IMG/VR virus record: IMGVR_UViG_3300035156_000119
Coordinates: 1-48,764 of that record
Direction: 5' to 3' (one strand)
DNA: 48,764 nt
From: a virus
Part shown: piece after piece, positions 1-48,764 of the stretch
How positions within the stretch are numbered: position 1 is the stretch's first letter
Layout: every line of letters begins with the position of its first letter
Position numbers and translations under genes: made by a program
Notes under the pieces: generated by a model
The model's database searches: none
Told to the model about the DNA's origin: nothing
What the model saw: the letters and a program-made list of their open reading frames with translations, nothing else

Positions 1-79
1 TGGGGCAGAGTCCCGCGCCGTTTCACATCTGGGTGACCTCGAAAAGCTGATTTGATGATGACTGAAGGCAACAAATAAT
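1..79. other. Left genome end: cos-like terminal repeat and leader
   Basis: Bases 2-13 (GGGGCAGAGTCC) are repeated exactly at the right end of the window. If the two copies are overlapped, the junction reads as a small dyad, GCGGG-N8-CCCGC, resembling a cosN nicking site. A lambda-type terminase gene pair starts at 80, as next to lambda cos. Base 1 (T) does not match the base before the right copy (G), so the overlap is 12 bases only. The stretch 14-79 has no gene and would hold a terminase-binding (cosB-like) segment; I see no clear repeats in it. A weak AAGG at 64-67 may serve the first gene. Confidence 0.55.
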
Positions 80-577
80 ATGGGCGTCGAACTGAACCGC
101 CAGGGTCTTGCCGACCACATGGGCGTGTCGCTGCCCACTATAGACACGTTCCGAAAAGAGGGAATGCCGACCAGGGGGAAGTCGGGCGTGCAATGGGTCT
201 TCGATCTGAGCGATTGCATAAAGTGGTATGTGGCCCGCCAGATTGCTGCGGCTGGCGCAGACGTGCCCGACGACATGGCGGCAATCGATAAGCGTACCGC
301 CGTCGCCAAGATGGAGCTTGGCGAACTTGCGGCGGCAAAAGCGAAGGGCCAGGTAGCCACGATCCGCGATTTTGAGCGCGCCCAGGCCGCCGTGTTCGCC
401 GAAATTCGCACCAATGTCATGAACGTCCCGCAGCGCGTCGTAATCCAACTGCTGGGCGAAACCAATGAAACCATTTTCAAAGAGAAGCTGAAAGCCGAAC
501 TGGCTCTGGCCTTGAAGGCCGCCGCTGAAGCGCCGCTTACCCTGGCCGAAGAAGACGACGAAGCCGCCGAAGAATGA
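80..577 (+). CDS. Terminase small subunit, Nu1 family
   Basis: A 165-residue protein beginning with a helix-turn-helix segment (residues about 5-30, with QGLADHMGVSLPTIDTFRKEG), as expected for the cos-binding domain of lambda gpNu1. The middle is charged and alpha-helical, the end very acidic (EEDDEAAEE). Small subunits of this class recognise cos DNA and recruit the large subunit for packaging. Its place directly beside the terminal repeat and its four-base overlap with the large-subunit gene support the call. Confidence 0.85.
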   Translation: MGVELNRQGLADHMGVSLPTIDTFRKEGMPTRGKSGVQWVFDLSDCIKWYVARQIAAAGADVPDDMAAIDKRTAVAKMELGELAAAKAKGQVATIRDFERAQAAVFAEIRTNVMNVPQRVVIQLLGETNETIFKEKLKAELALALKAAAEAPLTLAEEDDEAAEE

Positions 578-2610
578 CGACTTCCAAGTTCAGCAACCCC
601 ATCGCCGTAGCCGACGCTATCGGGCGCGCCGCCATCAACCTGGTCCCGCCGCCCGACATGCTGCCGTCCATCTGGGCGCAGGAGAACATCAAAATCCCCG
701 TTGGCAATGCTATTCCGGGGCCAATTTCGTTCGACAACGCGCCGTACCAGCGCGGCATGTTGGACGTGATCAAGGAACCTGGCATCCGTCGCGTTTCGTA
801 CAAGACCGGCGCGCAGCTTGGGAAAACGACCGTGCAGCAGTGCATCACGGCGTATTTCATCAAGCACGAACCGTGCAGCCAGATTTTCGTGCAACCGACC
901 CAGGGCGACGTGCAGACGTTCCTGGAAACGAAGCTGCGCCCGATGATCGACGCGAACCCGGCCATCAGCGGCGTGATGGCGAAACAGCGCGGTCGCGAAG
1001 GCGTGAACAACAGCCGGATCATCTCCTACATTGGCGGCTGGTTGATGTTCGGCTGGGCGGGATCGCCTAAGACCCTGCGCAGCCGTTCCGCACCGAAGAC
1101 GCACGCCGATGAAATCGACGGGTACGATGCGCCGCCAGAGGGCGACCCCATCGAACTGTTGGCCCAGCGTTCGGCCACGTTCGGCGACCAGCAACTGCGC
1201 ACCGAGTCATCGACGCCTACGGCCATGGGGTCCAGTCGAATCGACACGGCGTTCAATGAAGGCGACCAGCGCCGGTATTACGTGCCCTGCCCGCACTGCG
1301 GCCACGCTCAATACTTTCGCTGGGAGCAGGTCCGCTGGGAAGGCCGCGCATCGACGTGCGTGAAGGACTTCGAAGAAGACGTAGGCAAGGACCATCTGCC
1401 CGAAACGGCGCTGTACCTGTGCGAAGAAGAAGCATGCGGCACCCTCTGGGATGACGGCCAGCGCATCGCCGCCGTGCGCAACGCAGAACGCAACGGCTAT
1501 GGATGGAAGGCCAGCAAGCCGTTTCGCGGCCATGCGTCGTTCCACGCCCCGGAAATGTTGTCCACGTTCCGCCGCCTGCGCGACATCGTGCAGTCGTACC
1601 TGGACAAGATCGCGCTGGGCGACATGCAGTCGTTCGTTAACGTGTCGCTGGGCGACGCCTACGAAGAAGTGGGGGAGAAGGCCGACCCGACCAGCTTGCA
1701 GGCCTGCGCCGAGGTGTACAGCCACGAAGTGCCCGCAGGCGGCCTGTTCCTGACTGCTGGCGTCGACGCGCAGCAGGATCGACTTGAATGCGAGGTTGTG
1801 GCCTGGGGCGTCGGTGAACAGTCCTGGTCCGTGGGATACTACATCCTGTGGGGCGACACGCTCGCGCAGGAGGTCTGGGACGACCTGGACGAACTGCTGG
1901 CGACCACATACCAGCACGCCTGCGGGGCCATGCTACCGATTAGCGCAACCGTCCTGGATACGGGCGGCACCGGGGGCTACACGCAACGCGCCTACGAGTA
2001 CGTGCGTACGCGGTCCAGCCGCAAGGTATTCGCAGGCAAGGGCGTCGCAGGCTGGGGTCGCGGCATTGTCGAGTCACCGCAGCGGCGTCAGTCGGGCAAG
2101 ACGGCGCGGAAGGTCAATCTGTTCCTGGTGGGCGTGGACGAAGCAAAACTAGTCGTCATGCGTCGTCTGACAGTCGCCAAGCCGGGGCCAGGGTACTGCC
2201 ACTTCCCCGCCGACCGCGACGCCGAATACTACAAGCAGTTGACCGCCGAAAAGATGGTGACGCGGTACATCAAGGGCCAGCCGATCCGCGAGTGGCACAA
2301 GCCAGACAAGGCCCGAAACGAGGCTTTGGACTGCCGCGTGTACGCCCTGGCGGCCCTCAAGATCATAAATCCTGCGTTTAAACGACTTGCGGAGCGATAC
2401 AAGGTCGAAAAACCCGCAGAAAGCGTGCCGACCGTGCAAAAAGTGGCGGAAATCGCCGAAAAGCTGGTCGAAACCCTCAAAAAAGCGCGTGAAACGCCCC
2501 CGGAAAACCCCCCGGAGGAACCAAAACCGCCAGTCATCCAGAATGCGAAGGTGCGCAACACGGCCCAGAAAGCAGGGCCGAAAAGGCGGAATTTCGCAAC
2601 TTCTTGGTAA
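574..2610 (+). CDS. Terminase large subunit, lambda GpA family
   Basis: The packaging motor ATPase and cos endonuclease, 678 residues, near the usual length for GpA. A Walker A-type loop TGAQLGKTT lies at residues 78-86 (Lys84) and an acidic DEIDGYD segment at about 179-185. A zinc-binding-like PCPHCGH follows at about 238. The C-terminal half carries the nuclease region. The tail after about residue 630 is a low-complexity Pro/Glu/Lys linker that contains the dispersed 18-mer repeat (ENPPEE) and, at 2376, a GTTTAAAC octamer. The gene starts by overlapping the small-subunit gene by four bases (ATGA). Both features lie in the variable C-terminus, so the repeat has not disrupted the catalytic core. 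Confidence 0.92.
   Translation: MTTSKFSNPIAVADAIGRAAINLVPPPDMLPSIWAQENIKIPVGNAIPGPISFDNAPYQRGMLDVIKEPGIRRVSYKTGAQLGKTTVQQCITAYFIKHEPCSQIFVQPTQGDVQTFLETKLRPMIDANPAISGVMAKQRGREGVNNSRIISYIGGWLMFGWAGSPKTLRSRSAPKTHADEIDGYDAPPEGDPIELLAQRSATFGDQQLRTESSTPTAMGSSRIDTAFNEGDQRRYYVPCPHCGHAQYFRWEQVRWEGRASTCVKDFEEDVGKDHLPETALYLCEEEACGTLWDDGQRIAAVRNAERNGYGWKASKPFRGHASFHAPEMLSTFRRLRDIVQSYLDKIALGDMQSFVNVSLGDAYEEVGEKADPTSLQACAEVYSHEVPAGGLFLTAGVDAQQDRLECEVVAWGVGEQSWSVGYYILWGDTLAQEVWDDLDELLATTYQHACGAMLPISATVLDTGGTGGYTQRAYEYVRTRSSRKVFAGKGVAGWGRGIVESPQRRQSGKTARKVNLFLVGVDEAKLVVMRRLTVAKPGPGYCHFPADRDAEYYKQLTAEKMVTRYIKGQPIREWHKPDKARNEALDCRVYALAALKIINPAFKRLAERYKVEKPAESVPTVQKVAEIAEKLVETLKKARETPPENPPEEPKPPVIQNAKVRNTAQKAGPKRRNFATSW
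2376..2383. repeat. GTTTAAAC octamer, copy 1
   Basis: Within the extended palindrome CGTTTAAACG, in-frame in the terminase gene as TTT-AAA-CGA (Phe-Lys-Arg). Other copies are at 8130, 9088, 14666, 27966, 28000, 34756 and 43057. Confidence 0.85.
2502..2519 (+). repeat. Dispersed 18-mer repeat, copy 1
   Basis: GGAAAACCCCCCGGAGGA, in-frame near the end of the terminase gene, encoding Glu-Asn-Pro-Pro-Glu-Glu. One of six exact copies in the window (others at 5255, 11064, 17776, 37191, 46623). Confidence 0.95.
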
Positions 2611-2617
2611 GGATGAC

Positions 2618-3154
2618 GTGGCCCGACATATCCCTGTGGAAATCAGCGCTGGCCTGACGTTCTCGACGCTCGCTTGCACGCCAGATTACCCCGCCCCTGA
2701 CTGGGCGTTGACCCTCGCCATGCGCGGCCCCGCAAGTATCGACATGGTGTCGGTCGCCGAAGGCACCAAGCACCGCTTGGATGCCACCGCCACGGCCACG
2801 GCGGGGTATCTCCCTGGCCTGTACCGCTATTCGCTGCGCGCAACGCGAAGCGGGGTCGTGCGCGAGGTCGAGGGCGGCACCGTCCAGGTGCTGGAAGACC
2901 TGGCCGCGCAGCCCGCAGGCGGCGACATGCGCAGCCATGCCCGCATCGTGCTGGAAAACATCAACGCGGTCATTGAAAAGCGCGCCACGCAGGACCAGCA
3001 GAAATACACCATCGACAACCGCGAACTGTGGCGCACGCCCATCGCCGACTTGCTGAAGCTGCGCGCCACGTATGTAGCCCTGGTCCGCGCCGAAGAGGCG
3101 ACCGCACGCGGGTCGAATTCCTTCGGCCAAACAATTTATATGAGGCTGGGATAA
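2618..3154 (+). CDS. Putative head-tail joining protein with gpW-like C-terminus
   Basis: 178 residues from a GTG start at 2618, chosen because a TAAGGA lies just upstream (2608-2613) and the reading frame before it overlaps terminase. The N-terminal half looks like a beta-rich domain. The C-terminal part (IDNRELWRTPIADLLKLRAT and following helix) resembles the lambda gpW head-completion family, which sits between the portal ring and later joining proteins. Position between terminase and portal matches the lambda order (A-W-B). The N-terminal extension is larger than lambda gpW (about 68 residues), so this is either a fusion or a related head protein. The family call is by pattern only. Confidence 0.6.
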   Translation: MARHIPVEISAGLTFSTLACTPDYPAPDWALTLAMRGPASIDMVSVAEGTKHRLDATATATAGYLPGLYRYSLRATRSGVVREVEGGTVQVLEDLAAQPAGGDMRSHARIVLENINAVIEKRATQDQQKYTIDNRELWRTPIADLLKLRATYVALVRAEEATARGSNSFGQTIYMRLG

Positions 3155-4744
3155 GTGTTTAATTTCTTCGGCAGCAAAAAGGAAGTTGCTTCACCGCGAT
3201 CTGAACCAGCTTCGCGCACATCACGCGGCACGCTGCGCAAGATCGCCAGCAGCGTCACCCGCATGTTCAAGGCTGGCGAATCCGACCGCCTGACCATGAA
3301 GTGGGACACGGTTCCGATGACCGCCGACGCGGTTATCCAGCGCTGGCAGCGCACCCTGCTGGCGCGCTCGCGTGAGCAGGCCGCCAACAACGACCATGCG
3401 AAAGCATACGTGCGCATGTGCCGCCAGAACATCGTCGGCCCGCAGGGCGTCATGCTGCAATCGCAGGTCAAGGCCGCTAAAGGCAAGCTGGACAAGGTGA
3501 CGAACGCCTCGATTGAAAGTTCGTTCGGGCGCTGGGGCAGCCGCGAGAACTGCGACGTGACCGGGGAGGAATCCTGGCGTTCGATCCAGACCAGCAGCGT
3601 CGCGTCGTGGGCAACTGACGGGGAATTCATGATCCGCTTCGTGTACGGCGCTGACGCGGGGCCGTGGGGCTTCGCCTTGCAGGTCATCGATACGGTGCGC
3701 TGCCCCGTCGACTATGACGTGCAGCGGCCCAACCGCGACAACATGAACTTCATCCGCGCAGGTATCGAGTACACGCGGTTTGGGCGGCCTGTAGCGTATC
3801 ACCTGACCACTACCACGCAGGAAGAAGCCGATTACGTCATGGGCGGGCGGCACTACGTGCGCATTCCGGCTGAACAGATGGTGCACGGCTATCGCAAGGA
3901 CATGGTGGGCCAGAAGCGCGGCCTGCCGTCCATGGCGACCGCGCTGTTCCGCCTGCGGAACCTGAACGGCTACGAAGACGCGGCAATCATCAACGCCCGT
4001 ATCGGCGCTTCGAAAATGGGCTTTATCGAATTCGATAAGGAATCAGACGGCCCAGAGTACGACGAAGAAAATCCGCCTGAAGTCGATATCGAACCCGGCA
4101 CGATGGGCATCCTGCCGAAAGGCGCGAAGCTGGCGAAGTGGGAACCGCAGTCACCTGGCGGCGATCTTGGCCCGATGATGAAGCACATGCTGCGGTCCAT
4201 CGCCAGCGGCCTGGGCGTGCCATACAACGAACTGGCGGGCGACTTGGAAGGCGTCAACTTCAGTTCGATCCGGCAAGGCACCCTGGACAGCCGCGAGAAC
4301 TGGAAAGAGCTTCAGGAATGGCTGATCGAATCGCTGATCCAGCCGGTGTTCACGGCCTGGTTCGAATACTCGATTTTGGCCGGGAAGATCACGAACGAGA
4401 AGGGCCGCGCCATCCCGATGCGCGCCCTGGACATGTTCAATGAAATCAGTTGGCAACCGCGCCGCTGGCAGTGGATCGACCCACGTGCCGACGTAGATGC
4501 CGCCGTGAATTCGAAAAATAATTTCCTCGCATCGGCGGGCCAGATCATCCGTGAATCGGGCCGTGATCCGCAGACCGTCTGGAAAGAGCAGGCCCGCGAC
4601 ATGCGCGCCCAGGTCGATGAAATGGTGGCCGAAGGGTTCGACAAGGAAGAGGCGCTGGAACTGGTCAAGCTGTCGATGGGCATGCAGCCGAAGCCCCCAG
4701 TAGCCGAAGCAAAAAAACCGAAAGAGAAAGCGACCGATGAGTAA
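3155..4744 (+). CDS. Portal protein, lambda gpB family
   Basis: A 529-residue protein starting at GTG 3155 immediately after the preceding stop. It has the conserved lambda-type portal signature: a central region with VHGYRKDMVGQKRGLPSMA, then YEDAAIINARIGASKMGF, and GVPYNELAGDLEGVNFSSIR, where the portal crown and clip are built. Portals form the dodecameric ring at one capsid vertex through which DNA passes and to which head-tail proteins bind. The C-terminus is rich in Glu and Lys. It overlaps the next gene by eight bases. Confidence 0.93.
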   Translation: MFNFFGSKKEVASPRSEPASRTSRGTLRKIASSVTRMFKAGESDRLTMKWDTVPMTADAVIQRWQRTLLARSREQAANNDHAKAYVRMCRQNIVGPQGVMLQSQVKAAKGKLDKVTNASIESSFGRWGSRENCDVTGEESWRSIQTSSVASWATDGEFMIRFVYGADAGPWGFALQVIDTVRCPVDYDVQRPNRDNMNFIRAGIEYTRFGRPVAYHLTTTTQEEADYVMGGRHYVRIPAEQMVHGYRKDMVGQKRGLPSMATALFRLRNLNGYEDAAIINARIGASKMGFIEFDKESDGPEYDEENPPEVDIEPGTMGILPKGAKLAKWEPQSPGGDLGPMMKHMLRSIASGLGVPYNELAGDLEGVNFSSIRQGTLDSRENWKELQEWLIESLIQPVFTAWFEYSILAGKITNEKGRAIPMRALDMFNEISWQPRRWQWIDPRADVDAAVNSKNNFLASAGQIIRESGRDPQTVWKEQARDMRAQVDEMVAEGFDKEEALELVKLSMGMQPKPPVAEAKKPKEKATDE

Positions 4745-6734
4745 AAAACAACAGCAACGCCTGGCCGAAATCGCAAAGCGCGGGGCCATGTTCCGCACTG
4801 CAACCGTGGGCGTGATCGATGAGGTAGAGCGCACCGTTGAATTGTCGTTTTCCAGTGAAACAGAAACCGTCGAACGCTGGTACGGGATCGAAATCTTGGG
4901 GCACGACGCGACCGAAATCGACCTGACGCGTATGAACAACGGCGCGCCTGTCTGCTGGATGCACAACGTGCACGACCAGCGCGGCGTTGTCGTCGCAGGT
5001 ACGGCCCGCGTCGACGCCGACCGCGTTGCCCGCTGCACTGCGCGCTACAGTAAAAGCGCCGAGGGCGAAAAGCTGTTCCGCGACATCGTGGACGGCATCA
5101 CCACGAAGGTATCCGTGGGCTACACCGTAACCGGCATGCGTCTGATCGAAGAACGCGACGGTATTGACGTGTTCCGCATTACCGCCTGGCAGCCGTACGA
5201 AATCAGCAACGTGAGCGTCGCCGCTGACGACAACGTGGGCGTCGGTCGCTCACTGGAAAACCCCCCGGAGGAACGCAAGCCCGATCCGGTGGAAAATCCA
5301 ATCATCATCAAAAATGATCCCGCAGCAACGCGGCAAACTACCAAGGACACAAACTCTATGAAATACCGTTTTTACACGGACGCCCAGGGCAACGAAGTCC
5401 GCGTTGCGATCAACGATGCGGGCGATGACACTGGCGCGGTCGAAATCGTCAAGGCGGCGGGCGACAATGAGCGCGCCGCTGGTCAGCGCGGCACCGATGC
5501 TGAGCGCACCCGCAGCACCGAAATCCTGGCGATGGGCGATCAGTACGTTGGCAGCGTTCCGCAGGCCCGCGAACTGGCGTCGCAGATGGTCCGCGAAGGC
5601 AAGAGCGTCAAGGACATGCAGGATGCGCTGCTGGTCGAATTCAACAAGCGCGCTGCCAAGCCGCTGTCGGAGCAGAACGCGAACGCAGAAGTCGGCCTGT
5701 CCGAAAAGGACGTTGCCCGCTATTCGATGATGAATGTCGTGCGCGCCTTGGCGAATCCGAACGACAAAGCCGCGCAAGCCGCCGCAGCCTTCGAAATCGA
5801 ATGCGGCGTTGCCGCCGAACGCACCCTGGGCCGCACCGCGCAAGGCATCCTGGTTCCGCCTGATGTTCTCTCCCGCGCCATGACCGCAGGCGGCGCTGCT
5901 GGCAACGCAGTCGGCGCGCAGATGATCGACAACGACGTAATGCGCGGTTCGTTCATCGACCTGCTGCGCAATCGCTGCATCGGCATGCAACTGGCGACCG
6001 TGATTACCGGCCTGGTTGGCAATGTCGACGTGCCGAAAAAGACCGCAGACGGGCAAGCTTACTGGCTGGGTGAAGACCAGGACGCGAGCGAAACCGGCTT
6101 CAGCCTGGGGCAAATCTCGTTCAGCCCGAAAACGCTGGGCGCGTTCACCGAGATTACCCGCCGCCTGATGCAGCAGACCAGCATGGGCGTCGAAGCCATG
6201 GTGCGCAGCGACCTGATCAACGCACTGGGCCAGGCCATCGATAAGGCGTACTGGTACGGCACCGGTGGCGAGTATCAGCCGATGGGTCTGAAAAACCAGT
6301 CGGGCATCAACGCCGTGGACTTCGCCGTTTCCGGCAAGCCTACTTTCGCCGAACTGGTGCAGATGGAAACCGAAATCGCCGCAGACAACGCGGATATCGG
6401 CAGCATGGCTTACGTGGGCAACAGCCGTTTCCGTGGTCACGCGAAGACTACGCTGCGCTTCCCTGGCGTCGATGGTGCGAACACCATCTGGGAGCAGGGC
6501 AACACCGTCAACGGCTACCGCACCGAAATCACGAACCAGTTGCTGAACGACGATGTGTTCCACGGCCAGTTCGCCGACACCATCATCGCACTGTGGGGCG
6601 GCCTGGACCTGACGGTTGACCCGTACAGCCTGTCGAAAAAAGGCGGCCTGCGCATCGTCGCTTTCCAGGACTGCGACATGGGCCTGCGCCGCAAGGAATC
6701 GATCTGCTGGGGTTCGGCTGCTGTAACGCCGTAA
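4737..6734 (+). CDS. Prohead protease-major capsid protein fusion (HK97 fold)
   Basis: One 665-residue reading frame joins two usually separate proteins. Residues about 15-170 are an HK97-type prohead protease: a His-containing segment (CWMHNVHDQRGVVVAGTARV) and a Ser-containing segment (GITTKVSVGYTV) fit the family active site. Residues about 205-330 resemble the delta/scaffold region and about 330-665 the HK97 major capsid fold. The junction holds the dispersed 18-mer repeat (ENPPEE at residues 174-179), and an in-frame ATG at 5359 could start an unfused capsid polypeptide. Protease-capsid fusions are known in some phages. No separate protease or scaffold gene is present, so maturation probably depends on this fusion. 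Confidence 0.93.
   Translation: MSKKQQQRLAEIAKRGAMFRTATVGVIDEVERTVELSFSSETETVERWYGIEILGHDATEIDLTRMNNGAPVCWMHNVHDQRGVVVAGTARVDADRVARCTARYSKSAEGEKLFRDIVDGITTKVSVGYTVTGMRLIEERDGIDVFRITAWQPYEISNVSVAADDNVGVGRSLENPPEERKPDPVENPIIIKNDPAATRQTTKDTNSMKYRFYTDAQGNEVRVAINDAGDDTGAVEIVKAAGDNERAAGQRGTDAERTRSTEILAMGDQYVGSVPQARELASQMVREGKSVKDMQDALLVEFNKRAAKPLSEQNANAEVGLSEKDVARYSMMNVVRALANPNDKAAQAAAAFEIECGVAAERTLGRTAQGILVPPDVLSRAMTAGGAAGNAVGAQMIDNDVMRGSFIDLLRNRCIGMQLATVITGLVGNVDVPKKTADGQAYWLGEDQDASETGFSLGQISFSPKTLGAFTEITRRLMQQTSMGVEAMVRSDLINALGQAIDKAYWYGTGGEYQPMGLKNQSGINAVDFAVSGKPTFAELVQMETEIAADNADIGSMAYVGNSRFRGHAKTTLRFPGVDGANTIWEQGNTVNGYRTEITNQLLNDDVFHGQFADTIIALWGGLDLTVDPYSLSKKGGLRIVAFQDCDMGLRRKESICWGSAAVTP
5255..5272 (+). 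repeat. Dispersed 18-mer repeat, copy 2
   Basis: Exact copy, in-frame (Glu-Asn-Pro-Pro-Glu-Glu), at the boundary between the protease and capsid halves of the fusion gene. It contains GGAGGA, a perfect Shine-Dalgarno core, but no start codon follows at a useful distance. Confidence 0.95.
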
Positions 6735-6761
6735 CCGACGACACAGGTGAGCACCAAGGAA

Positions 6762-6785
6762 AGGGCGGCAGTGCCGCCCTTTTTT
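6762..6785 (+). terminator. Rho-independent terminator after capsid gene
   Basis: An 8-bp GC stem (AGGGCGGC / GCCGCCCT) with a three-base loop is followed by a run of six T. It lies between the capsid gene and the next small head gene and may lower downstream expression relative to capsid. Confidence 0.85.
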
Positions 6786-6808
6786 GAAACGACCAAGGAA
6801 TTTCGAGC

Positions 6809-7039
6809 ATGAAGACCGACACCGTAAAGCTTACTTCCGCCATCGGCATCGGCGGCCAACTGATCCGCGCCGGGGAAATCATCACCATCCCGACCGCCGC
6901 CGCAATCGACCTTCTGCGGCGCGGCAAAGCAGTCGTAGCGACCGAGCACGACGAGCCGACCGTTGAAGTCGCCGATGAAGATGCGGAAGGCGAAGGCGAG
7001 CCGGAAGCCCCGACACAAAAAGCCAAAGCGAAGAAGTAA
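6809..7039 (+). CDS. Small head-region protein, unknown
   Basis: 76 residues. The first 50 form a likely compact beta domain (VKLTSAIGIGGQLIRAGEII). The tail is acidic then Lys-rich (DEDAEGEGEPEAP, then KAKAKK). AAGGA upstream supports the start. It occupies the position of lambda FI, after the capsid gene, but I see no sequence resemblance to FI. Probably a minor head or assembly factor. Confidence 0.6.
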   Translation: MKTDTVKLTSAIGIGGQLIRAGEIITIPTAAAIDLLRRGKAVVATEHDEPTVEVADEDAEGEGEPEAPTQKAKAKK

Positions 7040-7068
7040 TTTCATAATCCCCTGAAGGACACAAAACC

Positions 7069-7443
7069 ATGCAACCACTCGTTTCCCTGACCGCCCTGAC
7101 GCTGGGCGTCGCCAAGCGCATCGCCGCAACCGACATCGGCGCTGCTGTCGATATCTCCGACATGACCGGTGTGTGCCGCTTCCTGCTGAATTCGTCCGTC
7201 ATGGAAGGCGCGGCCCAGACCAGCGATGTCAAGCTGCAACACAGCGATACCGCTGGCGGCACCTATACCGACGCGGGTATTTCGTTCGCCCAGATCACCA
7301 CGGCGGGCGGCGCGTCGTTCCAGGACAAGCTTGCGAGCGTCGACGGCCTGAAGAAGTTCGTCAAGGTCGTGAACACCCTGGGCGGCACCTCCCCGGCTGT
7401 CACGTTCGCCCTGACCGTCATCGGCAAGAAGGCGAACGGCTAA
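7069..7443 (+). CDS. Putative head structural/decoration protein
   Basis: 124 residues, rich in Ala, Gly, Thr and Ser with alternating hydrophobic positions, typical of beta-rich virion proteins. A good ribosome site (AAGGACAC) precedes the ATG. It sits between capsid and head-tail joining genes, where decoration proteins often lie. I do not recognise the family; the role is inferred from position and composition. Confidence 0.5.
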   Translation: MQPLVSLTALTLGVAKRIAATDIGAAVDISDMTGVCRFLLNSSVMEGAAQTSDVKLQHSDTAGGTYTDAGISFAQITTAGGASFQDKLASVDGLKKFVKVVNTLGGTSPAVTFALTVIGKKANG

Positions 7444-7444
7444 G

Positions 7445-7756
7445 ATGCCGAACCCTTCCTGGGACGACCTGTCCGAATTCTTTGACGCCGACGACTTTGC
7501 AGTGGTCGCCGTCATCGTGCAGGCGGGCGTCGCCAGGGAGGTGCTTTGCCACTTCGATGCGCCACATGTTGACGCGCAGGCGGGCGGATACGAAGCGAAC
7601 AGCGCAGACGTGTTCATCACGGCCCCAGAAACGGCCCTGGCGGGCATCCGACGCGGAGCGACGTGCAATGTAGGCGGGAAGACTTACGCCGTCCTGGATA
7701 GCCCCCAAGGCAGCGGAACAGGCACTGCCGTGCTGAAGCTGTCGAAGGAACCCTGA
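7445..7756 (+). CDS. Head-tail joining protein, lambda FII-like
   Basis: 103 residues, close to the length of lambda gpFII (117). The pattern of an N-terminal helix (WDDLSEFFDADDFA), a central ANSADVFITAPETAL segment and a C-terminal GGKTYAVLDSPQGSGTGTAV strand region fits the FII/Gifsy-2-type family, which caps the portal and joins the tail. It starts one base after the preceding stop and its stop overlaps the next start, showing translational coupling. Confidence 0.75.
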   Translation: MPNPSWDDLSEFFDADDFAVVAVIVQAGVAREVLCHFDAPHVDAQAGGYEANSADVFITAPETALAGIRRGATCNVGGKTYAVLDSPQGSGTGTAVLKLSKEP

Positions 7757-8301
7757 TGCTGCACTTCGAAATCGATGCTCGCGGCATGCAGCAACTGGTC
7801 ACGGACCTCGCCGCGACTGAAAAGCAGGTCAAGTTCGCGCTGTCACGCGCCCTGTCGCGCACGGCCACGACGCTGCGCACGCTGGCATCCCGCCGCCTGA
7901 AGTCCGAACTGCAACTGCGCACCATCGCAATGCTACGGAAGCGCTTGAAGTCGCTACGCATTCGCGTGACCAGCGGCGACGGCTTCAGCCTCTGGTTCGG
8001 ACTGAACGACATGCCGGTATCGTGGTTCCAAGGCGCGCCGAAACAGACATCGACCGGCGCGCAGCACAAGGGGACCACATTCCCCGGCGCGTTCGTTGCG
8101 AAAAGCAAATTCAAGGGCAAGCGCACTGCGTTTAAACGAACAGGAACGGCACGGCTGCACATCGCGGAGCAGCTTAAGCCAATCGGCGACAAGGCGCAGA
8201 TCGTCGTCGAAGACCAGATTTTCGTGCTGACGGAAGGTATTTTTTGGAAGCACTTCGAACGCGATCTGCGCGCCCGCGTCGCTTATAAGGTGGGCAAATA
8301 G
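7756..8301 (+). CDS. Minor tail protein Z-like (tail completion)
   Basis: 181 residues. It contains the typical gpZ features: an amphipathic start (LVTDLAATEKQVKFALSRAL), then a basic KSELQLRTIAMLRKRLK region, a WFGLNDMPVSWF core and a GAFVAKSKFKGKRTAFKRTG loop. gpZ-type proteins act in tail completion before head attachment. It carries the second GTTTAAAC octamer (8130-8137) as Phe-Lys-Arg codons. Coupled to its neighbours by one-base overlaps. Confidence 0.8.
   Translation: MLHFEIDARGMQQLVTDLAATEKQVKFALSRALSRTATTLRTLASRRLKSELQLRTIAMLRKRLKSLRIRVTSGDGFSLWFGLNDMPVSWFQGAPKQTSTGAQHKGTTFPGAFVAKSKFKGKRTAFKRTGTARLHIAEQLKPIGDKAQIVVEDQIFVLTEGIFWKHFERDLRARVAYKVGK
8130..8137. repeat. GTTTAAAC octamer, copy 2
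   Basis: In CTGCGTTTAAACGAAC context, identical over those 16 bases to copy 4 (14666). In-frame TTT-AAA-CGA. Confidence 0.85.
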
Positions 8302-8843
8302 TGGACATCAATACTGAAGTTGATTTGACGGCACTGCACGCCACGATCACCAACGCGATTGCAGTGCGCTTTCCCGCGCTGGCGACCGTGGAGTTCTACC
8401 GTGAGGACCGCGACGAGCTGCCTGTGCCCGCGTGCATCCTGGACCTGTGCGAGTTCGAAGGCGCTCCCGAAGACGACCCAGGCACCGGCCAACTGGCAGT
8501 TATGGCGCGTTTCGAAGCCGAGTTCATCATCGGGTTCCGCACGCCAGAAGCAAAGATGTCCCTGCGCCTGCTGGTGGCCGCCTTTTCCGCTTTCCTGCAT
8601 GAGAAACGCTGGCCTGGCGGGCTGACTGGCCCTGCCCGCGATATCCACGCCTACAAGGACGATTTTAAGCCTGCGCTGGACCAGTACGAAGTCTGGTGCG
8701 TCGAGTGGCGGCAGATCGTGCACCTGGGCGAGAGCGTTTGGAGCGGCGCAGGCGTGACGCCAACGACCGTGTATCTAGGCTTCGCGCCTGAAATCGGCGC
8801 GGCACACGAAGACGATTACATCAAGGTGGCCGAAATTGAGTGA
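8301..8843 (+). CDS. Probable tail terminator/completion protein
   Basis: 180 residues from GTG 8301, overlapping the Z-like stop. The composition (mixed alpha/beta, WPGGLTGPARDIHAYKDDF in the middle, acidic start) and the place directly after the Z-like gene correspond to lambda gpU or P2 tail-completion genes, which end tail-tube growth and bind the head. No motif makes this certain; the call rests on gene order. Confidence 0.55.
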   Translation: MDINTEVDLTALHATITNAIAVRFPALATVEFYREDRDELPVPACILDLCEFEGAPEDDPGTGQLAVMARFEAEFIIGFRTPEAKMSLRLLVAAFSAFLHEKRWPGGLTGPARDIHAYKDDFKPALDQYEVWCVEWRQIVHLGESVWSGAGVTPTTVYLGFAPEIGAAHEDDYIKVAEIE

Positions 8844-9045
8844 CAAGGATTTTCCGACCGGCGACGGCGTTACGAAGATGAAGTTCAAAGACCTGGGCGG
8901 CCAGCACGCCAGGGTTATCGCGGTCGCAAGCAGCGGCGCGAGCGCGGCGGGCGACAGGACGATGGCACTGGGCGACGGCGTCACAAAGATTCGCCTGCGG
9001 GACATGGGCGACGGCACACATGCAGAATTGAAATACGGGGTCTAA
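8836..9045 (+). CDS. Small protein with two GDG-K-KD-G repeats
   Basis: 69 residues from TTG 8836, overlapping the previous gene by eight bases. It holds two internal repeats, GDGVTKMKFKDLG and GDGVTKIRLRDMGDGTHAE. The second repeat is nearly the same as the N-terminus of the next, much larger protein (GDGNSFKRFKDMGDGTHAE). It may be a virion-anchoring module or a truncated paralogue of the next gene's first domain. Function unknown. Confidence 0.6.
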   Translation: MSDKDFPTGDGVTKMKFKDLGGQHARVIAVASSGASAAGDRTMALGDGVTKIRLRDMGDGTHAELKYGV

Positions 9046-9049
9046 AACT

Positions 9050-10423
9050 ATGGCAGATAAAATCATCCCACTGGGCGACGGCAATTCGTTTAAACGATTT
9101 AAGGATATGGGCGACGGTACGCACGCTGAAGTCGTTTCACTGTCTGGCGCGGGCGGGAAGAAGTCGATCCGTGGAATGGATAAGTGGTTCGGCGCGGTAC
9201 AAAACGGAAAGACGTTCAACGAGCCGGACGGCGTGCTTTACAACTTTGCCAACTACGGCGGCGGGTACAAGCGGGAAGTGGAGGCGCATTTCACGGCTGT
9301 CCGCCTGTACTGGGTAAGTCGGGCCGCCACCCCTATGACCGGCAGCAAGAGCCTTATCGGCGTCACCGAAGTGGCCGATATCTCAACGGCAGCTTCAGCG
9401 TTTCACCCCGTTATGGGCGGCGCTGTGCGCAATACCGTCGTCACAGCCCCGAATACGCTTGGCTACATGCTAGTGACCTGGGGCGGACAGCCAACCGTTG
9501 ACCATCCCGCCGCCAACCTCGCGCCGCAAGTCAGGGTGTCGGACTGGATGCCACTGGCGAGTATCCCGCGCACGGATGGCGGCACGCGCCCGCTGTTCCT
9601 CAACCGGAACGAACACGACGGCGTGAGCGGCGGCAAGTTCGCCACGTTCTTCCTTGCGGGCGTTTCTTCTTTGCGAACAGCTATCGCGGCGGCGCGCGGG
9701 CGAATTTTCCAGACGTTCACCGGGGCCAACATGGTATCGACCCCATCCGCAGTGAACGGGGCGGTCGGCACCGCCACGTTCGAAGTCTTCCCGGAATTCC
9801 GGTTCAATGTGCCGTCCGTGTCGGTAATCGGCGTCGGCGATTCGACCTTGCAGTGCGAGGGGTTGGCGCTCACTGGCGGCATCACGTCCTGGGGTATGCG
9901 CGGCTGCGCCGAATTGTCCACCGTCACGCGCCCAGTAATCTGGGCAAGCTGCGGCGCGGCAGGGAAAAAATTCGTTGAATTCTGGGCGCGGTTTGTGGAA
10001 CTGGTCACTGCCGGGTACAAGGTGGACATCCTTCTTGTTCAGCCGCTGAGCGTCAACGACTACAACGGCGACATTGCGAACTTCGCGTTGTATATCCAGA
10101 CCGGCAAGAATCTTGCGCAATCCATTTTCGAATACGCGCAAGACAACGGTATTAGGGGGCTGATCTTCATGGGCCTGCTGCCGTACAATCCGCTGACCAC
10201 AGCGGACGACAATCTGCGCAAGGCTTACAACATGTGGCTGAAGGATTTCGCCACGTCTATCGGCGCGAAGTATCTGGAATTCGAAGGTCTGGGCGATGGG
10301 GCGACGCCAGAGCGCTGGATTCCAGCGTACAACTACAATGCCGATGGTCTTCATCAGAACGAAGCGGGCATCGAAGCCATCATGGTTCCCAAATTCGTCA
10401 GCGCGCTTTCGGGCCTGATCTAG
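9050..10423 (+). CDS. SGNH/GDSL esterase-like tail protein
   Basis: 457 residues. Residues about 1-35 repeat the module seen in the previous ORF and probably anchor the protein in the virion. A beta-rich middle is followed by an SGNH hydrolase-like domain: block I is VGDST (Asp264, Ser265), and block V is DGLH (Asp432, His435). Enzymes of this family remove acetyl groups from polysaccharides; in phage tails they usually act on capsule or O-antigen at the cell surface. Position before the baseplate genes is unusual, since such domains more often lie among fibres. Octamer copy 3 is near the start. Confidence 0.75.
   Translation: MADKIIPLGDGNSFKRFKDMGDGTHAEVVSLSGAGGKKSIRGMDKWFGAVQNGKTFNEPDGVLYNFANYGGGYKREVEAHFTAVRLYWVSRAATPMTGSKSLIGVTEVADISTAASAFHPVMGGAVRNTVVTAPNTLGYMLVTWGGQPTVDHPAANLAPQVRVSDWMPLASIPRTDGGTRPLFLNRNEHDGVSGGKFATFFLAGVSSLRTAIAAARGRIFQTFTGANMVSTPSAVNGAVGTATFEVFPEFRFNVPSVSVIGVGDSTLQCEGLALTGGITSWGMRGCAELSTVTRPVIWASCGAAGKKFVEFWARFVELVTAGYKVDILLVQPLSVNDYNGDIANFALYIQTGKNLAQSIFEYAQDNGIRGLIFMGLLPYNPLTTADDNLRKAYNMWLKDFATSIGAKYLEFEGLGDGATPERWIPAYNYNADGLHQNEAGIEAIMVPKFVSALSGLI
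9088..9095. repeat. GTTTAAAC octamer, copy 3
   Basis: In the fourteenth and following codons of the esterase-like gene, TTT-AAA-CGA in-frame, within CGTTTAAACG. Confidence 0.85.
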
Positions 10424-10425
10424 CC

Positions 10426-11061
10426 ATGAGCGCCGAACTAGAGCGCCTCATGTCGAACATGATCCGCATCGGCGTCGTTGCGGAACTGGACGAAGCGAAC
10501 GCCCGCGTAAAAATGCGGGTGAACGGCCTGGTCACGGACTGGATGCCCTTCAACACCGGCAGGGCGGGCGCGACCCGCACCTGGTCCGCGCCGCGCCCCG
10601 GCGAACAACTGGTGGTGTTCGCGCCGTACGGCGACACCGGCCAGGCGTTCGCCGCGCAGTCGGTCTACCAGGACGCGCACCCGCCACCGGCTACCAGTCA
10701 GGACCAGGAGCACACGATTTTCCCAGACGGCAGCACGCTCGACTACAACAGCGCAAACAACACCTACACGCTGACCGTAGTCGGACAGGGGAACGTCATC
10801 GTGAATTGCAAGAAAATGACGGTGAACGCGACCGAAAGCGTCACGCTGAACACGCCGGACACGTTCTGTAAGGGGCGCTTAACCGTCGATGACCTGCTGA
10901 CTTGGAAAAACAAGTCGCAGGGCAGCAACGGCCTTTTCATCAACGGCGTGGGCTGCATCGTGTCCAACGGCGATCACGTCGCGGATGGCTGGTCCCTGAA
11001 GACGCACCCACACATGGAACAGGGCGACGGCATGAAGACCAGCCCAGCACTCCCAGGCTAG
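10426..11061 (+). CDS. Baseplate assembly protein V (spike), P2 gpV-like
   Basis: 211 residues from ATG 10426. The N-terminal OB-like part (IRIGVVAELDEANARVKMRV, then WSAPRPGEQLVVFAPYG) is the classic gpV signature. The C-terminal half repeats short beta strands (YTLTVVGQGNVIVNCKKMTV) and ends with SLKTHPHMEQGD, typical of the membrane-piercing spike tip with iron-binding His-x-His. The trimer closes the tail tip and punctures the outer membrane. Begins the P2-type V-W-J-I order. Confidence 0.9.
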   Translation: MSAELERLMSNMIRIGVVAELDEANARVKMRVNGLVTDWMPFNTGRAGATRTWSAPRPGEQLVVFAPYGDTGQAFAAQSVYQDAHPPPATSQDQEHTIFPDGSTLDYNSANNTYTLTVVGQGNVIVNCKKMTVNATESVTLNTPDTFCKGRLTVDDLLTWKNKSQGSNGLFINGVGCIVSNGDHVADGWSLKTHPHMEQGDGMKTSPALPG

Positions 11062-11063
11062 CC

Positions 11064-11081
11064 GGAAAACCCCCCGGAGGA
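11064..11081 (+). repeat. Dispersed 18-mer repeat, copy 3
   Basis: Exact intergenic copy right after the gpV stop. It is followed after a single A by a perfect 14-bp inverted repeat. Its GGAGGA is the only strong ribosome-binding sequence upstream of the gpW gene, yet is 30 bases from the gpW ATG. Confidence 0.95.
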
Positions 11082-11082
11082 A

Positions 11083-11123
11083 GATTCCGTCCATGCCGTC
11101 GACAATGCTGCATGGACGGAATC
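11083..11123 (+). promoter_or_regulatory. Perfect 14-bp hairpin over the gpW start codon
   Basis: GATTCCGTCCATGC (11083-11096) pairs exactly with GCATGGACGGAATC (11110-11123), loop of 13 bases. The gpW initiation codon (11112-11114) lies inside the 3' arm, so a folded transcript should hide it. There is no T-run, which argues against a terminator. It may control translation of the baseplate wedge gene or place the upstream GGAGGA near the ATG. Confidence 0.7.
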
Positions 11124-11450
11124 AACGCACTTACAGGCAAGAAGCTGGACGGCTTAGCGCACCTGCGCCAGTCGGTCCGCGACATTCTCACGACGCCAAT
11201 CGGCACGCGTGTGATGCGCCGCGACTACGGCAGCAGGCTGCCGCGCCTGGTCGATGCGCCGATCAACAGCGAAACCATCCTGGAAATCTACGCCGCCACT
11301 GCCGAGGCGCTGAAGCGGTGGGAGCCGCGTTTTTTGCTGAGGAATTCGAAAATCGTCAACGCCGCGCCTGGCCGCGTCGAACTGGACCTGACCGGCGAAT
11401 ACCTGCCGGAAGGACGAGTAATCACGCTTGACGGAATCGAGATTAACTAA
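11112..11450 (+). CDS. Baseplate wedge protein W, P2 gpW/gp25-like
   Basis: 112 residues. GKKLDGLAHLRQSVRDILTT, then GTRVMRRDYGSRLPRLVD, is the diagnostic gpW/T4 gp25 sequence; this lysozyme-like fold protein forms part of the baseplate wedge and contacts the first sheath ring. The ATG at 11112 is the only in-frame start and is inside a perfect hairpin without a normally spaced ribosome site. The stop and the gpJ start overlap by one base (TAATG). Confidence 0.9.
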   Translation: MDGINALTGKKLDGLAHLRQSVRDILTTPIGTRVMRRDYGSRLPRLVDAPINSETILEIYAATAEALKRWEPRFLLRNSKIVNAAPGRVELDLTGEYLPEGRVITLDGIEIN

Positions 11451-12349
11451 TGGCAGGTGCATTTACCGCTGTAGATTTATCGCAGCTTTCCTTCCCTGAC
11501 GCAGTCGAATCGCTGAACTACGAAACGATTCTGACCGCGATGCTGGCCGACCTTCAGGCGCACTTCCCGGAGTTCAGCGCCTTGGTTGAATCGGACCCGG
11601 CATTTAAAATCATGGAGGTCTGCGCCTACCGCGAAGTGCTGCTTCGCCAGCGCGTGAACGAGGCGGTCAAGGCCGTCACGCTGGCATACGCTGCTGGCGC
11701 GGACCTGGACCAGATCGCGGCGCGCTACGACGTGGAGCGCCTGCTGCTGGTAGCTGAAGACCTAACGACAACGCCTGTGACCCTGGCTGTCTACGAAGAC
11801 GACGACAGTCTGCGCCGCCGCGTGCAACTGTCGTTCGAAGGGTTCAGCACGGCGGGGCCAGAAGGCGCGTATGTTTTTCACGCGCTGGGCGCTGATGCCG
11901 ATGTTCTGGACGTGGCCGTGACCAGCCCAACGCCTGGCGTTGTGTCCGTGGCCGTGCTGTCCCGCGAGAGTAATGGCACGCCGTCGTTCGAACTGCTGGC
12001 CGCTGTCGACGCGACCCTGAGCGCTGACAACGTGCGCCCATTGACGGACAACGTGAATGTGTCGGCGGGTCAGATCATCAATTACAGCGTGGTCGCATCG
12101 CTGGTTCTTTTCGACGGCCCCGACGCCAATGTGGTAATTCAAGGGGCGCTGGCCGCGATGGAAGCCTACGCGACTGCTTCGCACCGCCTGGGGCGTGACG
12201 TAACGCTGTCTGGCATCTATGCGGCGCTGCATCAGCCAGGCGTTCAGCGCGTGGCGTTGTCTTCGCCCGTAGCCGACATCGTGACTGCCTGGAATCAGGC
12301 CGCGTATTGCCTGGGCATCACCCTGACATCGGGCGGCGTCGATGCCTGA
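11450..12349 (+). CDS. Baseplate protein J, P2 gpJ-like
   Basis: 299 residues, equal to the usual gpJ length. The start (LSFPDAVESLNYETILTAML), the helix LRQRVNEAVKAVTLAYAAGA and the DLDQIAARYDVERLLL segment identify the gpJ/T4 gp6 family, which forms the ring of wedge dimers at the baseplate periphery and triggers sheath contraction. Overlaps the next gene by eight bases. Confidence 0.92.
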   Translation: MAGAFTAVDLSQLSFPDAVESLNYETILTAMLADLQAHFPEFSALVESDPAFKIMEVCAYREVLLRQRVNEAVKAVTLAYAAGADLDQIAARYDVERLLLVAEDLTTTPVTLAVYEDDDSLRRRVQLSFEGFSTAGPEGAYVFHALGADADVLDVAVTSPTPGVVSVAVLSRESNGTPSFELLAAVDATLSADNVRPLTDNVNVSAGQIINYSVVASLVLFDGPDANVVIQGALAAMEAYATASHRLGRDVTLSGIYAALHQPGVQRVALSSPVADIVTAWNQAAYCLGITLTSGGVDA

Positions 12350-13004
12350 CCACTTGCTGCCCAATAACGCGTCCAAGGCGGAACAGGCCATGTCGATGGC
12401 CGTGTCGCGGCTTTCTGACGTGCCGCTGGCAGTGCGCGAATCGTGGAGTCCAGACACATGCCCCTCGCACCTTCTGCCGTGGCTCGCCTGGGCGTTTAGC
12501 GTCGACAAATGGGACACCGGCTGGTCCGATGAGCAGAAGCGCGGCGCGATTCGGGCAAGCGTGTTCGTGCACAGGCACAAGGGAACGCTAGGCGGGGTCA
12601 TCGCGGCGCTGGACGCGGTCGGATATGCCAATGTGCTGACGGAATGGTTCAACATGGTCCCGCAGGGCGATCCCTACACGTTCGGGGTTGATATCACAGT
12701 CGCGGACTTTGGCATCCCCACGGCGGCGGCCTTCGATAACATTGTCTCGATCATCAATGCATCGAAAAACGTTCGTAGTCACTTGGCGTCGTTCACAGTT
12801 CGCAGCACGCGACGCGGCAACATCTACGCCGCAGGCGTGGCGCTTTGTGGTGAAACAGTTTTCATCAGGGAGTATGTCGACCCGCTGCAATTCAGCGACC
12901 TACTGACCGAAGCGCTTGCAAACGGGTACGAGCAGACGGAAGCGGCAGTATTGGCGCTTCATGCACACATCAACACAACGCTGTCATCAGCGAACTACTG
13001 GTAA
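12342..13004 (+). CDS. Tail protein I, P2 gpI-like
   Basis: 220 residues. LLPNNASKAEQAMSMAVSRL at the N-terminus, then PWLAWAFSVDKWDTGW and RGAIRASVFVHRHKGTLGGV are hallmark gpI sequences. The protein links the baseplate to tail fibres. It directly precedes the tailspike and fibre genes, as in P2 where I is followed by H. Confidence 0.92.
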   Translation: MPDHLLPNNASKAEQAMSMAVSRLSDVPLAVRESWSPDTCPSHLLPWLAWAFSVDKWDTGWSDEQKRGAIRASVFVHRHKGTLGGVIAALDAVGYANVLTEWFNMVPQGDPYTFGVDITVADFGIPTAAAFDNIVSIINASKNVRSHLASFTVRSTRRGNIYAAGVALCGETVFIREYVDPLQFSDLLTEALANGYEQTEAAVLALHAHINTTLSSANYW

Positions 13005-13010
13005 AACAAA

Positions 13011-14735
13011 ATGACTCTCTCAAACGAAGTAGCGAAATTCATCACCGACAGCGGCCTGGCGCATCAAATCGTCCACGGCGATGAAAACACCCAGGTCATG
13101 ACCGAAGGCGGTCCGGTGAAGTCATTTGCAAAGGCTGTGAAAGACATCGGTTCGACCGTGCCGTTTTCAGCATCTGGCGCTGGCTCGATTGCCAGGACGA
13201 TGGAAGAGAAAGTTCGTGAAGGGTTCGTAACGCCGCAGGATTTCATGAGTGATGCGCTACGCGCTCATGTGGCGAGCGGTGCGGCAACGATATCGGTCGT
13301 TGAGGCATTCGAAACGGCGCTGTCGAAAGGCGTGCCAGTCTGGGTTCCGTCCGGGGGGCGAAAGTACCTGTTCAACCGGCAGCTTCTCATCCCCAGTGGC
13401 GCAACGATCTACGGCGACATGTCGGACATTGTGCTTGCAGACGGCGTGAATGGTCATGTGCTGCGCATTGCCGACAACGCGACCAACGTGAAAATTACCG
13501 GTCTGCGCATCAACGGCCGTAAGGCAACAAACGCAGGCGGGCACGGCATCGCTTGTAACGGCGGCAGCAATATCCGCATCAACGACAATTACGTTTTCGA
13601 CTGCGCCGCAGCCGGGATTTATTTTGCTGGCACGACGATGGACAATGTAGACGCAAAGCATAATTTCGTAACCGGCTGCGGCGCAGGCGGCATCACGGCG
13701 AACTCCATCGTCACTCATTTTGCTTTTAACGATAATAAAGCCTGGTTGAATGGATCGCACGGCGTCGGAATTGTGGGCGTGGCAAAGCACGGCACAATCA
13801 ACAGTAACGTCTGCTGGGACAACGGCCAGGGCACCCCGAACGCCGACAATATCACTGGGTACAACGTTGAAAACGCGCATATCACTGTCGACGGCAACGC
13901 CTGTTCTGGCGGCCTGAACAATAGCATTCACATGGGCGGCCAATTCATCACGATAACGGACAATACCGTCTTTGACCCAACGCAGTATGGAATTGTCATG
14001 CTCGCCAATACGGGCATCTGCAATGGTTGCGTTGTTGCGAACAACACGGTAATCGGCGCTGGCGTAAGTGGCTACTGGTTAGAAAACTGCACAACCGGCT
14101 CTGTCAACGGCAATGTTTCGTGTGACAACGCGGCGCACGGTTTCGCCATCGACGGCTGTTTCAACATTCCTTTTGGCAGCAACTCTGCAAGCGGCAACGG
14201 CGGCGACGGCTTCCGCAATGGCGTCGCCAGTGCCTTCCTGTCATTTGCTGGCTGCACGGCACGCGCCAACATCGGCGACGGCCTTGAACTTGGCAACGTG
14301 ACCGATTCGACGATTGCCGGCTGCACGTTCACCGGTAACACCGGCTGGGGCATCAACGCATCCGGCACCGAGGCGCGAAACGTCATCGGCATTAACACCG
14401 TGCGCGGCAACACTGCCGGACAGATCGCGCAGCCAAACGTCTCTACTCGGGTTGCTGACAACGAGACAGGCGTATCGCGCAGCATCCCGTCAGCGGCCAC
14501 ACTGACGATTCCGCCAGGCGGCTCTTATTACTATGTGGGCGGCACCACAAACATCACCAACATGACGCCCAGCTTTGTCGAGCGCCAAGTGACTCTGCAA
14601 TTTGACGATGTTCTTACGATGACAGACGGCGGAAACCTGAGCCTGGCGAGCAACTTCGTTACTGCGTTTAAACGAACAATCACCGTCATCTGGGACGGCG
14701 CTAAGTGGAATGAAATCGCACGCAGTTCGAACTAA
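13011..14735 (+). CDS. Tailspike with right-handed beta-helix
   Basis: 574 residues. After a short N-terminal attachment region (about 1-110) there is a PSGATIYGD entry motif and then repeated short strands with Asn/Gly turns (NVKITGLRINGRK, NIRINDNYVFDCAAAGIYF and many more, about 130-480) typical of the parallel beta-helix of polysaccharide-binding or -cleaving spikes. The C-terminal 80 residues are a separate beta domain. It probably trimerises and binds or digests a surface glycan. Octamer copy 4 lies near the end (14666). Base composition is a little more AT-rich than the baseplate genes. Confidence 0.85.
   Translation: MTLSNEVAKFITDSGLAHQIVHGDENTQVMTEGGPVKSFAKAVKDIGSTVPFSASGAGSIARTMEEKVREGFVTPQDFMSDALRAHVASGAATISVVEAFETALSKGVPVWVPSGGRKYLFNRQLLIPSGATIYGDMSDIVLADGVNGHVLRIADNATNVKITGLRINGRKATNAGGHGIACNGGSNIRINDNYVFDCAAAGIYFAGTTMDNVDAKHNFVTGCGAGGITANSIVTHFAFNDNKAWLNGSHGVGIVGVAKHGTINSNVCWDNGQGTPNADNITGYNVENAHITVDGNACSGGLNNSIHMGGQFITITDNTVFDPTQYGIVMLANTGICNGCVVANNTVIGAGVSGYWLENCTTGSVNGNVSCDNAAHGFAIDGCFNIPFGSNSASGNGGDGFRNGVASAFLSFAGCTARANIGDGLELGNVTDSTIAGCTFTGNTGWGINASGTEARNVIGINTVRGNTAGQIAQPNVSTRVADNETGVSRSIPSAATLTIPPGGSYYYVGGTTNITNMTPSFVERQVTLQFDDVLTMTDGGNLSLASNFVTAFKRTITVIWDGAKWNEIARSSN
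14666..14673. repeat. GTTTAAAC octamer, copy 4
   Basis: In the last part of the tailspike gene, in-frame TTT-AAA-CGA, with the extended match CTGCGTTTAAACGAAC shared with copy 2. Confidence 0.85.
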
Positions 14736-14743
14736 GGGAAGCA

Positions 14744-15574
14744 ATGACTTATCTCATCAAACTAACAGCGGTTGGCCTGGCGAAGTTGGCCGCAGCGGGC
14801 GCAGGCGGCGACACGGTGAACCTGACCCAGATGGCTGTCGGGGACGGGAACGGCAACCCGACAACGCCAGACCCATCGCAGTCAGAGCTTGTCCGCGAGG
14901 TTTTCCGCACGCCGATCAATTCGCTTCTGGTCGATGCTAACGACCCGACAATCATGCATGCGGAAATGCTGATTCCATCGAACATCGGCAACTTCGCAAT
15001 CCACGAAGTTGGCATTTTCGATCAAGATGGAAGCCTGTTTGCTGTCGGGAACTTCCCGGCGACATGGAAGCCACTTGCGACCGAAGGAAGTAGCCGCGAC
15101 ATGATCATCGACGCGGCCATTAAAGTCAGTAACGCCAGCGATGTGACCCTGGTAATCGATACGCAGTTCGTGGGCGCGACGCGGTCGTGGGTCATTTCAA
15201 CGATCACGCGGGCCTACATCATCCCTGGCGGCACCACGCACCAGGTGCTTCGGAAGATCAACAACCAGGACGGAAATACAGAGTGGGCCGACCCTTCGGA
15301 AGCGAATATCCTGGTCGACGTAATCAAAGAGCGGCAGACGGCAGCAGAAGGTCAGGACACGTTCACGCTGTCGGTTTGCACCACTGATGGCGTTGCCGTC
15401 TACGTCGAGGGGTCGCGGCAGCACGAGTTCGAAATTCTTACCGGCGTCAGCGTGAAACTGGCGGTGGCACTACCGCTGGGGACCGATGTGTTGTTCGTGC
15501 AGAACGAGCCGAACGAGCCGCTGAAAATCCCCAAACGCATCAAATTCATTGGCTACTTCATAGGGCAAATCTGA
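14744..15574 (+). CDS. Tail-collar fibre protein (DUF3751-type)
   Basis: 276 residues; AGGGA precedes the ATG. The first 150 residues carry the P2 gpH N-terminal signature: LTAVGLAKLAAAGAGGDTVN, the MAVGDGNGNP loop, IHAEM-type strand and NFAIHEVGIFDQDGSLFAVG. This domain docks fibres to the baseplate. The C-terminal part lacks the long gpH repeats, so the fibre may be completed by the small downstream proteins. Confidence 0.85.
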   Translation: MTYLIKLTAVGLAKLAAAGAGGDTVNLTQMAVGDGNGNPTTPDPSQSELVREVFRTPINSLLVDANDPTIMHAEMLIPSNIGNFAIHEVGIFDQDGSLFAVGNFPATWKPLATEGSSRDMIIDAAIKVSNASDVTLVIDTQFVGATRSWVISTITRAYIIPGGTTHQVLRKINNQDGNTEWADPSEANILVDVIKERQTAAEGQDTFTLSVCTTDGVAVYVEGSRQHEFEILTGVSVKLAVALPLGTDVLFVQNEPNEPLKIPKRIKFIGYFIGQI

Positions 15575-15894
15575 TGGCATCTGCATTGATCGGAAAAGCG
15601 GCATTGGCCGCTGGGACGGAAGTCCAACTGGGGATCGCGGTCCCTGTAAATCAAACCGCAATCATGAACGTTTCTTTCGTGAATCGAGGTGCGTTTCCGG
15701 CCAAAATCCGGCTTTCAGTCGGGGCCGGAATTGGAAGCGCGGACGCGGACGCGATTTCGTACGACCGCACCCTGCTGCCGAACTGCGAATACGAAAAGAT
15801 GGGCATGGTCTTGACGGCAGGCGAAAAAATCTTTGTGCGCAGCGACGTGGCGACGGTGTCGGCGCGCGCACACGGCTTACTGGAAGGGGCGTAA
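15574..15894 (+). CDS. Small fibre-associated protein, unknown
   Basis: 106 residues, start overlapping the preceding stop by one base. A predicted beta-sandwich: PVNQTAIMNVSFVNRGAFPA, then YEKMGMVLTAGEKIFVRSD. Similar small proteins occur next to fibre genes in other phages. Probably virion-associated; no catalytic motif seen. Confidence 0.55.
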   Translation: MASALIGKAALAAGTEVQLGIAVPVNQTAIMNVSFVNRGAFPAKIRLSVGAGIGSADADAISYDRTLLPNCEYEKMGMVLTAGEKIFVRSDVATVSARAHGLLEGA

Positions 15895-15897
15895 CAC

Positions 15898-16950
15898 ATG
15901 GGTATCGCATACGATAACAACGACCTGTCGTACACGACAGATAACGGGTCCAACCTGACGCGCCCGCATGGCTTTCTGGGCATCTTCGGGCGCGGCGCAT
16001 ACAAGGTGTTCGAGCAGAACGGAAACTTCATCGTTCCGGCTGGCATATCGAGGCTGCGCGTGCGTGTCGTGGGCGGCGGCGGCGGCGGGTCCAACGGGCC
16101 TAACGGCGGCGACGCCAAGGTGAGCGGCGGCCCAAGTGGTGGCGGCGGCGGCGAGTTTGCTATCGGCGTGTTCAATGTCGCGGCGGCACAAAGCTTCGCA
16201 GTGACTGTTGGCGCGGGAGGAATGTCAAATTCCAATGACGGTTCGGCTGTTGGTGGCGCAGCTATTTCGCTGGCTGGCGGCGCATCTTCTTTTGGCGCGC
16301 TCATTTCCGCAGCCGGTGGACAGCCTGGCCGGTGTCAGAACGTCGGCAACGCGACGTTGAATGCGGGCGGCCTTGGCGGCACTGGCGGCACTGGCGGCGA
16401 CTTCCGTGCCAGTGGCGGGCAAGGCGGCGCGGGGAAGGAGCGGTATGCTGGCGGCGGCGGCGGCGCAGGATCGCAACTTGGCGAAGGCGGAAGCGTCTCC
16501 CAACTTGGCACATTCAACACTGGCGGCGCGGGCGTGTGCAACAACGTCTTTGCAGTAACCACTGTTGGTGGGATTGCTAATTACGGCTGTGGCGGCGCAA
16601 GCGCTTTCGGAAGTTCGAGGGTCGCCCCCGGACCAAACGCATACGGCCAGTTAGCGGGCGAAGTTGCGGCAGTCGGCTACAACCTTTCGCAGGCGGTCAT
16701 CCGGTTCCCATTCGACGGCTTCATGGGCGGCGGCGGCAGTATCGGCGGCGGCAACGGCGGGAGTGGCGGCGGCGGCGGTGGCGGGGCTGTCGGCGGCTTT
16801 GGTGGCGATGGTGGCGGGGGTGGCGGCGGCAATGTGCCAACTTCCGTCGCTGTTAGTCTTGGCGGCTACGGCGGCGGCGGGGGCGGGTTTTGTCGGATCG
16901 GCGGACCGTTCAATTCGGGCGGCCCTGGCCTGGTCATCGTGGAATACTGA
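15898..16950 (+). CDS. Glycine-rich tail fibre/adhesin
   Basis: 350 residues. A short N-terminal part is followed by the common fibre sequence FEQNGNFIVPAGISRLRVRV, and then by many Gly runs (five to eight Gly in a row). Gly-rich bundles of this type build the tip of some fibre adhesins, where variable loops between polyglycine helices bind receptors. The simple-sequence codons (GGC repeats) make the gene prone to recombination and slippage, which could change host range. Inferred receptor-binding role. Confidence 0.75.
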   Translation: MGIAYDNNDLSYTTDNGSNLTRPHGFLGIFGRGAYKVFEQNGNFIVPAGISRLRVRVVGGGGGGSNGPNGGDAKVSGGPSGGGGGEFAIGVFNVAAAQSFAVTVGAGGMSNSNDGSAVGGAAISLAGGASSFGALISAAGGQPGRCQNVGNATLNAGGLGGTGGTGGDFRASGGQGGAGKERYAGGGGGAGSQLGEGGSVSQLGTFNTGGAGVCNNVFAVTTVGGIANYGCGGASAFGSSRVAPGPNAYGQLAGEVAAVGYNLSQAVIRFPFDGFMGGGGSIGGGNGGSGGGGGGGAVGGFGGDGGGGGGGNVPTSVAVSLGGYGGGGGGFCRIGGPFNSGGPGLVIVEY

Positions 16951-16956
16951 TCCAAA

Positions 16957-16979
16957 GGCCGCCCGCATGATGGGCGGCC
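16957..16979 (+). terminator. Strong hairpin between fibre genes
   Basis: Stem GGCCGCCC / GGGCGGCC with a seven-base loop just after the Gly-rich fibre stop. There is no T-run, so it may be an mRNA-protecting or weak attenuating hairpin rather than a true terminator. Confidence 0.5.
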
Positions 16980-17000
16980 ATCTCTCCAACAGAAGGAATT

Positions 17001-17732
17001 ATGAAACAAGACCAAAGCACATTGCTATCGTTGGCATTGGCCGCGACGGCAGCGGGCGACGTGACAGCCAAGAACACGCCGCCGCAGTTTGACAGCGACA
17101 AGAGCGTCGCGACGACTGATTTCGTACAGCGCGCCCTGGGTAACAAGGCATCCATGCTGGTCATTCCTTCGGCGATGTCGCTGACGGCGGCGCACGCTGG
17201 AATGGCACTGGTGACTGGCGGTACGGGCTACACCGTCACGCTACCGCCAATTTCCACTCTTGCGGAAGGCGCTATTATCAGCATCACCAACAGCGGAACG
17301 GGGCCGGTGACAATCGCGCCGAACGGGGCCGACATTATCGACCCCGGTTTCAACTCCGTCGCAAACTTCACCATTCCGCTGGGGGACCACATCGACTTCG
17401 AATGTTCGAAGTCTGGCACCAGGTGGTTCTTTCACGGCACCGGAAATCTGGCGAACAGTGCGCAGTTCGAACGGTCAACCGCAAACGCGGGGTATCAAAA
17501 ACTTCCTGGCGGGCTGATTATCCAGTGGTTTAAATTAGAAACGCTGGGCGTTCAGGGCGCGACATCGACGTTCCCGACCCCATTCCCGACCGCATGCCTG
17601 GGCGTGTTTGTGACTTGCGCAAATGGTTCCTCGCCTATCGCCATGTCAGTCAGCAACGTTTCCGCAACGAACTTCAAGGTCTACGCCACAACTGTGCCCG
17701 TTGGCTTCAGCGCCTTCGCAGTCGGTTACTAA
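17001..17732 (+). CDS. Tail fibre protein with gp53-like C-terminus
   Basis: 243 residues; AAGGA precedes the ATG. A short docking sequence (FDSDKSVATTDFVQRALGN) occurs in many phage fibres. The C-terminal 80 residues start with YQKLPGGLIIQWFKLET and end in FSAFAVGY, matching the gp53-like fibre-tip domain. Likely an alternative or accessory receptor-binding fibre. It is the last fibre gene and is followed by a terminator. Confidence 0.8.
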   Translation: MKQDQSTLLSLALAATAAGDVTAKNTPPQFDSDKSVATTDFVQRALGNKASMLVIPSAMSLTAAHAGMALVTGGTGYTVTLPPISTLAEGAIISITNSGTGPVTIAPNGADIIDPGFNSVANFTIPLGDHIDFECSKSGTRWFFHGTGNLANSAQFERSTANAGYQKLPGGLIIQWFKLETLGVQGATSTFPTPFPTACLGVFVTCANGSSPIAMSVSNVSATNFKVYATTVPVGFSAFAVGY

Positions 17733-17746
17733 GCCGCGCACCCTTC

Positions 17747-17775
17747 GACCGCCGCAATCTGGGCGGTCTTTTTTT
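17747..17775 (+). terminator. Rho-independent terminator after fibre genes
   Basis: Stem GACCGCC / GGCGGTC, eight-base loop and seven T (17769-17775). It separates the baseplate/fibre block from the sheath/tube block. The fourth copy of the 18-mer repeat begins at the very next base. Confidence 0.9.
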
Positions 17776-17793
17776 GGAAAACCCCCCGGAGGA
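17776..17793 (+). repeat. Dispersed 18-mer repeat, copy 4
   Basis: Exact intergenic copy abutting the T-run of the terminator. The remaining stretch to the sheath gene (17794-17853) holds a small GCAGC/GCTGC hairpin and AGGACAC as ribosome site, but no clear promoter. Confidence 0.95.
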
Positions 17794-17853
17794 AACCAAC
17801 GTTGTGAAGCAGCAAAATACAGGCTGCGAATTCCACATTTTTAGGACACAACT

Positions 17854-19278
17854 ATGGCTGGTGAAACCTTCCTGCATGGCGTCGAAGTACTCGACATCGA
17901 CGGCGGCGCACGTCCAATTCAAACCGTGCGATCCAGCGTCATCGGTATCGTCGGCACCGCGCCGGATGCTGACCCGGTTGCATTCCCCCTCAACACTCCT
18001 GTTCTGATCGCTGGCTCGCGCATCGAAGCTTCCAGGCTGGACATGACCGGCAACGGCCTGGGCACCTTGCCTTCGGCGCTGGATTCGATCTTCGACCAGA
18101 TCGGCGCGGTTGTGATTGTCGTCCGCGTCAACAAGGAAGTGACCGACACGGCAACCCTGGCGAATATCCTGGGCGGCGTCGACTCCAACACCGGCCAGTA
18201 CAAGGGCGTGCACGCGCTGGTCGCTGCGAAGTCCATCGTTGGATTTCAGCCGCGCATTCTGTGCGCGCCTGGCTTCACGCACCAGCGCGTGACGGGCGGC
18301 GTCATCACCCTGACCGGCGTTGCTGGCAGCGGTTACACGGATGGCACCTACAACCTGGCCGTAACGGGCGGCACTGGTGGCAGTGGTGCAGCGGCAACCG
18401 CTACCATCGTGGGCGGCGTCGTGACGAAGCGCACAATCATCAACAGCGGCAGCGGCTACACCGTGGCCCCGACGTTCGCGCTGACCGGCGCAGGCGCAGG
18501 AACTGGCGCAACGTTCGTCCCTGGCCTGGGCACTGCTGGCAACGCTGTCGTGGCCGAACTGCTGGGCATCGCCGACCGCCTGAAGGCCGTTATCTTCGCC
18601 GATGGCCCAAGCACGAACGACGCGGCAGCCATCGCCTACGCTGGCGACTTCGGCAGCAAGCGCGTGTACGTGATCGACCCGAAGGTGCTGAAGACCGAAG
18701 ACGGCGTGCTGGTCACGCAGTATTCCAGTGCTGGCGCGGCGGGCATCCTGGCGCGCATCGACAACGATCTGGGCTTCTGGTGGTCGCCATCGAACCAATT
18801 GTTCAATGGCATCCAGGGCACCGAGCGCCCAATCGACTTCACGCTGGGCGACGCCAGCAGCCGCGCCAACCTACTGAACGAAAAGAAGGTCGCCACCATC
18901 ATCCGCGAAGATGGATACCGCCTGTGGGGCAACCGCACGCTGTCGAGTGATCCGAAATGGGCGTTCCTGTGCGTTGTCCGCACCGCCGACATCATCAACG
19001 ACAGCCTGCTGCGCGCTCACCTGTGGGCCGTGGATCGCGGCATCACCAAGAACTACATGACCGAAGTTATCGAAGGCGTGAACGCGTATCTGCGTCACCT
19101 GACAGCAATCGGCGCGATCCTGGGCGGGCAGTGCTACGCCGACCCAGAACTGAATACACCGCTGCAAATCGCGCAGGGCAAGGTGTATTTCGACTTCGAT
19201 TTTACCCCAGTGTACCCGGCTGAACACATCACGTTCCGCAGCCACCTGGTGAACGACTACATCAAGGAGATTTTCTAA
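17854..19278 (+). CDS. Tail sheath protein, P2 FI-like
   Basis: 474 residues. FLHGVEVLDIDGGARPIQTV and SSVIGIVGTAPDAD at the start, and the conserved C-terminal core (GIQGTERPIDFTLGD, YRLWGNRTLSSDPKWAFLCV, YDFDF-type end with VYPAEHITF), identify the contractile sheath. Residues about 145-215 form an inserted Gly/Thr-rich domain (GYTDGTYNLAVTGGTGGSG) that is absent from short sheaths and probably decorates the tail surface. First gene of the sheath-tube-chaperone-tape-measure operon. Confidence 0.95.
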   Translation: MAGETFLHGVEVLDIDGGARPIQTVRSSVIGIVGTAPDADPVAFPLNTPVLIAGSRIEASRLDMTGNGLGTLPSALDSIFDQIGAVVIVVRVNKEVTDTATLANILGGVDSNTGQYKGVHALVAAKSIVGFQPRILCAPGFTHQRVTGGVITLTGVAGSGYTDGTYNLAVTGGTGGSGAAATATIVGGVVTKRTIINSGSGYTVAPTFALTGAGAGTGATFVPGLGTAGNAVVAELLGIADRLKAVIFADGPSTNDAAAIAYAGDFGSKRVYVIDPKVLKTEDGVLVTQYSSAGAAGILARIDNDLGFWWSPSNQLFNGIQGTERPIDFTLGDASSRANLLNEKKVATIIREDGYRLWGNRTLSSDPKWAFLCVVRTADIINDSLLRAHLWAVDRGITKNYMTEVIEGVNAYLRHLTAIGAILGGQCYADPELNTPLQIAQGKVYFDFDFTPVYPAEHITFRSHLVNDYIKEIF

Positions 19279-19279
19279 T

Positions 19280-19786
19280 ATGACCGCTCGTGACGTTCGG
19301 AAGAATTTTAACGCGTTCGTCGACGGTCGCGGCTACGCGGGCCAGGTCGATGAATTCACGCCGCCAAAGCTGACCCTGAAGACGGAAGAATTCCGGGGCG
19401 GAGGTATGAACGCCCCGGTGAAACTGGGCATGGGCCAAGAAGCCATGGACGCCGATTTCACCATGATCCAGTTCAGCCGTGAAGTCCTGTCCCTCTGGGG
19501 CGTGGTCGAAGGCCAGTTCGTCCCAGTTATCCTGCGCGAATCCCTGGAATCCTACGACGGCACCGTGACCGCCGTAACTCACACGCTGCGCGGCAAGATT
19601 CTGGAAGTCGACATGGGGAGCGTCAAGGCGGGCGAAAAGCCGATGCTAAAGGTGTCGATGAACCTGAACTATTACAAACTTCAGCACGGCGACAAGGTCA
19701 TCCAGGAAGTCGACATCATCAACATGATTCACTTCGTCAACGGCGTGGACATGCTGGCCGCCCAACGCGCAGCGCTGGGTATGTAA
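19280..19786 (+). CDS. Tail tube protein, P2 FII-like
   Basis: 168 residues, the usual length. DVRKNFNAFVDGRGYAGQVD and the C-terminal LNYYKLQHGDKVIQEVDIIN are classic. Hexameric rings stack to form the inner tube through which DNA is delivered. It starts one base after the sheath stop, with GGAG upstream, and is followed by an attenuator-like hairpin. Confidence 0.95.
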   Translation: MTARDVRKNFNAFVDGRGYAGQVDEFTPPKLTLKTEEFRGGGMNAPVKLGMGQEAMDADFTMIQFSREVLSLWGVVEGQFVPVILRESLESYDGTVTAVTHTLRGKILEVDMGSVKAGEKPMLKVSMNLNYYKLQHGDKVIQEVDIINMIHFVNGVDMLAAQRAALGM

Positions 19787-19792
19787 CAAACC

Positions 19793-19818
19793 CTGGCCGA
19801 CACAGATCGGCCAGTTTC
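19793..19818 (+). terminator. Attenuator-like terminator after tube gene
   Basis: Stem CTGGCCGA / TCGGCCAG with a six-base loop and a short TTTCT. It fits partial termination, which would leave sheath and tube more abundant than tape measure and chaperones. Confidence 0.65.
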
Positions 19819-19843
19819 TAAAATCATTTCATCAGGTGCAGAT

Positions 19844-20125
19844 ATGGCAAAAATTACCAACATCAAAATGAGTCCTGACGGCAGTTTCGCAGACATCACG
19901 CTGTCGAAGCCGCTGAATCTCAACGGCACGCCCGTTACCGCACTGCGCATGCGCGAACCGACTGTCCGCGACCAACTTGCGCACGACGCGAAGACCGGCA
20001 GCGACGCGGCCCGCGAAGTCGAATACATGGGCGACCTGTGCGGCATGGCCCCATCCGATCTGCAAGCCATGGGCCTGAAGGACTATCGCCGCGTGCAGGA
20101 AGCCTTCCAGCTTTTTATCGACTAA
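19844..20125 (+). CDS. Tail assembly chaperone E, P2 gpE-like
   Basis: 93 residues. TLSKPLNLNGTPVTALRMRE and PTVRDQLAHDAK are typical of the gpE family, which chaperones the tape measure during tube assembly. Near its end is CTT-TTT-ATC, where a -1 shift enters the overlapping E' frame. The order tube-E-E'-tape measure is that of P2. Confidence 0.88.
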   Translation: MAKITNIKMSPDGSFADITLSKPLNLNGTPVTALRMREPTVRDQLAHDAKTGSDAAREVEYMGDLCGMAPSDLQAMGLKDYRRVQEAFQLFID

Positions 20126-20259
20126 GCGCGGATTACTGCCTGGATGGGATGCTCGCGCTTGCATCCCATACCGGCTGGGCAGAGGCGGAAATGCTGAACA
20201 TGCGAACGTCGCGGTTCATAAACTACCTGGATCGACTCGCAAAACAGCATGGCAAATAA
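19844..20259 (+). CDS. Predicted E-E' chaperone fusion by -1 frameshift
   Basis: At the run of five T (20112-20116) a -1 shift after the TTT codon (20114-20116) continues with TAT-CGA-CTA, giving a product of about 138 residues. The added 47 residues contain MLALASHTGWAEAEMLNMRT and FINYLDRLAKQHGK, which fit the P2 gpE' family. E' lacks a convincing start of its own, and its frame is -1 relative to E. In P2 the same pair is made by -1 frameshifting. The shift site is not a perfect X-XXY-YYZ heptamer, so the mechanism is inferred. Confidence 0.75.
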
Positions 20260-22681
20260 ACGTCTAAATACCACAATCACCATTGGCGGCACCGTAACCG
20301 CAGGGCTGAAGTCAGCCCTGGGATCGACCACGTCCATGCTGAAGGGTATCGGCAAGGCTGTCGGCGAACTCAAGCGCAAGCAGGATGATCTGAAGTCGGG
20401 CATTCGCACGTTCACCAGCATGGGCAGGAGCGTCGACGGCCTGCGCCTGAAGTACCTGAACAACATAAAGGCAATCGACGCCCTGCGGGCCGCTCAAGCA
20501 AAGCTTCAGCAGAGCCAGGAGCGTCAAGACCGCATTAACGGGCGCGCTGTCAAAGTCGGCGCTGCTGGCGTTGGGGCCACCGTCGCGGGCGGCGCGATCA
20601 TCCGTTCGGTAGTTCCCGGCGTGAAGGAGTCGAAGCACTACGAAACCGAGAAAGCGCGGATTGTAGCCCTGGGCATGGGCGACAAGGTGAACGCGGAGGC
20701 GTTTAAGTACGCCAAGGCCATGAAGACGTTCGGGACCAGTCAACTGGAAAACCTGGAACTGCTGCGCGACGGCATGAGCGTTTTTGCCGACCTGCATCAC
20801 GCCGAAATGGTCGCGCCTCTCATGGCGAAAATGAAGTTCGGCAACAAGGCTGTGTTTGGCAACGAGAAGGGCGAGGACAACAGCCGCGCCTTCATCGACA
20901 TGCTGAAGGTAATCGAAACTCGCGGCGGGCTGAAAAGTCAGGCCGAGTTTGAAAAGCAAGCAAACATGCTTCAGCAAGTCATTTCAGCAACTGGCGGACG
21001 CGTTGACGCGACAGAGTGGCGAAACTTCCTGATGACTGGCGGCATGGCCGGTAAGGCGATGTCGAGCGAGTCGCTATTCTACACCATGGAACACTTGGTT
21101 CAGGAAATGAAAGGCCATGTGGCTGGCAATGGCCTGAACTCGCTTTACAAAAGCATCTATCAGGGCAAGGGCACGAAGCGCGCAAAAATGAATCTTGACA
21201 AGTTCGGGCTGATTACAGACCGGAGTAAAGTCACTGAGGATAAGGCTGGGCAAGTTGCTTTCTTCAACCCCGGCGCTGTTATGGGTTCAGAGAAGTTGCG
21301 CGACAATCCATTCGATTGGATGGAAGATGTTCTGTTGCCGCAGTTGGCAAAAAAGGGTGTGACTGACCCCAAGCAAATCGAAGACACCATGGGGATGATT
21401 ATTTCCAACTCTGTGGGTGGTGCCTTTCTCGCGGAAATGTACCGCCAGCGCGACAACATCAAGCGCGCACGCGCTCGCAACATGGGGGCGCAGGACATCG
21501 CGCAATTGGAAAAGCAGGGCCGCGAAACTGCGCACGGCAAAGAACTGGACGCCGAAGCTAAGTTGGCCGACATCAAGCTGCGCCTGGGCAATCAGATTCT
21601 TCCGATCTATACGAAGGCGCTTGTCATGGCTTCTGACGCGCTTGAGAAGTTCAACGCGTTCAGCGAGAAGAACCCGAAACTTACAAACGCGCTTGTCGTC
21701 GGCGTGACCGCGCTGGGAGTTGGCTTGGCTGTTGTCGGTCCGCTGCTGGTCACTGCGGCGGGCGCGATGGGCATCTACGCGGCGGGACAGATGATGATGA
21801 CCCGCGCAGTCGTTGGCAGCCGCGCAACCAGCGCGCTGGGCATGCTTGGGAACGGCCTGGCGAAAATCGGGCGCGTCATCCCCGGCGTGCTGTCCGTCAT
21901 TCGGCCCCTGGCTCTAGCCTTCATGATTTCATCGGCCCCTATGCTCCTGGTCGCTGGCGTTGCTGGCGGAATCGCCGCTGCTGGTCTTTTGATCTGGAAA
22001 TATTGGGAACCGCTGAAGGCGTTCTTCGGCAATTTCGGGACGGCGTTGATGGCGGGCCTGGCCCCCGTCGGCGAAGCCATCAGCGCAGCGTTCGCGCCGG
22101 TATGGGCTGTGCTGAAGCCGATAGTTATGCCTGTGCTCGAAGCTATCGGCGGCTGGGTCAAGAAGGCGGCCACGTGGTTCGGGGAGCTTCTCACCCCGAT
22201 TAGCGCAACGTCACAGACGACAAAGGATTTCGGCGACGCGGGCACAAAAACGGGAGAAGTGGTCGCCGCCGCATTCACGTTCATGCTGAAGCCCATCACG
22301 GCGGTTGCCGAACTGATCGGCAGCACCGTGGAGAAGTTTGGCATGCTGGCGGGCATGTATGGAAAAATCAAAGGCATGGGCGGGTCTTCGTTCGGGGCCG
22401 CCTGGGAGGTTGGCAAGCTTGCAGTTACCGGCGACACCAAGGCGTTCAGCGATTACACAAACCAGCTTCCGGGGGTGGCCGGGACCGGAGCACCGCCCGC
22501 GCTTCCGCCAGTACGCGGGGTAGGCGCTGGCGCGGCGGCAGTCACCAGCAACACCAACACATTCAACATCACGCAGCAGCCAGGGCAGGATGCGCGGGCG
22601 CTGGCGAATGAAATCACGCTACAGCAGCAGCGAGCGCAGGCCGTGCGGGCGCGTAGCGGATTGAGGGACGGCACGCAATGA
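20249..22681 (+). CDS. Tail tape measure protein, P2 gpT-like
   Basis: 810 residues, starting inside the end of the E' frame. The N-terminal 100 residues are coiled-coil (AIDALRAAQAKLQQSQERQD). Membrane-like segments occur in the second half (ALVVGVTALGVGLAVVGPLL, PMLLVAGVAGGIAAAGLLIW), as in other tape measures that insert into the host membrane during DNA entry. The C-terminus (ITQQPGQDARALANEITLQQ) is the conserved gpT end. Protein length should set tail length. Confidence 0.92.
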   Translation: MANKRLNTTITIGGTVTAGLKSALGSTTSMLKGIGKAVGELKRKQDDLKSGIRTFTSMGRSVDGLRLKYLNNIKAIDALRAAQAKLQQSQERQDRINGRAVKVGAAGVGATVAGGAIIRSVVPGVKESKHYETEKARIVALGMGDKVNAEAFKYAKAMKTFGTSQLENLELLRDGMSVFADLHHAEMVAPLMAKMKFGNKAVFGNEKGEDNSRAFIDMLKVIETRGGLKSQAEFEKQANMLQQVISATGGRVDATEWRNFLMTGGMAGKAMSSESLFYTMEHLVQEMKGHVAGNGLNSLYKSIYQGKGTKRAKMNLDKFGLITDRSKVTEDKAGQVAFFNPGAVMGSEKLRDNPFDWMEDVLLPQLAKKGVTDPKQIEDTMGMIISNSVGGAFLAEMYRQRDNIKRARARNMGAQDIAQLEKQGRETAHGKELDAEAKLADIKLRLGNQILPIYTKALVMASDALEKFNAFSEKNPKLTNALVVGVTALGVGLAVVGPLLVTAAGAMGIYAAGQMMMTRAVVGSRATSALGMLGNGLAKIGRVIPGVLSVIRPLALAFMISSAPMLLVAGVAGGIAAAGLLIWKYWEPLKAFFGNFGTALMAGLAPVGEAISAAFAPVWAVLKPIVMPVLEAIGGWVKKAATWFGELLTPISATSQTTKDFGDAGTKTGEVVAAAFTFMLKPITAVAELIGSTVEKFGMLAGMYGKIKGMGGSSFGAAWEVGKLAVTGDTKAFSDYTNQLPGVAGTGAPPALPPVRGVGAGAAAVTSNTNTFNITQQPGQDARALANEITLQQQRAQAVRARSGLRDGTQ

Positions 22682-23586
22682 GCGAAATTATGATGAAGCT
22701 GGGGCCGTATTCGTTCGGCCTTCAGTCAGCGGCGTACCAGGAATTCCAGCGCAGCACGGCCTACACCTGGGCCGCGCAGGCGCGCTTCGGGAAACTGGAC
22801 ACGCTGCAACCGACAGGCCCAGGCGCTGACACTATCACACTGACTGGCGTTGTTTTCCCGGAGCACTTCGGCGGCATCGGCCAGCTTGATGCGATGCGCT
22901 CGCTGGGCGAGCAGCAGCAGCCGCAAAGCCTGATCGACGGGCGCGGCAACATGCTGGGCGAATGGGTCATCGAAGGCATCGACGAGACAGGCAGCATTTT
23001 TGCCGCCAAAGGCGTGGCCCGGAAACAGGATTTCACGATCAAGCTGAAGCGAGCGCCAGAAGACGGCGGCCAGGGGCTGATCGCGGCGGCGCTGGGAATC
23101 GCCACGCAAGGCTTCCCCATTTCGTCCGACCTGATCGCAAGCGCCAAGAACCTGGCGGGCACCGCGAACAGTGCAGCGGGCGGCCTGGCGGGCGCTCTAG
23201 CCGGATCGTTGGCGACCGTTACCGGGTACGCAGCGGCACTGGGCAACCAGGCGTCTGACGTGTTGCAGGCCGTCCGCAGCGGCGTCAACCTGGCGAAGAC
23301 GCTACAGAACGCAGGACGCGACGCTGGCGGCCTGCTGGCGGGCGTTAAATCGGTCGCAGGCATCGGCAGTGCAATGAATGGCCTGGTCAACGTCGGCGGG
23401 AACATCTCGCGTGCTGCCGGGTCCGCGTCGGGCATCCTGAAGCGCGCCGGGATCGACCTGGGCGCGGGCCAAGTCGATCCTGCGGCTATCGCCGCCGTGC
23501 GCAACAGCATGGTGGGCGTGAACCAGCTTAACGTGCTGGCCGTGTCGATCCGCAGCACGGCGGAAACAATCATCGGACGAATTTAA
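22678..23586 (+). CDS. Tail protein U, P2 gpU-like with long extension
   Basis: 302 residues, about twice P2 gpU. Residues 1-130 hold the gpU core (MKLGPYSFGLQSAAYQEFQR, LTGVVFPEHFGGIGQLDAMR). The remaining 170 residues are Ala/Gly-rich amphipathic helices (AGTANSAAGGLAGALAGSLA) of unknown role. gpU is involved in tail termination or baseplate completion. ATGA overlap with the tape measure gene shows coupling. Confidence 0.88.
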   Translation: MSEIMMKLGPYSFGLQSAAYQEFQRSTAYTWAAQARFGKLDTLQPTGPGADTITLTGVVFPEHFGGIGQLDAMRSLGEQQQPQSLIDGRGNMLGEWVIEGIDETGSIFAAKGVARKQDFTIKLKRAPEDGGQGLIAAALGIATQGFPISSDLIASAKNLAGTANSAAGGLAGALAGSLATVTGYAAALGNQASDVLQAVRSGVNLAKTLQNAGRDAGGLLAGVKSVAGIGSAMNGLVNVGGNISRAAGSASGILKRAGIDLGAGQVDPAAIAAVRNSMVGVNQLNVLAVSIRSTAETIIGRI

Positions 23587-23795
23587 TGGCGACCTACATC
23601 ACGAAGGATGGCGACACCGCCGATTCCGTCACCTGGAAATACTACGGGCGACAGGATCAGCAGACTGTCGAGCAGGTGCTACAGGCAAACCCTGGCCTGG
23701 CTGATCGCGGCGCGGTCCTGCCGCTGGGCGTGCGCATCGAATTGCCAGAACTGGTGAAACCAGTTGCTGTGCAGGGGCCGCGCCTGTGGGACTGA
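23586..23795 (+). CDS. Tail protein X, LysM-like
   Basis: 69 residues, the normal gpX length. YITKDGDTADSVTWKYYGRQ and VLPLGVRIELPEL form the LysM-like fold of P2 gpX, a small baseplate hub protein thought to contact peptidoglycan. It overlaps the gpU stop by one base and the gpD start by ten. Confidence 0.9.
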   Translation: MATYITKDGDTADSVTWKYYGRQDQQTVEQVLQANPGLADRGAVLPLGVRIELPELVKPVAVQGPRLWD

Positions 23796-24823
23796 AGCCA
23801 ACATACCAGGTGCTGGCGAACACGACCGACATCACCGCGATCATCGAAAGCCGGTTCGTGTCGTTGTCGCTGACCGATGAAACCGGGATCACGTCCGACA
23901 TGCTGGAAATCAAGCTGTCCGACCACGACCCCGCCGCGCCGATCCAGAAGCCGCCGAAGGGAGCGGAACTGGAAGTCTTCCTGGGCTACGATGGCGTGAA
24001 CGCCCGCATGGGGCTGTTCTGCGTCGATGAAATCGAATACAGCGGCTGGCCTGGCGAAATGACGATCCGCGCTCGCGGGGCCATCTTCGACAAGACGCCG
24101 AAGGGCAAGGCGAATTTGCAGAGCCAGAAGACCCGAAGCTGGCCCGCTGGCACGACCCTGGGGGCGATGGTGACGAAGATCGCCAAGGAACACGGCATGG
24201 AACCCGCCGTGTCGGCTGCGCTGAAGTCGATCCCGCTGCCGTACATCGCGCAGCAGGACGAAAGCGACCTGAACCTGCTGGTGCGGCTGGGGAAGAAATA
24301 CGACGCCATCGTGAAGCCCGCAGACGGCAAGCTGATCTTGGCGAAGCGCGGCGAGTCGAAGTCGGTCAGCGGCCAGGCGCTGGCGGCCATCACCGTCACC
24401 CCGGCCAGCGACGTGACATCGTTTCATGTCATGGAGACGGCGCGGGACAGTTCGGGCACCGTGATCGCCTACTACCACAAGACGAAGACATCGCGGCGGC
24501 ACGAAGTGAAGGTGGGCAGCGGCGAGCCAGTCACCAGGCTGAAGCAGTTTCAGCCGACGAAAGAGATGGCGACGGCGCTGGCGAAAGCCGAACTGGCGAA
24601 GCGGGACCGGCAGAAGTCGACGCTGTCGCTGACCATGCCAGGTCGGAATGACATCGGGGCCGAATGCCCGCTGACCACGTCGGGGTTCCGTGACGGCGTC
24701 GACGGTGAATGGATCGTCACCCGCGCCACGCACAGCATCGACAAGAGCGGCGGCTACAGCGTCAGCGTCGAGGCGGAAACGCCGACCGAGGCGACGGACG
24801 AGATTGAAGACACAGAAACGTGA
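23786..24823 (+). CDS. Baseplate hub protein D, P2 gpD-like
   Basis: 345 residues from GTG 23786. KLSDHDPAAPIQKPPKGAEL, then FDKTPKGKANLQSQKTRSWP and YIAQQDESDLNLLVRLGKKY are signature gpD segments. It corresponds to T4 gp27, the hub on which the spike sits. It is the last gene of the tail module and is followed by the attachment region. Confidence 0.93.
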   Translation: MGLKPTYQVLANTTDITAIIESRFVSLSLTDETGITSDMLEIKLSDHDPAAPIQKPPKGAELEVFLGYDGVNARMGLFCVDEIEYSGWPGEMTIRARGAIFDKTPKGKANLQSQKTRSWPAGTTLGAMVTKIAKEHGMEPAVSAALKSIPLPYIAQQDESDLNLLVRLGKKYDAIVKPADGKLILAKRGESKSVSGQALAAITVTPASDVTSFHVMETARDSSGTVIAYYHKTKTSRRHEVKVGSGEPVTRLKQFQPTKEMATALAKAELAKRDRQKSTLSLTMPGRNDIGAECPLTTSGFRDGVDGEWIVTRATHSIDKSGGYSVSVEAETPTEATDEIEDTET

Positions 24824-24863
24824 GGCGCGGTTAATTGCCGTGAATCATCGTGATGCGTTGCTC

Positions 24864-24903
24864 ATGGTGCGCCCGATAGTGCACCCGCGACCGACAGTGC
24901 GCC
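24864..24903 (+). promoter_or_regulatory. Left arm-type integrase sites (attP, P arm)
   Basis: Direct repeats of GTGCRCCCG at 24867-24875 and 24879-24887, spaced 12 bases start to start, with a partial third copy GTGCGCC at 24897. The same pair with the same 12-base spacing occurs on the other side of the core (25122 and 25134). This symmetrical placement around a tRNA-derived core next to an integrase gene is typical of arm-type binding sites. Functional assignment is inferred. Confidence 0.7.
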
Positions 24904-24945
24904 ATTGCCGCGGCCATATAAGTCATTGATTTTATTGAAGAAAAG

Positions 24946-24996
24946 TGGCGCGCCCGAAAGGATTCGAACCTCTGACCCCCAGATTCGTAGTCGGGG
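24946..24996 (-). other. attP core: 3' part of a tRNA-Arg(ACG) gene
   Basis: On the minus strand this reads as a tRNA from the anticodon stem to CCA: anticodon loop CTACGAA (anticodon ACG, 24984-24990), variable GGGTC, T-arm AGAGG-TTCGAAT-CCTTT (24957-24973), acceptor strand CGGGCGC, discriminator G, then CCA (24946-24948). The 5' half of a tRNA (acceptor GCGCCCG and D-arm) is absent. A 3' tRNA fragment beside a tyrosine integrase is the usual attP identity block: integration would rebuild the host tRNA-Arg gene. It is not a functional tRNA gene by itself. Confidence 0.85.
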
Positions 24997-25069
24997 AGTG
25001 AGCACTTCCGCCAGATAACGTGCTACCATCAAGGTTCACGCAAGATACTGAAATCATTTGCAGAAGGTG

Positions 25070-25102
25070 ACGCCGCGTGATGTAGATGCACGCGGCGTTT
25101 TT
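25070..25102 (+). terminator. Strong terminator in the attachment region
   Basis: Perfect 10-bp stem ACGCCGCGTG / CACGCGGCGT, nine-base loop, five T. It would stop late tail transcription before the integrase and insulate integrase from host transcription in the prophage. Confidence 0.9.
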
Positions 25103-25121
25103 CGTTGTGACTTAGACAATG

Positions 25122-25142
25122 GTGCACCCGAAAGTGCACCCG
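25122..25142 (+). promoter_or_regulatory. Right arm-type integrase sites (attP, P' arm)
   Basis: GTGCACCCG at 25122-25130 and 25134-25142, separated by AAA and followed by AAAGG. Same motif and same 12-base period as the left arm pair. They lie just upstream of the small ORF and integrase, so integrase binding could also repress its own transcription. Confidence 0.7.
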
Positions 25143-25152
25143 AAAGGGCATC

Positions 25153-25404
25153 ATGGATATTCAAAAATTGCGCAGGTTGGCCGAGGCTGCCACCCCTGGG
25201 CCTTGGGTGGTAAGCCGCTCCACTATTACACGTCCAGGCCAGGCCGCCGTGAAAGAGGTCGGTGCGTTTGACTGGATATGCAGCATGCAAATCAGCAATC
25301 AGCCGAACTGGGACAGGGACGCCGAATTCGTTGCGGCAGCCAACCCCGCCGTTGTGCTAGCCCTAATTGACAGGATCGCGGCGCTGGAATCAGGCCAATG
25401 CTGA
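25153..25404 (+). CDS. Small Ead/Ea22-type phage protein
   Basis: 83 residues. The start (MDIQKLRRLAEAATPGPWVV) and end (FVAAANPAVVLALIDRIAAL) are the widespread phage early-region pattern seen in Ead/Ea22-like proteins, whose function is unknown. Its end overlaps the integrase start by seven bases, so both are likely translated together. It could be an accessory factor for integration control. Confidence 0.7.
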   Translation: MDIQKLRRLAEAATPGPWVVSRSTITRPGQAAVKEVGAFDWICSMQISNQPNWDRDAEFVAAANPAVVLALIDRIAALESGQC

Positions 25405-26651
25405 CCGATACACAAATCAAGCGCGCCCTGCGCGATGTCGCAACCGAAGTCACCCTGAACGACGGCAGCGCGGGCAAGGGCACCGGCAGCTTGCGCCTTC
25501 GCATCCGGCGCAATGCGGGCGGCGTGTCGGCCACCTGGCTGGCTTTCTGGAAGCAGGACGGCCAGCGGGCAAGCAAGACCCTGGGCACCTACCCTGCCCT
25601 ATCGCTGACCGCCGCCCGCGACCTGTACGCCGACCAGGTGCGGCCAGTCCTACAGGCAGGCCAGAACCCGCGTGTGATCGTGGCGAAGACCGACCAGCCG
25701 ACGATCCATCGCATGTTCGAAGCCTACGTGGACAGCATGGGCGCAAAGGGCCGCGTCAGCGCAGAGGAAGTGCGCCGTGTGCTGCTGGTGGGCGAGCGCA
25801 GCGCCGCGCAGGTCATGGGGCGCACCAGGATGGCCGCCAGCGTCACGCCAGACGACGTGGTGCACTTCGTTGCCGGGTTCTACCGCCGCAACTATCGCGG
25901 GGCCGCAGACAAGGCCCGCAGCTACCTGGGCAGCGCCTTTAGCTGGGCGATGAAGGCGGCCAACGACTACACCAGGGAGGACCGGCAGGACTGGGGCATC
26001 AAGGTCAACCCGGTGGCCGCGATCCCCAGGGATGCCGGAGCCATCAACACCCGCGAGCGGGCGCTGTCTGCTGACGAACTGCGGTTCGTCTGGGCGAGCT
26101 TGGACGACAGCGAAATATCGGCCTGCATCCGGCTGCTGATCTGCTGCGGCCAGCGCGTGCAGGAAACGCTGCGCATCGACGCTGAGGAAATCGACCTGGT
26201 GGCGGGCACCTGGCACATGCCGAAGCACAAGACAAAGACGCAGCAGCGGCCCCACACGATCCCACTGCCAGGCCAAGCCGCGCCGATCCTGCGCGACCTG
26301 ATCGCCAGGCACCCGACTGGCCCGCTGTTCCCGGCGCGCAAGGGCAGCAAGTCGGCGCTGATATCGCACCGGAGCGTGAACCAGGCGCTGGGGCGCTGGC
26401 TGGCCTGGCCTGGCTGCCTGGTGGCCGACTTCCAAACCCGCGACCTGCGGCGCACCTGGAAATCGCGCACGCACGACGCTGGCGTGGATCGCTTCACCCG
26501 CGACCTGATCCAGCAGCATGCCAAGCACGACACCGGCAGCTTGAACTACGACCGCGCCGACTACCTGCCGCAGATGCGCCAGGCCATGAAATCCTGGGAA
26601 GTGTGGCTTGATCGAAATGTTATTGCACAGCGCGAATTAGCTGTGGCATAA
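25398..26651 (+). CDS. int: Tyrosine recombinase integrase
   Basis: 417 residues. The N-terminal arm-binding domain (KRALRDVATEVTLNDG, then SKTLGTYPALSLTAARDLYA) is the DUF4102 type of P4-like integrases. A core-binding region spans about 95-200. The catalytic domain has Arg253 (CCGQRVQETL), a Lys in the KHKTKTQQRP hairpin, Arg351 (RDLRRT), His374 (QQHAKHD) and the nucleophile Tyr384 (LNYDR). It catalyses site-specific integration and excision at the tRNA-Arg site just upstream. Its TAA shares a base with the next ATG. Confidence 0.95.
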   Translation: MLTDTQIKRALRDVATEVTLNDGSAGKGTGSLRLRIRRNAGGVSATWLAFWKQDGQRASKTLGTYPALSLTAARDLYADQVRPVLQAGQNPRVIVAKTDQPTIHRMFEAYVDSMGAKGRVSAEEVRRVLLVGERSAAQVMGRTRMAASVTPDDVVHFVAGFYRRNYRGAADKARSYLGSAFSWAMKAANDYTREDRQDWGIKVNPVAAIPRDAGAINTRERALSADELRFVWASLDDSEISACIRLLICCGQRVQETLRIDAEEIDLVAGTWHMPKHKTKTQQRPHTIPLPGQAAPILRDLIARHPTGPLFPARKGSKSALISHRSVNQALGRWLAWPGCLVADFQTRDLRRTWKSRTHDAGVDRFTRDLIQQHAKHDTGSLNYDRADYLPQMRQAMKSWEVWLDRNVIAQRELAVA

Positions 26652-26797
26652 TGAATGCCTTCGCTGCGAAAACTTCGGGAACTAACAGAGGAAGATCAAG
26701 CCGCGCCACACAGAAGTCGGCGCGCCGGAAGGCAACCGGCAAGAATTGCAGCAGAACAGAATCGCTGAATGACTTCATCCTTCAAGACGGCGACTAA
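26651..26797 (+). CDS. Small basic protein, unknown
   Basis: 48 residues, rich in Arg, Lys, Ser and Thr (NRGRSSRATQKSARRKATGK). The ATG overlaps the integrase stop (TAATG), the arrangement of a coupled gene. A basic peptide next to integrase might be a directionality factor, but no HTH is visible. Part of the DNA (GCCGG-AAGGCAA-CCGGC) can also form a hairpin, so it may instead belong to the structured RNA region downstream. Confidence 0.45.
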   Translation: MNAFAAKTSGTNRGRSSRATQKSARRKATGKNCSRTESLNDFILQDGD

Positions 26798-26810
26798 ATG
26801 GCTACGAAGG

Positions 26811-27217
26811 GTTGGCAGCCGGGAAAAAGCGGTTTTAGTGAGCCGACACACTCAATACGGGCAGTCCAATTGCTCTACGAGACTATAACTGTTCGAAGCA
26901 CGCCGATAGCCTCAGGGCGTAACCTGCGGCCCCAGAATTGCAGACGCAAAAAGTGTACGCCCTGGGGGTGGTTAAGGCTATGAGCAGTGGCCCCTTGACA
27001 GCCTGGAAAGACAGGCACCACACGCATGACGATTGCCGCGCTGGGCAAACAGCAGAGCCGTAAAAGGCTGTTCGCAGTCGTCAGGCGTGTGGTGCGCAGA
27101 ACTAAGCATCGCCGGGAACGGGGAGAATACCGAACACAGTCTATGACGCGGGAAGCCCGCCGAGACGCGCCGGAAACCGGCAATGGAGAAAGCCCCGCCT
27201 AACCAGCGGGGCTTTTT
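26811..27217 (+). ncRNA. Candidate large structured RNA of about 400 nt
   Basis: No convincing protein is encoded, but many long complementary arms are present. GTTGGC 26811/GCCGAC 26842. TAGCCT 26907/AGGCTA 26975 enclosing a perfect 9-bp CAGGGCGTA 26913/TACGCCCTG 26956. GCCTG 27001/CAGGC 27012. A 16-bp stem with one mismatch, CACCACACGC-A-TGACGA 27016-27032 with TCGTCA-G-GCGTGTGGTG 27078-27094. AACAGC 27048/GCTGTT 27067. GCGGG 27148/CCCGC 27156. GCCGG 27169/CCGGC 27177. It ends with a strong terminator. I do not recognise it as tmRNA, RNase P, 6S, SRP or a group I/II intron. Transcript ends are unknown; it may be read through from the integrase gene. Confidence 0.6.
27191..27217 (+). terminator. 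Terminator between integrase/RNA unit and leftward operon
   Basis: Stem AGCCCCGC / GCGGGGCT, loop of seven, five T on the plus strand. The minus strand also has a T-rich side, so it may end both convergent transcripts. Confidence 0.92.
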
Positions 27218-27218
27218 G

Positions 27219-27962
27219 CTATTCTTCGTCGGCGTCGCTGCCTTCGTCCGCGCCTGGCACTTCCATCGCGCCGTGCACTGGGCAGCACGCCCCCAGCTTC
27301 CGCGCCCACTTCCCCGACAGCCGCACCGTGTAGCCGCATGGCTCTTCGCCCATCCTGATGCTTCCGCTGCCGTCATCTGGAAGTCGCTTGTTTGTCATCG
27401 CAGTGCAGGCCGCCTTCAGCATCCTGGTCGTCTGCTTCGGCTTCGCATTGCTGCTGCCGCCGCGCTGGGGCGCTTCCTGGCCGTCTTCGCCCACCAGCTT
27501 GGCAGGATCGAGCGGGGCGCGCTTCGAACCGTACCAGGACAGCTTAGCGTGCGGCAGGGCGGCCAGGCTGTCGATCAACGGCTGGGCGTACGCCTTGAAT
27601 GCTTCGCCTGGCACCGTGCTGGTGAGCGGGCGCTGCAAGCCCAGAGCCAGCACCGTCTTCGCAAACGCGCCCTTGTGGCCGTGCTCGAACCCGACCGCCG
27701 CGTGCGTGAGTTCGTGCGCCAGATGGCCCGCGACCATCATGGCGTCTGCTTCGTCGGGGCGAATGTAAATCTGGTACGCGCCGTCCGCGCTGCAATTGGC
27801 GTTCCAGCATTCGGCAGCGGCGTTTCCGTCCTTGCCCGACGATGGGACGCCGATTGCAACGTGGAATTTCGGCAGCGGGAAGCCCAGTTCAGTAAAACGC
27901 GGGGCCATCAGGGCGGCCAGTTCGTTAAGCCAAGTTTCGCGGTTCATGGTGTCGTCTTTCAT
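27219..27962 (-). CDS. SprT-like zinc metalloprotease-like protein
   Basis: 247 residues. LAHELTHAAVGFEHGHKGAF contains HExxH and a following His, the zinc site of SprT-like metallopeptidases. The C-terminal part has a CCPVHG segment and an acidic end (DADEE). SprT/Spartan proteins act on DNA-protein crosslinks, and phages carry SprT-like genes in recombination operons. It is the last gene of the leftward operon, ending against the terminator. An in-frame ATG at 27947 could be the start instead. Confidence 0.7.
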   Translation of the reverse strand: MKDDTMNRETWLNELAALMAPRFTELGFPLPKFHVAIGVPSSGKDGNAAAECWNANCSADGAYQIYIRPDEADAMMVAGHLAHELTHAAVGFEHGHKGAFAKTVLALGLQRPLTSTVPGEAFKAYAQPLIDSLAALPHAKLSWYGSKRAPLDPAKLVGEDGQEAPQRGGSSNAKPKQTTRMLKAACTAMTNKRLPDDGSGSIRMGEEPCGYTVRLSGKWARKLGACCPVHGAMEVPGADEGSDADEE

Positions 27963-28020
27963 ATTGTTTAAACGGAGTAGACATCATGCCCTTTACTTCG
28001 TTTAAACGCAATGACCAGAC
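27963..28020. repeat. Two GTTTAAAC octamers before the SprT-like gene (copies 5, 6)
   Basis: Octamers at 27966-27973 and 28000-28007, 34 bases apart, in the intergenic region upstream of the minus-strand gene. This is the only place with two copies close together, which suggests a cooperative binding site near a promoter. No clear -10/-35 pair is visible in the gap. Confidence 0.8.
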
Positions 28021-28022
28021 GC

Positions 28023-28046
28023 AAAAATACCCGCCGAAGCGGGTAT
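28023..28046 (-). terminator. Minus-strand terminator
   Basis: On the minus strand ATACCCGC-TTCG-GCGGGTAT followed by T5. It lies downstream of the 59-residue ORF, so transcription of the SSB block should end here and the SprT-like gene needs its own promoter or read-through. Confidence 0.9.
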
Positions 28047-28073
28047 ATAGTTAATGTTGCTTGCCGAATACTT

Positions 28074-28253
28074 CTACGCGTGGCCGAAGTAGATGCAGGC
28101 GGCGCGTGTGCGGAACGTGGTCTTGTCCTTGCGCTGCACTTCGATCCAGTCGCCGCGTGGGCCTGGGTGGATGGCGACGACTTTGCCGTTGTAGTAAGTA
28201 TTGCCACGCGGCGTACAGGCGTTCACTTTGTTGCCGACTTTGATTTTCTTCAT
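28074..28253 (-). CDS. Small basic SH3-like protein, unknown
   Basis: 59 residues starting MKKIKVGNKVNACTPRG, with VVAIHPGPRGDWIEVQRKDK in the middle. The pattern of short strands and Gly turns suggests an SH3-like or KOW-like barrel. It is followed by a terminator. The family is not recognised. Confidence 0.6.
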   Translation of the reverse strand: MKKIKVGNKVNACTPRGNTYYNGKVVAIHPGPRGDWIEVQRKDKTTFRTRAACIYFGHA

Positions 28254-28298
28254 GGTTTTGTCTGTTTAGTTGCAGCAGATGCCCTGCTGCGCGGCTTA

Positions 28299-28400
28299 CT
28301 AGTCGAGAAGGATGGCTGCCAGGATGAGCCATCCCCAGCCGTCATTCCCGGTTGCGGCGACGATGATCGCGCCGATAATGCAGATGTGCGATGTCTTCCA
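28299..28400 (-). CDS. Orphan membrane-peptide reading frame without normal start
   Basis: Directly after the SSB stop, in the -1 frame relative to SSB, an open frame encodes a clear membrane segment (ICIIGAIIVAATGNDGWGW, then LILAAILLD) ending at 28299. The GNDGWGW turn between hydrophobic stretches is typical of small phage membrane proteins. There is no ATG, GTG or TTG in frame. Either ATT/ATC initiation, a -1 shift at the TTTTTAAA at the SSB end, or a lost start would be needed. The coordinates cover the open frame, not a defined gene. Confidence 0.4.
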   Translation of the reverse strand, partial: WKTSHICIIGAIIVAATGNDGWGWLILAAILLD

Positions 28401-28402
28401 CT

Positions 28403-28852
28403 TTAAAAAGGAATATCGTCGTCCATGTCGCTGAAGTTCGGCGCTGGCTTCGGTGCTGGGCGTGCTGCTGGCGCACCGGCTGGACGCGCCGCAGGGGCTG
28501 GGGACGCCTGGCGTTGCTCGCCCTGGCCGCCGCCGTCCTGGCGCGGGCCGAGTTCGACGCTATCGACGCGGGCCGTCATCTTCGTGCCTTCGCCGCCGCC
28601 ATTCTTCGGGTAAGTTTCCAGCCTCATGTCGGACAGGGTGAAGCAGTGCAGCGACCCCTTGACCATGTACTGCGTCAGGGCTTCGGCTTGCTTGCCCCAC
28701 ATGCTGGCGTCGATCCACTGCGTGCCGCGATTGTTTTCGGCGTTCCTGTCGAAGATCGACACGGCCAGGGACAGGTTTGCGACCGCCGTTCCGTCTGGGA
28801 GGTAGCGCATTTCAGCATCGCGGCCCAGGCGGGCCATTCCGATAGATTTCAT
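28403..28852 (-). CDS. ssb: Single-stranded DNA-binding protein
   Basis: 149 residues. OB-fold sequence (IGMARLGRDAEMRYLPDGTA, then NRGTQWIDASMWGKQAEALT), then a Pro/Ala/Gly-rich linker and the acidic tip DDDIPF, which recruits partner enzymes. It protects ssDNA in phage replication and annealing and matches the Sak4-like ATPase and exonuclease upstream in the same operon. Confidence 0.95.
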   Translation of the reverse strand: MKSIGMARLGRDAEMRYLPDGTAVANLSLAVSIFDRNAENNRGTQWIDASMWGKQAEALTQYMVKGSLHCFTLSDMRLETYPKNGGGEGTKMTARVDSVELGPRQDGGGQGEQRQASPAPAARPAGAPAARPAPKPAPNFSDMDDDIPF

Positions 28853-28879
28853 TGTGTTCAGTTCTTTCGTTAGGTGAAA

Positions 28880-29086
28880 TTACTTGCGGCGGGCGTGCTC
28901 TTTGGCGCACCCGGAATTGCAGAACAACTGCCCCGCCAGCGTCAGCGGTTCGCAGCACATCGGGTTAAGGCATTCGCCAGTCGCCAGCAGCTTCGGCTCT
29001 GCTGCGGCCTTCTTTGCATGCTGCGCGAGCGCGCTTTCGGCCATCAGCAGATCGATGGCCTGGGCCTGGTCGAATTGGTCAGCCAT
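28880..29086 (-). CDS. Small zinc-finger protein, TraR/DksA-like
   Basis: 68 residues. The N-terminal helix (MADQFDQAQAIDLLMAESAL) and the Cys cluster (CLNPMCCEP, then FCNSGCAKEH) are like the C4 finger of TraR/DksA proteins that enter the RNA polymerase secondary channel. The DksA-type coiled coil is short as in TraR. It overlaps the upstream gene by eight bases. Regulation of transcription is plausible but unproven. Confidence 0.6.
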   Translation of the reverse strand: MADQFDQAQAIDLLMAESALAQHAKKAAAEPKLLATGECLNPMCCEPLTLAGQLFCNSGCAKEHARRK

Positions 29087-29684
29087 GTGTCACCCGGTAT
29101 GCGACAACATCGCCGCCATCATTCATGTAGGCGCTGCCGTCCGCGTGCAGCCAACGAAATGCCCCGGCTGGCTGCATGAGCGGCTGCGTGCCATCGCGCA
29201 TACGCACTTCAACCAGTCGTTTGTGCGGCACCGGGATCGGGCCGCCCTGCCAGTCGATCCAGTTATCGTTCGCTGGCTTGATTGTGTCTTCCTTGCGGCG
29301 GTTGAACAGCGGCGGCAGTGGGCTGACGATGCCGCTGGAATTGGCCGCGAACTTCTTCGCGTCGGAATGCGACACCAGTCCGACCTCGCCATCGCCGGTC
29401 ATGTAGGCGGCTCCCAGGGGGAATTCCAGATCGAGTTGCGACGCCGTGGCGGAGGTCATTTCCGACAGCCCCTGCAACGTGTGCGCTGCTTTGTCGATGT
29501 CTTGCATGCCGCCCTTATCTTTTTCTCGGGCAAGGTATGCAATGGCAGTCCCCTTCATGTAACCCCGGAATTCTTCTGGCGTCAGCCAGGCGCGCAGGAC
29601 TTCCCACGGCTGATACGCGCCAAGCTTTTTGTAATGGTCGCCGCCCACTTGAGTATCGAGCGCTGATTTCTGGTCTGTTGTCAT
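29079..29684 (-). CDS. DUF3310 phage protein
   Basis: 201 residues. The N-terminal 60 residues carry the DUF3310 signature: VGGDHYKKLGAYQPWEVLRA, then YLAREKDKGGMQDIDKAAHT. The C-terminal half (GPIPVPHKRLVEVRMRDGTQ, then FRWLHADGSAY) looks like an added module. DUF3310 is common in phage nucleotide/replication regions; function is unknown. Confidence 0.8.
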   Translation of the reverse strand: MTTDQKSALDTQVGGDHYKKLGAYQPWEVLRAWLTPEEFRGYMKGTAIAYLAREKDKGGMQDIDKAAHTLQGLSEMTSATASQLDLEFPLGAAYMTGDGEVGLVSHSDAKKFAANSSGIVSPLPPLFNRRKEDTIKPANDNWIDWQGGPIPVPHKRLVEVRMRDGTQPLMQPAGAFRWLHADGSAYMNDGGDVVAYRVTHG

Positions 29685-29890
29685 GGTTGTTTGTCGTTGT
29701 TGGGTTTGTTGTCGTTGGCCGCTTCGTATGCTTCCAGGGTGTCGAGCGGGTACACCACTTTTGCGCCGCGCTTGCTGAACGGCGGGCCTTTGCCCTGACT
29801 GCGCCAGTTCGCAAGCGTGCCCTTTTCGATGCTCCCGCCCCAGCGCGCAACAACGTCATCGGGGGTTAGAAATTTCTGTGTTACGGGCAT
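29681..29890 (-). CDS. Helix-turn-helix protein, excisionase-like
   Basis: 69 residues with a MerR/AlpA-type winged helix: FLTPDDVVARWGGSIEKGTL, then NWRSQGKGPPFSKRGAKVVY. Such small proteins act as excisionases or transcription factors. With an integrase in the genome and no other candidate, it could be Xis. ATGA overlap with the DUF3310 gene. Confidence 0.65.
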   Translation of the reverse strand: MPVTQKFLTPDDVVARWGGSIEKGTLANWRSQGKGPPFSKRGAKVVYPLDTLEAYEAANDNKPNNDKQP

Positions 29891-29904
29891 TGGTCCGGTT
29901 CCTG

Positions 29905-30873
29905 TTACGCGGCTTGTTCGCCGAGGATTTCACTGTTGATGTCGGCCAGTTCGGGGTCTTCCTGCGGCTTTTGCAAGTTGTCGAATTCCTGCGCGGCCAG
30001 CTTGTATTCGTCAGGGCATCCGGCCTTGCCGTTAATGGCTTCCTTGATCGCCGCTGGCGTTTTCTTCCATGCCTTCAGCAGTTCCGCTGTGCCCTGGCCG
30101 CAAGCCATCTTCAGTTCGCTGCGTGCCGCCTCAACTGCTGGGTCCAGTCGCTTCGCGCCATCGACCCAGGCGCGCAGGGCCAGGCCGTCGGCTGCCGTGA
30201 TGTAGTCCTGTTCGCGCCCCAGAATCTCTTTCAACGCCGAAGGGCATTTCAGAACCTGCTGCATCTTGCCTTCGTCCCACATCATCAACGATGCGGTCAT
30301 TTCGAACATGAAGTTCTTTTCGCAGATCGGCTGTACGCCCTGCTGGATATACTTCGTTTCGTTGCCGACTTTTTCGATGGTGACTTTTTCGCGGGCGCGC
30401 ACGCAGACGATGACGTGCATGTTCGACTGCAACAGCGTGTTCATCATCTTCTTGTGTTCGGCCTTGGCGTAGTTGTCGCGCTTGCCTGATTTTCCTGGCA
30501 GCGGCTCGCGCATTTCCAGCAAGCCGCCAGTGCCTTCGTGTTCGTGCGAGATACTGTCGATCACCAGCACTTCGACGCCTGCGGCCTGGAATTCCTTGAT
30601 CGAGTCGCTGTAGCGCTGCGGCGAGAACGGCGGTTCCAGATCGCCGATGTAGAATTCCTGGACATCTCCCGCCGCGTTCTTCAGCGTGTCGGCATACAGG
30701 CTGCCGCGCTTGTTTTCCGTGTCGATGAAGCCCACTTTGCTGGCGTCGAAGTTCGCCAGGCCGAACGCCAATTGCAGCGCGCTGTAGGTCTTGCCGCTGC
30801 CGCTGATACCGGCGATGCCGATCACCAGGCGCGCACCTTCGCGTTGCGCTTTTCGAATTTTGATAACTGCCAT
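29905..30873 (-). CDS. Sak4-like RecA-family ATPase
   Basis: 322 residues. Walker A is GISGSGKT (about 22-29) and Walker B VEVLVIDSISHEHEG (about 98-112), as in AAA_24/Sak4 phage recombinases of the RecA/Rad51 fold. Sak4 promotes ATP-dependent single-strand annealing with a cognate SSB. The exonuclease gene upstream and the SSB gene downstream complete a phage recombination set. The C-terminal helical part (about 225-322) is specific to the subfamily. Confidence 0.85.
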   Translation of the reverse strand: MAVIKIRKAQREGARLVIGIAGISGSGKTYSALQLAFGLANFDASKVGFIDTENKRGSLYADTLKNAAGDVQEFYIGDLEPPFSPQRYSDSIKEFQAAGVEVLVIDSISHEHEGTGGLLEMREPLPGKSGKRDNYAKAEHKKMMNTLLQSNMHVIVCVRAREKVTIEKVGNETKYIQQGVQPICEKNFMFEMTASLMMWDEGKMQQVLKCPSALKEILGREQDYITAADGLALRAWVDGAKRLDPAVEAARSELKMACGQGTAELLKAWKKTPAAIKEAINGKAGCPDEYKLAAQEFDNLQKPQEDPELADINSEILGEQAA

Positions 30874-30885
30874 AGTAGTGATGCC

Positions 30886-30972
30886 TTAGAAAATGATTTT
30901 AAAGATGCTGGCCCAGAAAACAGCCAGCGCGGGGATGATGCAGAACACCCAAGCCTTGCCGCGATAACTCAC
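30886..30972 (-). CDS. Tiny membrane peptide
   Basis: 28 residues from GTG 30972, overlapping the exonuclease stop as GTGA. The sequence is basic at the N-terminus then hydrophobic (AWVFCIIPALAVFWASIF), one membrane span. Coupled position suggests real translation; role unknown. Confidence 0.5.
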   Translation of the reverse strand: MSYRGKAWVFCIIPALAVFWASIFKIIF

Positions 30973-32108
30973 GCCGTCAGCAGATGCTGATGCTTCGACA
31001 GCGACCAGGCTGGGACGCTGATTTCTTGAATCTTCGTGCCGTAGCACGGCCACACGCCGGTACGCTTGCATTCGGCGTACGTCGCCAGATCGGCACGGTA
31101 CTTGGCGCGGCCAATGTCCCGGCTTACGTCGTCCAGGCGGTACACAGCGACGCCCATCGCCACGCCATCGACCACGCAGGCGGTCTTCTCTACGGCGACG
31201 AACAGGAACCCACGGATCGGTCGACCAGCAGCCGCGCAACCGTCCGTGTAGAACGCGTCTTGCACGTCGTATGCGTAAGTTGCAATCGACTTCCCGAACG
31301 CTTCCGGGCTGGCGTCTTCCGTAGTCTTCAAGTCCGCGATGTAGCCGGTGTCCAGCCACTTGTCGGGGCGGCAGCGGCACAGCACGCCAGTTACTTCATC
31401 GACCCAGTACACCGACTGTTCGGCCTTGCCTGGGGCGGTCATCAGGGCGCGGGCTGCGGGGTGCGCCATGACGGCGTCACGCATGCGGTGCAACTGGTCC
31501 CACGTCTCCGGTTCAAGCACGTTGCGGTGGCCGTTGTTGCGCATCCATTCGGCCTTCACGTCGGACCAGAGCGTGATCGGCACGCCAGCGTCGCGCAGGC
31601 GCTGGGCCAGCACCGGGATCGTGCCGCTGACGGACAGCAGGCCGTGACGCGTTTCGTTCATGGCCGCGATGTCGGATTTCATATCCGCCGCAGTCGCGCC
31701 CCGCATTGCCTCAAGCGTAAAAGTGGCTGGGTCGGAATCGACAAGTCGCGCCGCCAGTTCTTCCTTCGTGCCAGTGGTCGACAGCTTCGGCAGGCGGCCC
31801 TTGTTCAGTTCTTCGATCAACAACACCAGCTTGTCGGCCCCGTCGATAGCATCGGGGTAGTCCGACTGCCTGATACCCAGCGTGTATTCCTGGACGAACA
31901 GGTGCGGTTCCAAAATCATCGAATGGAACGCCTTACCGAGCGCCTTCGCTGGCGTCGTGTCGTAGTCATCGAAATTGTCGTTGGCGGCCAGTTCCTTGGC
32001 CCGCAGATGCAGCGGCGACTTGCGCACCAGAGCAAGGCCCGAGTTACTTACGCCTGGCCCGCCGTGGTAGTCCGCATTCGAGATGTTGTCATAGATACCT
32101 GGATTCAT
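30969..32108 (-). CDS. PD-(D/E)XK exonuclease, RecE/exonuclease VIII-like
   Basis: 379 residues. The start (GIYDNISNADYHGGPGVSNS) and core (KALGKAFHSMILEP, CRCRPDKWLDTGYIADLKTT, YDVQDAFYTDG) match the DUF3799/RecE nuclease fold: the Asp of RPDKW, the D-L-K of ADLKTT and the Gln/Tyr motif form the active site. It resects dsDNA 5' ends and leaves 3' strands for the Sak4-like annealing protein. First gene of the leftward operon. Confidence 0.88.
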   Translation of the reverse strand: MNPGIYDNISNADYHGGPGVSNSGLALVRKSPLHLRAKELAANDNFDDYDTTPAKALGKAFHSMILEPHLFVQEYTLGIRQSDYPDAIDGADKLVLLIEELNKGRLPKLSTTGTKEELAARLVDSDPATFTLEAMRGATAADMKSDIAAMNETRHGLLSVSGTIPVLAQRLRDAGVPITLWSDVKAEWMRNNGHRNVLEPETWDQLHRMRDAVMAHPAARALMTAPGKAEQSVYWVDEVTGVLCRCRPDKWLDTGYIADLKTTEDASPEAFGKSIATYAYDVQDAFYTDGCAAAGRPIRGFLFVAVEKTACVVDGVAMGVAVYRLDDVSRDIGRAKYRADLATYAECKRTGVWPCYGTKIQEISVPAWSLSKHQHLLTA

Positions 32109-32322
32109 TTCCGCCCCGTAAGTTATTCCCGATTATTTGCCGTGATGCAGCATGTATTGTAATGTATAATTATTGCGCTGTGGCAGTAATTCCGTGTTTT
32201 TCTTCTGATTCGGAGTGATATAGATCGCGGCCAAGGTTCGCAAATATATTCGCCATGCGCCACAGGTAGGTCAGCCATGCTGACTCATTTTCCCTTACGA
32301 CAGCCGAGAAATACTGATATCG
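32109..32322. promoter_or_regulatory. Divergent control region between leftward and rightward early genes
   Basis: AT-rich 214-base region between the exonuclease start (minus) and the helicase start (plus). It holds TATAAT at 32165-32170, an operator-like 14-mer GCAAATA-TATTCGC at 32240-32253 (one mismatch from perfect symmetry), and a GTCAGC/GCTGAC dyad at 32270-32284. The position is that of an early switch region. Exact -35 elements are not clear. Confidence 0.55.
32170..32256 (-). CDS. Possible small ORF in the divergent region
   Basis: 28 residues from ATG 32256 (starts MANIFANLGRDLYHSESEEK). The frame is open upstream to about 32370 without an ATG, with a protein-like composition (AWLTYLWR). 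It may be a real leader gene starting at a TTG inside the helicase coding strand, or chance. No ribosome site is visible. Confidence 0.3.
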   Translation of the reverse strand: MANIFANLGRDLYHSESEEKHGITATAQ

Positions 32323-33753
32323 ATGATAGTTTTGCGCGACTACCAAGCAGATTTGCAGCAGCGAACCGGGGAGGCTTTACGCCGTCACAATCGCGTGCTG
32401 CTTCAGTGTCCGCCAGGCGGCGGCAAGACCGCCATTGCGACCAGCATGCTGTCCCGCTTCGGGGCGCGGCAGAAGCGCGGCTGGTTCATTTGCCATCGCG
32501 CCGAACTCGTCCAGCAGACCAGCCTGACGTTCAGTCGCTACGGCCTGGCGCATGGCTTCATCGTGGCGGGTTATCCGCTGTCGCCTTCGGCACTGGTGCA
32601 GGTATGCAGCATCGACACGCTGAAGAACCGGCTGGACAGGATGCAGCCGCCCGACTTCGCCATGATCGATGAGTGCCACCATTCCGGGGCCGCTGGCTGG
32701 GCGCTGGTAATCCAATGGCTGGTCGACGGCGGATGCAAGGTCGTCGGCCTGTCAGGCACGCCGCGCAGGCACGACGGCAGCGGCCTGGACCAGCATTACG
32801 ATGAACTGGTGTTGGGGCCAGCGGTGTCCTGGCTGATGGCCGAGGGGCACCTGTCGCAGTACGAAATCTTCGCGCCAGACAAGCCGGACATGGGCGGCAT
32901 CCGAAAGCTGATGGGCGACTACAGCAAGAAAGACGCCGCCGAACGCATGGACAAGCCGAAGCTGACGGGGAACATCATTCACCACTGGAAGGAGCACGCA
33001 CGCGGGATACTCACCCTGGGATACGGGGTCCATGTGGCGCACAGCCAGCACCTGGCCGAGGAATTCCGGCGCGCCGGGGTCAATGCCGTGCACATGGATG
33101 GCGGCACGAATAAAAATGATCGCCGCGACATGATGAAGGACTTCGGCCCTGGCGGCATTGAATTGATTTTCAACTGTTCATTGTTTGGCGAAGGGCTGGA
33201 CCTGGCAGCACTGACGGGTCGAGATATCCGCATTGGTTGCGTGATCGACGCAGCGCCCACCATGTCGCTGTCGTGGCATCTTCAAAAGCAAATGCGGTGC
33301 ATGCGACCAGGGCCGCCCGCGATCATCCTGGATCACGCGGGGAATTGCTCGCGTCACGGCTTCCCGGACGACGACCGGGAATGGTCGCTGGAAGGCGCGG
33401 CCAAGGGCAAGTCGGCGAACGACAACGCCCCTCCCCCTCCGATCAACTGCGACGGCTGCTTCCGGCAGATACGCCGCCCAGCGCCGCAGGACTGCCCGCA
33501 CTGCGGCAAGCGCCTGGCTGCCGAATTCAAGCCGCTGGAAGTCGAAGACGCGCCGCTGAAGAAGATGACCGAAGCCGACAAGAAGGCCACCCGCCAGGCG
33601 CTGAAGGAAGAAGAGAGGGCGTGCAAAGACCTGGGGGCGATGATCGCGCTAGGCGTGCGGCGCGGCGTTGAAATGCCGGTGTCCTGGGGGCACAACAAGA
33701 TGCTTCAGCGCAAGGTAGCGCATCAAAAAGGCACAGGGCGCAAATATTCGTAG
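32323..33753 (+). CDS. SF2 DEAD/DEAH-box helicase
   Basis: 476 residues. Motif I QCPPGGGKTAIA (about 28-39), motif II DECHH (about 113), motif III LSGTPRR (about 143), motif VI HLQKQMRCMRPG (Q-x-x-R-x-x-R type, about 322). A zinc ribbon follows (CDGCFRQI, CPHCGKRL, about 375-400). It likely unwinds DNA in phage replication or recombination. First rightward early gene; it ends inside an operator-like sequence (33739-33760). Confidence 0.92.
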   Translation: MIVLRDYQADLQQRTGEALRRHNRVLLQCPPGGGKTAIATSMLSRFGARQKRGWFICHRAELVQQTSLTFSRYGLAHGFIVAGYPLSPSALVQVCSIDTLKNRLDRMQPPDFAMIDECHHSGAAGWALVIQWLVDGGCKVVGLSGTPRRHDGSGLDQHYDELVLGPAVSWLMAEGHLSQYEIFAPDKPDMGGIRKLMGDYSKKDAAERMDKPKLTGNIIHHWKEHARGILTLGYGVHVAHSQHLAEEFRRAGVNAVHMDGGTNKNDRRDMMKDFGPGGIELIFNCSLFGEGLDLAALTGRDIRIGCVIDAAPTMSLSWHLQKQMRCMRPGPPAIILDHAGNCSRHGFPDDDREWSLEGAAKGKSANDNAPPPPINCDGCFRQIRRPAPQDCPHCGKRLAAEFKPLEVEDAPLKKMTEADKKATRQALKEEERACKDLGAMIALGVRRGVEMPVSWGHNKMLQRKVAHQKGTGRKYS

Positions 33754-33826
33754 TATTCGCTTGTGCAAACATATTGAATTGGTTCATAATTACTCGTCGC
33801 AACAACAGAGCCAGTCTGTTACTGGC
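33739..33826 (+). promoter_or_regulatory. Early promoter with operator-like motif
   Basis: TTGTGC (33761-33766), 18-base spacer, CATAAT (33785-33790). Immediately upstream are GCAAATA (33740) and TATTCGC (33754-33760), the motif found at three other early control regions. Just downstream of the start is a GCCAGT-CTGTT-ACTGGC hairpin (33810-33826). It would drive the rightward operon from 33844. Confidence 0.6.
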
Positions 33827-33843
33827 AGTCAACGAAAGAATAT

Positions 33844-34224
33844 ATGGAACTCAAAGACTTTGCAGTGGGGCAGAAGTGGAAGACGCGGGGCGGGAGCGAG
33901 GTTGTAATTTCGTCAGTTAATGGAAGCCCGGACTATCCAATTCGAGGCAAGCTAGACGAGTGTTCGTTTTCATGGGCCGCCAGCGGCCATTTCCAGGCGA
34001 CTGACGCGCCCACATCAGACGACCTGATGGAGATTATCGAAGCCCCCGGCCAGTCCGCCATCGTCAAGGAGCTGATCGAGAAAGCGGAATGCTACGAAGC
34101 GGAAGCGAAGCGCGTTGCACGTCACTCCGAGCAGGCCCGCGAAAACGCGGCGCAATACGACAAAGCCGCCGAAGAATACCGCGCCCTGGCCGCCGAATAT
34201 CGCCGCGTCGCCGCCGTCGCCTGA
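33844..34224 (+). CDS. Unknown protein with C-terminal coiled coil
   Basis: 126 residues. The first 70 form a small beta-rich domain (KWKTRGGSEVVISSVNG). The last 55 are a charged helix (AECYEAEAKRVARHSEQARE, then KAAEEYRALAAEYRRV). First gene behind the promoter at 33761. Function not recognised. Confidence 0.65.
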   Translation: MELKDFAVGQKWKTRGGSEVVISSVNGSPDYPIRGKLDECSFSWAASGHFQATDAPTSDDLMEIIEAPGQSAIVKELIEKAECYEAEAKRVARHSEQARENAAQYDKAAEEYRALAAEYRRVAAVA

Positions 34225-34229
34225 CCGCC

Positions 34230-34274
34230 ATGAAGAAATCCGCTGAAGGACTGCAAGCCGGGGTGCTGCTGTGA
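34230..34274 (+). CDS. Possible 14-residue leader peptide
   Basis: ATG 34230 to TGA 34274, MKKSAEGLQAGVLL. It overlaps the next small gene as GTGA and may serve only to couple translation. Very short, so uncertain. Confidence 0.25.
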   Translation: MKKSAEGLQAGVLL

Positions 34275-34402
34275 TCCCCGCGCTGCTGGTGGTTGGAATC
34301 GTTGCCTGGGGCTTCCTGCGGGTCTGCCGATTCGAAGACGAAGAGAACGCCCGCTTCATGGACATGATGCGCGCCCGCTTCGGCGACGGCCTGGAAGACT
34401 GA
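34271..34402 (+). CDS. Small single-span membrane protein
   Basis: 43 residues from GTG 34271. One hydrophobic span (IPALLVVGIVAWGFL) followed by an acidic cytoplasmic-type tail (FEDEENARFMDMMRARFGDG). Role unknown. Confidence 0.5.
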   Translation: MIPALLVVGIVAWGFLRVCRFEDEENARFMDMMRARFGDGLED

Positions 34403-34404
34403 CC

Positions 34405-34761
34405 ATGCGCTATCACGTCCGCTGCAAAAAGTGCGAAGCGCGCCAAGTATTCCGAGTGAAACCGGATGAGATGTACCGGTGGAGCGTGAAGCAACTTGCG
34501 TTCGTGAACAAGCAACCAGTCTGCGTAAGCTGCGGCCACAACGAATATCGGCTTGATACATGGATGAATTCGCGGGATACCCGCGCCACGGCATGCACGT
34601 GTAGCGGCTACATGCACATGACGCGGCGCGAGTGGCCGCACCGGATCGGCAGTCCTTACTGCTGGTATCGGAAAGACGGCACGCAGCGCATGCACGGCGA
34701 TGCCGATTTTAAAGATTTTCAACTTGAGCAACTGGAAGGCAATACAAATGAACTCGTTTAA
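34405..34761 (+). CDS. Cys-rich putative zinc-binding protein
   Basis: 118 residues. Cys pairs CKKC (about 8-11), CVSC (about 40-43) and CTC (about 69) plus His suggest one or two zinc ribbons. Overlaps the ParB-like gene by 14 bases. A DNA- or RNA-binding role is plausible; the family is unknown. Confidence 0.6.
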   Translation: MRYHVRCKKCEARQVFRVKPDEMYRWSVKQLAFVNKQPVCVSCGHNEYRLDTWMNSRDTRATACTCSGYMHMTRREWPHRIGSPYCWYRKDGTQRMHGDADFKDFQLEQLEGNTNELV

Positions 34762-35650
34762 ACAAATGATCAAAGACGGCACCATCAAGCGCGCCGATGC
34801 GATGAAAATCCCGTATGACCAAATCCACGTCGAGCCGGGGTTTAACCTGCGCATGGTGGATGCGGACTACTGGGAGGGCATCGACGCACTGAAGCAGCAC
34901 CTGGGACGCGGTGGTCCGGTTCCTGCGCTGGAAGTTCGCCCGCGTGAAGAAGGCGGCGTGTGGCTGGTCGATGGGCATCGCCGCCATACCGCGTACGGCA
35001 TGCTGATCGCGGACGGCCAGCCGCTGAAGGAAATTGCAGTGGTCCCGTTCATTGGCAACGATGCCGAGCGCGTGGCCCGCATCATGACCAGCAACGAAGG
35101 CGCGAAGCTGAAGCCGCTGGAAGTGGCCGAAGGCTATCGCCGCCTGGTGGCGATGGGCCTGACCGTCGATGACATCGCCCGCCGCGTCGTGAAGACCCGA
35201 CAGCACGTCGACCAAATGCTGATCCTGGCGACCGCGCCGAACGCCGTGCACCAGATGGTCAAGGACGGCACCGTGTCGGCGACCACGGCGGTGGAAGTGA
35301 CCAGGAAGCACGGCGAGAAGGCCGCAGGCGTGCTGAAGGAAGCCCATGCTAAGCAGGGCGGGCGCAAGGTCACGGCGGGCGCTGTGAAGCCGTGGACGCC
35401 GCCAGCGAAGGTTCTGATGCCGGTGGCCGATGCGGTTGAATCGCTGTTGGCAAGCCTGGACAACACAGACCGCGCCCGCGTCGAGAGCGGGGCCGACGAC
35501 ACGTTCGTTTCGGTCAGCGCCCGCGAACTGCTGGACCTGTTCAAGTCGTTCAACGAAATCGAGGCGGCGCGCAAGGCCGCCGACGAGAAGCAGCGCGCCA
35601 AGCAGGCCAAGGATGCGCAGGGCGAAATTGATACGGCGGAGGCGGCATGA
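34748..35650 (+). CDS. ParB/Spo0J-type nuclease/DNA-binding domain protein
   Basis: 300 residues from ATG 34748. The N-terminal ParB domain has VDGHRRHTAYG (GxRRxxA type CTP-binding motif) and IMTSNEGAKLKPLEVAEGYR; an HTH follows (TVDDIARRVVKTRQHVDQML). The C-terminal third is charged coil. Phage ParB-like proteins may aid replication, partition or regulation. No ParA is present, so plasmid-type partition is unlikely. The fourth codon region holds octamer copy 7. Confidence 0.85.
   Translation: MNSFKQMIKDGTIKRADAMKIPYDQIHVEPGFNLRMVDADYWEGIDALKQHLGRGGPVPALEVRPREEGGVWLVDGHRRHTAYGMLIADGQPLKEIAVVPFIGNDAERVARIMTSNEGAKLKPLEVAEGYRRLVAMGLTVDDIARRVVKTRQHVDQMLILATAPNAVHQMVKDGTVSATTAVEVTRKHGEKAAGVLKEAHAKQGGRKVTAGAVKPWTPPAKVLMPVADAVESLLASLDNTDRARVESGADDTFVSVSARELLDLFKSFNEIEAARKAADEKQRAKQAKDAQGEIDTAEAA
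34756..34763. repeat. GTTTAAAC octamer, copy 7
   Basis: At codons 3-6 of the ParB-like gene, TTT-AAA-CAA in-frame. Confidence 0.85.
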
Positions 35651-36111
35651 ACAGGCCCGTCATCGTATATGGTCCGCAGGGATGCGGTAAGACGCGCTTT
35701 GCCGAGCGGATCGCCAAGCACTTCGGGCTGACTAAGATTGTGGATGAATTCATAGGCGTGGGCAATCTTCGCCGTGGCGTCTTGTACCTGATGACCGAAG
35801 CAACAGCACCATGGTACGCGGACTGCGAGCAATTTTCATTCGATGAAGTCGCGCAGCAGATCAACGCGGCGATCCCGATGACGGACTGGTTCCACGGCGA
35901 CACCGACCCGGTACACGTCGGGGTCTACCAGACGGACCACGACTACGACAAATCAAGGCCGGGTTATTGCTACTGGGACGGTCAGCGCTGGGGATGCGAG
36001 CGCACCAACCGTGAAGCGGCCCTTCTAAACCCGTTTTTTAAAGGCGCTGTGCAGGCCAAAGACTGGCGCGGCCTGTCCGAAGAACCGCTGCCGGTGGTAG
36101 GCGCAGCATGA
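35647..36111 (+). CDS. Small P-loop ATPase, unknown
   Basis: 154 residues, starting VIVYGPQGCGKTRF (Walker A GPQGCGKT, residues 9-16) and FGLTKIVDEF. The second half (WFHGDTDPVHVGVYQTDHDY, then YCYWDGQRWG) is a separate module common in phage proteins. ATGA overlap with the ParB-like gene. May be a nucleotide kinase-like or DNA-handling ATPase. Confidence 0.7.
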   Translation: MNRPVIVYGPQGCGKTRFAERIAKHFGLTKIVDEFIGVGNLRRGVLYLMTEATAPWYADCEQFSFDEVAQQINAAIPMTDWFHGDTDPVHVGVYQTDHDYDKSRPGYCYWDGQRWGCERTNREAALLNPFFKGAVQAKDWRGLSEEPLPVVGAA

Positions 36112-36317
36112 TGGCCGCAATCGGATTCATCGCGCTGTGCATCCTGTCGGCGGCCCTGATCCTGAACGGCGTGGGCATGCTGATGTTCATGGCCGCCTGG
36201 GGCATCAGGGAGAAATCCAGCCTCTTCGCGGCGCTGCTGATCCTGGCAACCGGCGCTGCTATCGCCTGGCTTGGCATCGCAAACGCACCATTCGCAATTT
36301 CACTTACGGGGGCATGA
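36108..36317 (+). CDS. Two-span membrane protein
   Basis: 69 residues with two hydrophobic spans (IGFIALCILSAALILNGVG; LFAALLILATGAAIAWLGIA) joined by IREKSS. Overlaps both neighbours by four bases. Function unknown. Confidence 0.6.
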   Translation: MMAAIGFIALCILSAALILNGVGMLMFMAAWGIREKSSLFAALLILATGAAIAWLGIANAPFAISLTGA

Positions 36318-37186
36318 TGCAACAATACAAAGACCTACTGCTGAACGTCTTGCGCAACGGCGAGAACCGCGAGAACCGCACCGGCATCGACACGCTGTCG
36401 ATCCCCGCCGCCATGATGCAGTTCGACCTGCGCAAAGGCTTTCCGGCGATGACGACCAAGCGCCTGGCGTTCAACCAGGTGAAGGGGGAATTGATAGGGT
36501 TCCTGCGCGGGTACACATCGGCAGCGGACTTCCGCGCCCTGGGCTGCACCATCTGGGACCAGAACGCGAACGAGAACGCGGCGTGGCTGGCTAACCCATG
36601 GCGCATGGGCGACGACGACCTGGGCAGGCTGGGGTATAGCCACGGCTGGCGAAATTTCGGTGGCTCGCGGGCCGACATGAACGGATTCGACCAGATTGCA
36701 CAAGCACTTCACACGCTGCGGACCGCACCAGAAAGCCGTCGTATTCTGGTGACTGCCTGGAACCCTACGGACATCGGCAGCGCTGCACTACCGCCCTGCC
36801 ACGTCCTGTTCAAGTTGATGCCGAACCCCCGCACCCGCGTTCTGCACCTGAGCTACTACCAGCGGTCCTGCGACCTGTTCCTGGGCGTGCCGTTCAACAT
36901 CGCCAGCTATGCGATCCTGCTGGAACTGTTCGCGGCCTGGTCTGGCTACACGCCTGGCATCCTGACGGCGCACATGGACGACGTCCACCTGTACGCCAAC
37001 CATCTGGCCCAAGTTGAAGTTCAGTTGCACCGGGAAGTGATTCCGCCGCCGACACTGCTGCTGTCGAGTGAACAGTTTGACAGCCATGCGAGCGTAGACG
37101 ATCTGGTGGAGTGGCTTACCCCAAGCACCATCAATCTGGTCGGCTACCTGTCACACGCGGCGATCAAAGCGCCGATGGCGGTCTAG
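36314..37186 (+). CDS. thyA: Thymidylate synthase
   Basis: 290 residues from ATG 36314. Catalytic Cys is in LPPCHVLF and substrate-binding residues are in SCDLFLGVPFNIASYA. The Asn of PFNIASYA is the residue that selects dUMP; dCMP hydroxymethylases have Asp there. It should make dTMP from dUMP with methylene-tetrahydrofolate for phage DNA synthesis. The RTGIDT loop near the start binds phosphate. It is followed by the fifth 18-mer repeat and a terminator. Confidence 0.93.
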   Translation: MMQQYKDLLLNVLRNGENRENRTGIDTLSIPAAMMQFDLRKGFPAMTTKRLAFNQVKGELIGFLRGYTSAADFRALGCTIWDQNANENAAWLANPWRMGDDDLGRLGYSHGWRNFGGSRADMNGFDQIAQALHTLRTAPESRRILVTAWNPTDIGSAALPPCHVLFKLMPNPRTRVLHLSYYQRSCDLFLGVPFNIASYAILLELFAAWSGYTPGILTAHMDDVHLYANHLAQVEVQLHREVIPPPTLLLSSEQFDSHASVDDLVEWLTPSTINLVGYLSHAAIKAPMAV

Positions 37187-37190
37187 CACA

Positions 37191-37208
37191 GGAAAACCCC
37201 CCGGAGGA
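37191..37208 (+). repeat. Dispersed 18-mer repeat, copy 5
   Basis: Exact intergenic copy five bases after the thymidylate synthase stop; its last A begins the terminator stem. Confidence 0.95.
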
Positions 37209-37241
37209 AAGCCCCAGCGCAACGCATCAAACTGGGGTTTT
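37208..37241 (+). terminator. Terminator after thymidylate synthase
   Basis: CCCCAG (37212-37217) pairs with CTGGGG (37232-37237); the stem can extend through G-T and three A-T pairs into the T4 run. Loop of 14. It abuts repeat copy 5. Confidence 0.75.
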
Positions 37242-37258
37242 CATTTCCGGGGCGCAAA

Positions 37259-37645
37259 ATGTCGGAGCACAAAACACAAAACGAAGGCCGCAACGCGCTG
37301 GTCGATGTCTGTTTGAACTTCCGCGCCAACGTCGGCCAGGGCTGGACCGGGGAAATTACCCGCGTCAACGCCCGCGACATCTACATCAAGAACGCCAGGC
37401 CGTTCAACACCGGACTGCCTGCGGGCTTCGCCGATACCTTCGGCCTGACGCCCGTTGTCATCACCGCCGACATGGTCGGCAAGACCATCGGCGTGTTTCA
37501 CGCCATCGAATATAAGTCGCTCAGGGGCAAGGCCGCCACGCTGCAACAGGCATTCATCGCAGCCGTTCGCCGAAACGGCGGGCGCGCAGGCATCGCCAGG
37601 AATGAGCAGGAAGCCATCGCAATCGCACTGGGGAATATCGCATGA
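37259..37645 (+). CDS. VRR-NUC domain nuclease
   Basis: 128 residues. GFADTFGLTPVVI supplies the Asp, FHAIEYKSLRGKAATLQQAF the E-x-K and Gln motif, and RNGGRAGIARNEQEA the C-terminal signature of VRR-NUC, a PD-(D/E)XK family with Holliday-junction-type nucleases. Likely resolves branched DNA in replication or before packaging. ATGA overlap with the next ORF. Confidence 0.8.
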   Translation: MSEHKTQNEGRNALVDVCLNFRANVGQGWTGEITRVNARDIYIKNARPFNTGLPAGFADTFGLTPVVITADMVGKTIGVFHAIEYKSLRGKAATLQQAFIAAVRRNGGRAGIARNEQEAIAIALGNIA

Positions 37646-37794
37646 ACGGAATCGGCGGGGATCGGTATTGCATGCTGTGCGGGCGCAAGGGCGATCACTG
37701 GTCGGCGGACTGCCCCATGCGCCGCGTCGAAAATCGCGGCCCCGCTGCACTGCCGCTGATGCGCCGGAAGACCGCGCCGAAGCGTAAGCCATGA
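37642..37794 (+). CDS. Small CCHC zinc-knuckle protein
   Basis: 50 residues. CMLCGRKGDHWSADC is an exact C-x2-C-x4-H-x4-C knuckle, the retroviral nucleocapsid type that binds single-stranded nucleic acid. A basic tail follows (RRKTAPKRK). ATGA overlaps at both ends show real coupling. Role unknown; nucleic-acid binding inferred. Confidence 0.65.
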   Translation: MNGIGGDRYCMLCGRKGDHWSADCPMRRVENRGPAALPLMRRKTAPKRKP

Positions 37795-38117
37795 ACGCAG
37801 GCGAATTCATCAAGCGCCGCACCAAAATCGAAGGCGAACGCGGTCGTGCAGCAGGATGGCAGCGCCGCGCATTCGACCGCCTGGTGCGCGAAGCCAGGGC
37901 CGAACCCGTATTTGCCGTGGCCGCGAAAAGGGTTGTCGCGTTCCGGCTGGGCGGTGGTGAAATTGTTTGCGTGAAACAGCGATTCAAAACCGAACCTGCG
38001 GCGGCCCAGTCGTTGCAGATGATCCACGAAGAACGCCAGCCGCGTGAGCATGTCCCAGTGCGGGCATACCACTGCGACCACTGCAAGGGCTGGCACATCA
38101 CGAGCAGGCCAAAATGA
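37791..38117 (+). CDS. Small basic protein with zinc-ribbon end
   Basis: 108 residues, Arg/Lys-rich in the first half (FIKRRTKIEGERGRAAGWQR), then a C-terminal YHCDHCKGWHITS Cys/His group. The end resembles phage proteins with a CxxC-GxWH zinc site. Overlaps the next gene by four bases. Confidence 0.6.
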   Translation: MNAGEFIKRRTKIEGERGRAAGWQRRAFDRLVREARAEPVFAVAAKRVVAFRLGGGEIVCVKQRFKTEPAAAQSLQMIHEERQPREHVPVRAYHCDHCKGWHITSRPK

Positions 38118-38416
38118 GAAACGATTCTACCCCAGCAATTCTTCAGGCGATGAAGGCCGCGCCAGCAACTTGCGACTACGTCGCCAGGACTGTCGGCCTG
38201 TCCCGGCATAGCGCGGTCAGACAATTTTCCAAGCTGGAAGCCGAAGGCAAAATTGTCGTCATCAAGAAAATCGGCAACGGCGTCTACTGGGGACTTCCAG
38301 GCGCTGAGTATGCCGACTTCGACAGGTCGCTTGATAAGCGCCCGCCGCCCGCCAAGTCGAAGCCGTGTCATGGCGACCTGCACAATGCATTCTTTGGATT
38401 ACGTCCAGTGACGTAG
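38114..38416 (+). CDS. Winged-helix DNA-binding protein
   Basis: 100 residues. ILQAMKAAPATCDYVARTVG, then LSRHSAVRQFSKLEAEGKIV and GNGVYWGLPG form a winged helix of the kind used by phage transcription factors. It ends just before the operator-rich region at 38448. It may regulate that region. Confidence 0.65.
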   Translation: MRNDSTPAILQAMKAAPATCDYVARTVGLSRHSAVRQFSKLEAEGKIVVIKKIGNGVYWGLPGAEYADFDRSLDKRPPPAKSKPCHGDLHNAFFGLRPVT

Positions 38417-38447
38417 CCTGATGGCAAGGTATTGGGAAATTTATTTC

Positions 38448-38497
38448 TCAAATATGTTCGCATTTTAATACAAGAGACTGATACAATTCAGTCTCTT
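38448..38497 (+). promoter_or_regulatory. Promoter/operator region with perfect 10-bp palindrome
   Basis: TCAAATA-TGTTCGC (38448-38461) matches the shared early operator motif. Then AAGAGACTGA (38472-38481) and TCAGTCTCTT (38488-38497) form a perfect inverted repeat whose centre is TACAAT, a good -10 box. A protein bound to this palindrome would block the promoter of the HTH gene at 38520, suggesting autoregulation. The -35 box is weak (about 38457-38462). Confidence 0.6.
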
Positions 38498-38519
38498 ACT
38501 TTCTGACGAGAATCAAATA

Positions 38520-38708
38520 ATGCACAACCAGACCCAGAAACTTATTGACCTGATGCAGAAGCACAAGCTGAAGGCGGCGGACGTGGGGCGCATCCTGGGC
38601 AAGTCGCCGCAGACGGTGCGCGGCTGGCGTTGCGACAACGCTGTGCGCATCATCCCAGCGAACGAACTGCGCCTGCTGGAATTGGAACTGGCGAAGAAAG
38701 ACGCCTGA
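38520..38708 (+). CDS. Small Cro-like helix-turn-helix protein
   Basis: 62 residues, almost all HTH: LIDLMQKHKLKAADVGRILG, then KSPQTVRGWRCD. This looks like a Cro- or YdaS-type repressor. It lies directly downstream of a palindromic operator and is the best candidate in this window for a genetic-switch protein. Its TGA overlaps the ATG of the primase gene. Confidence 0.7.
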   Translation: MHNQTQKLIDLMQKHKLKAADVGRILGKSPQTVRGWRCDNAVRIIPANELRLLELELAKKDA

Positions 38709-41020
38709 TGAATTCGGCGGCGCGTCAATTCAACGACCTGAGCGAAGACGACATTCGGGCAGCGCTCGCGTACATCGACGCCAACGACCGCGCAACGTGG
38801 GTCCGCATGGCTATGGCGGTCAAGCATGAGCTTGGGCCAAGCGGTTGGAACATCTGGGACACCTGGTCGCAAACGTCCGGCGAGTACAACGCCAAGGACG
38901 CCCGCGACGTTTGGAAATCGGCCAAGGAAACGGGGTCTTCTGGCACCGTCACCATCGGCACATTGATCGCCGAGGCGCAATCGTTCGGCTTCAAGTTCAA
39001 CGAGCAAGACCGCGAGCCAATCAGCCAGCACGAAATCGAAGAACGCCAGCAGCGCCGCGACGCGGCAACAGCGGCAGCCAAAGAACGGCTGGACCGCGAC
39101 CGCGCAGCAGCGGCACAGCGCGCCCAGGAGATGCTAGACGCTGCCGTGGACGTGGAAGCGAGCGAACACCCGTACCTGGAACGCAAGGGCGTGCAGGGCT
39201 TCGGCCTGAAGATCGGCGAGTGGCGCAAGGGGCTGAATAACGTGCTGCTGGTCCCGCTGCGCCTGATCGATGGCAAGCTGGTCAGCCTGCAAGGCATCTT
39301 CGCCAACGCCAGCCCGATGTTCGACGGCAAGGATAGGGATTTCCTGCCAGGCGGCCAGAAGCGCGGCGCATTCCACATGATCGGCGGGAAGCCATACGGC
39401 AGCGAACCCGTCATCCTGGTGGCCGAAGGCTTTGCCACCGGGGCCAGCGCGCACCAGGCAACGGGGCACTTCGTCGCCGTGGCGCTTGACGCGGGCAACC
39501 TGCTTCCAGTGGCGACCGCACTGCGAAACATCTATCCGCTGGCCGTCATCGTGATCCTGGGCGACGACGACAAGTGGACCAAGGATAACCCCGGCATGCA
39601 CCACGCGCACCAGGCCGCGCAGACCGCCGCCGCGCTGATGGTCATGCCTAAGTTCGCCGACCTGGCGAGCAAGCCTACCGACTTTAACGACCTGCATGCG
39701 CTGGAAGGCATCGACGCCGTGCGCAAGCAGATCGAAGCGGCGCTGCCGAAGAAAGCGGCCAACGACAACGGCCCCGCCGTGGCGCTGGATTCGCCGATCA
39801 ATCCGATGGGCTACCCGCACATTTCGGAGAAGGGCCAGCCGCTGAACACCGTAGAGAACCTGGCGTTCATGATGGGGCAGTACGGCATCACGGCTCGTTA
39901 CAACATGATCCGCAAGGCTGTCGAACTGAAGCTGCCAGGCCGCAGCTACAGCACCGACAACCGCGCCAACGCCAGCCTGGCCGAAATCACCAGCATCAGT
40001 GCGCGCAATCGCATGCCGCAGGCGATGTTGCAGGACTACATCAAGCTGATCGCCGACGCCCACGCGTTCAACCCGGTATGCGACTGGATCGAGTCGAAAC
40101 CGTGGGATGGCGTCGAGCGCATTAAGCAGCTTCAAGCCACGATCACGACCGGCGGCGATGCAGCGCTGAAGGACGCGCTGATGTATCGCTGGCTGCTGTC
40201 GGCGGTGGCCGCAGTGTTCATGCCGACTGGCTTCGAAGGTCACGGCTGCCTGGTCCTGACCGGCGCTCAGGGTTCGGGGAAGACGACCTGGTTCCGCCGC
40301 CTGGCACCGTCAGAACTGGTCCTGGTCGGCGCAATGCTGGACCCGGCAGACAAGGACACCGTGACCAACGCGGTAAGTCACTGGATCGTGGAACTGGGCG
40401 AACTGGACGCAACGTTCCGCAAGGCCGACATCGCCCGCCTGAAGTCGTTCATACCCAAGCCGGTGGACAAGCTGCGCCGCCCATACGACCGCGTGGAATC
40501 GGAGTACCAGCGCAGGACCGTCTTCGGCGCTTCGGTCAACGAAGATCGCTACCTGGTGGACGACACCGGGAACCGCCGCTGGTGGACGATCAACGTGCAA
40601 AGCATCGACTACCAGCACAAGATCGACATGCAGCAGGTATGGGCCGAAGTCCTGGTGCATTTCCTGCGCGGCGAGCAGCACTACCTGACACCGGAAGAAA
40701 ACGACAGCCTGGGCAAACTGAACACTGAGCACGAAGCCGTTGACCCTGTGGAAGAAATCATCTTGTCGGCGTTCGAATGGGAGAACCGAACGCTGCACGG
40801 CTTCGACATGACGGCTAGTGAAGTGCTGATCGCCATCGGGTTCGACAAGCCGAATAAATCGCAGGCCACGCACGCCAGCAAGGTGCTGAAGAAGCTGACC
40901 GGGAAAGAGCCGAAGCGCAAGGCGAGCGGGCGCTACTTTGAAATGCCTTCAAAGCCGAAAGGCATGCGGCGCAACGCAACACCAGCGCCTGGTTCCGACG
41001 ATGACCTGAAGCCCTACTGA
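38708..41020 (+). CDS. Primase-helicase (PriCT, Toprim, VapE-like)
   Basis: 770 residues from ATG 38708. N-terminal PriCT_2-type domain (DIRAALAYIDANDRATWVRM and YNAKDARDVW, about 10-75), charged linker, Toprim core VAEGFATGASA at about 238 and ILGDDDKW at about 280, then a VapE-type SF3-like helicase: P-loop GAQGSGKTT at 519-527 and VELGELDATFRKADIARLKS. It likely starts and drives phage DNA replication. The combination of primase and helicase in one chain is common in temperate phages without a separate DnaB loader. Confidence 0.92.
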   Translation: MNSAARQFNDLSEDDIRAALAYIDANDRATWVRMAMAVKHELGPSGWNIWDTWSQTSGEYNAKDARDVWKSAKETGSSGTVTIGTLIAEAQSFGFKFNEQDREPISQHEIEERQQRRDAATAAAKERLDRDRAAAAQRAQEMLDAAVDVEASEHPYLERKGVQGFGLKIGEWRKGLNNVLLVPLRLIDGKLVSLQGIFANASPMFDGKDRDFLPGGQKRGAFHMIGGKPYGSEPVILVAEGFATGASAHQATGHFVAVALDAGNLLPVATALRNIYPLAVIVILGDDDKWTKDNPGMHHAHQAAQTAAALMVMPKFADLASKPTDFNDLHALEGIDAVRKQIEAALPKKAANDNGPAVALDSPINPMGYPHISEKGQPLNTVENLAFMMGQYGITARYNMIRKAVELKLPGRSYSTDNRANASLAEITSISARNRMPQAMLQDYIKLIADAHAFNPVCDWIESKPWDGVERIKQLQATITTGGDAALKDALMYRWLLSAVAAVFMPTGFEGHGCLVLTGAQGSGKTTWFRRLAPSELVLVGAMLDPADKDTVTNAVSHWIVELGELDATFRKADIARLKSFIPKPVDKLRRPYDRVESEYQRRTVFGASVNEDRYLVDDTGNRRWWTINVQSIDYQHKIDMQQVWAEVLVHFLRGEQHYLTPEENDSLGKLNTEHEAVDPVEEIILSAFEWENRTLHGFDMTASEVLIAIGFDKPNKSQATHASKVLKKLTGKEPKRKASGRYFEMPSKPKGMRRNATPAPGSDDDLKPY

Positions 41021-41021
41021 C

Positions 41022-41408
41022 ATGAATCCTGTGACCCTTATCGATGGCAGCACCGCCGACAGCAGCGGCGAACAATGGCGGCACGAATGCGAAGCCCGCG
41101 CCCTGCTGGCGATGCCGCTCGTGAAGCGCCGGGACTGCCTGTACGGGTTCAAGGAAGACGGCGGCAGGCTGAACAAGGGCATCAAGGGGCATCGCGGCGA
41201 CGCAGAAGTGCAGCGCCTGGAAGGCACGATCATGAGTATCTGGACCGCACAGCAGATCGGCAAACTGCTGGGCATGCAGCACGACGAGCAAGAAGCATAT
41301 TTGGACCGGATCGCCCGCGCAACGAACAGCCACATGCGGGAGATACTGGCTAGGAAACTGGAAGGCCGATTGTCGGCAAATGCAAATGATAACCAAGGGA
41401 CAATATGA
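41022..41408 (+). CDS. Unknown early phage protein
   Basis: 128 residues, starting one base after the primase stop. WRHECEARALLAMPLVKRRD is typical of a small conserved phage family next to replication genes. The rest is basic and helical. No catalytic motif seen. Confidence 0.6.
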   Translation: MNPVTLIDGSTADSSGEQWRHECEARALLAMPLVKRRDCLYGFKEDGGRLNKGIKGHRGDAEVQRLEGTIMSIWTAQQIGKLLGMQHDEQEAYLDRIARATNSHMREILARKLEGRLSANANDNQGTI

Positions 41409-42607
41409 AAAAGACGAACATTGAAATCGCTGTCGAGGCGCTGACCGAATTATCCCAATGCGACGGTTCGCCACAAAATGTAAAGGATGCGGAAGTTCTC
41501 GCCCACAGGGTCCGAGCCTTAGCAAAATCGACGCTCGCCGCCCTCCAAGCCGCGCCAGCGCCAAAGCTGACCTATGAGCAATGCGCGCAGATCGGCCGGG
41601 ACTTCGGACTTCAGCCGGAAACGGTCGACATGGTCGGTCGCCGCGTCCTGGCTCTATTCCCTGTGCTCGACACGTCCACGCCAGCACAGGGCAGCATCGA
41701 TACGCCCGATGACCGGGCCGCGTTCGAGGCATGGGCAAGCGCCCGCCATCAAGGCTATTTCGCCTTCCCGATCTTGTCGCCAAGCCAAATCGAAGAAAAG
41801 GTGAAGCGGCGGTGCTTGGATGCATGGCTCGCAGCCCGATCACTCGCCCAGCGTGCGGCCAGCGCTGATGAAGAGACCCCGCATTGCAAGTTGGGCGGCG
41901 GATGTATGTGCATTACCGAACCGGGCAACATCGTCAGCGAAAGCTGCAAATTCTATGAGGCACCGAAGGCCAGCGCGCCAGATGCGCCAGCGGGGGAAGT
42001 GGACGATATTGCACACGCAATCGCCGCAAAAGTCGTAAAACTCGATGCCCGCACGCACTCCGGCATATTCACGATTGCTCAAGTCATATTGAAGATTCGC
42101 GCCGCACGCGCCGCTGTTGCGCCAGCAGGGCATGCGGAGCCGGTGGCGTGGATCGCTGTTGAGACGCTTCCGCACAAGCAAACGATGGTCGTGGCCACTG
42201 ATTTCGACACGTACGCGCTCGCGTACCAACGCTACGATCTTGGGGAAACCGTATGGTACAGCGCTGACGGCCCGGAAGACATCGAGATGCAACTGACATT
42301 CTCGCCAACGCATTGGATGGCCATTCCACCACGCGCCTCCATCGCCGCCCCTGTAGCAGCAGAGCCAGCACGCGCCCTGCCGCCATGCGTAACCGCGCAC
42401 CACTTCGACCAGGTCAAAGCCGCGCAGTTACCGTGCCTGGCCGACGATGCGCACGAAAAGCTGATGGCGACCGTCGATGCGCAGATCGCTGAACTGGCGC
42501 GCCGGATCAAGATCAAGAACGACCGCCGCGTGTCGAACGTCGCTGTCGAAGTAGATCGCCGCATGGCTAGCCAGGACCGTAGGGCAACGCAGCGGGGAGT
42601 GAAGTGA
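41405..42607 (+). CDS. Modular accessory protein with DUF551-like domain
   Basis: 400 residues made of separate modules: a helical N-terminus; FEAWASARHQG with CLDAWLAARSLA (about 110-145), a common phage accessory motif; a Cys-rich CKLGGGCMCITEPG segment (about 160); and a DUF551-like region (WIAVETLPHKQTMVVATDFD, ending THWMAIPP, about 240-300). Such mosaics vary between related phages. Four-base overlaps at both ends. Function unknown. Confidence 0.6.
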   Translation: MKKTNIEIAVEALTELSQCDGSPQNVKDAEVLAHRVRALAKSTLAALQAAPAPKLTYEQCAQIGRDFGLQPETVDMVGRRVLALFPVLDTSTPAQGSIDTPDDRAAFEAWASARHQGYFAFPILSPSQIEEKVKRRCLDAWLAARSLAQRAASADEETPHCKLGGGCMCITEPGNIVSESCKFYEAPKASAPDAPAGEVDDIAHAIAAKVVKLDARTHSGIFTIAQVILKIRAARAAVAPAGHAEPVAWIAVETLPHKQTMVVATDFDTYALAYQRYDLGETVWYSADGPEDIEMQLTFSPTHWMAIPPRASIAAPVAAEPARALPPCVTAHHFDQVKAAQLPCLADDAHEKLMATVDAQIAELARRIKIKNDRRVSNVAVEVDRRMASQDRRATQRGVK

Positions 42608-42696
42608 CTTACGATCCGCTTGTGAAGTGCCGCAGATGCAGGGCGTGGATCGAACCATGGCTGCGGGAATGCCCGATCTGCGGGACGTTGCAGTGA
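42604..42696 (+). CDS. Tiny zinc-ribbon protein
   Basis: 30 residues from GTG 42604. CRRC and CPIC are spaced as a rubredoxin-like zinc ribbon. It overlaps the previous stop (GTGA) and shares its last base with the HNH gene start. Confidence 0.5.
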   Translation: MTYDPLVKCRRCRAWIEPWLRECPICGTLQ

Positions 42697-43055
42697 TGGC
42701 AGCGCTGCCGCTCGTCGGTGGCTTCGACTGCGGGCCGTTGTTCCAGGTCCGCATCAAGCGCCCACCGATCCGCCAAAAGGGCAAGGAAGGCCAGGTGCAT
42801 CGCGCCCAGACCAAGCGGGCGACGCCGCCCTGGGCCGACATGCAGGCCATCAAGGCAATTTACGCTGAGGCGCGCAGGATGACGCGGGAGACTGGCGAAC
42901 TACATGTGGTCGATCACATCGTGCCGAAGATCGGCGGCATAGTGTGCGGCCTGCATGTGCCCTGGAACCTACGTGTCATCCACTGGCGCGAGAACGCACA
43001 GAAAGGTGCATGGTATTGGCCTGGGATGCCGCAGGAACAGTTGCCGCTGTTGTAG
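42696..43055 (+). CDS. HNH endonuclease-like protein
   Basis: 119 residues from ATG 42696. LHVVDHIVPKIGGIVCGLHV, then PWNLRVIHWRENAQKG, is the phage HNH pattern (D-H-I-V-P, N-L, E-N-x-x-K). It nicks or cuts DNA; in phages such proteins sit either in packaging or in replication modules. Here it closes the early operon before a terminator. Confidence 0.8.
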   Translation: MAALPLVGGFDCGPLFQVRIKRPPIRQKGKEGQVHRAQTKRATPPWADMQAIKAIYAEARRMTRETGELHVVDHIVPKIGGIVCGLHVPWNLRVIHWRENAQKGAWYWPGMPQEQLPLL

Positions 43056-43065
43056 CGTTTAAACG
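43056..43065. repeat. GTTTAAAC octamer, copy 8
   Basis: CGTTTAAACG starting one base after the HNH stop codon and just before a terminator. Confidence 0.85.
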
Positions 43066-43070
43066 ACACA

Positions 43071-43093
43071 AAACCCGCTTCGTCGGGTTTTTT
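43071..43093 (+). terminator. Terminator of the rightward early operon
   Basis: AAACCCG / CGGGTTT with a six-base loop and T6. Confidence 0.9.
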
Positions 43094-43124
43094 ATTGATA
43101 TTCGTTAAGAAACCAACAGTTTTG

Positions 43125-43154
43125 TTGACGTACGCGAATACTTCGCTGTATTAT
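43125..43154 (+). promoter_or_regulatory. Strong promoter with operator in the spacer
   Basis: TTGACG (43125-43130) and TATTAT (43149-43154) with an 18-base spacer form the best sigma70-type promoter in the window. The spacer contains the perfect palindrome GCGAA-TAC-TTCGC (43134-43146), a variant of the motif at the other early regions. A dyad GTTC/GAAC lies just downstream. A repressor binding the spacer would block polymerase directly. Confidence 0.75.
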
Positions 43155-43198
43155 TCAGTTCTGCCGTTGAACAACTAACTACACATAACCGGGGCTAT

Positions 43199-43954
43199 AT
43201 GAAAACAATTGCAATATTCTTGTGTGACTATACTGGCAAGATGGCGGAACCTTGGGTCGCGGCTGGTTACGACGTAGTGTTGGTCGATCCGCAACACCCG
43301 CAGGGCATCAACATAGAAGGCCAGACTACCCGCGTAGGCTGCATCATCACGGATGCTCTGGACTACTTGGGCGCAACGATCCGCACCGGACGTGTTGCTT
43401 TTGTAATGGGTTTCCCCCCATGCACCGATGTCGCGGTATCGGGTTCGCGCTGGTTCGAAGCGAAGCGAGCAAAAGACCCTCACTTCCAGTCGAAGGCAGC
43501 GCTGGTTGCTGAGCAATGCCGCATGATCGGCGCGCTGTCTGGCGGCGTGTGGGCGTTCGAAAATCCTGTCAGCGTGTTCAGTTCGATCTTCGGCAAGCCG
43601 CAGTACACTTTCAGCCCAGACCAGTTCACTGGACACTGCGCGAACGACAACTACACGAAGAAGACGTGCCTGTGGACCAGCGCAGACTTCGTGATGCCGG
43701 GGGAGTTCAAGGATGCGACGCTGGGCGCACCAGATGATCGAATTCACAAGTGCCCACCGGGACCAGAGCGGATGAACTTCCGCAGTGCGACCCCGCTGGG
43801 TTTTGCGAAAGCTGTTTTCTTGGCGAACGCACCGCACTTGAAGCCAGCGGCGAATGACAATGCGGAATGCAATATGTGCAACGGGACGAAAGAAGGCTTC
43901 GCCGGCCCATGCAAGGAATGCTGCGCGGACTTCTACGATGAAGAGGCAGCGTAA
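43199..43954 (+). CDS. C5-DNA-methyltransferase-like protein
   Basis: 251 residues. FPPCTDVAVSG carries the Pro-Pro-Cys motif IV with the catalytic Cys, WAFENPVS the Glu-Asn motif VI, an N-terminal CDYTGKMAEPWVAAGYDVVL stands for the cofactor-binding motif I, and SATPLGFAKAVFLANAP resembles motif X. A clear motif VIII and a large target domain are missing, so it is short for a 5mC methylase. The C-terminus adds Cys pairs (CNMCNG, CKEC). It might protect phage DNA or modify a nucleotide. It is transcribed alone from its own promoter, like a moron. Confidence 0.65.
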   Translation: MKTIAIFLCDYTGKMAEPWVAAGYDVVLVDPQHPQGINIEGQTTRVGCIITDALDYLGATIRTGRVAFVMGFPPCTDVAVSGSRWFEAKRAKDPHFQSKAALVAEQCRMIGALSGGVWAFENPVSVFSSIFGKPQYTFSPDQFTGHCANDNYTKKTCLWTSADFVMPGEFKDATLGAPDDRIHKCPPGPERMNFRSATPLGFAKAVFLANAPHLKPAANDNAECNMCNGTKEGFAGPCKECCADFYDEEAA

Positions 43955-43964
43955 TCGAAACCCG

Positions 43965-43984
43965 CGCCAGTCACCGGGCTGGCG
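43965..43984 (+). other. Small hairpin after the methyltransferase-like gene
   Basis: CGCCAG / CTGGCG, eight-base loop, no T-run. Probably an mRNA-end structure rather than a full terminator. Confidence 0.4.
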
Positions 43985-44002
43985 TACTTACTGAAAGAAA
44001 TT

Positions 44003-44203
44003 ATGAGCAAAATTCAAACTGTTACTGAAATGATGGCCGAAAACATGGATGGTTTTTGCAACCCGACAATGACGCCGGAACAAGAGGCGAAGCATAACGC
44101 CGAAGTACAGGCGAAAAGGGAGTATGAGGCGGCGCATACGCCAGTCGAAAGCCATCCTGCGGATGACGACGAAGACGACGACGAGGACAGCGAAACCGAA
44201 TAA
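44003..44203 (+). CDS. Small acidic protein
   Basis: 66 residues ending in a run of Asp/Glu (DDDEDDDEDSETE). The high acidity suggests a DNA-mimic or a protein that binds a basic partner. GAAAGAAATT precedes the ATG. No known family. Confidence 0.55.
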   Translation: MSKIQTVTEMMAENMDGFCNPTMTPEQEAKHNAEVQAKREYEAAHTPVESHPADDDEDDDEDSETE

Positions 44204-44215
44204 TCCGTGACAGAC

Positions 44216-44236
44216 AGCCGCCCACGAGGCGGCTTT
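44216..44236 (+). terminator. Probable terminator
   Basis: AGCCGCC / GGCGGCT with a five-base loop and a short T3. Confidence 0.6.
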
Positions 44237-44273
44237 GTCGTCAGGAAAGTCCTATAAACATTGAAAGGTATAT

Positions 44274-44810
44274 ATGAGAAACTGGAAACTACCGCTGGAC
44301 GTGTCCAACGGAACAATGAACGGCGAATTGGAATGCCGCTCCATCACGCGCCTGGTCGATGCAGACCGCGTAGAAATCGCGGCGGCCAGCGGCAACGAAG
44401 CGCCGCTGCGCTTCCGGGATATTGCAGACGCCTGCAACCAGCATGAAGAACTGATCGAGCGCAAGGGAGCGCTTGAAGTCGAACGCAATCTATTATCGGC
44501 GTCGCTGGTCCAGGCCGATGAAACGATAGCCCACCTGGAACGCCAGCTAAGCTCCCAGCGCACCATCATCAGGGCGCACCAGGTGCTGATTACAGACCTG
44601 GAACGACGCCTGGCGAAACTGGTCGACGGCAACCAGTCGCTGATCGACGACCTGACCGACGCACGCAGGGGGCAGGCCCAGACGACCAGGGAGAATCAGC
44701 GCCTGGTGAAAGCAATGAAGGCCATCAAGGCCGGGGCGCAGGTCGGCGAACAACTGCCGGTGCTTGAGGACATCGCCACCCAGGCGCTTGACGATACGGG
44801 GGCAGCATGA
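44274..44810 (+). CDS. Coiled-coil phage protein, unknown
   Basis: 178 residues; AAAGG precedes the ATG. After a short beta start the protein is a long coiled coil (LIERKGALEVERNLLSASLV, then HLERQLSSQRTIIRAHQVLI). Similar helical proteins are common in accessory regions. ATGA overlap with the next gene. Confidence 0.6.
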   Translation: MRNWKLPLDVSNGTMNGELECRSITRLVDADRVEIAAASGNEAPLRFRDIADACNQHEELIERKGALEVERNLLSASLVQADETIAHLERQLSSQRTIIRAHQVLITDLERRLAKLVDGNQSLIDDLTDARRGQAQTTRENQRLVKAMKAIKAGAQVGEQLPVLEDIATQALDDTGAA

Positions 44811-45301
44811 GCGCGGATACCGGTAAATTCGACCCATCAAGGGATGCAGCGATGGAGGAAATTGCAGTGCTTATGGAGGGAAAAGACGATGGGGTATGGG
44901 CGAATACATGCGGGCCGTTCATTCGCGCCCGCAAGTCCAGCGCCGCGCCCGCCCCGGTGCAGCAGGCAGCGCCGAGCGGCCTGCCGTTTGCCGAAGTGGT
45001 GGCCGAGTTCGCCACCAACAAATTTGAAACTGCCGACGACTGCCGCATTGCTCTGCTGGGCGAAGTGGCGCGGCTGCGCGCAGCCCTCGCTGCCGCGCCC
45101 GCCCAGCCGGTCGGCCTGAGCGAGCAGGCAACGCCGAGCGGCTGGACTGTGTGGGGCGTCGCTCAGCGCGCCGACTTGGCCGACGTGACTGATGGCGCGG
45201 GGAAAATTATTGCGACCATGCACCCCACATCAGCGCGGGCAGTTGCCGATGCCCATAATTCGGCCATTGCCATTATGGAATCAATGGCAGGTGCAGCATG
45301 A
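44807..45301 (+). CDS. Ead/Ea22-like accessory protein
   Basis: 164 residues with Ala/Pro-rich linkers (AAPAPVQQAAPSG; AAAPAQPVGLSEQ) joining short modules (FAEVVAEFATNKFETADDCR). Typical of variable early proteins such as Ea22. Overlaps the next gene by four bases. Confidence 0.5.
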   Translation: MSADTGKFDPSRDAAMEEIAVLMEGKDDGVWANTCGPFIRARKSSAAPAPVQQAAPSGLPFAEVVAEFATNKFETADDCRIALLGEVARLRAALAAAPAQPVGLSEQATPSGWTVWGVAQRADLADVTDGAGKIIATMHPTSARAVADAHNSAIAIMESMAGAA

Positions 45302-45636
45302 TGCGCCTGCCATTCCGCCAGGGCACGCTGTTGCCGACGAAGCTTATCCGATCCTGGACGCCGCGAGCGCGCCAGATCGCGCAGAGCCACGAAGAACGTA
45401 TTGTGTTCACAGACTTCTACGACGACGACGAAGGCCGCAGCCGCCAGTACGTGTGCGAGTGCGCCACCGCCGAACAGGCCGCCTTCATCGTGGAGGCGTG
45501 CAACGCGCACCAGCCAATGCTTAACCTGATGTCAAAGGTTCGTCGCATCGTCATGGAAGGCCGGAGTGACCCCGCCACGGCCCTGATGATGATCGACGCT
45601 GCATTGGCCGTCCAAACCGAATCGGTGGCCGCGTGA
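45298..45636 (+). CDS. Ead/Ea22-like accessory protein
   Basis: 112 residues. YVCECATAEQAAFIVEACNA is a recurring phage motif of unknown role; a helical end follows. ATGA overlap upstream and GTGA overlap downstream. Confidence 0.5.
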   Translation: MMRLPFRQGTLLPTKLIRSWTPRARQIAQSHEERIVFTDFYDDDEGRSRQYVCECATAEQAAFIVEACNAHQPMLNLMSKVRRIVMEGRSDPATALMMIDAALAVQTESVAA

Positions 45637-45722
45637 GCGCCCTACAGTGGTCCCTGCTGATCGCAGCGTGCTTCCTGACATCGGTAGCGATCTGCGTCGC
45701 GGCCAGCGGCGGCGAGCGATGA
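45633..45722 (+). CDS. Tiny membrane peptide
   Basis: 29 residues from GTG 45633: one hydrophobic span (WSLLIAACFLTSVAICVAA). Its stop overlaps the next ATG. Confidence 0.45.
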   Translation: MSALQWSLLIAACFLTSVAICVAASGGER

Positions 45723-45898
45723 GGCGCGCCAGGCGGCGGAAGTACCAGAGCCACGCGACGGCGCTGATGAAGTTCTACGGCGTCCGCAGGCTGTCGGCTG
45801 CATTCTGGTGCATCCTGTTCCATGATTGGATGGGCGAGCCATTCCCGACACTGAAGAGCCACACAATCAAGCTGATCGGGGTCGAGCGCTTCGGATGA
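45719..45898 (+). CDS. Small basic protein, unknown
   Basis: 59 residues from ATG 45719, very basic at the start (MRRARRRKYQSH), followed by an aromatic segment (AFWCILFHDWMGEPFP). Last gene before the AT-rich region. May bind nucleic acid. Confidence 0.5.
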   Translation: MRRARRRKYQSHATALMKFYGVRRLSAAFWCILFHDWMGEPFPTLKSHTIKLIGVERFG

Positions 45899-45946
45899 CC
45901 AACTTTTTCGGGCGCTAGTCACGGCCAACGATCATAAGCAACAATC

Positions 45947-45972
45947 ATGCCCGCCGATGAGCGGGCATTTTT
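45947..45972 (+). terminator. Terminator after the accessory genes
   Basis: ATGCCCGC / GCGGGCAT with a six-base loop and T5. Confidence 0.92.
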
Positions 45973-45978
45973 ACGTCC

Positions 45979-46170
45979 GTGACTAACTTTAGTCATCCTG
46001 TCAGGAAGTTGGTCACTTGTAAGTCCTTGATTTGCAAGGCAAATGACTAGATGACTAGAATGACTATGTATATATATATTTATAGTACCTATACAGTACA
46101 GAGTAGGAGATAGCCCCCACTATCTTTAGGAATGACAGTCATCGTAGTCACTTGGTCATTCTGGTCAGCG
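45979..46170. repeat. TGACTA/TAGTCA iteron-like cluster with AT-rich core
   Basis: TGACTA at 45980, 46044, 46052 and 46061; TAGTCA at 45990 and 46145; related GTCA motifs at 46012, 46138, 46155 and 46164; one more TAGTCA at 45916. The copies at 45980 and 45990 form an inverted pair, and those at 46044-46061 are direct repeats 8-9 bases apart. They border a TATATATATATTTATAG tract (about 46068-46085) and an AGATAG/CTATCT hairpin (46108-46125). This is the most AT-rich part of the window and looks like a replication origin or multi-site operator. 46171-46248 has no gene; TACAAT at 46215-46220 may be a -10 box, and AACCGGA is repeated on both sides of it. Confidence 0.65.
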
Positions 46171-46248
46171 GCAAGTAGTGTTTCCGCATCGTAGCTATTT
46201 CCAACCGGATATATTACAATGAGGCATTGATTTAACCGGAACGATGCC

Positions 46249-46728
46249 ATGCGTCTACCTGACAGTGTGCAAGAAATAGCTGACGTTATTGGGCGTGATC
46301 AAGCGTTACTGCTGATCGGTGCGCTTCCACGGTGCTATGTCGGGCGTGAAGGCGGCAAGTCGAACCAGGTCGTCATGTACGTGCCGACGCTGAAGAACCT
46401 GAAGCCGGATCATCAGCTTGTTCGCATCCTGGGCTGGGTCAATGCCGAAAAGCTATCGAAGGAATTCGGCGGCGAAATCATGAAGCCAGCGAACTGCGCG
46501 TTCATCCAGCGCGAGTTCCTGCACAAGACGATCCTGGGGATGATGCGCGGCGGGAAGATGAAGGCCACGGAGGTGGCGGCCATCGTCGGCGTACATGAAC
46601 GGACCGTGCGCAACCTGGTTCGGGAAAACCCCCCGGAGGATTTTGAACTGGCAGCGAACGACAATGCGGAACACGTCAATCACAAGGCCCGACCGATGAA
46701 CCGTATTTCCGCAGAGTGTGCAGCATGA
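46249..46728 (+). CDS. Mor-like transcription activator
   Basis: 159 residues. LPDSVQEIADVIGRDQALLL, then LSKEFGGEIMKPA and the C-terminal HTH MKATEVAAIVGVHERTVRNL fit the Mu Mor/C activator family, which turns on middle and late promoters. Placed directly before the lysis genes, and after circularisation upstream of the head genes, it is a good candidate for the late regulator. The 18-mer repeat follows right after the HTH (ENPPED at residues 126-131). Confidence 0.7.
   Translation: MRLPDSVQEIADVIGRDQALLLIGALPRCYVGREGGKSNQVVMYVPTLKNLKPDHQLVRILGWVNAEKLSKEFGGEIMKPANCAFIQREFLHKTILGMMRGGKMKATEVAAIVGVHERTVRNLVRENPPEDFELAANDNAEHVNHKARPMNRISAECAA
46623..46640 (+). repeat. Dispersed 18-mer repeat, copy 6
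   Basis: Exact copy, in-frame just after the HTH of the Mor-like gene (Glu-Asn-Pro-Pro-Glu-Asp). Confidence 0.95.
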
Positions 46729-47018
46729 CAACACCAGACTTACAGCGAAGGGCCAGCGATCAGTCGTCGGCACAAAATGGCGTGAAGCTCGACGTGATGG
46801 CTGTCGATTTCCATGCATTCAATGAGCGTCTGCTGGTGGTGGAAGCCAACCTTGCCCGCAACAACGAGATGACCGCCCTGCTGCTGGAATTATTCAGTGC
46901 CGCGAAGACTGGCTTCAAGGTGCTTGGCTGGGTGGGCGAAGCAGTCAAATGGGTAGGCATGATCGCTGGCGGCGCTGCTGCGATTTATGCGGCCTGGAAA
47001 GCGTTCGGGGGCAAGTGA
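46725..47018 (+). CDS. Putative holin
   Basis: 97 residues from ATG 46725. A soluble N-terminal part is followed by one C-terminal membrane span (WVGMIAGGAAAIYAAWKAFG). Position directly before endolysin and overlap of one base with it (TGATG) support a holin or pinholin role. Confidence 0.65.
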   Translation: MTTPDLQRRASDQSSAQNGVKLDVMAVDFHAFNERLLVVEANLARNNEMTALLLELFSAAKTGFKVLGWVGEAVKWVGMIAGGAAAIYAAWKAFGGK

Positions 47019-47512
47019 TGGCAGATGGCAAAGTGCGCATGACCATTGCGGCCCTGTCGCTTAGTGCGGCGGCGTACGTCGGCATCCTGACCCGCGAAGG
47101 GTACACGGATGGCGTTGTGATCCCGACGAAGGGCGATGTGCCAACGATTGGCTTCGGGACTACTGGCGGCGTCAAGAAGGGCGACCGCACTACACCTGTG
47201 AAGGCGGCGCAGCGAGCGCTTGCCGATGTGCAGAAGTTCGAAGGCGCGCTGAAGCAATGTGTGACTGCTCCACTGCACCAGGCTGAGTACGACATTTACA
47301 CGGACCTGTCGTACAACATCGGCAGCGGCGCGTTCTGTTCGTCCAGCATCGTAAAACGCCTGAACGAGCGCGACTATCTGGGCGCGTGCAATTCGATCCT
47401 GAAGTTCAAGTATGCAGCCGGGTACGACTGTTCGACACCTGGCAATAAGCGCTGTGCGGGGCTGTGGACTGATCGTCTGCGGGTTCATGCTCAGTGCGTG
47501 GCGGCGCAATGA
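47018..47512 (+). CDS. Endolysin, phage lysozyme (GH24) with SAR-type N-terminus
   Basis: 164 residues from ATG 47018. The N-terminal MTIAALSLSAAAYVGIL is a weakly hydrophobic signal-anchor-release segment. Catalytic Glu27 (REGYTDG) and GDVPTIGFGTT (Asp40, Thr43) identify the T4/P22-type lysozyme fold, which cuts peptidoglycan. Several Cys (QCV, FCSSS, ACNS, DCST) could form disulphides as in SAR endolysins. Lysis timing would then depend on release from the membrane. Confidence 0.9.
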   Translation: MADGKVRMTIAALSLSAAAYVGILTREGYTDGVVIPTKGDVPTIGFGTTGGVKKGDRTTPVKAAQRALADVQKFEGALKQCVTAPLHQAEYDIYTDLSYNIGSGAFCSSSIVKRLNERDYLGACNSILKFKYAAGYDCSTPGNKRCAGLWTDRLRVHAQCVAAQ

Positions 47513-48030
47513 TTGCCGCGCTCGCACTCAGGGCCGCAGCGCCTTACGTGATCGCAGTCGCCGTCGCTGGCGGCTGTTTTTACGCAGCTTACTCGCATGG
47601 CGTCGAGACGACCAAGACGCTGTACGAACTGCGCATCAGCACGGCGGCCAAGAAGCACGCCGATGAAGTCATTTCATGGAACGCGAAGGTGCTGATGGCC
47701 GACCGCAAGGCCGTCGATGACATTGCCGCGCTTTCCGTCACTTACCAGAAAGCCATCCAAGATGAAAAAACTGAACATGATCGGATCGCTGCTGATCTGC
47801 GCACTGGCACTGTCCGGTTGCGCGACCGACTTGCCTATGTCGAGTTCGCCCATGCAGTCGTACCCACGCCTGGCACCAGCACCCGCAGCAGTGATGCAGC
47901 CAAGGGCGTCGGACTTCAAGCAGCGGATGCTGAATTTCTGCTGCGTATCGCCAGTGAAGCCGACCAAGTGAGCGACCAATTGCGGGCTTGCCAGGCTGTG
48001 GTGCGTGGGGATCGGACGGTGATGCCATGA
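47509..48030 (+). CDS. Inner-membrane spanin, Rz-like
   Basis: 173 residues from ATG 47509. One N-terminal membrane span (AAPYVIAVAVAGGCFYAAY) and a long periplasmic helix (AAKKHADEVISWNAKVLMAD). It spans the periplasm with Rz1 and fuses inner and outer membranes at lysis. Rz1 is embedded in another frame. ATGA overlap with endolysin. Confidence 0.85.
   Translation: MIAALALRAAAPYVIAVAVAGGCFYAAYSHGVETTKTLYELRISTAAKKHADEVISWNAKVLMADRKAVDDIAALSVTYQKAIQDEKTEHDRIAADLRTGTVRLRDRLAYVEFAHAVVPTPGTSTRSSDAAKGVGLQAADAEFLLRIASEADQVSDQLRACQAVVRGDRTVMP
47762..47971 (+). CDS. Outer-membrane spanin lipoprotein, Rz1-like
   Basis: 69 residues from ATG 47762, wholly inside the Rz-like gene in another frame. A signal peptide (KKLNMIGSLLICALALSGC) ends in the lipobox LSGC, and the mature part is Pro-rich (MQSYPRLAPAPAAVMQP). 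Exactly the lambda Rz/Rz1 nesting. Confidence 0.85.
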   Translation: MKKLNMIGSLLICALALSGCATDLPMSSSPMQSYPRLAPAPAAVMQPRASDFKQRMLNFCCVSPVKPTK

Positions 48031-48308
48031 CACAGATTGTGCACCGCCTGCCGATGATCGATAAGGCCATCTGGAAGAATGCAGGCGACCTGGACAAGCC
48101 TATCGCCAAGCAGGGGCGAGGGAGGTCGAGCCATTGCACCATCCCTGATGCTGTGATCGCCAAGATGCGGCATATGCATGAGGTGGAGCGCATGCCCGCA
48201 ATGCAGGTAATCGACGCATACCCACAGCACAGCAGAAGCTATGTCCGCAACGTGCTGGGGTATGTGACCCGCCCACATGTGCGCCCATGTGCAGGGGAGG
48301 CAGCATGA
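48027..48308 (+). CDS. Small HTH-like protein, unknown
   Basis: 93 residues from ATG 48027. TIPDAVIAKMRHMHEVERMP and QVIDAYPQHSRSYVRNVLGY resemble a homeodomain-like HTH found in terminal phage regions near cos. Could regulate packaging or late genes. ATGA overlaps on both sides. Confidence 0.5.
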   Translation: MTQIVHRLPMIDKAIWKNAGDLDKPIAKQGRGRSSHCTIPDAVIAKMRHMHEVERMPAMQVIDAYPQHSRSYVRNVLGYVTRPHVRPCAGEAA

Positions 48309-48535
48309 TGGCCCTAGCAGTAGGGGCTATGTTGCCATTCATCATTGTGGGCATGGTGCTGCTGTATGCGTGGATAGTGCACAGTGGACCATGGGACTAC
48401 CAGCTTGGGCGTGTTCAGTTGGGTATCGGCTGGTGGGCGGGCAGCGCCAAGGTGTTCGCATGCACCCGCCAATGGTATGACGGCTACTGGTATGGCTTTC
48501 GTCTTGGTCCGTTCTGGCTGTGTGTCGAGCCATGA
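48305..48535 (+). CDS. Membrane protein, unknown
   Basis: 76 residues from ATG 48305. One N-terminal span (AVGAMLPFIIVGMVLLYAWI), then an aromatic Trp/Tyr-rich tail (WYDGYWYGFRLGPFW). Lies between lysis genes and cos. Confidence 0.5.
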   Translation: MMALAVGAMLPFIIVGMVLLYAWIVHSGPWDYQLGRVQLGIGWWAGSAKVFACTRQWYDGYWYGFRLGPFWLCVEP

Positions 48536-48735
48536 GCGGCGGCCTCATGCTCTACGTGTGCACCAGGTGCGGGCTGTGCAATGCGGATGGCACGCACCAG
48601 GATGCGGCCTGCCCTGTGGGTATTCGTGAGGGCAATGCTATCGTGCGCCATGAGGGCGTGGGCAATTCGATTGCGTGCGAGGTATCGCAGGGCAGTACCC
48701 CTGACCCCACCCCCCCCCTCAAAGGTACTCCCTGA
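48532..48735 (+). CDS. Small Cys-rich protein, unknown
   Basis: 67 residues from ATG 48532. CTRCGLCNADG and a later ACP and ACE give a possible zinc site. The C-terminus is Pro/Thr-rich. Last gene before the right end. Confidence 0.45.
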   Translation: MSGGLMLYVCTRCGLCNADGTHQDAACPVGIREGNAIVRHEGVGNSIACEVSQGSTPDPTPPLKGTP

Positions 48736-48736
48736 C

Positions 48737-48764
48737 GCCCCCTAGCCCTGCGGGGGCAGAGTCC
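48737..48764. other. Right genome end: cos-like terminal repeat with dyad
   Basis: Bases 48753-48764 repeat bases 2-13. Just inside is a GCCCCC (48737-48742) / GGGGGC (48752-48757) inverted repeat overlapping the terminal copy. These features fit a cohesive-end site with a 12-base overhang, the same length as lambda's. Confidence 0.55.

Follow-up and report, generated by a model that had tools for sequence, protein, structure and literature searches.

How the sequence between a phage integrase gene and the operon that converges on it is used is the question raised by this locus, which lies in a viral DNA of 48,764 nt, referred to here in its entirety as the window. The original prediction placed a large structured RNA at 26811-27217. 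We asked whether such an RNA exists, where it begins and ends, whether it has relatives and what it could do.

Results

Folding and boundaries of the RNA

The 407 nt from 26811 to 27217 fold at -175.4 kcal/mol versus -143.1 +/- 5.7 kcal/mol for shuffled sequence (z -5.67, with 0/100 shuffles as good), where 20 control windows of 407 nt each from the same contig give z values from +2.3 to -3.2. The claimed excess of pairing over chance is thus confirmed, and the arms that had been named are present. The long stem is composed of 27015-27025/27085-27095 and 27027-27036/27074-27083, with pair probabilities of 0.90 and 0.99, and the nested stem reaches 0.99. The strong terminator expected at the end of the interval is found as well, with a pair probability of 0.98. 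Of these arms, the long stem covaries in relatives, and the evidence for the stem at 26907-26980 is its predicted folding. A search for relatives of 26907-26935 returned L040 alone, where part of the segment sits on the other side of the conserved core described below. Near-perfect inverted repeats fold on both strands, and the reverse strand of 26811-27217 also has a low value (z -4.90), so that fold energy alone does not give the strand. Nor is it a reliable test of family membership on its own, given that L040, a family member, has a z of -0.68.

The structured region extends beyond the interval first proposed, which was too short: the conserved core lies at 26762-26812, and the likely transcript runs from about 26659 to 27217 (Table 1). 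A promoter scan of 26300-27400 returned a single promoter-like site, a sigma-70-like sequence at 26624..26652 (+) with an extended -10, TG before CATAAT and 9/12 matches. Its -10 element at 26647-26652 overlaps the integrase stop codon and predicts a start near 26659. Because the next operon is convergent, the window RNA has no gene in cis. Neither ARAGORN nor Rfam detects a tRNA, a tmRNA or a cloverleaf in the window, a search of the genome against itself finds a single copy of the RNA, and a similarity search of plasmid DNA gave short chance-level matches and nothing more. The window RNA is very probably a stand-alone product, that is to say, the RNA itself would be what the locus makes.

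Two observations concern the convergent operon. Its first gene is kept in L130, where tblastn places a 56% identical relative 3' of the RNA. Upstream of that gene in the window, GTTTAAACG occurs twice, about 30 bases apart, within 27970-28008, and may be an operator.

Table 1. Features of the RNA locus and its flanking genes in the window.
Feature	Coordinates	Strand	Evidence
Tyrosine integrase, upstream	25398..26651	+	phrog_1 integrase, E=1.5e-45; Phage_integrase and Arm-DNA-bind_3
Proposed non-coding RNA gene, about 560 nt	26659..27217	+	Promoter-like site, terminator, fold z -4.41 (26653-27217), covarying modules
Core, H-type pseudoknot CUGRAUGACUUC..CCUUCAAGACGG..UAAAUGNCNACGAAGGG	26761..26816	+	Covariance model without the window, 61.2 bits, E=2.5e-13
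Stem A	26762-26765 (UCGC) / 26790-26793 (GCGA)	+	Compensatory pairs across 54 cores
Helix B, 7 bp	26777-26783 (AUCCUUC) / 26806-26812 (GAAGGGU)	+	Strand-swap test
11-bp stem with inner hairpins (the nested stem)	26910-26920/26957-26967	+	Pair probability 0.99; folding only
GAAAGA hairpin GCCUG-GAAAGA-CAGGC, recurrent family module	27001..27016	+	Family versus control windows
Long insert stem, X 27017-27035 with Y 27075-27093	27017..27093	+	Covariation; X directly after GAAAGA hairpin
Intrinsic terminator	27189-27198/27206-27215, ends 27217	+	Pair probability 0.98
First gene of convergent operon	27219..27962	-	phrog_6361

A covarying pseudoknot forms the core of the family

The most conserved part of the RNA is a 5' pseudoknot that lies just outside the interval of the original prediction and had been overlooked there. 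Stem A closes a loop containing CUGRAUGAC...UUCAAGACGG, where mid-loop bases ending in UUC form helix B with a GAAGGGU-like partner located beyond the UAAAUGUC linker. The window carries this family-defining core, CUGRAUGAC..UUCAAGACGG..UAAAUGNC, with both stem A and helix B. Across 54 distinct cores, the three variable pairs of stem A are paired in 160/162 cells and use up to 4 standard pair types. Helix B reaches at least 6 bp in 45 of the 54, compared with a mean of 14.4 (maximum 21) after strands are swapped between phages. In a 39-sequence core alignment that excludes the window, 92.5% of cells are paired versus 72.1% when shuffled, and the covariation score is 0.517 versus 0.125, with slid partners scoring no higher than 0.133. 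The covariance model was built from this same alignment and then used to find the window.

The covariation of the pseudoknot, together with a model match at E=2.5e-13, identifies the element as an RNA and fixes its strand. Homologues display compensatory change in the pseudoknot, and the long stem covaries too; this covariation and the family of relatives support the presence of a large structured RNA in the gap that separates integrase from the leftward operon. Covariation of this strength means that the family core is definable now. The possibility that the core encodes protein (AUGACUUCAUCC... or AUGGCUACGAAG...) was rejected, as the spacer between its halves varies by non-multiples of three and the stem bases change in compensated pairs.

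Family members occupy several genomic contexts

A similarity search with the 50 bases at 26765-26814 matches N4-like lytic phages of Stenotrophomonas and Xanthomonas, where the matches fall in gaps beside or between the tRNA genes of a tRNA array and are unannotated in all but one record. Pattern scans of IMG/VR, filtered by the required stem, yielded 58 distinct loci with 54 distinct cores, and hence at least 54 versions of the pseudoknot. Hosts, where known, are mostly Pseudomonadota. Enterobacterial members include lambdoid phage mEp390, Salmonella phage PAT1, Klebsiella phages and E. coli prophages, and mostly carry the variant core CUGGAAGAGUU...UUGGAGACGG; DNA similar to part of one relative (L082) is present in 45/5,426 complete E. 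coli genomes. The strict core pattern gave two matches among GTDB genomes, one real (L029) and one due to chance (L030), and the pattern matches L016 and L021 were likewise discarded as chance. The window RNA almost certainly belongs to a real RNA family, previously uncatalogued, that is found in many phages and prophages. No earlier description was found in the literature searched, which was covered in part, and an earlier account may exist.

Inspection of the neighboring genes reveals four contexts: within the tRNA arrays of lytic phages; flanked by the repressor gene and the gene that opens the left operon, in lambdoid relatives and prophages; between portal and terminase genes, on the opposite strand; and 3' of integrase (the window, L040, L130 and L132). 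tRNAs lie within 3 kb at 17/58 loci, always on the strand of the RNA, versus 1/36 control chance-hit loci, and at three loci (L070, L012 and L014) a tRNA 3' end is 8-24 nt upstream of the core. A terminator occurs within 900 nt at 8/56 loci. Many others run on into protein genes, so that a leader role is possible at those loci. Three further records searched whole hold one RNA copy each. One phage contig (L117:1599-2015) has a permuted tmRNA gene with the tag ANDDSYRPQLRIAA some 240 bases 3' of the RNA core, and tRNA-Gly and tRNA-Trp come after it.

Within the integrase-adjacent subgroup, the integrases of L040, L130 and L132 share 45-56% amino-acid identity with that of the window and each is followed by the RNA. 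These sister integrases were found via their RNA loci; a search by peptide patterns returned no integrase relatives. All four RNAs have a terminator and carry GCATAATG just upstream of the core, and their bodies have little in common beyond the core. A lysogeny- or host-related role had been proposed from the position after integrase. Integrase adjacency marks this one subgroup, with other relatives in N4-like lytic phages, lambdoid left operons and among structural genes, so the proposal is not supported.

Variable modules follow the core

Beyond the core, conservation of the RNA is poor, such that no single full-length consensus structure can be drawn. A GAAAGA-type hairpin is present at 29/58 family loci versus 3/146 control windows. 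The 5' arm of the long stem begins directly 3' of this hairpin at 14/24 loci, compared with a fraction of 0.146 for random positions, and the window has this same family arrangement of the hairpin leading directly into the long insert stem. The window stem carries CAUG-NNN-AUUG and CAGU-N'N'N'-CA. Across the window, L008, L010, L015, L130 and L132, matching each 5' arm with the 3' arm closest to it gives complementary arms in 8/8 hairpins, which between them use 7 different triplets at NNN, versus 21/158 for swapped arms. One relative (L008:1280-2280) has one core and then several tandem insert-stem modules, as if grown by duplication.

The slot that the insert stem occupies differs in content among relatives. 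It is a plain hairpin without tRNA features in the window, a tRNA-like domain in L013, L017, L023, L024, L026 and L130, and a tRNA-Ser in L040, where ARAGORN or Rfam recognizes a tRNA cloverleaf inside each of these seven relatives. In some tRNA-like domains the anticodon arm has a 5-bp stem and a 3-nt loop in place of 7, and those domains should thus not decode. Five of them (L013, L017, L023, L024 and L026) combine the short anticodon arm with a long variable-loop insert. The domain at L024:4616-4734 has about 50 bases in its variable loop and is missed by ARAGORN but scored by the Rfam tRNA model. Near the 3' end of the same RNA, a 72-base module (L024:4877-4948) recurs with about 90% identity in N4-like phages of Achromobacter (L032-L036). 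The core model has no match in those phages; modules seem to be exchanged.

A further module links the family to an orphan motif. The 3' module of Salmonella phage PAT1 (L140:3384-3479) aligns end to end with Methylophilales-1 (RF03011) at E=0.0024 and 28.0 bits, against a gathering score of 79.9, and the two share the long identical stretches GAAUAAGGCA and UGCCGA-AUAGA. Methylophilales-1 is a 103-nt motif, whereas its PAT1 counterpart is one module of a much longer RNA. Rfam gives no Methylophilales-1 match in the window, where this module is absent. The outer stem of the PAT1 module uses a strand that could close the insert stem instead. A position-specific test found two alternative pairings at 9/24 loci, versus a fraction of 0.019 for random positions, and an unbiased test, which looked for any strand with a choice of two partners, did not exceed chance. 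Together these results suggest, as a lead only, that some family members have two alternative pairings.

Comparison with known RNA classes

Against Rfam (the copy current on 30 September 2026), the window matches no family at its gathering score, and matches at E<=10 are only noise, in agreement with the original prediction that the RNA falls in no known class. Rfam finds no HEARO, OLE, group I intron, tmRNA or RNase P in the window (nor does ARAGORN a tmRNA), and the GOLLD and ROOL models have no match in the window or in the three relatives given low-threshold Rfam scans (L024, L142 and L140).

The GOLLD and ROOL RNAs of phages, whose function is not known, occur near tRNA islands and form RNA-only cages, and the GOLLD linker sometimes holds tRNAs (PMC12286853). 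The present family resembles GOLLD in being a large phage or prophage RNA associated with tRNA islands, with a variable region able to hold tRNAs and an elaborate secondary structure that includes kissing or pseudoknot elements (PMC12286853). It resembles ROOL as a phage RNA of similar length (about 660 nt for ROOL) that lies near tRNA islands and has a variable linker (PMC12286853). The tRNA proximity and the tRNA in the linker are true of relatives and not of the window. GOLLD has a conserved 3' domain and often exceeds 800 nt, whereas the family described here has a small pseudoknot near its 5' end, an RNA of about 560 nt in the window and members mostly in proteobacterial phages. No conserved sequence or architecture was seen in common with ROOL. 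Moreover, published GOLLD and ROOL models are full-length, in contrast to the absence of a full-length consensus here. The likeness is one of setting and design and does not amount to membership in either class.

The put RNA of phage HK022 consists of two stem-loops and acts on both early operons. In its lambdoid members, our family likewise places a compact and conserved RNA where the left operon begins. It differs in having a pseudoknot rather than two stem-loops, in the terminator that belongs to the window RNA itself and in the one copy per record searched. The window RNA does not head an early operon on which it could act in cis, a position held in the lambdoid relatives only. Hammerhead and pistol ribozymes also have small conserved folds in which some unpaired bases never vary, and pistol likewise includes a pseudoknot. 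Models of hammerhead, pistol, twister and the other Rfam ribozymes gave no match above chance.

Discussion

The best overall reading, which we hold tentatively, is that the window encodes a stand-alone RNA of about 560 nt, that large phage RNAs built from modules form a new family to which it belongs, and that this RNA is a scaffold of the GOLLD/ROOL kind. The scaffold function itself is drawn by analogy and is possible, if somewhat doubtful. In its sequence, the 5' pseudoknot is followed by variable structured modules, including the GAAAGA hairpin joined to the insert stem. The pseudoknot could then serve as a fixed docking element for another RNA copy, the ribosome or a protein, while the remaining RNA would be a scaffold that evolves fast and, as the phage develops, presents or protects a cargo of tRNA type or a hairpin. 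A more specific version is imaginable but has a low probability: a new natural class of RNA machine in phages, with no sequence relationship to GOLLD or ROOL, where the universal 5' pseudoknot nucleates a possibly multimeric scaffold and an exchangeable arm holds or mimics a tRNA. In some relatives, a conserved strand would pair either with this arm or with a downstream Methylophilales-1-like module, such that the arm could open and close.

Other functions have to be weighed against a scaffold. The tRNA-shaped arms may act as decoys that absorb host tRNA-cutting or tRNA-sensing enzymes, such as anticodon nucleases and related defences, and thereby shield phage translation. Such a role fits the association with tRNA arrays, the fast change of the slot and the five tRNA-like domains that pair a shortened anticodon arm with a long variable-loop insert. 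It is nevertheless unlikely, in that the slot of the window is a plain hairpin, L040 holds a full tRNA-Ser, and selection is strongest on the pseudoknot and not on the tRNA-like arm.

The conserved core could instead be a 5' leader acting in cis, such as a processive antiterminator of the put type or a regulatory aptamer, and the remaining RNA would then be incidental. In favor of this reading, a small conserved pseudoknot precedes variable sequence, the lambdoid relatives place it between the repressor and the start of the left operon, the site of action of N or putL, and ORFs begin within about 300 nt in L009, L060, L105 and L112. For the window this reading is weak, because its own terminator ends the RNA and because three further records hold a single copy, whereas put serves both early operons. 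The RNA is ended in the same manner in L040, L130 and L132, nothing follows in cis in the window, and covarying modules are found far downstream of the core. We regard a cis-acting leader as quite unlikely.

Improbable, too, is a processing element or self-cleaving ribozyme that separates the units of a tRNA or RNA array by means of a catalytic or protein-recognized pseudoknot. The small pseudoknot with many invariant unpaired bases and the tRNA 3' ends close before three cores are features that such an element would have, but no Rfam ribozyme matches above chance and the single-unit locus of the window presents no obvious need for cleavage. Lastly, an origin without any function as RNA, be it chance, inverted repeats that matter only in the DNA or the remains of a tRNA array, which GC-rich phage DNA and a reverse strand that also folds well might suggest, is refuted by compensatory changes in the pseudoknot over dozens of phages and in the long stem of the window, and retains almost no probability.

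Large structured phage RNAs are few, with GOLLD and ROOL as examples whose function is open, and the family described here appears to add one. The orphan Methylophilales-1 motif may be one piece of a longer RNA made by phages. Members reside mostly in proteobacterial phages, including lambdoid phages of E. coli, where deletion and direct assay are feasible, and the slot filled by a tRNA offers a concrete handle on why such RNAs accompany phage tRNA genes.
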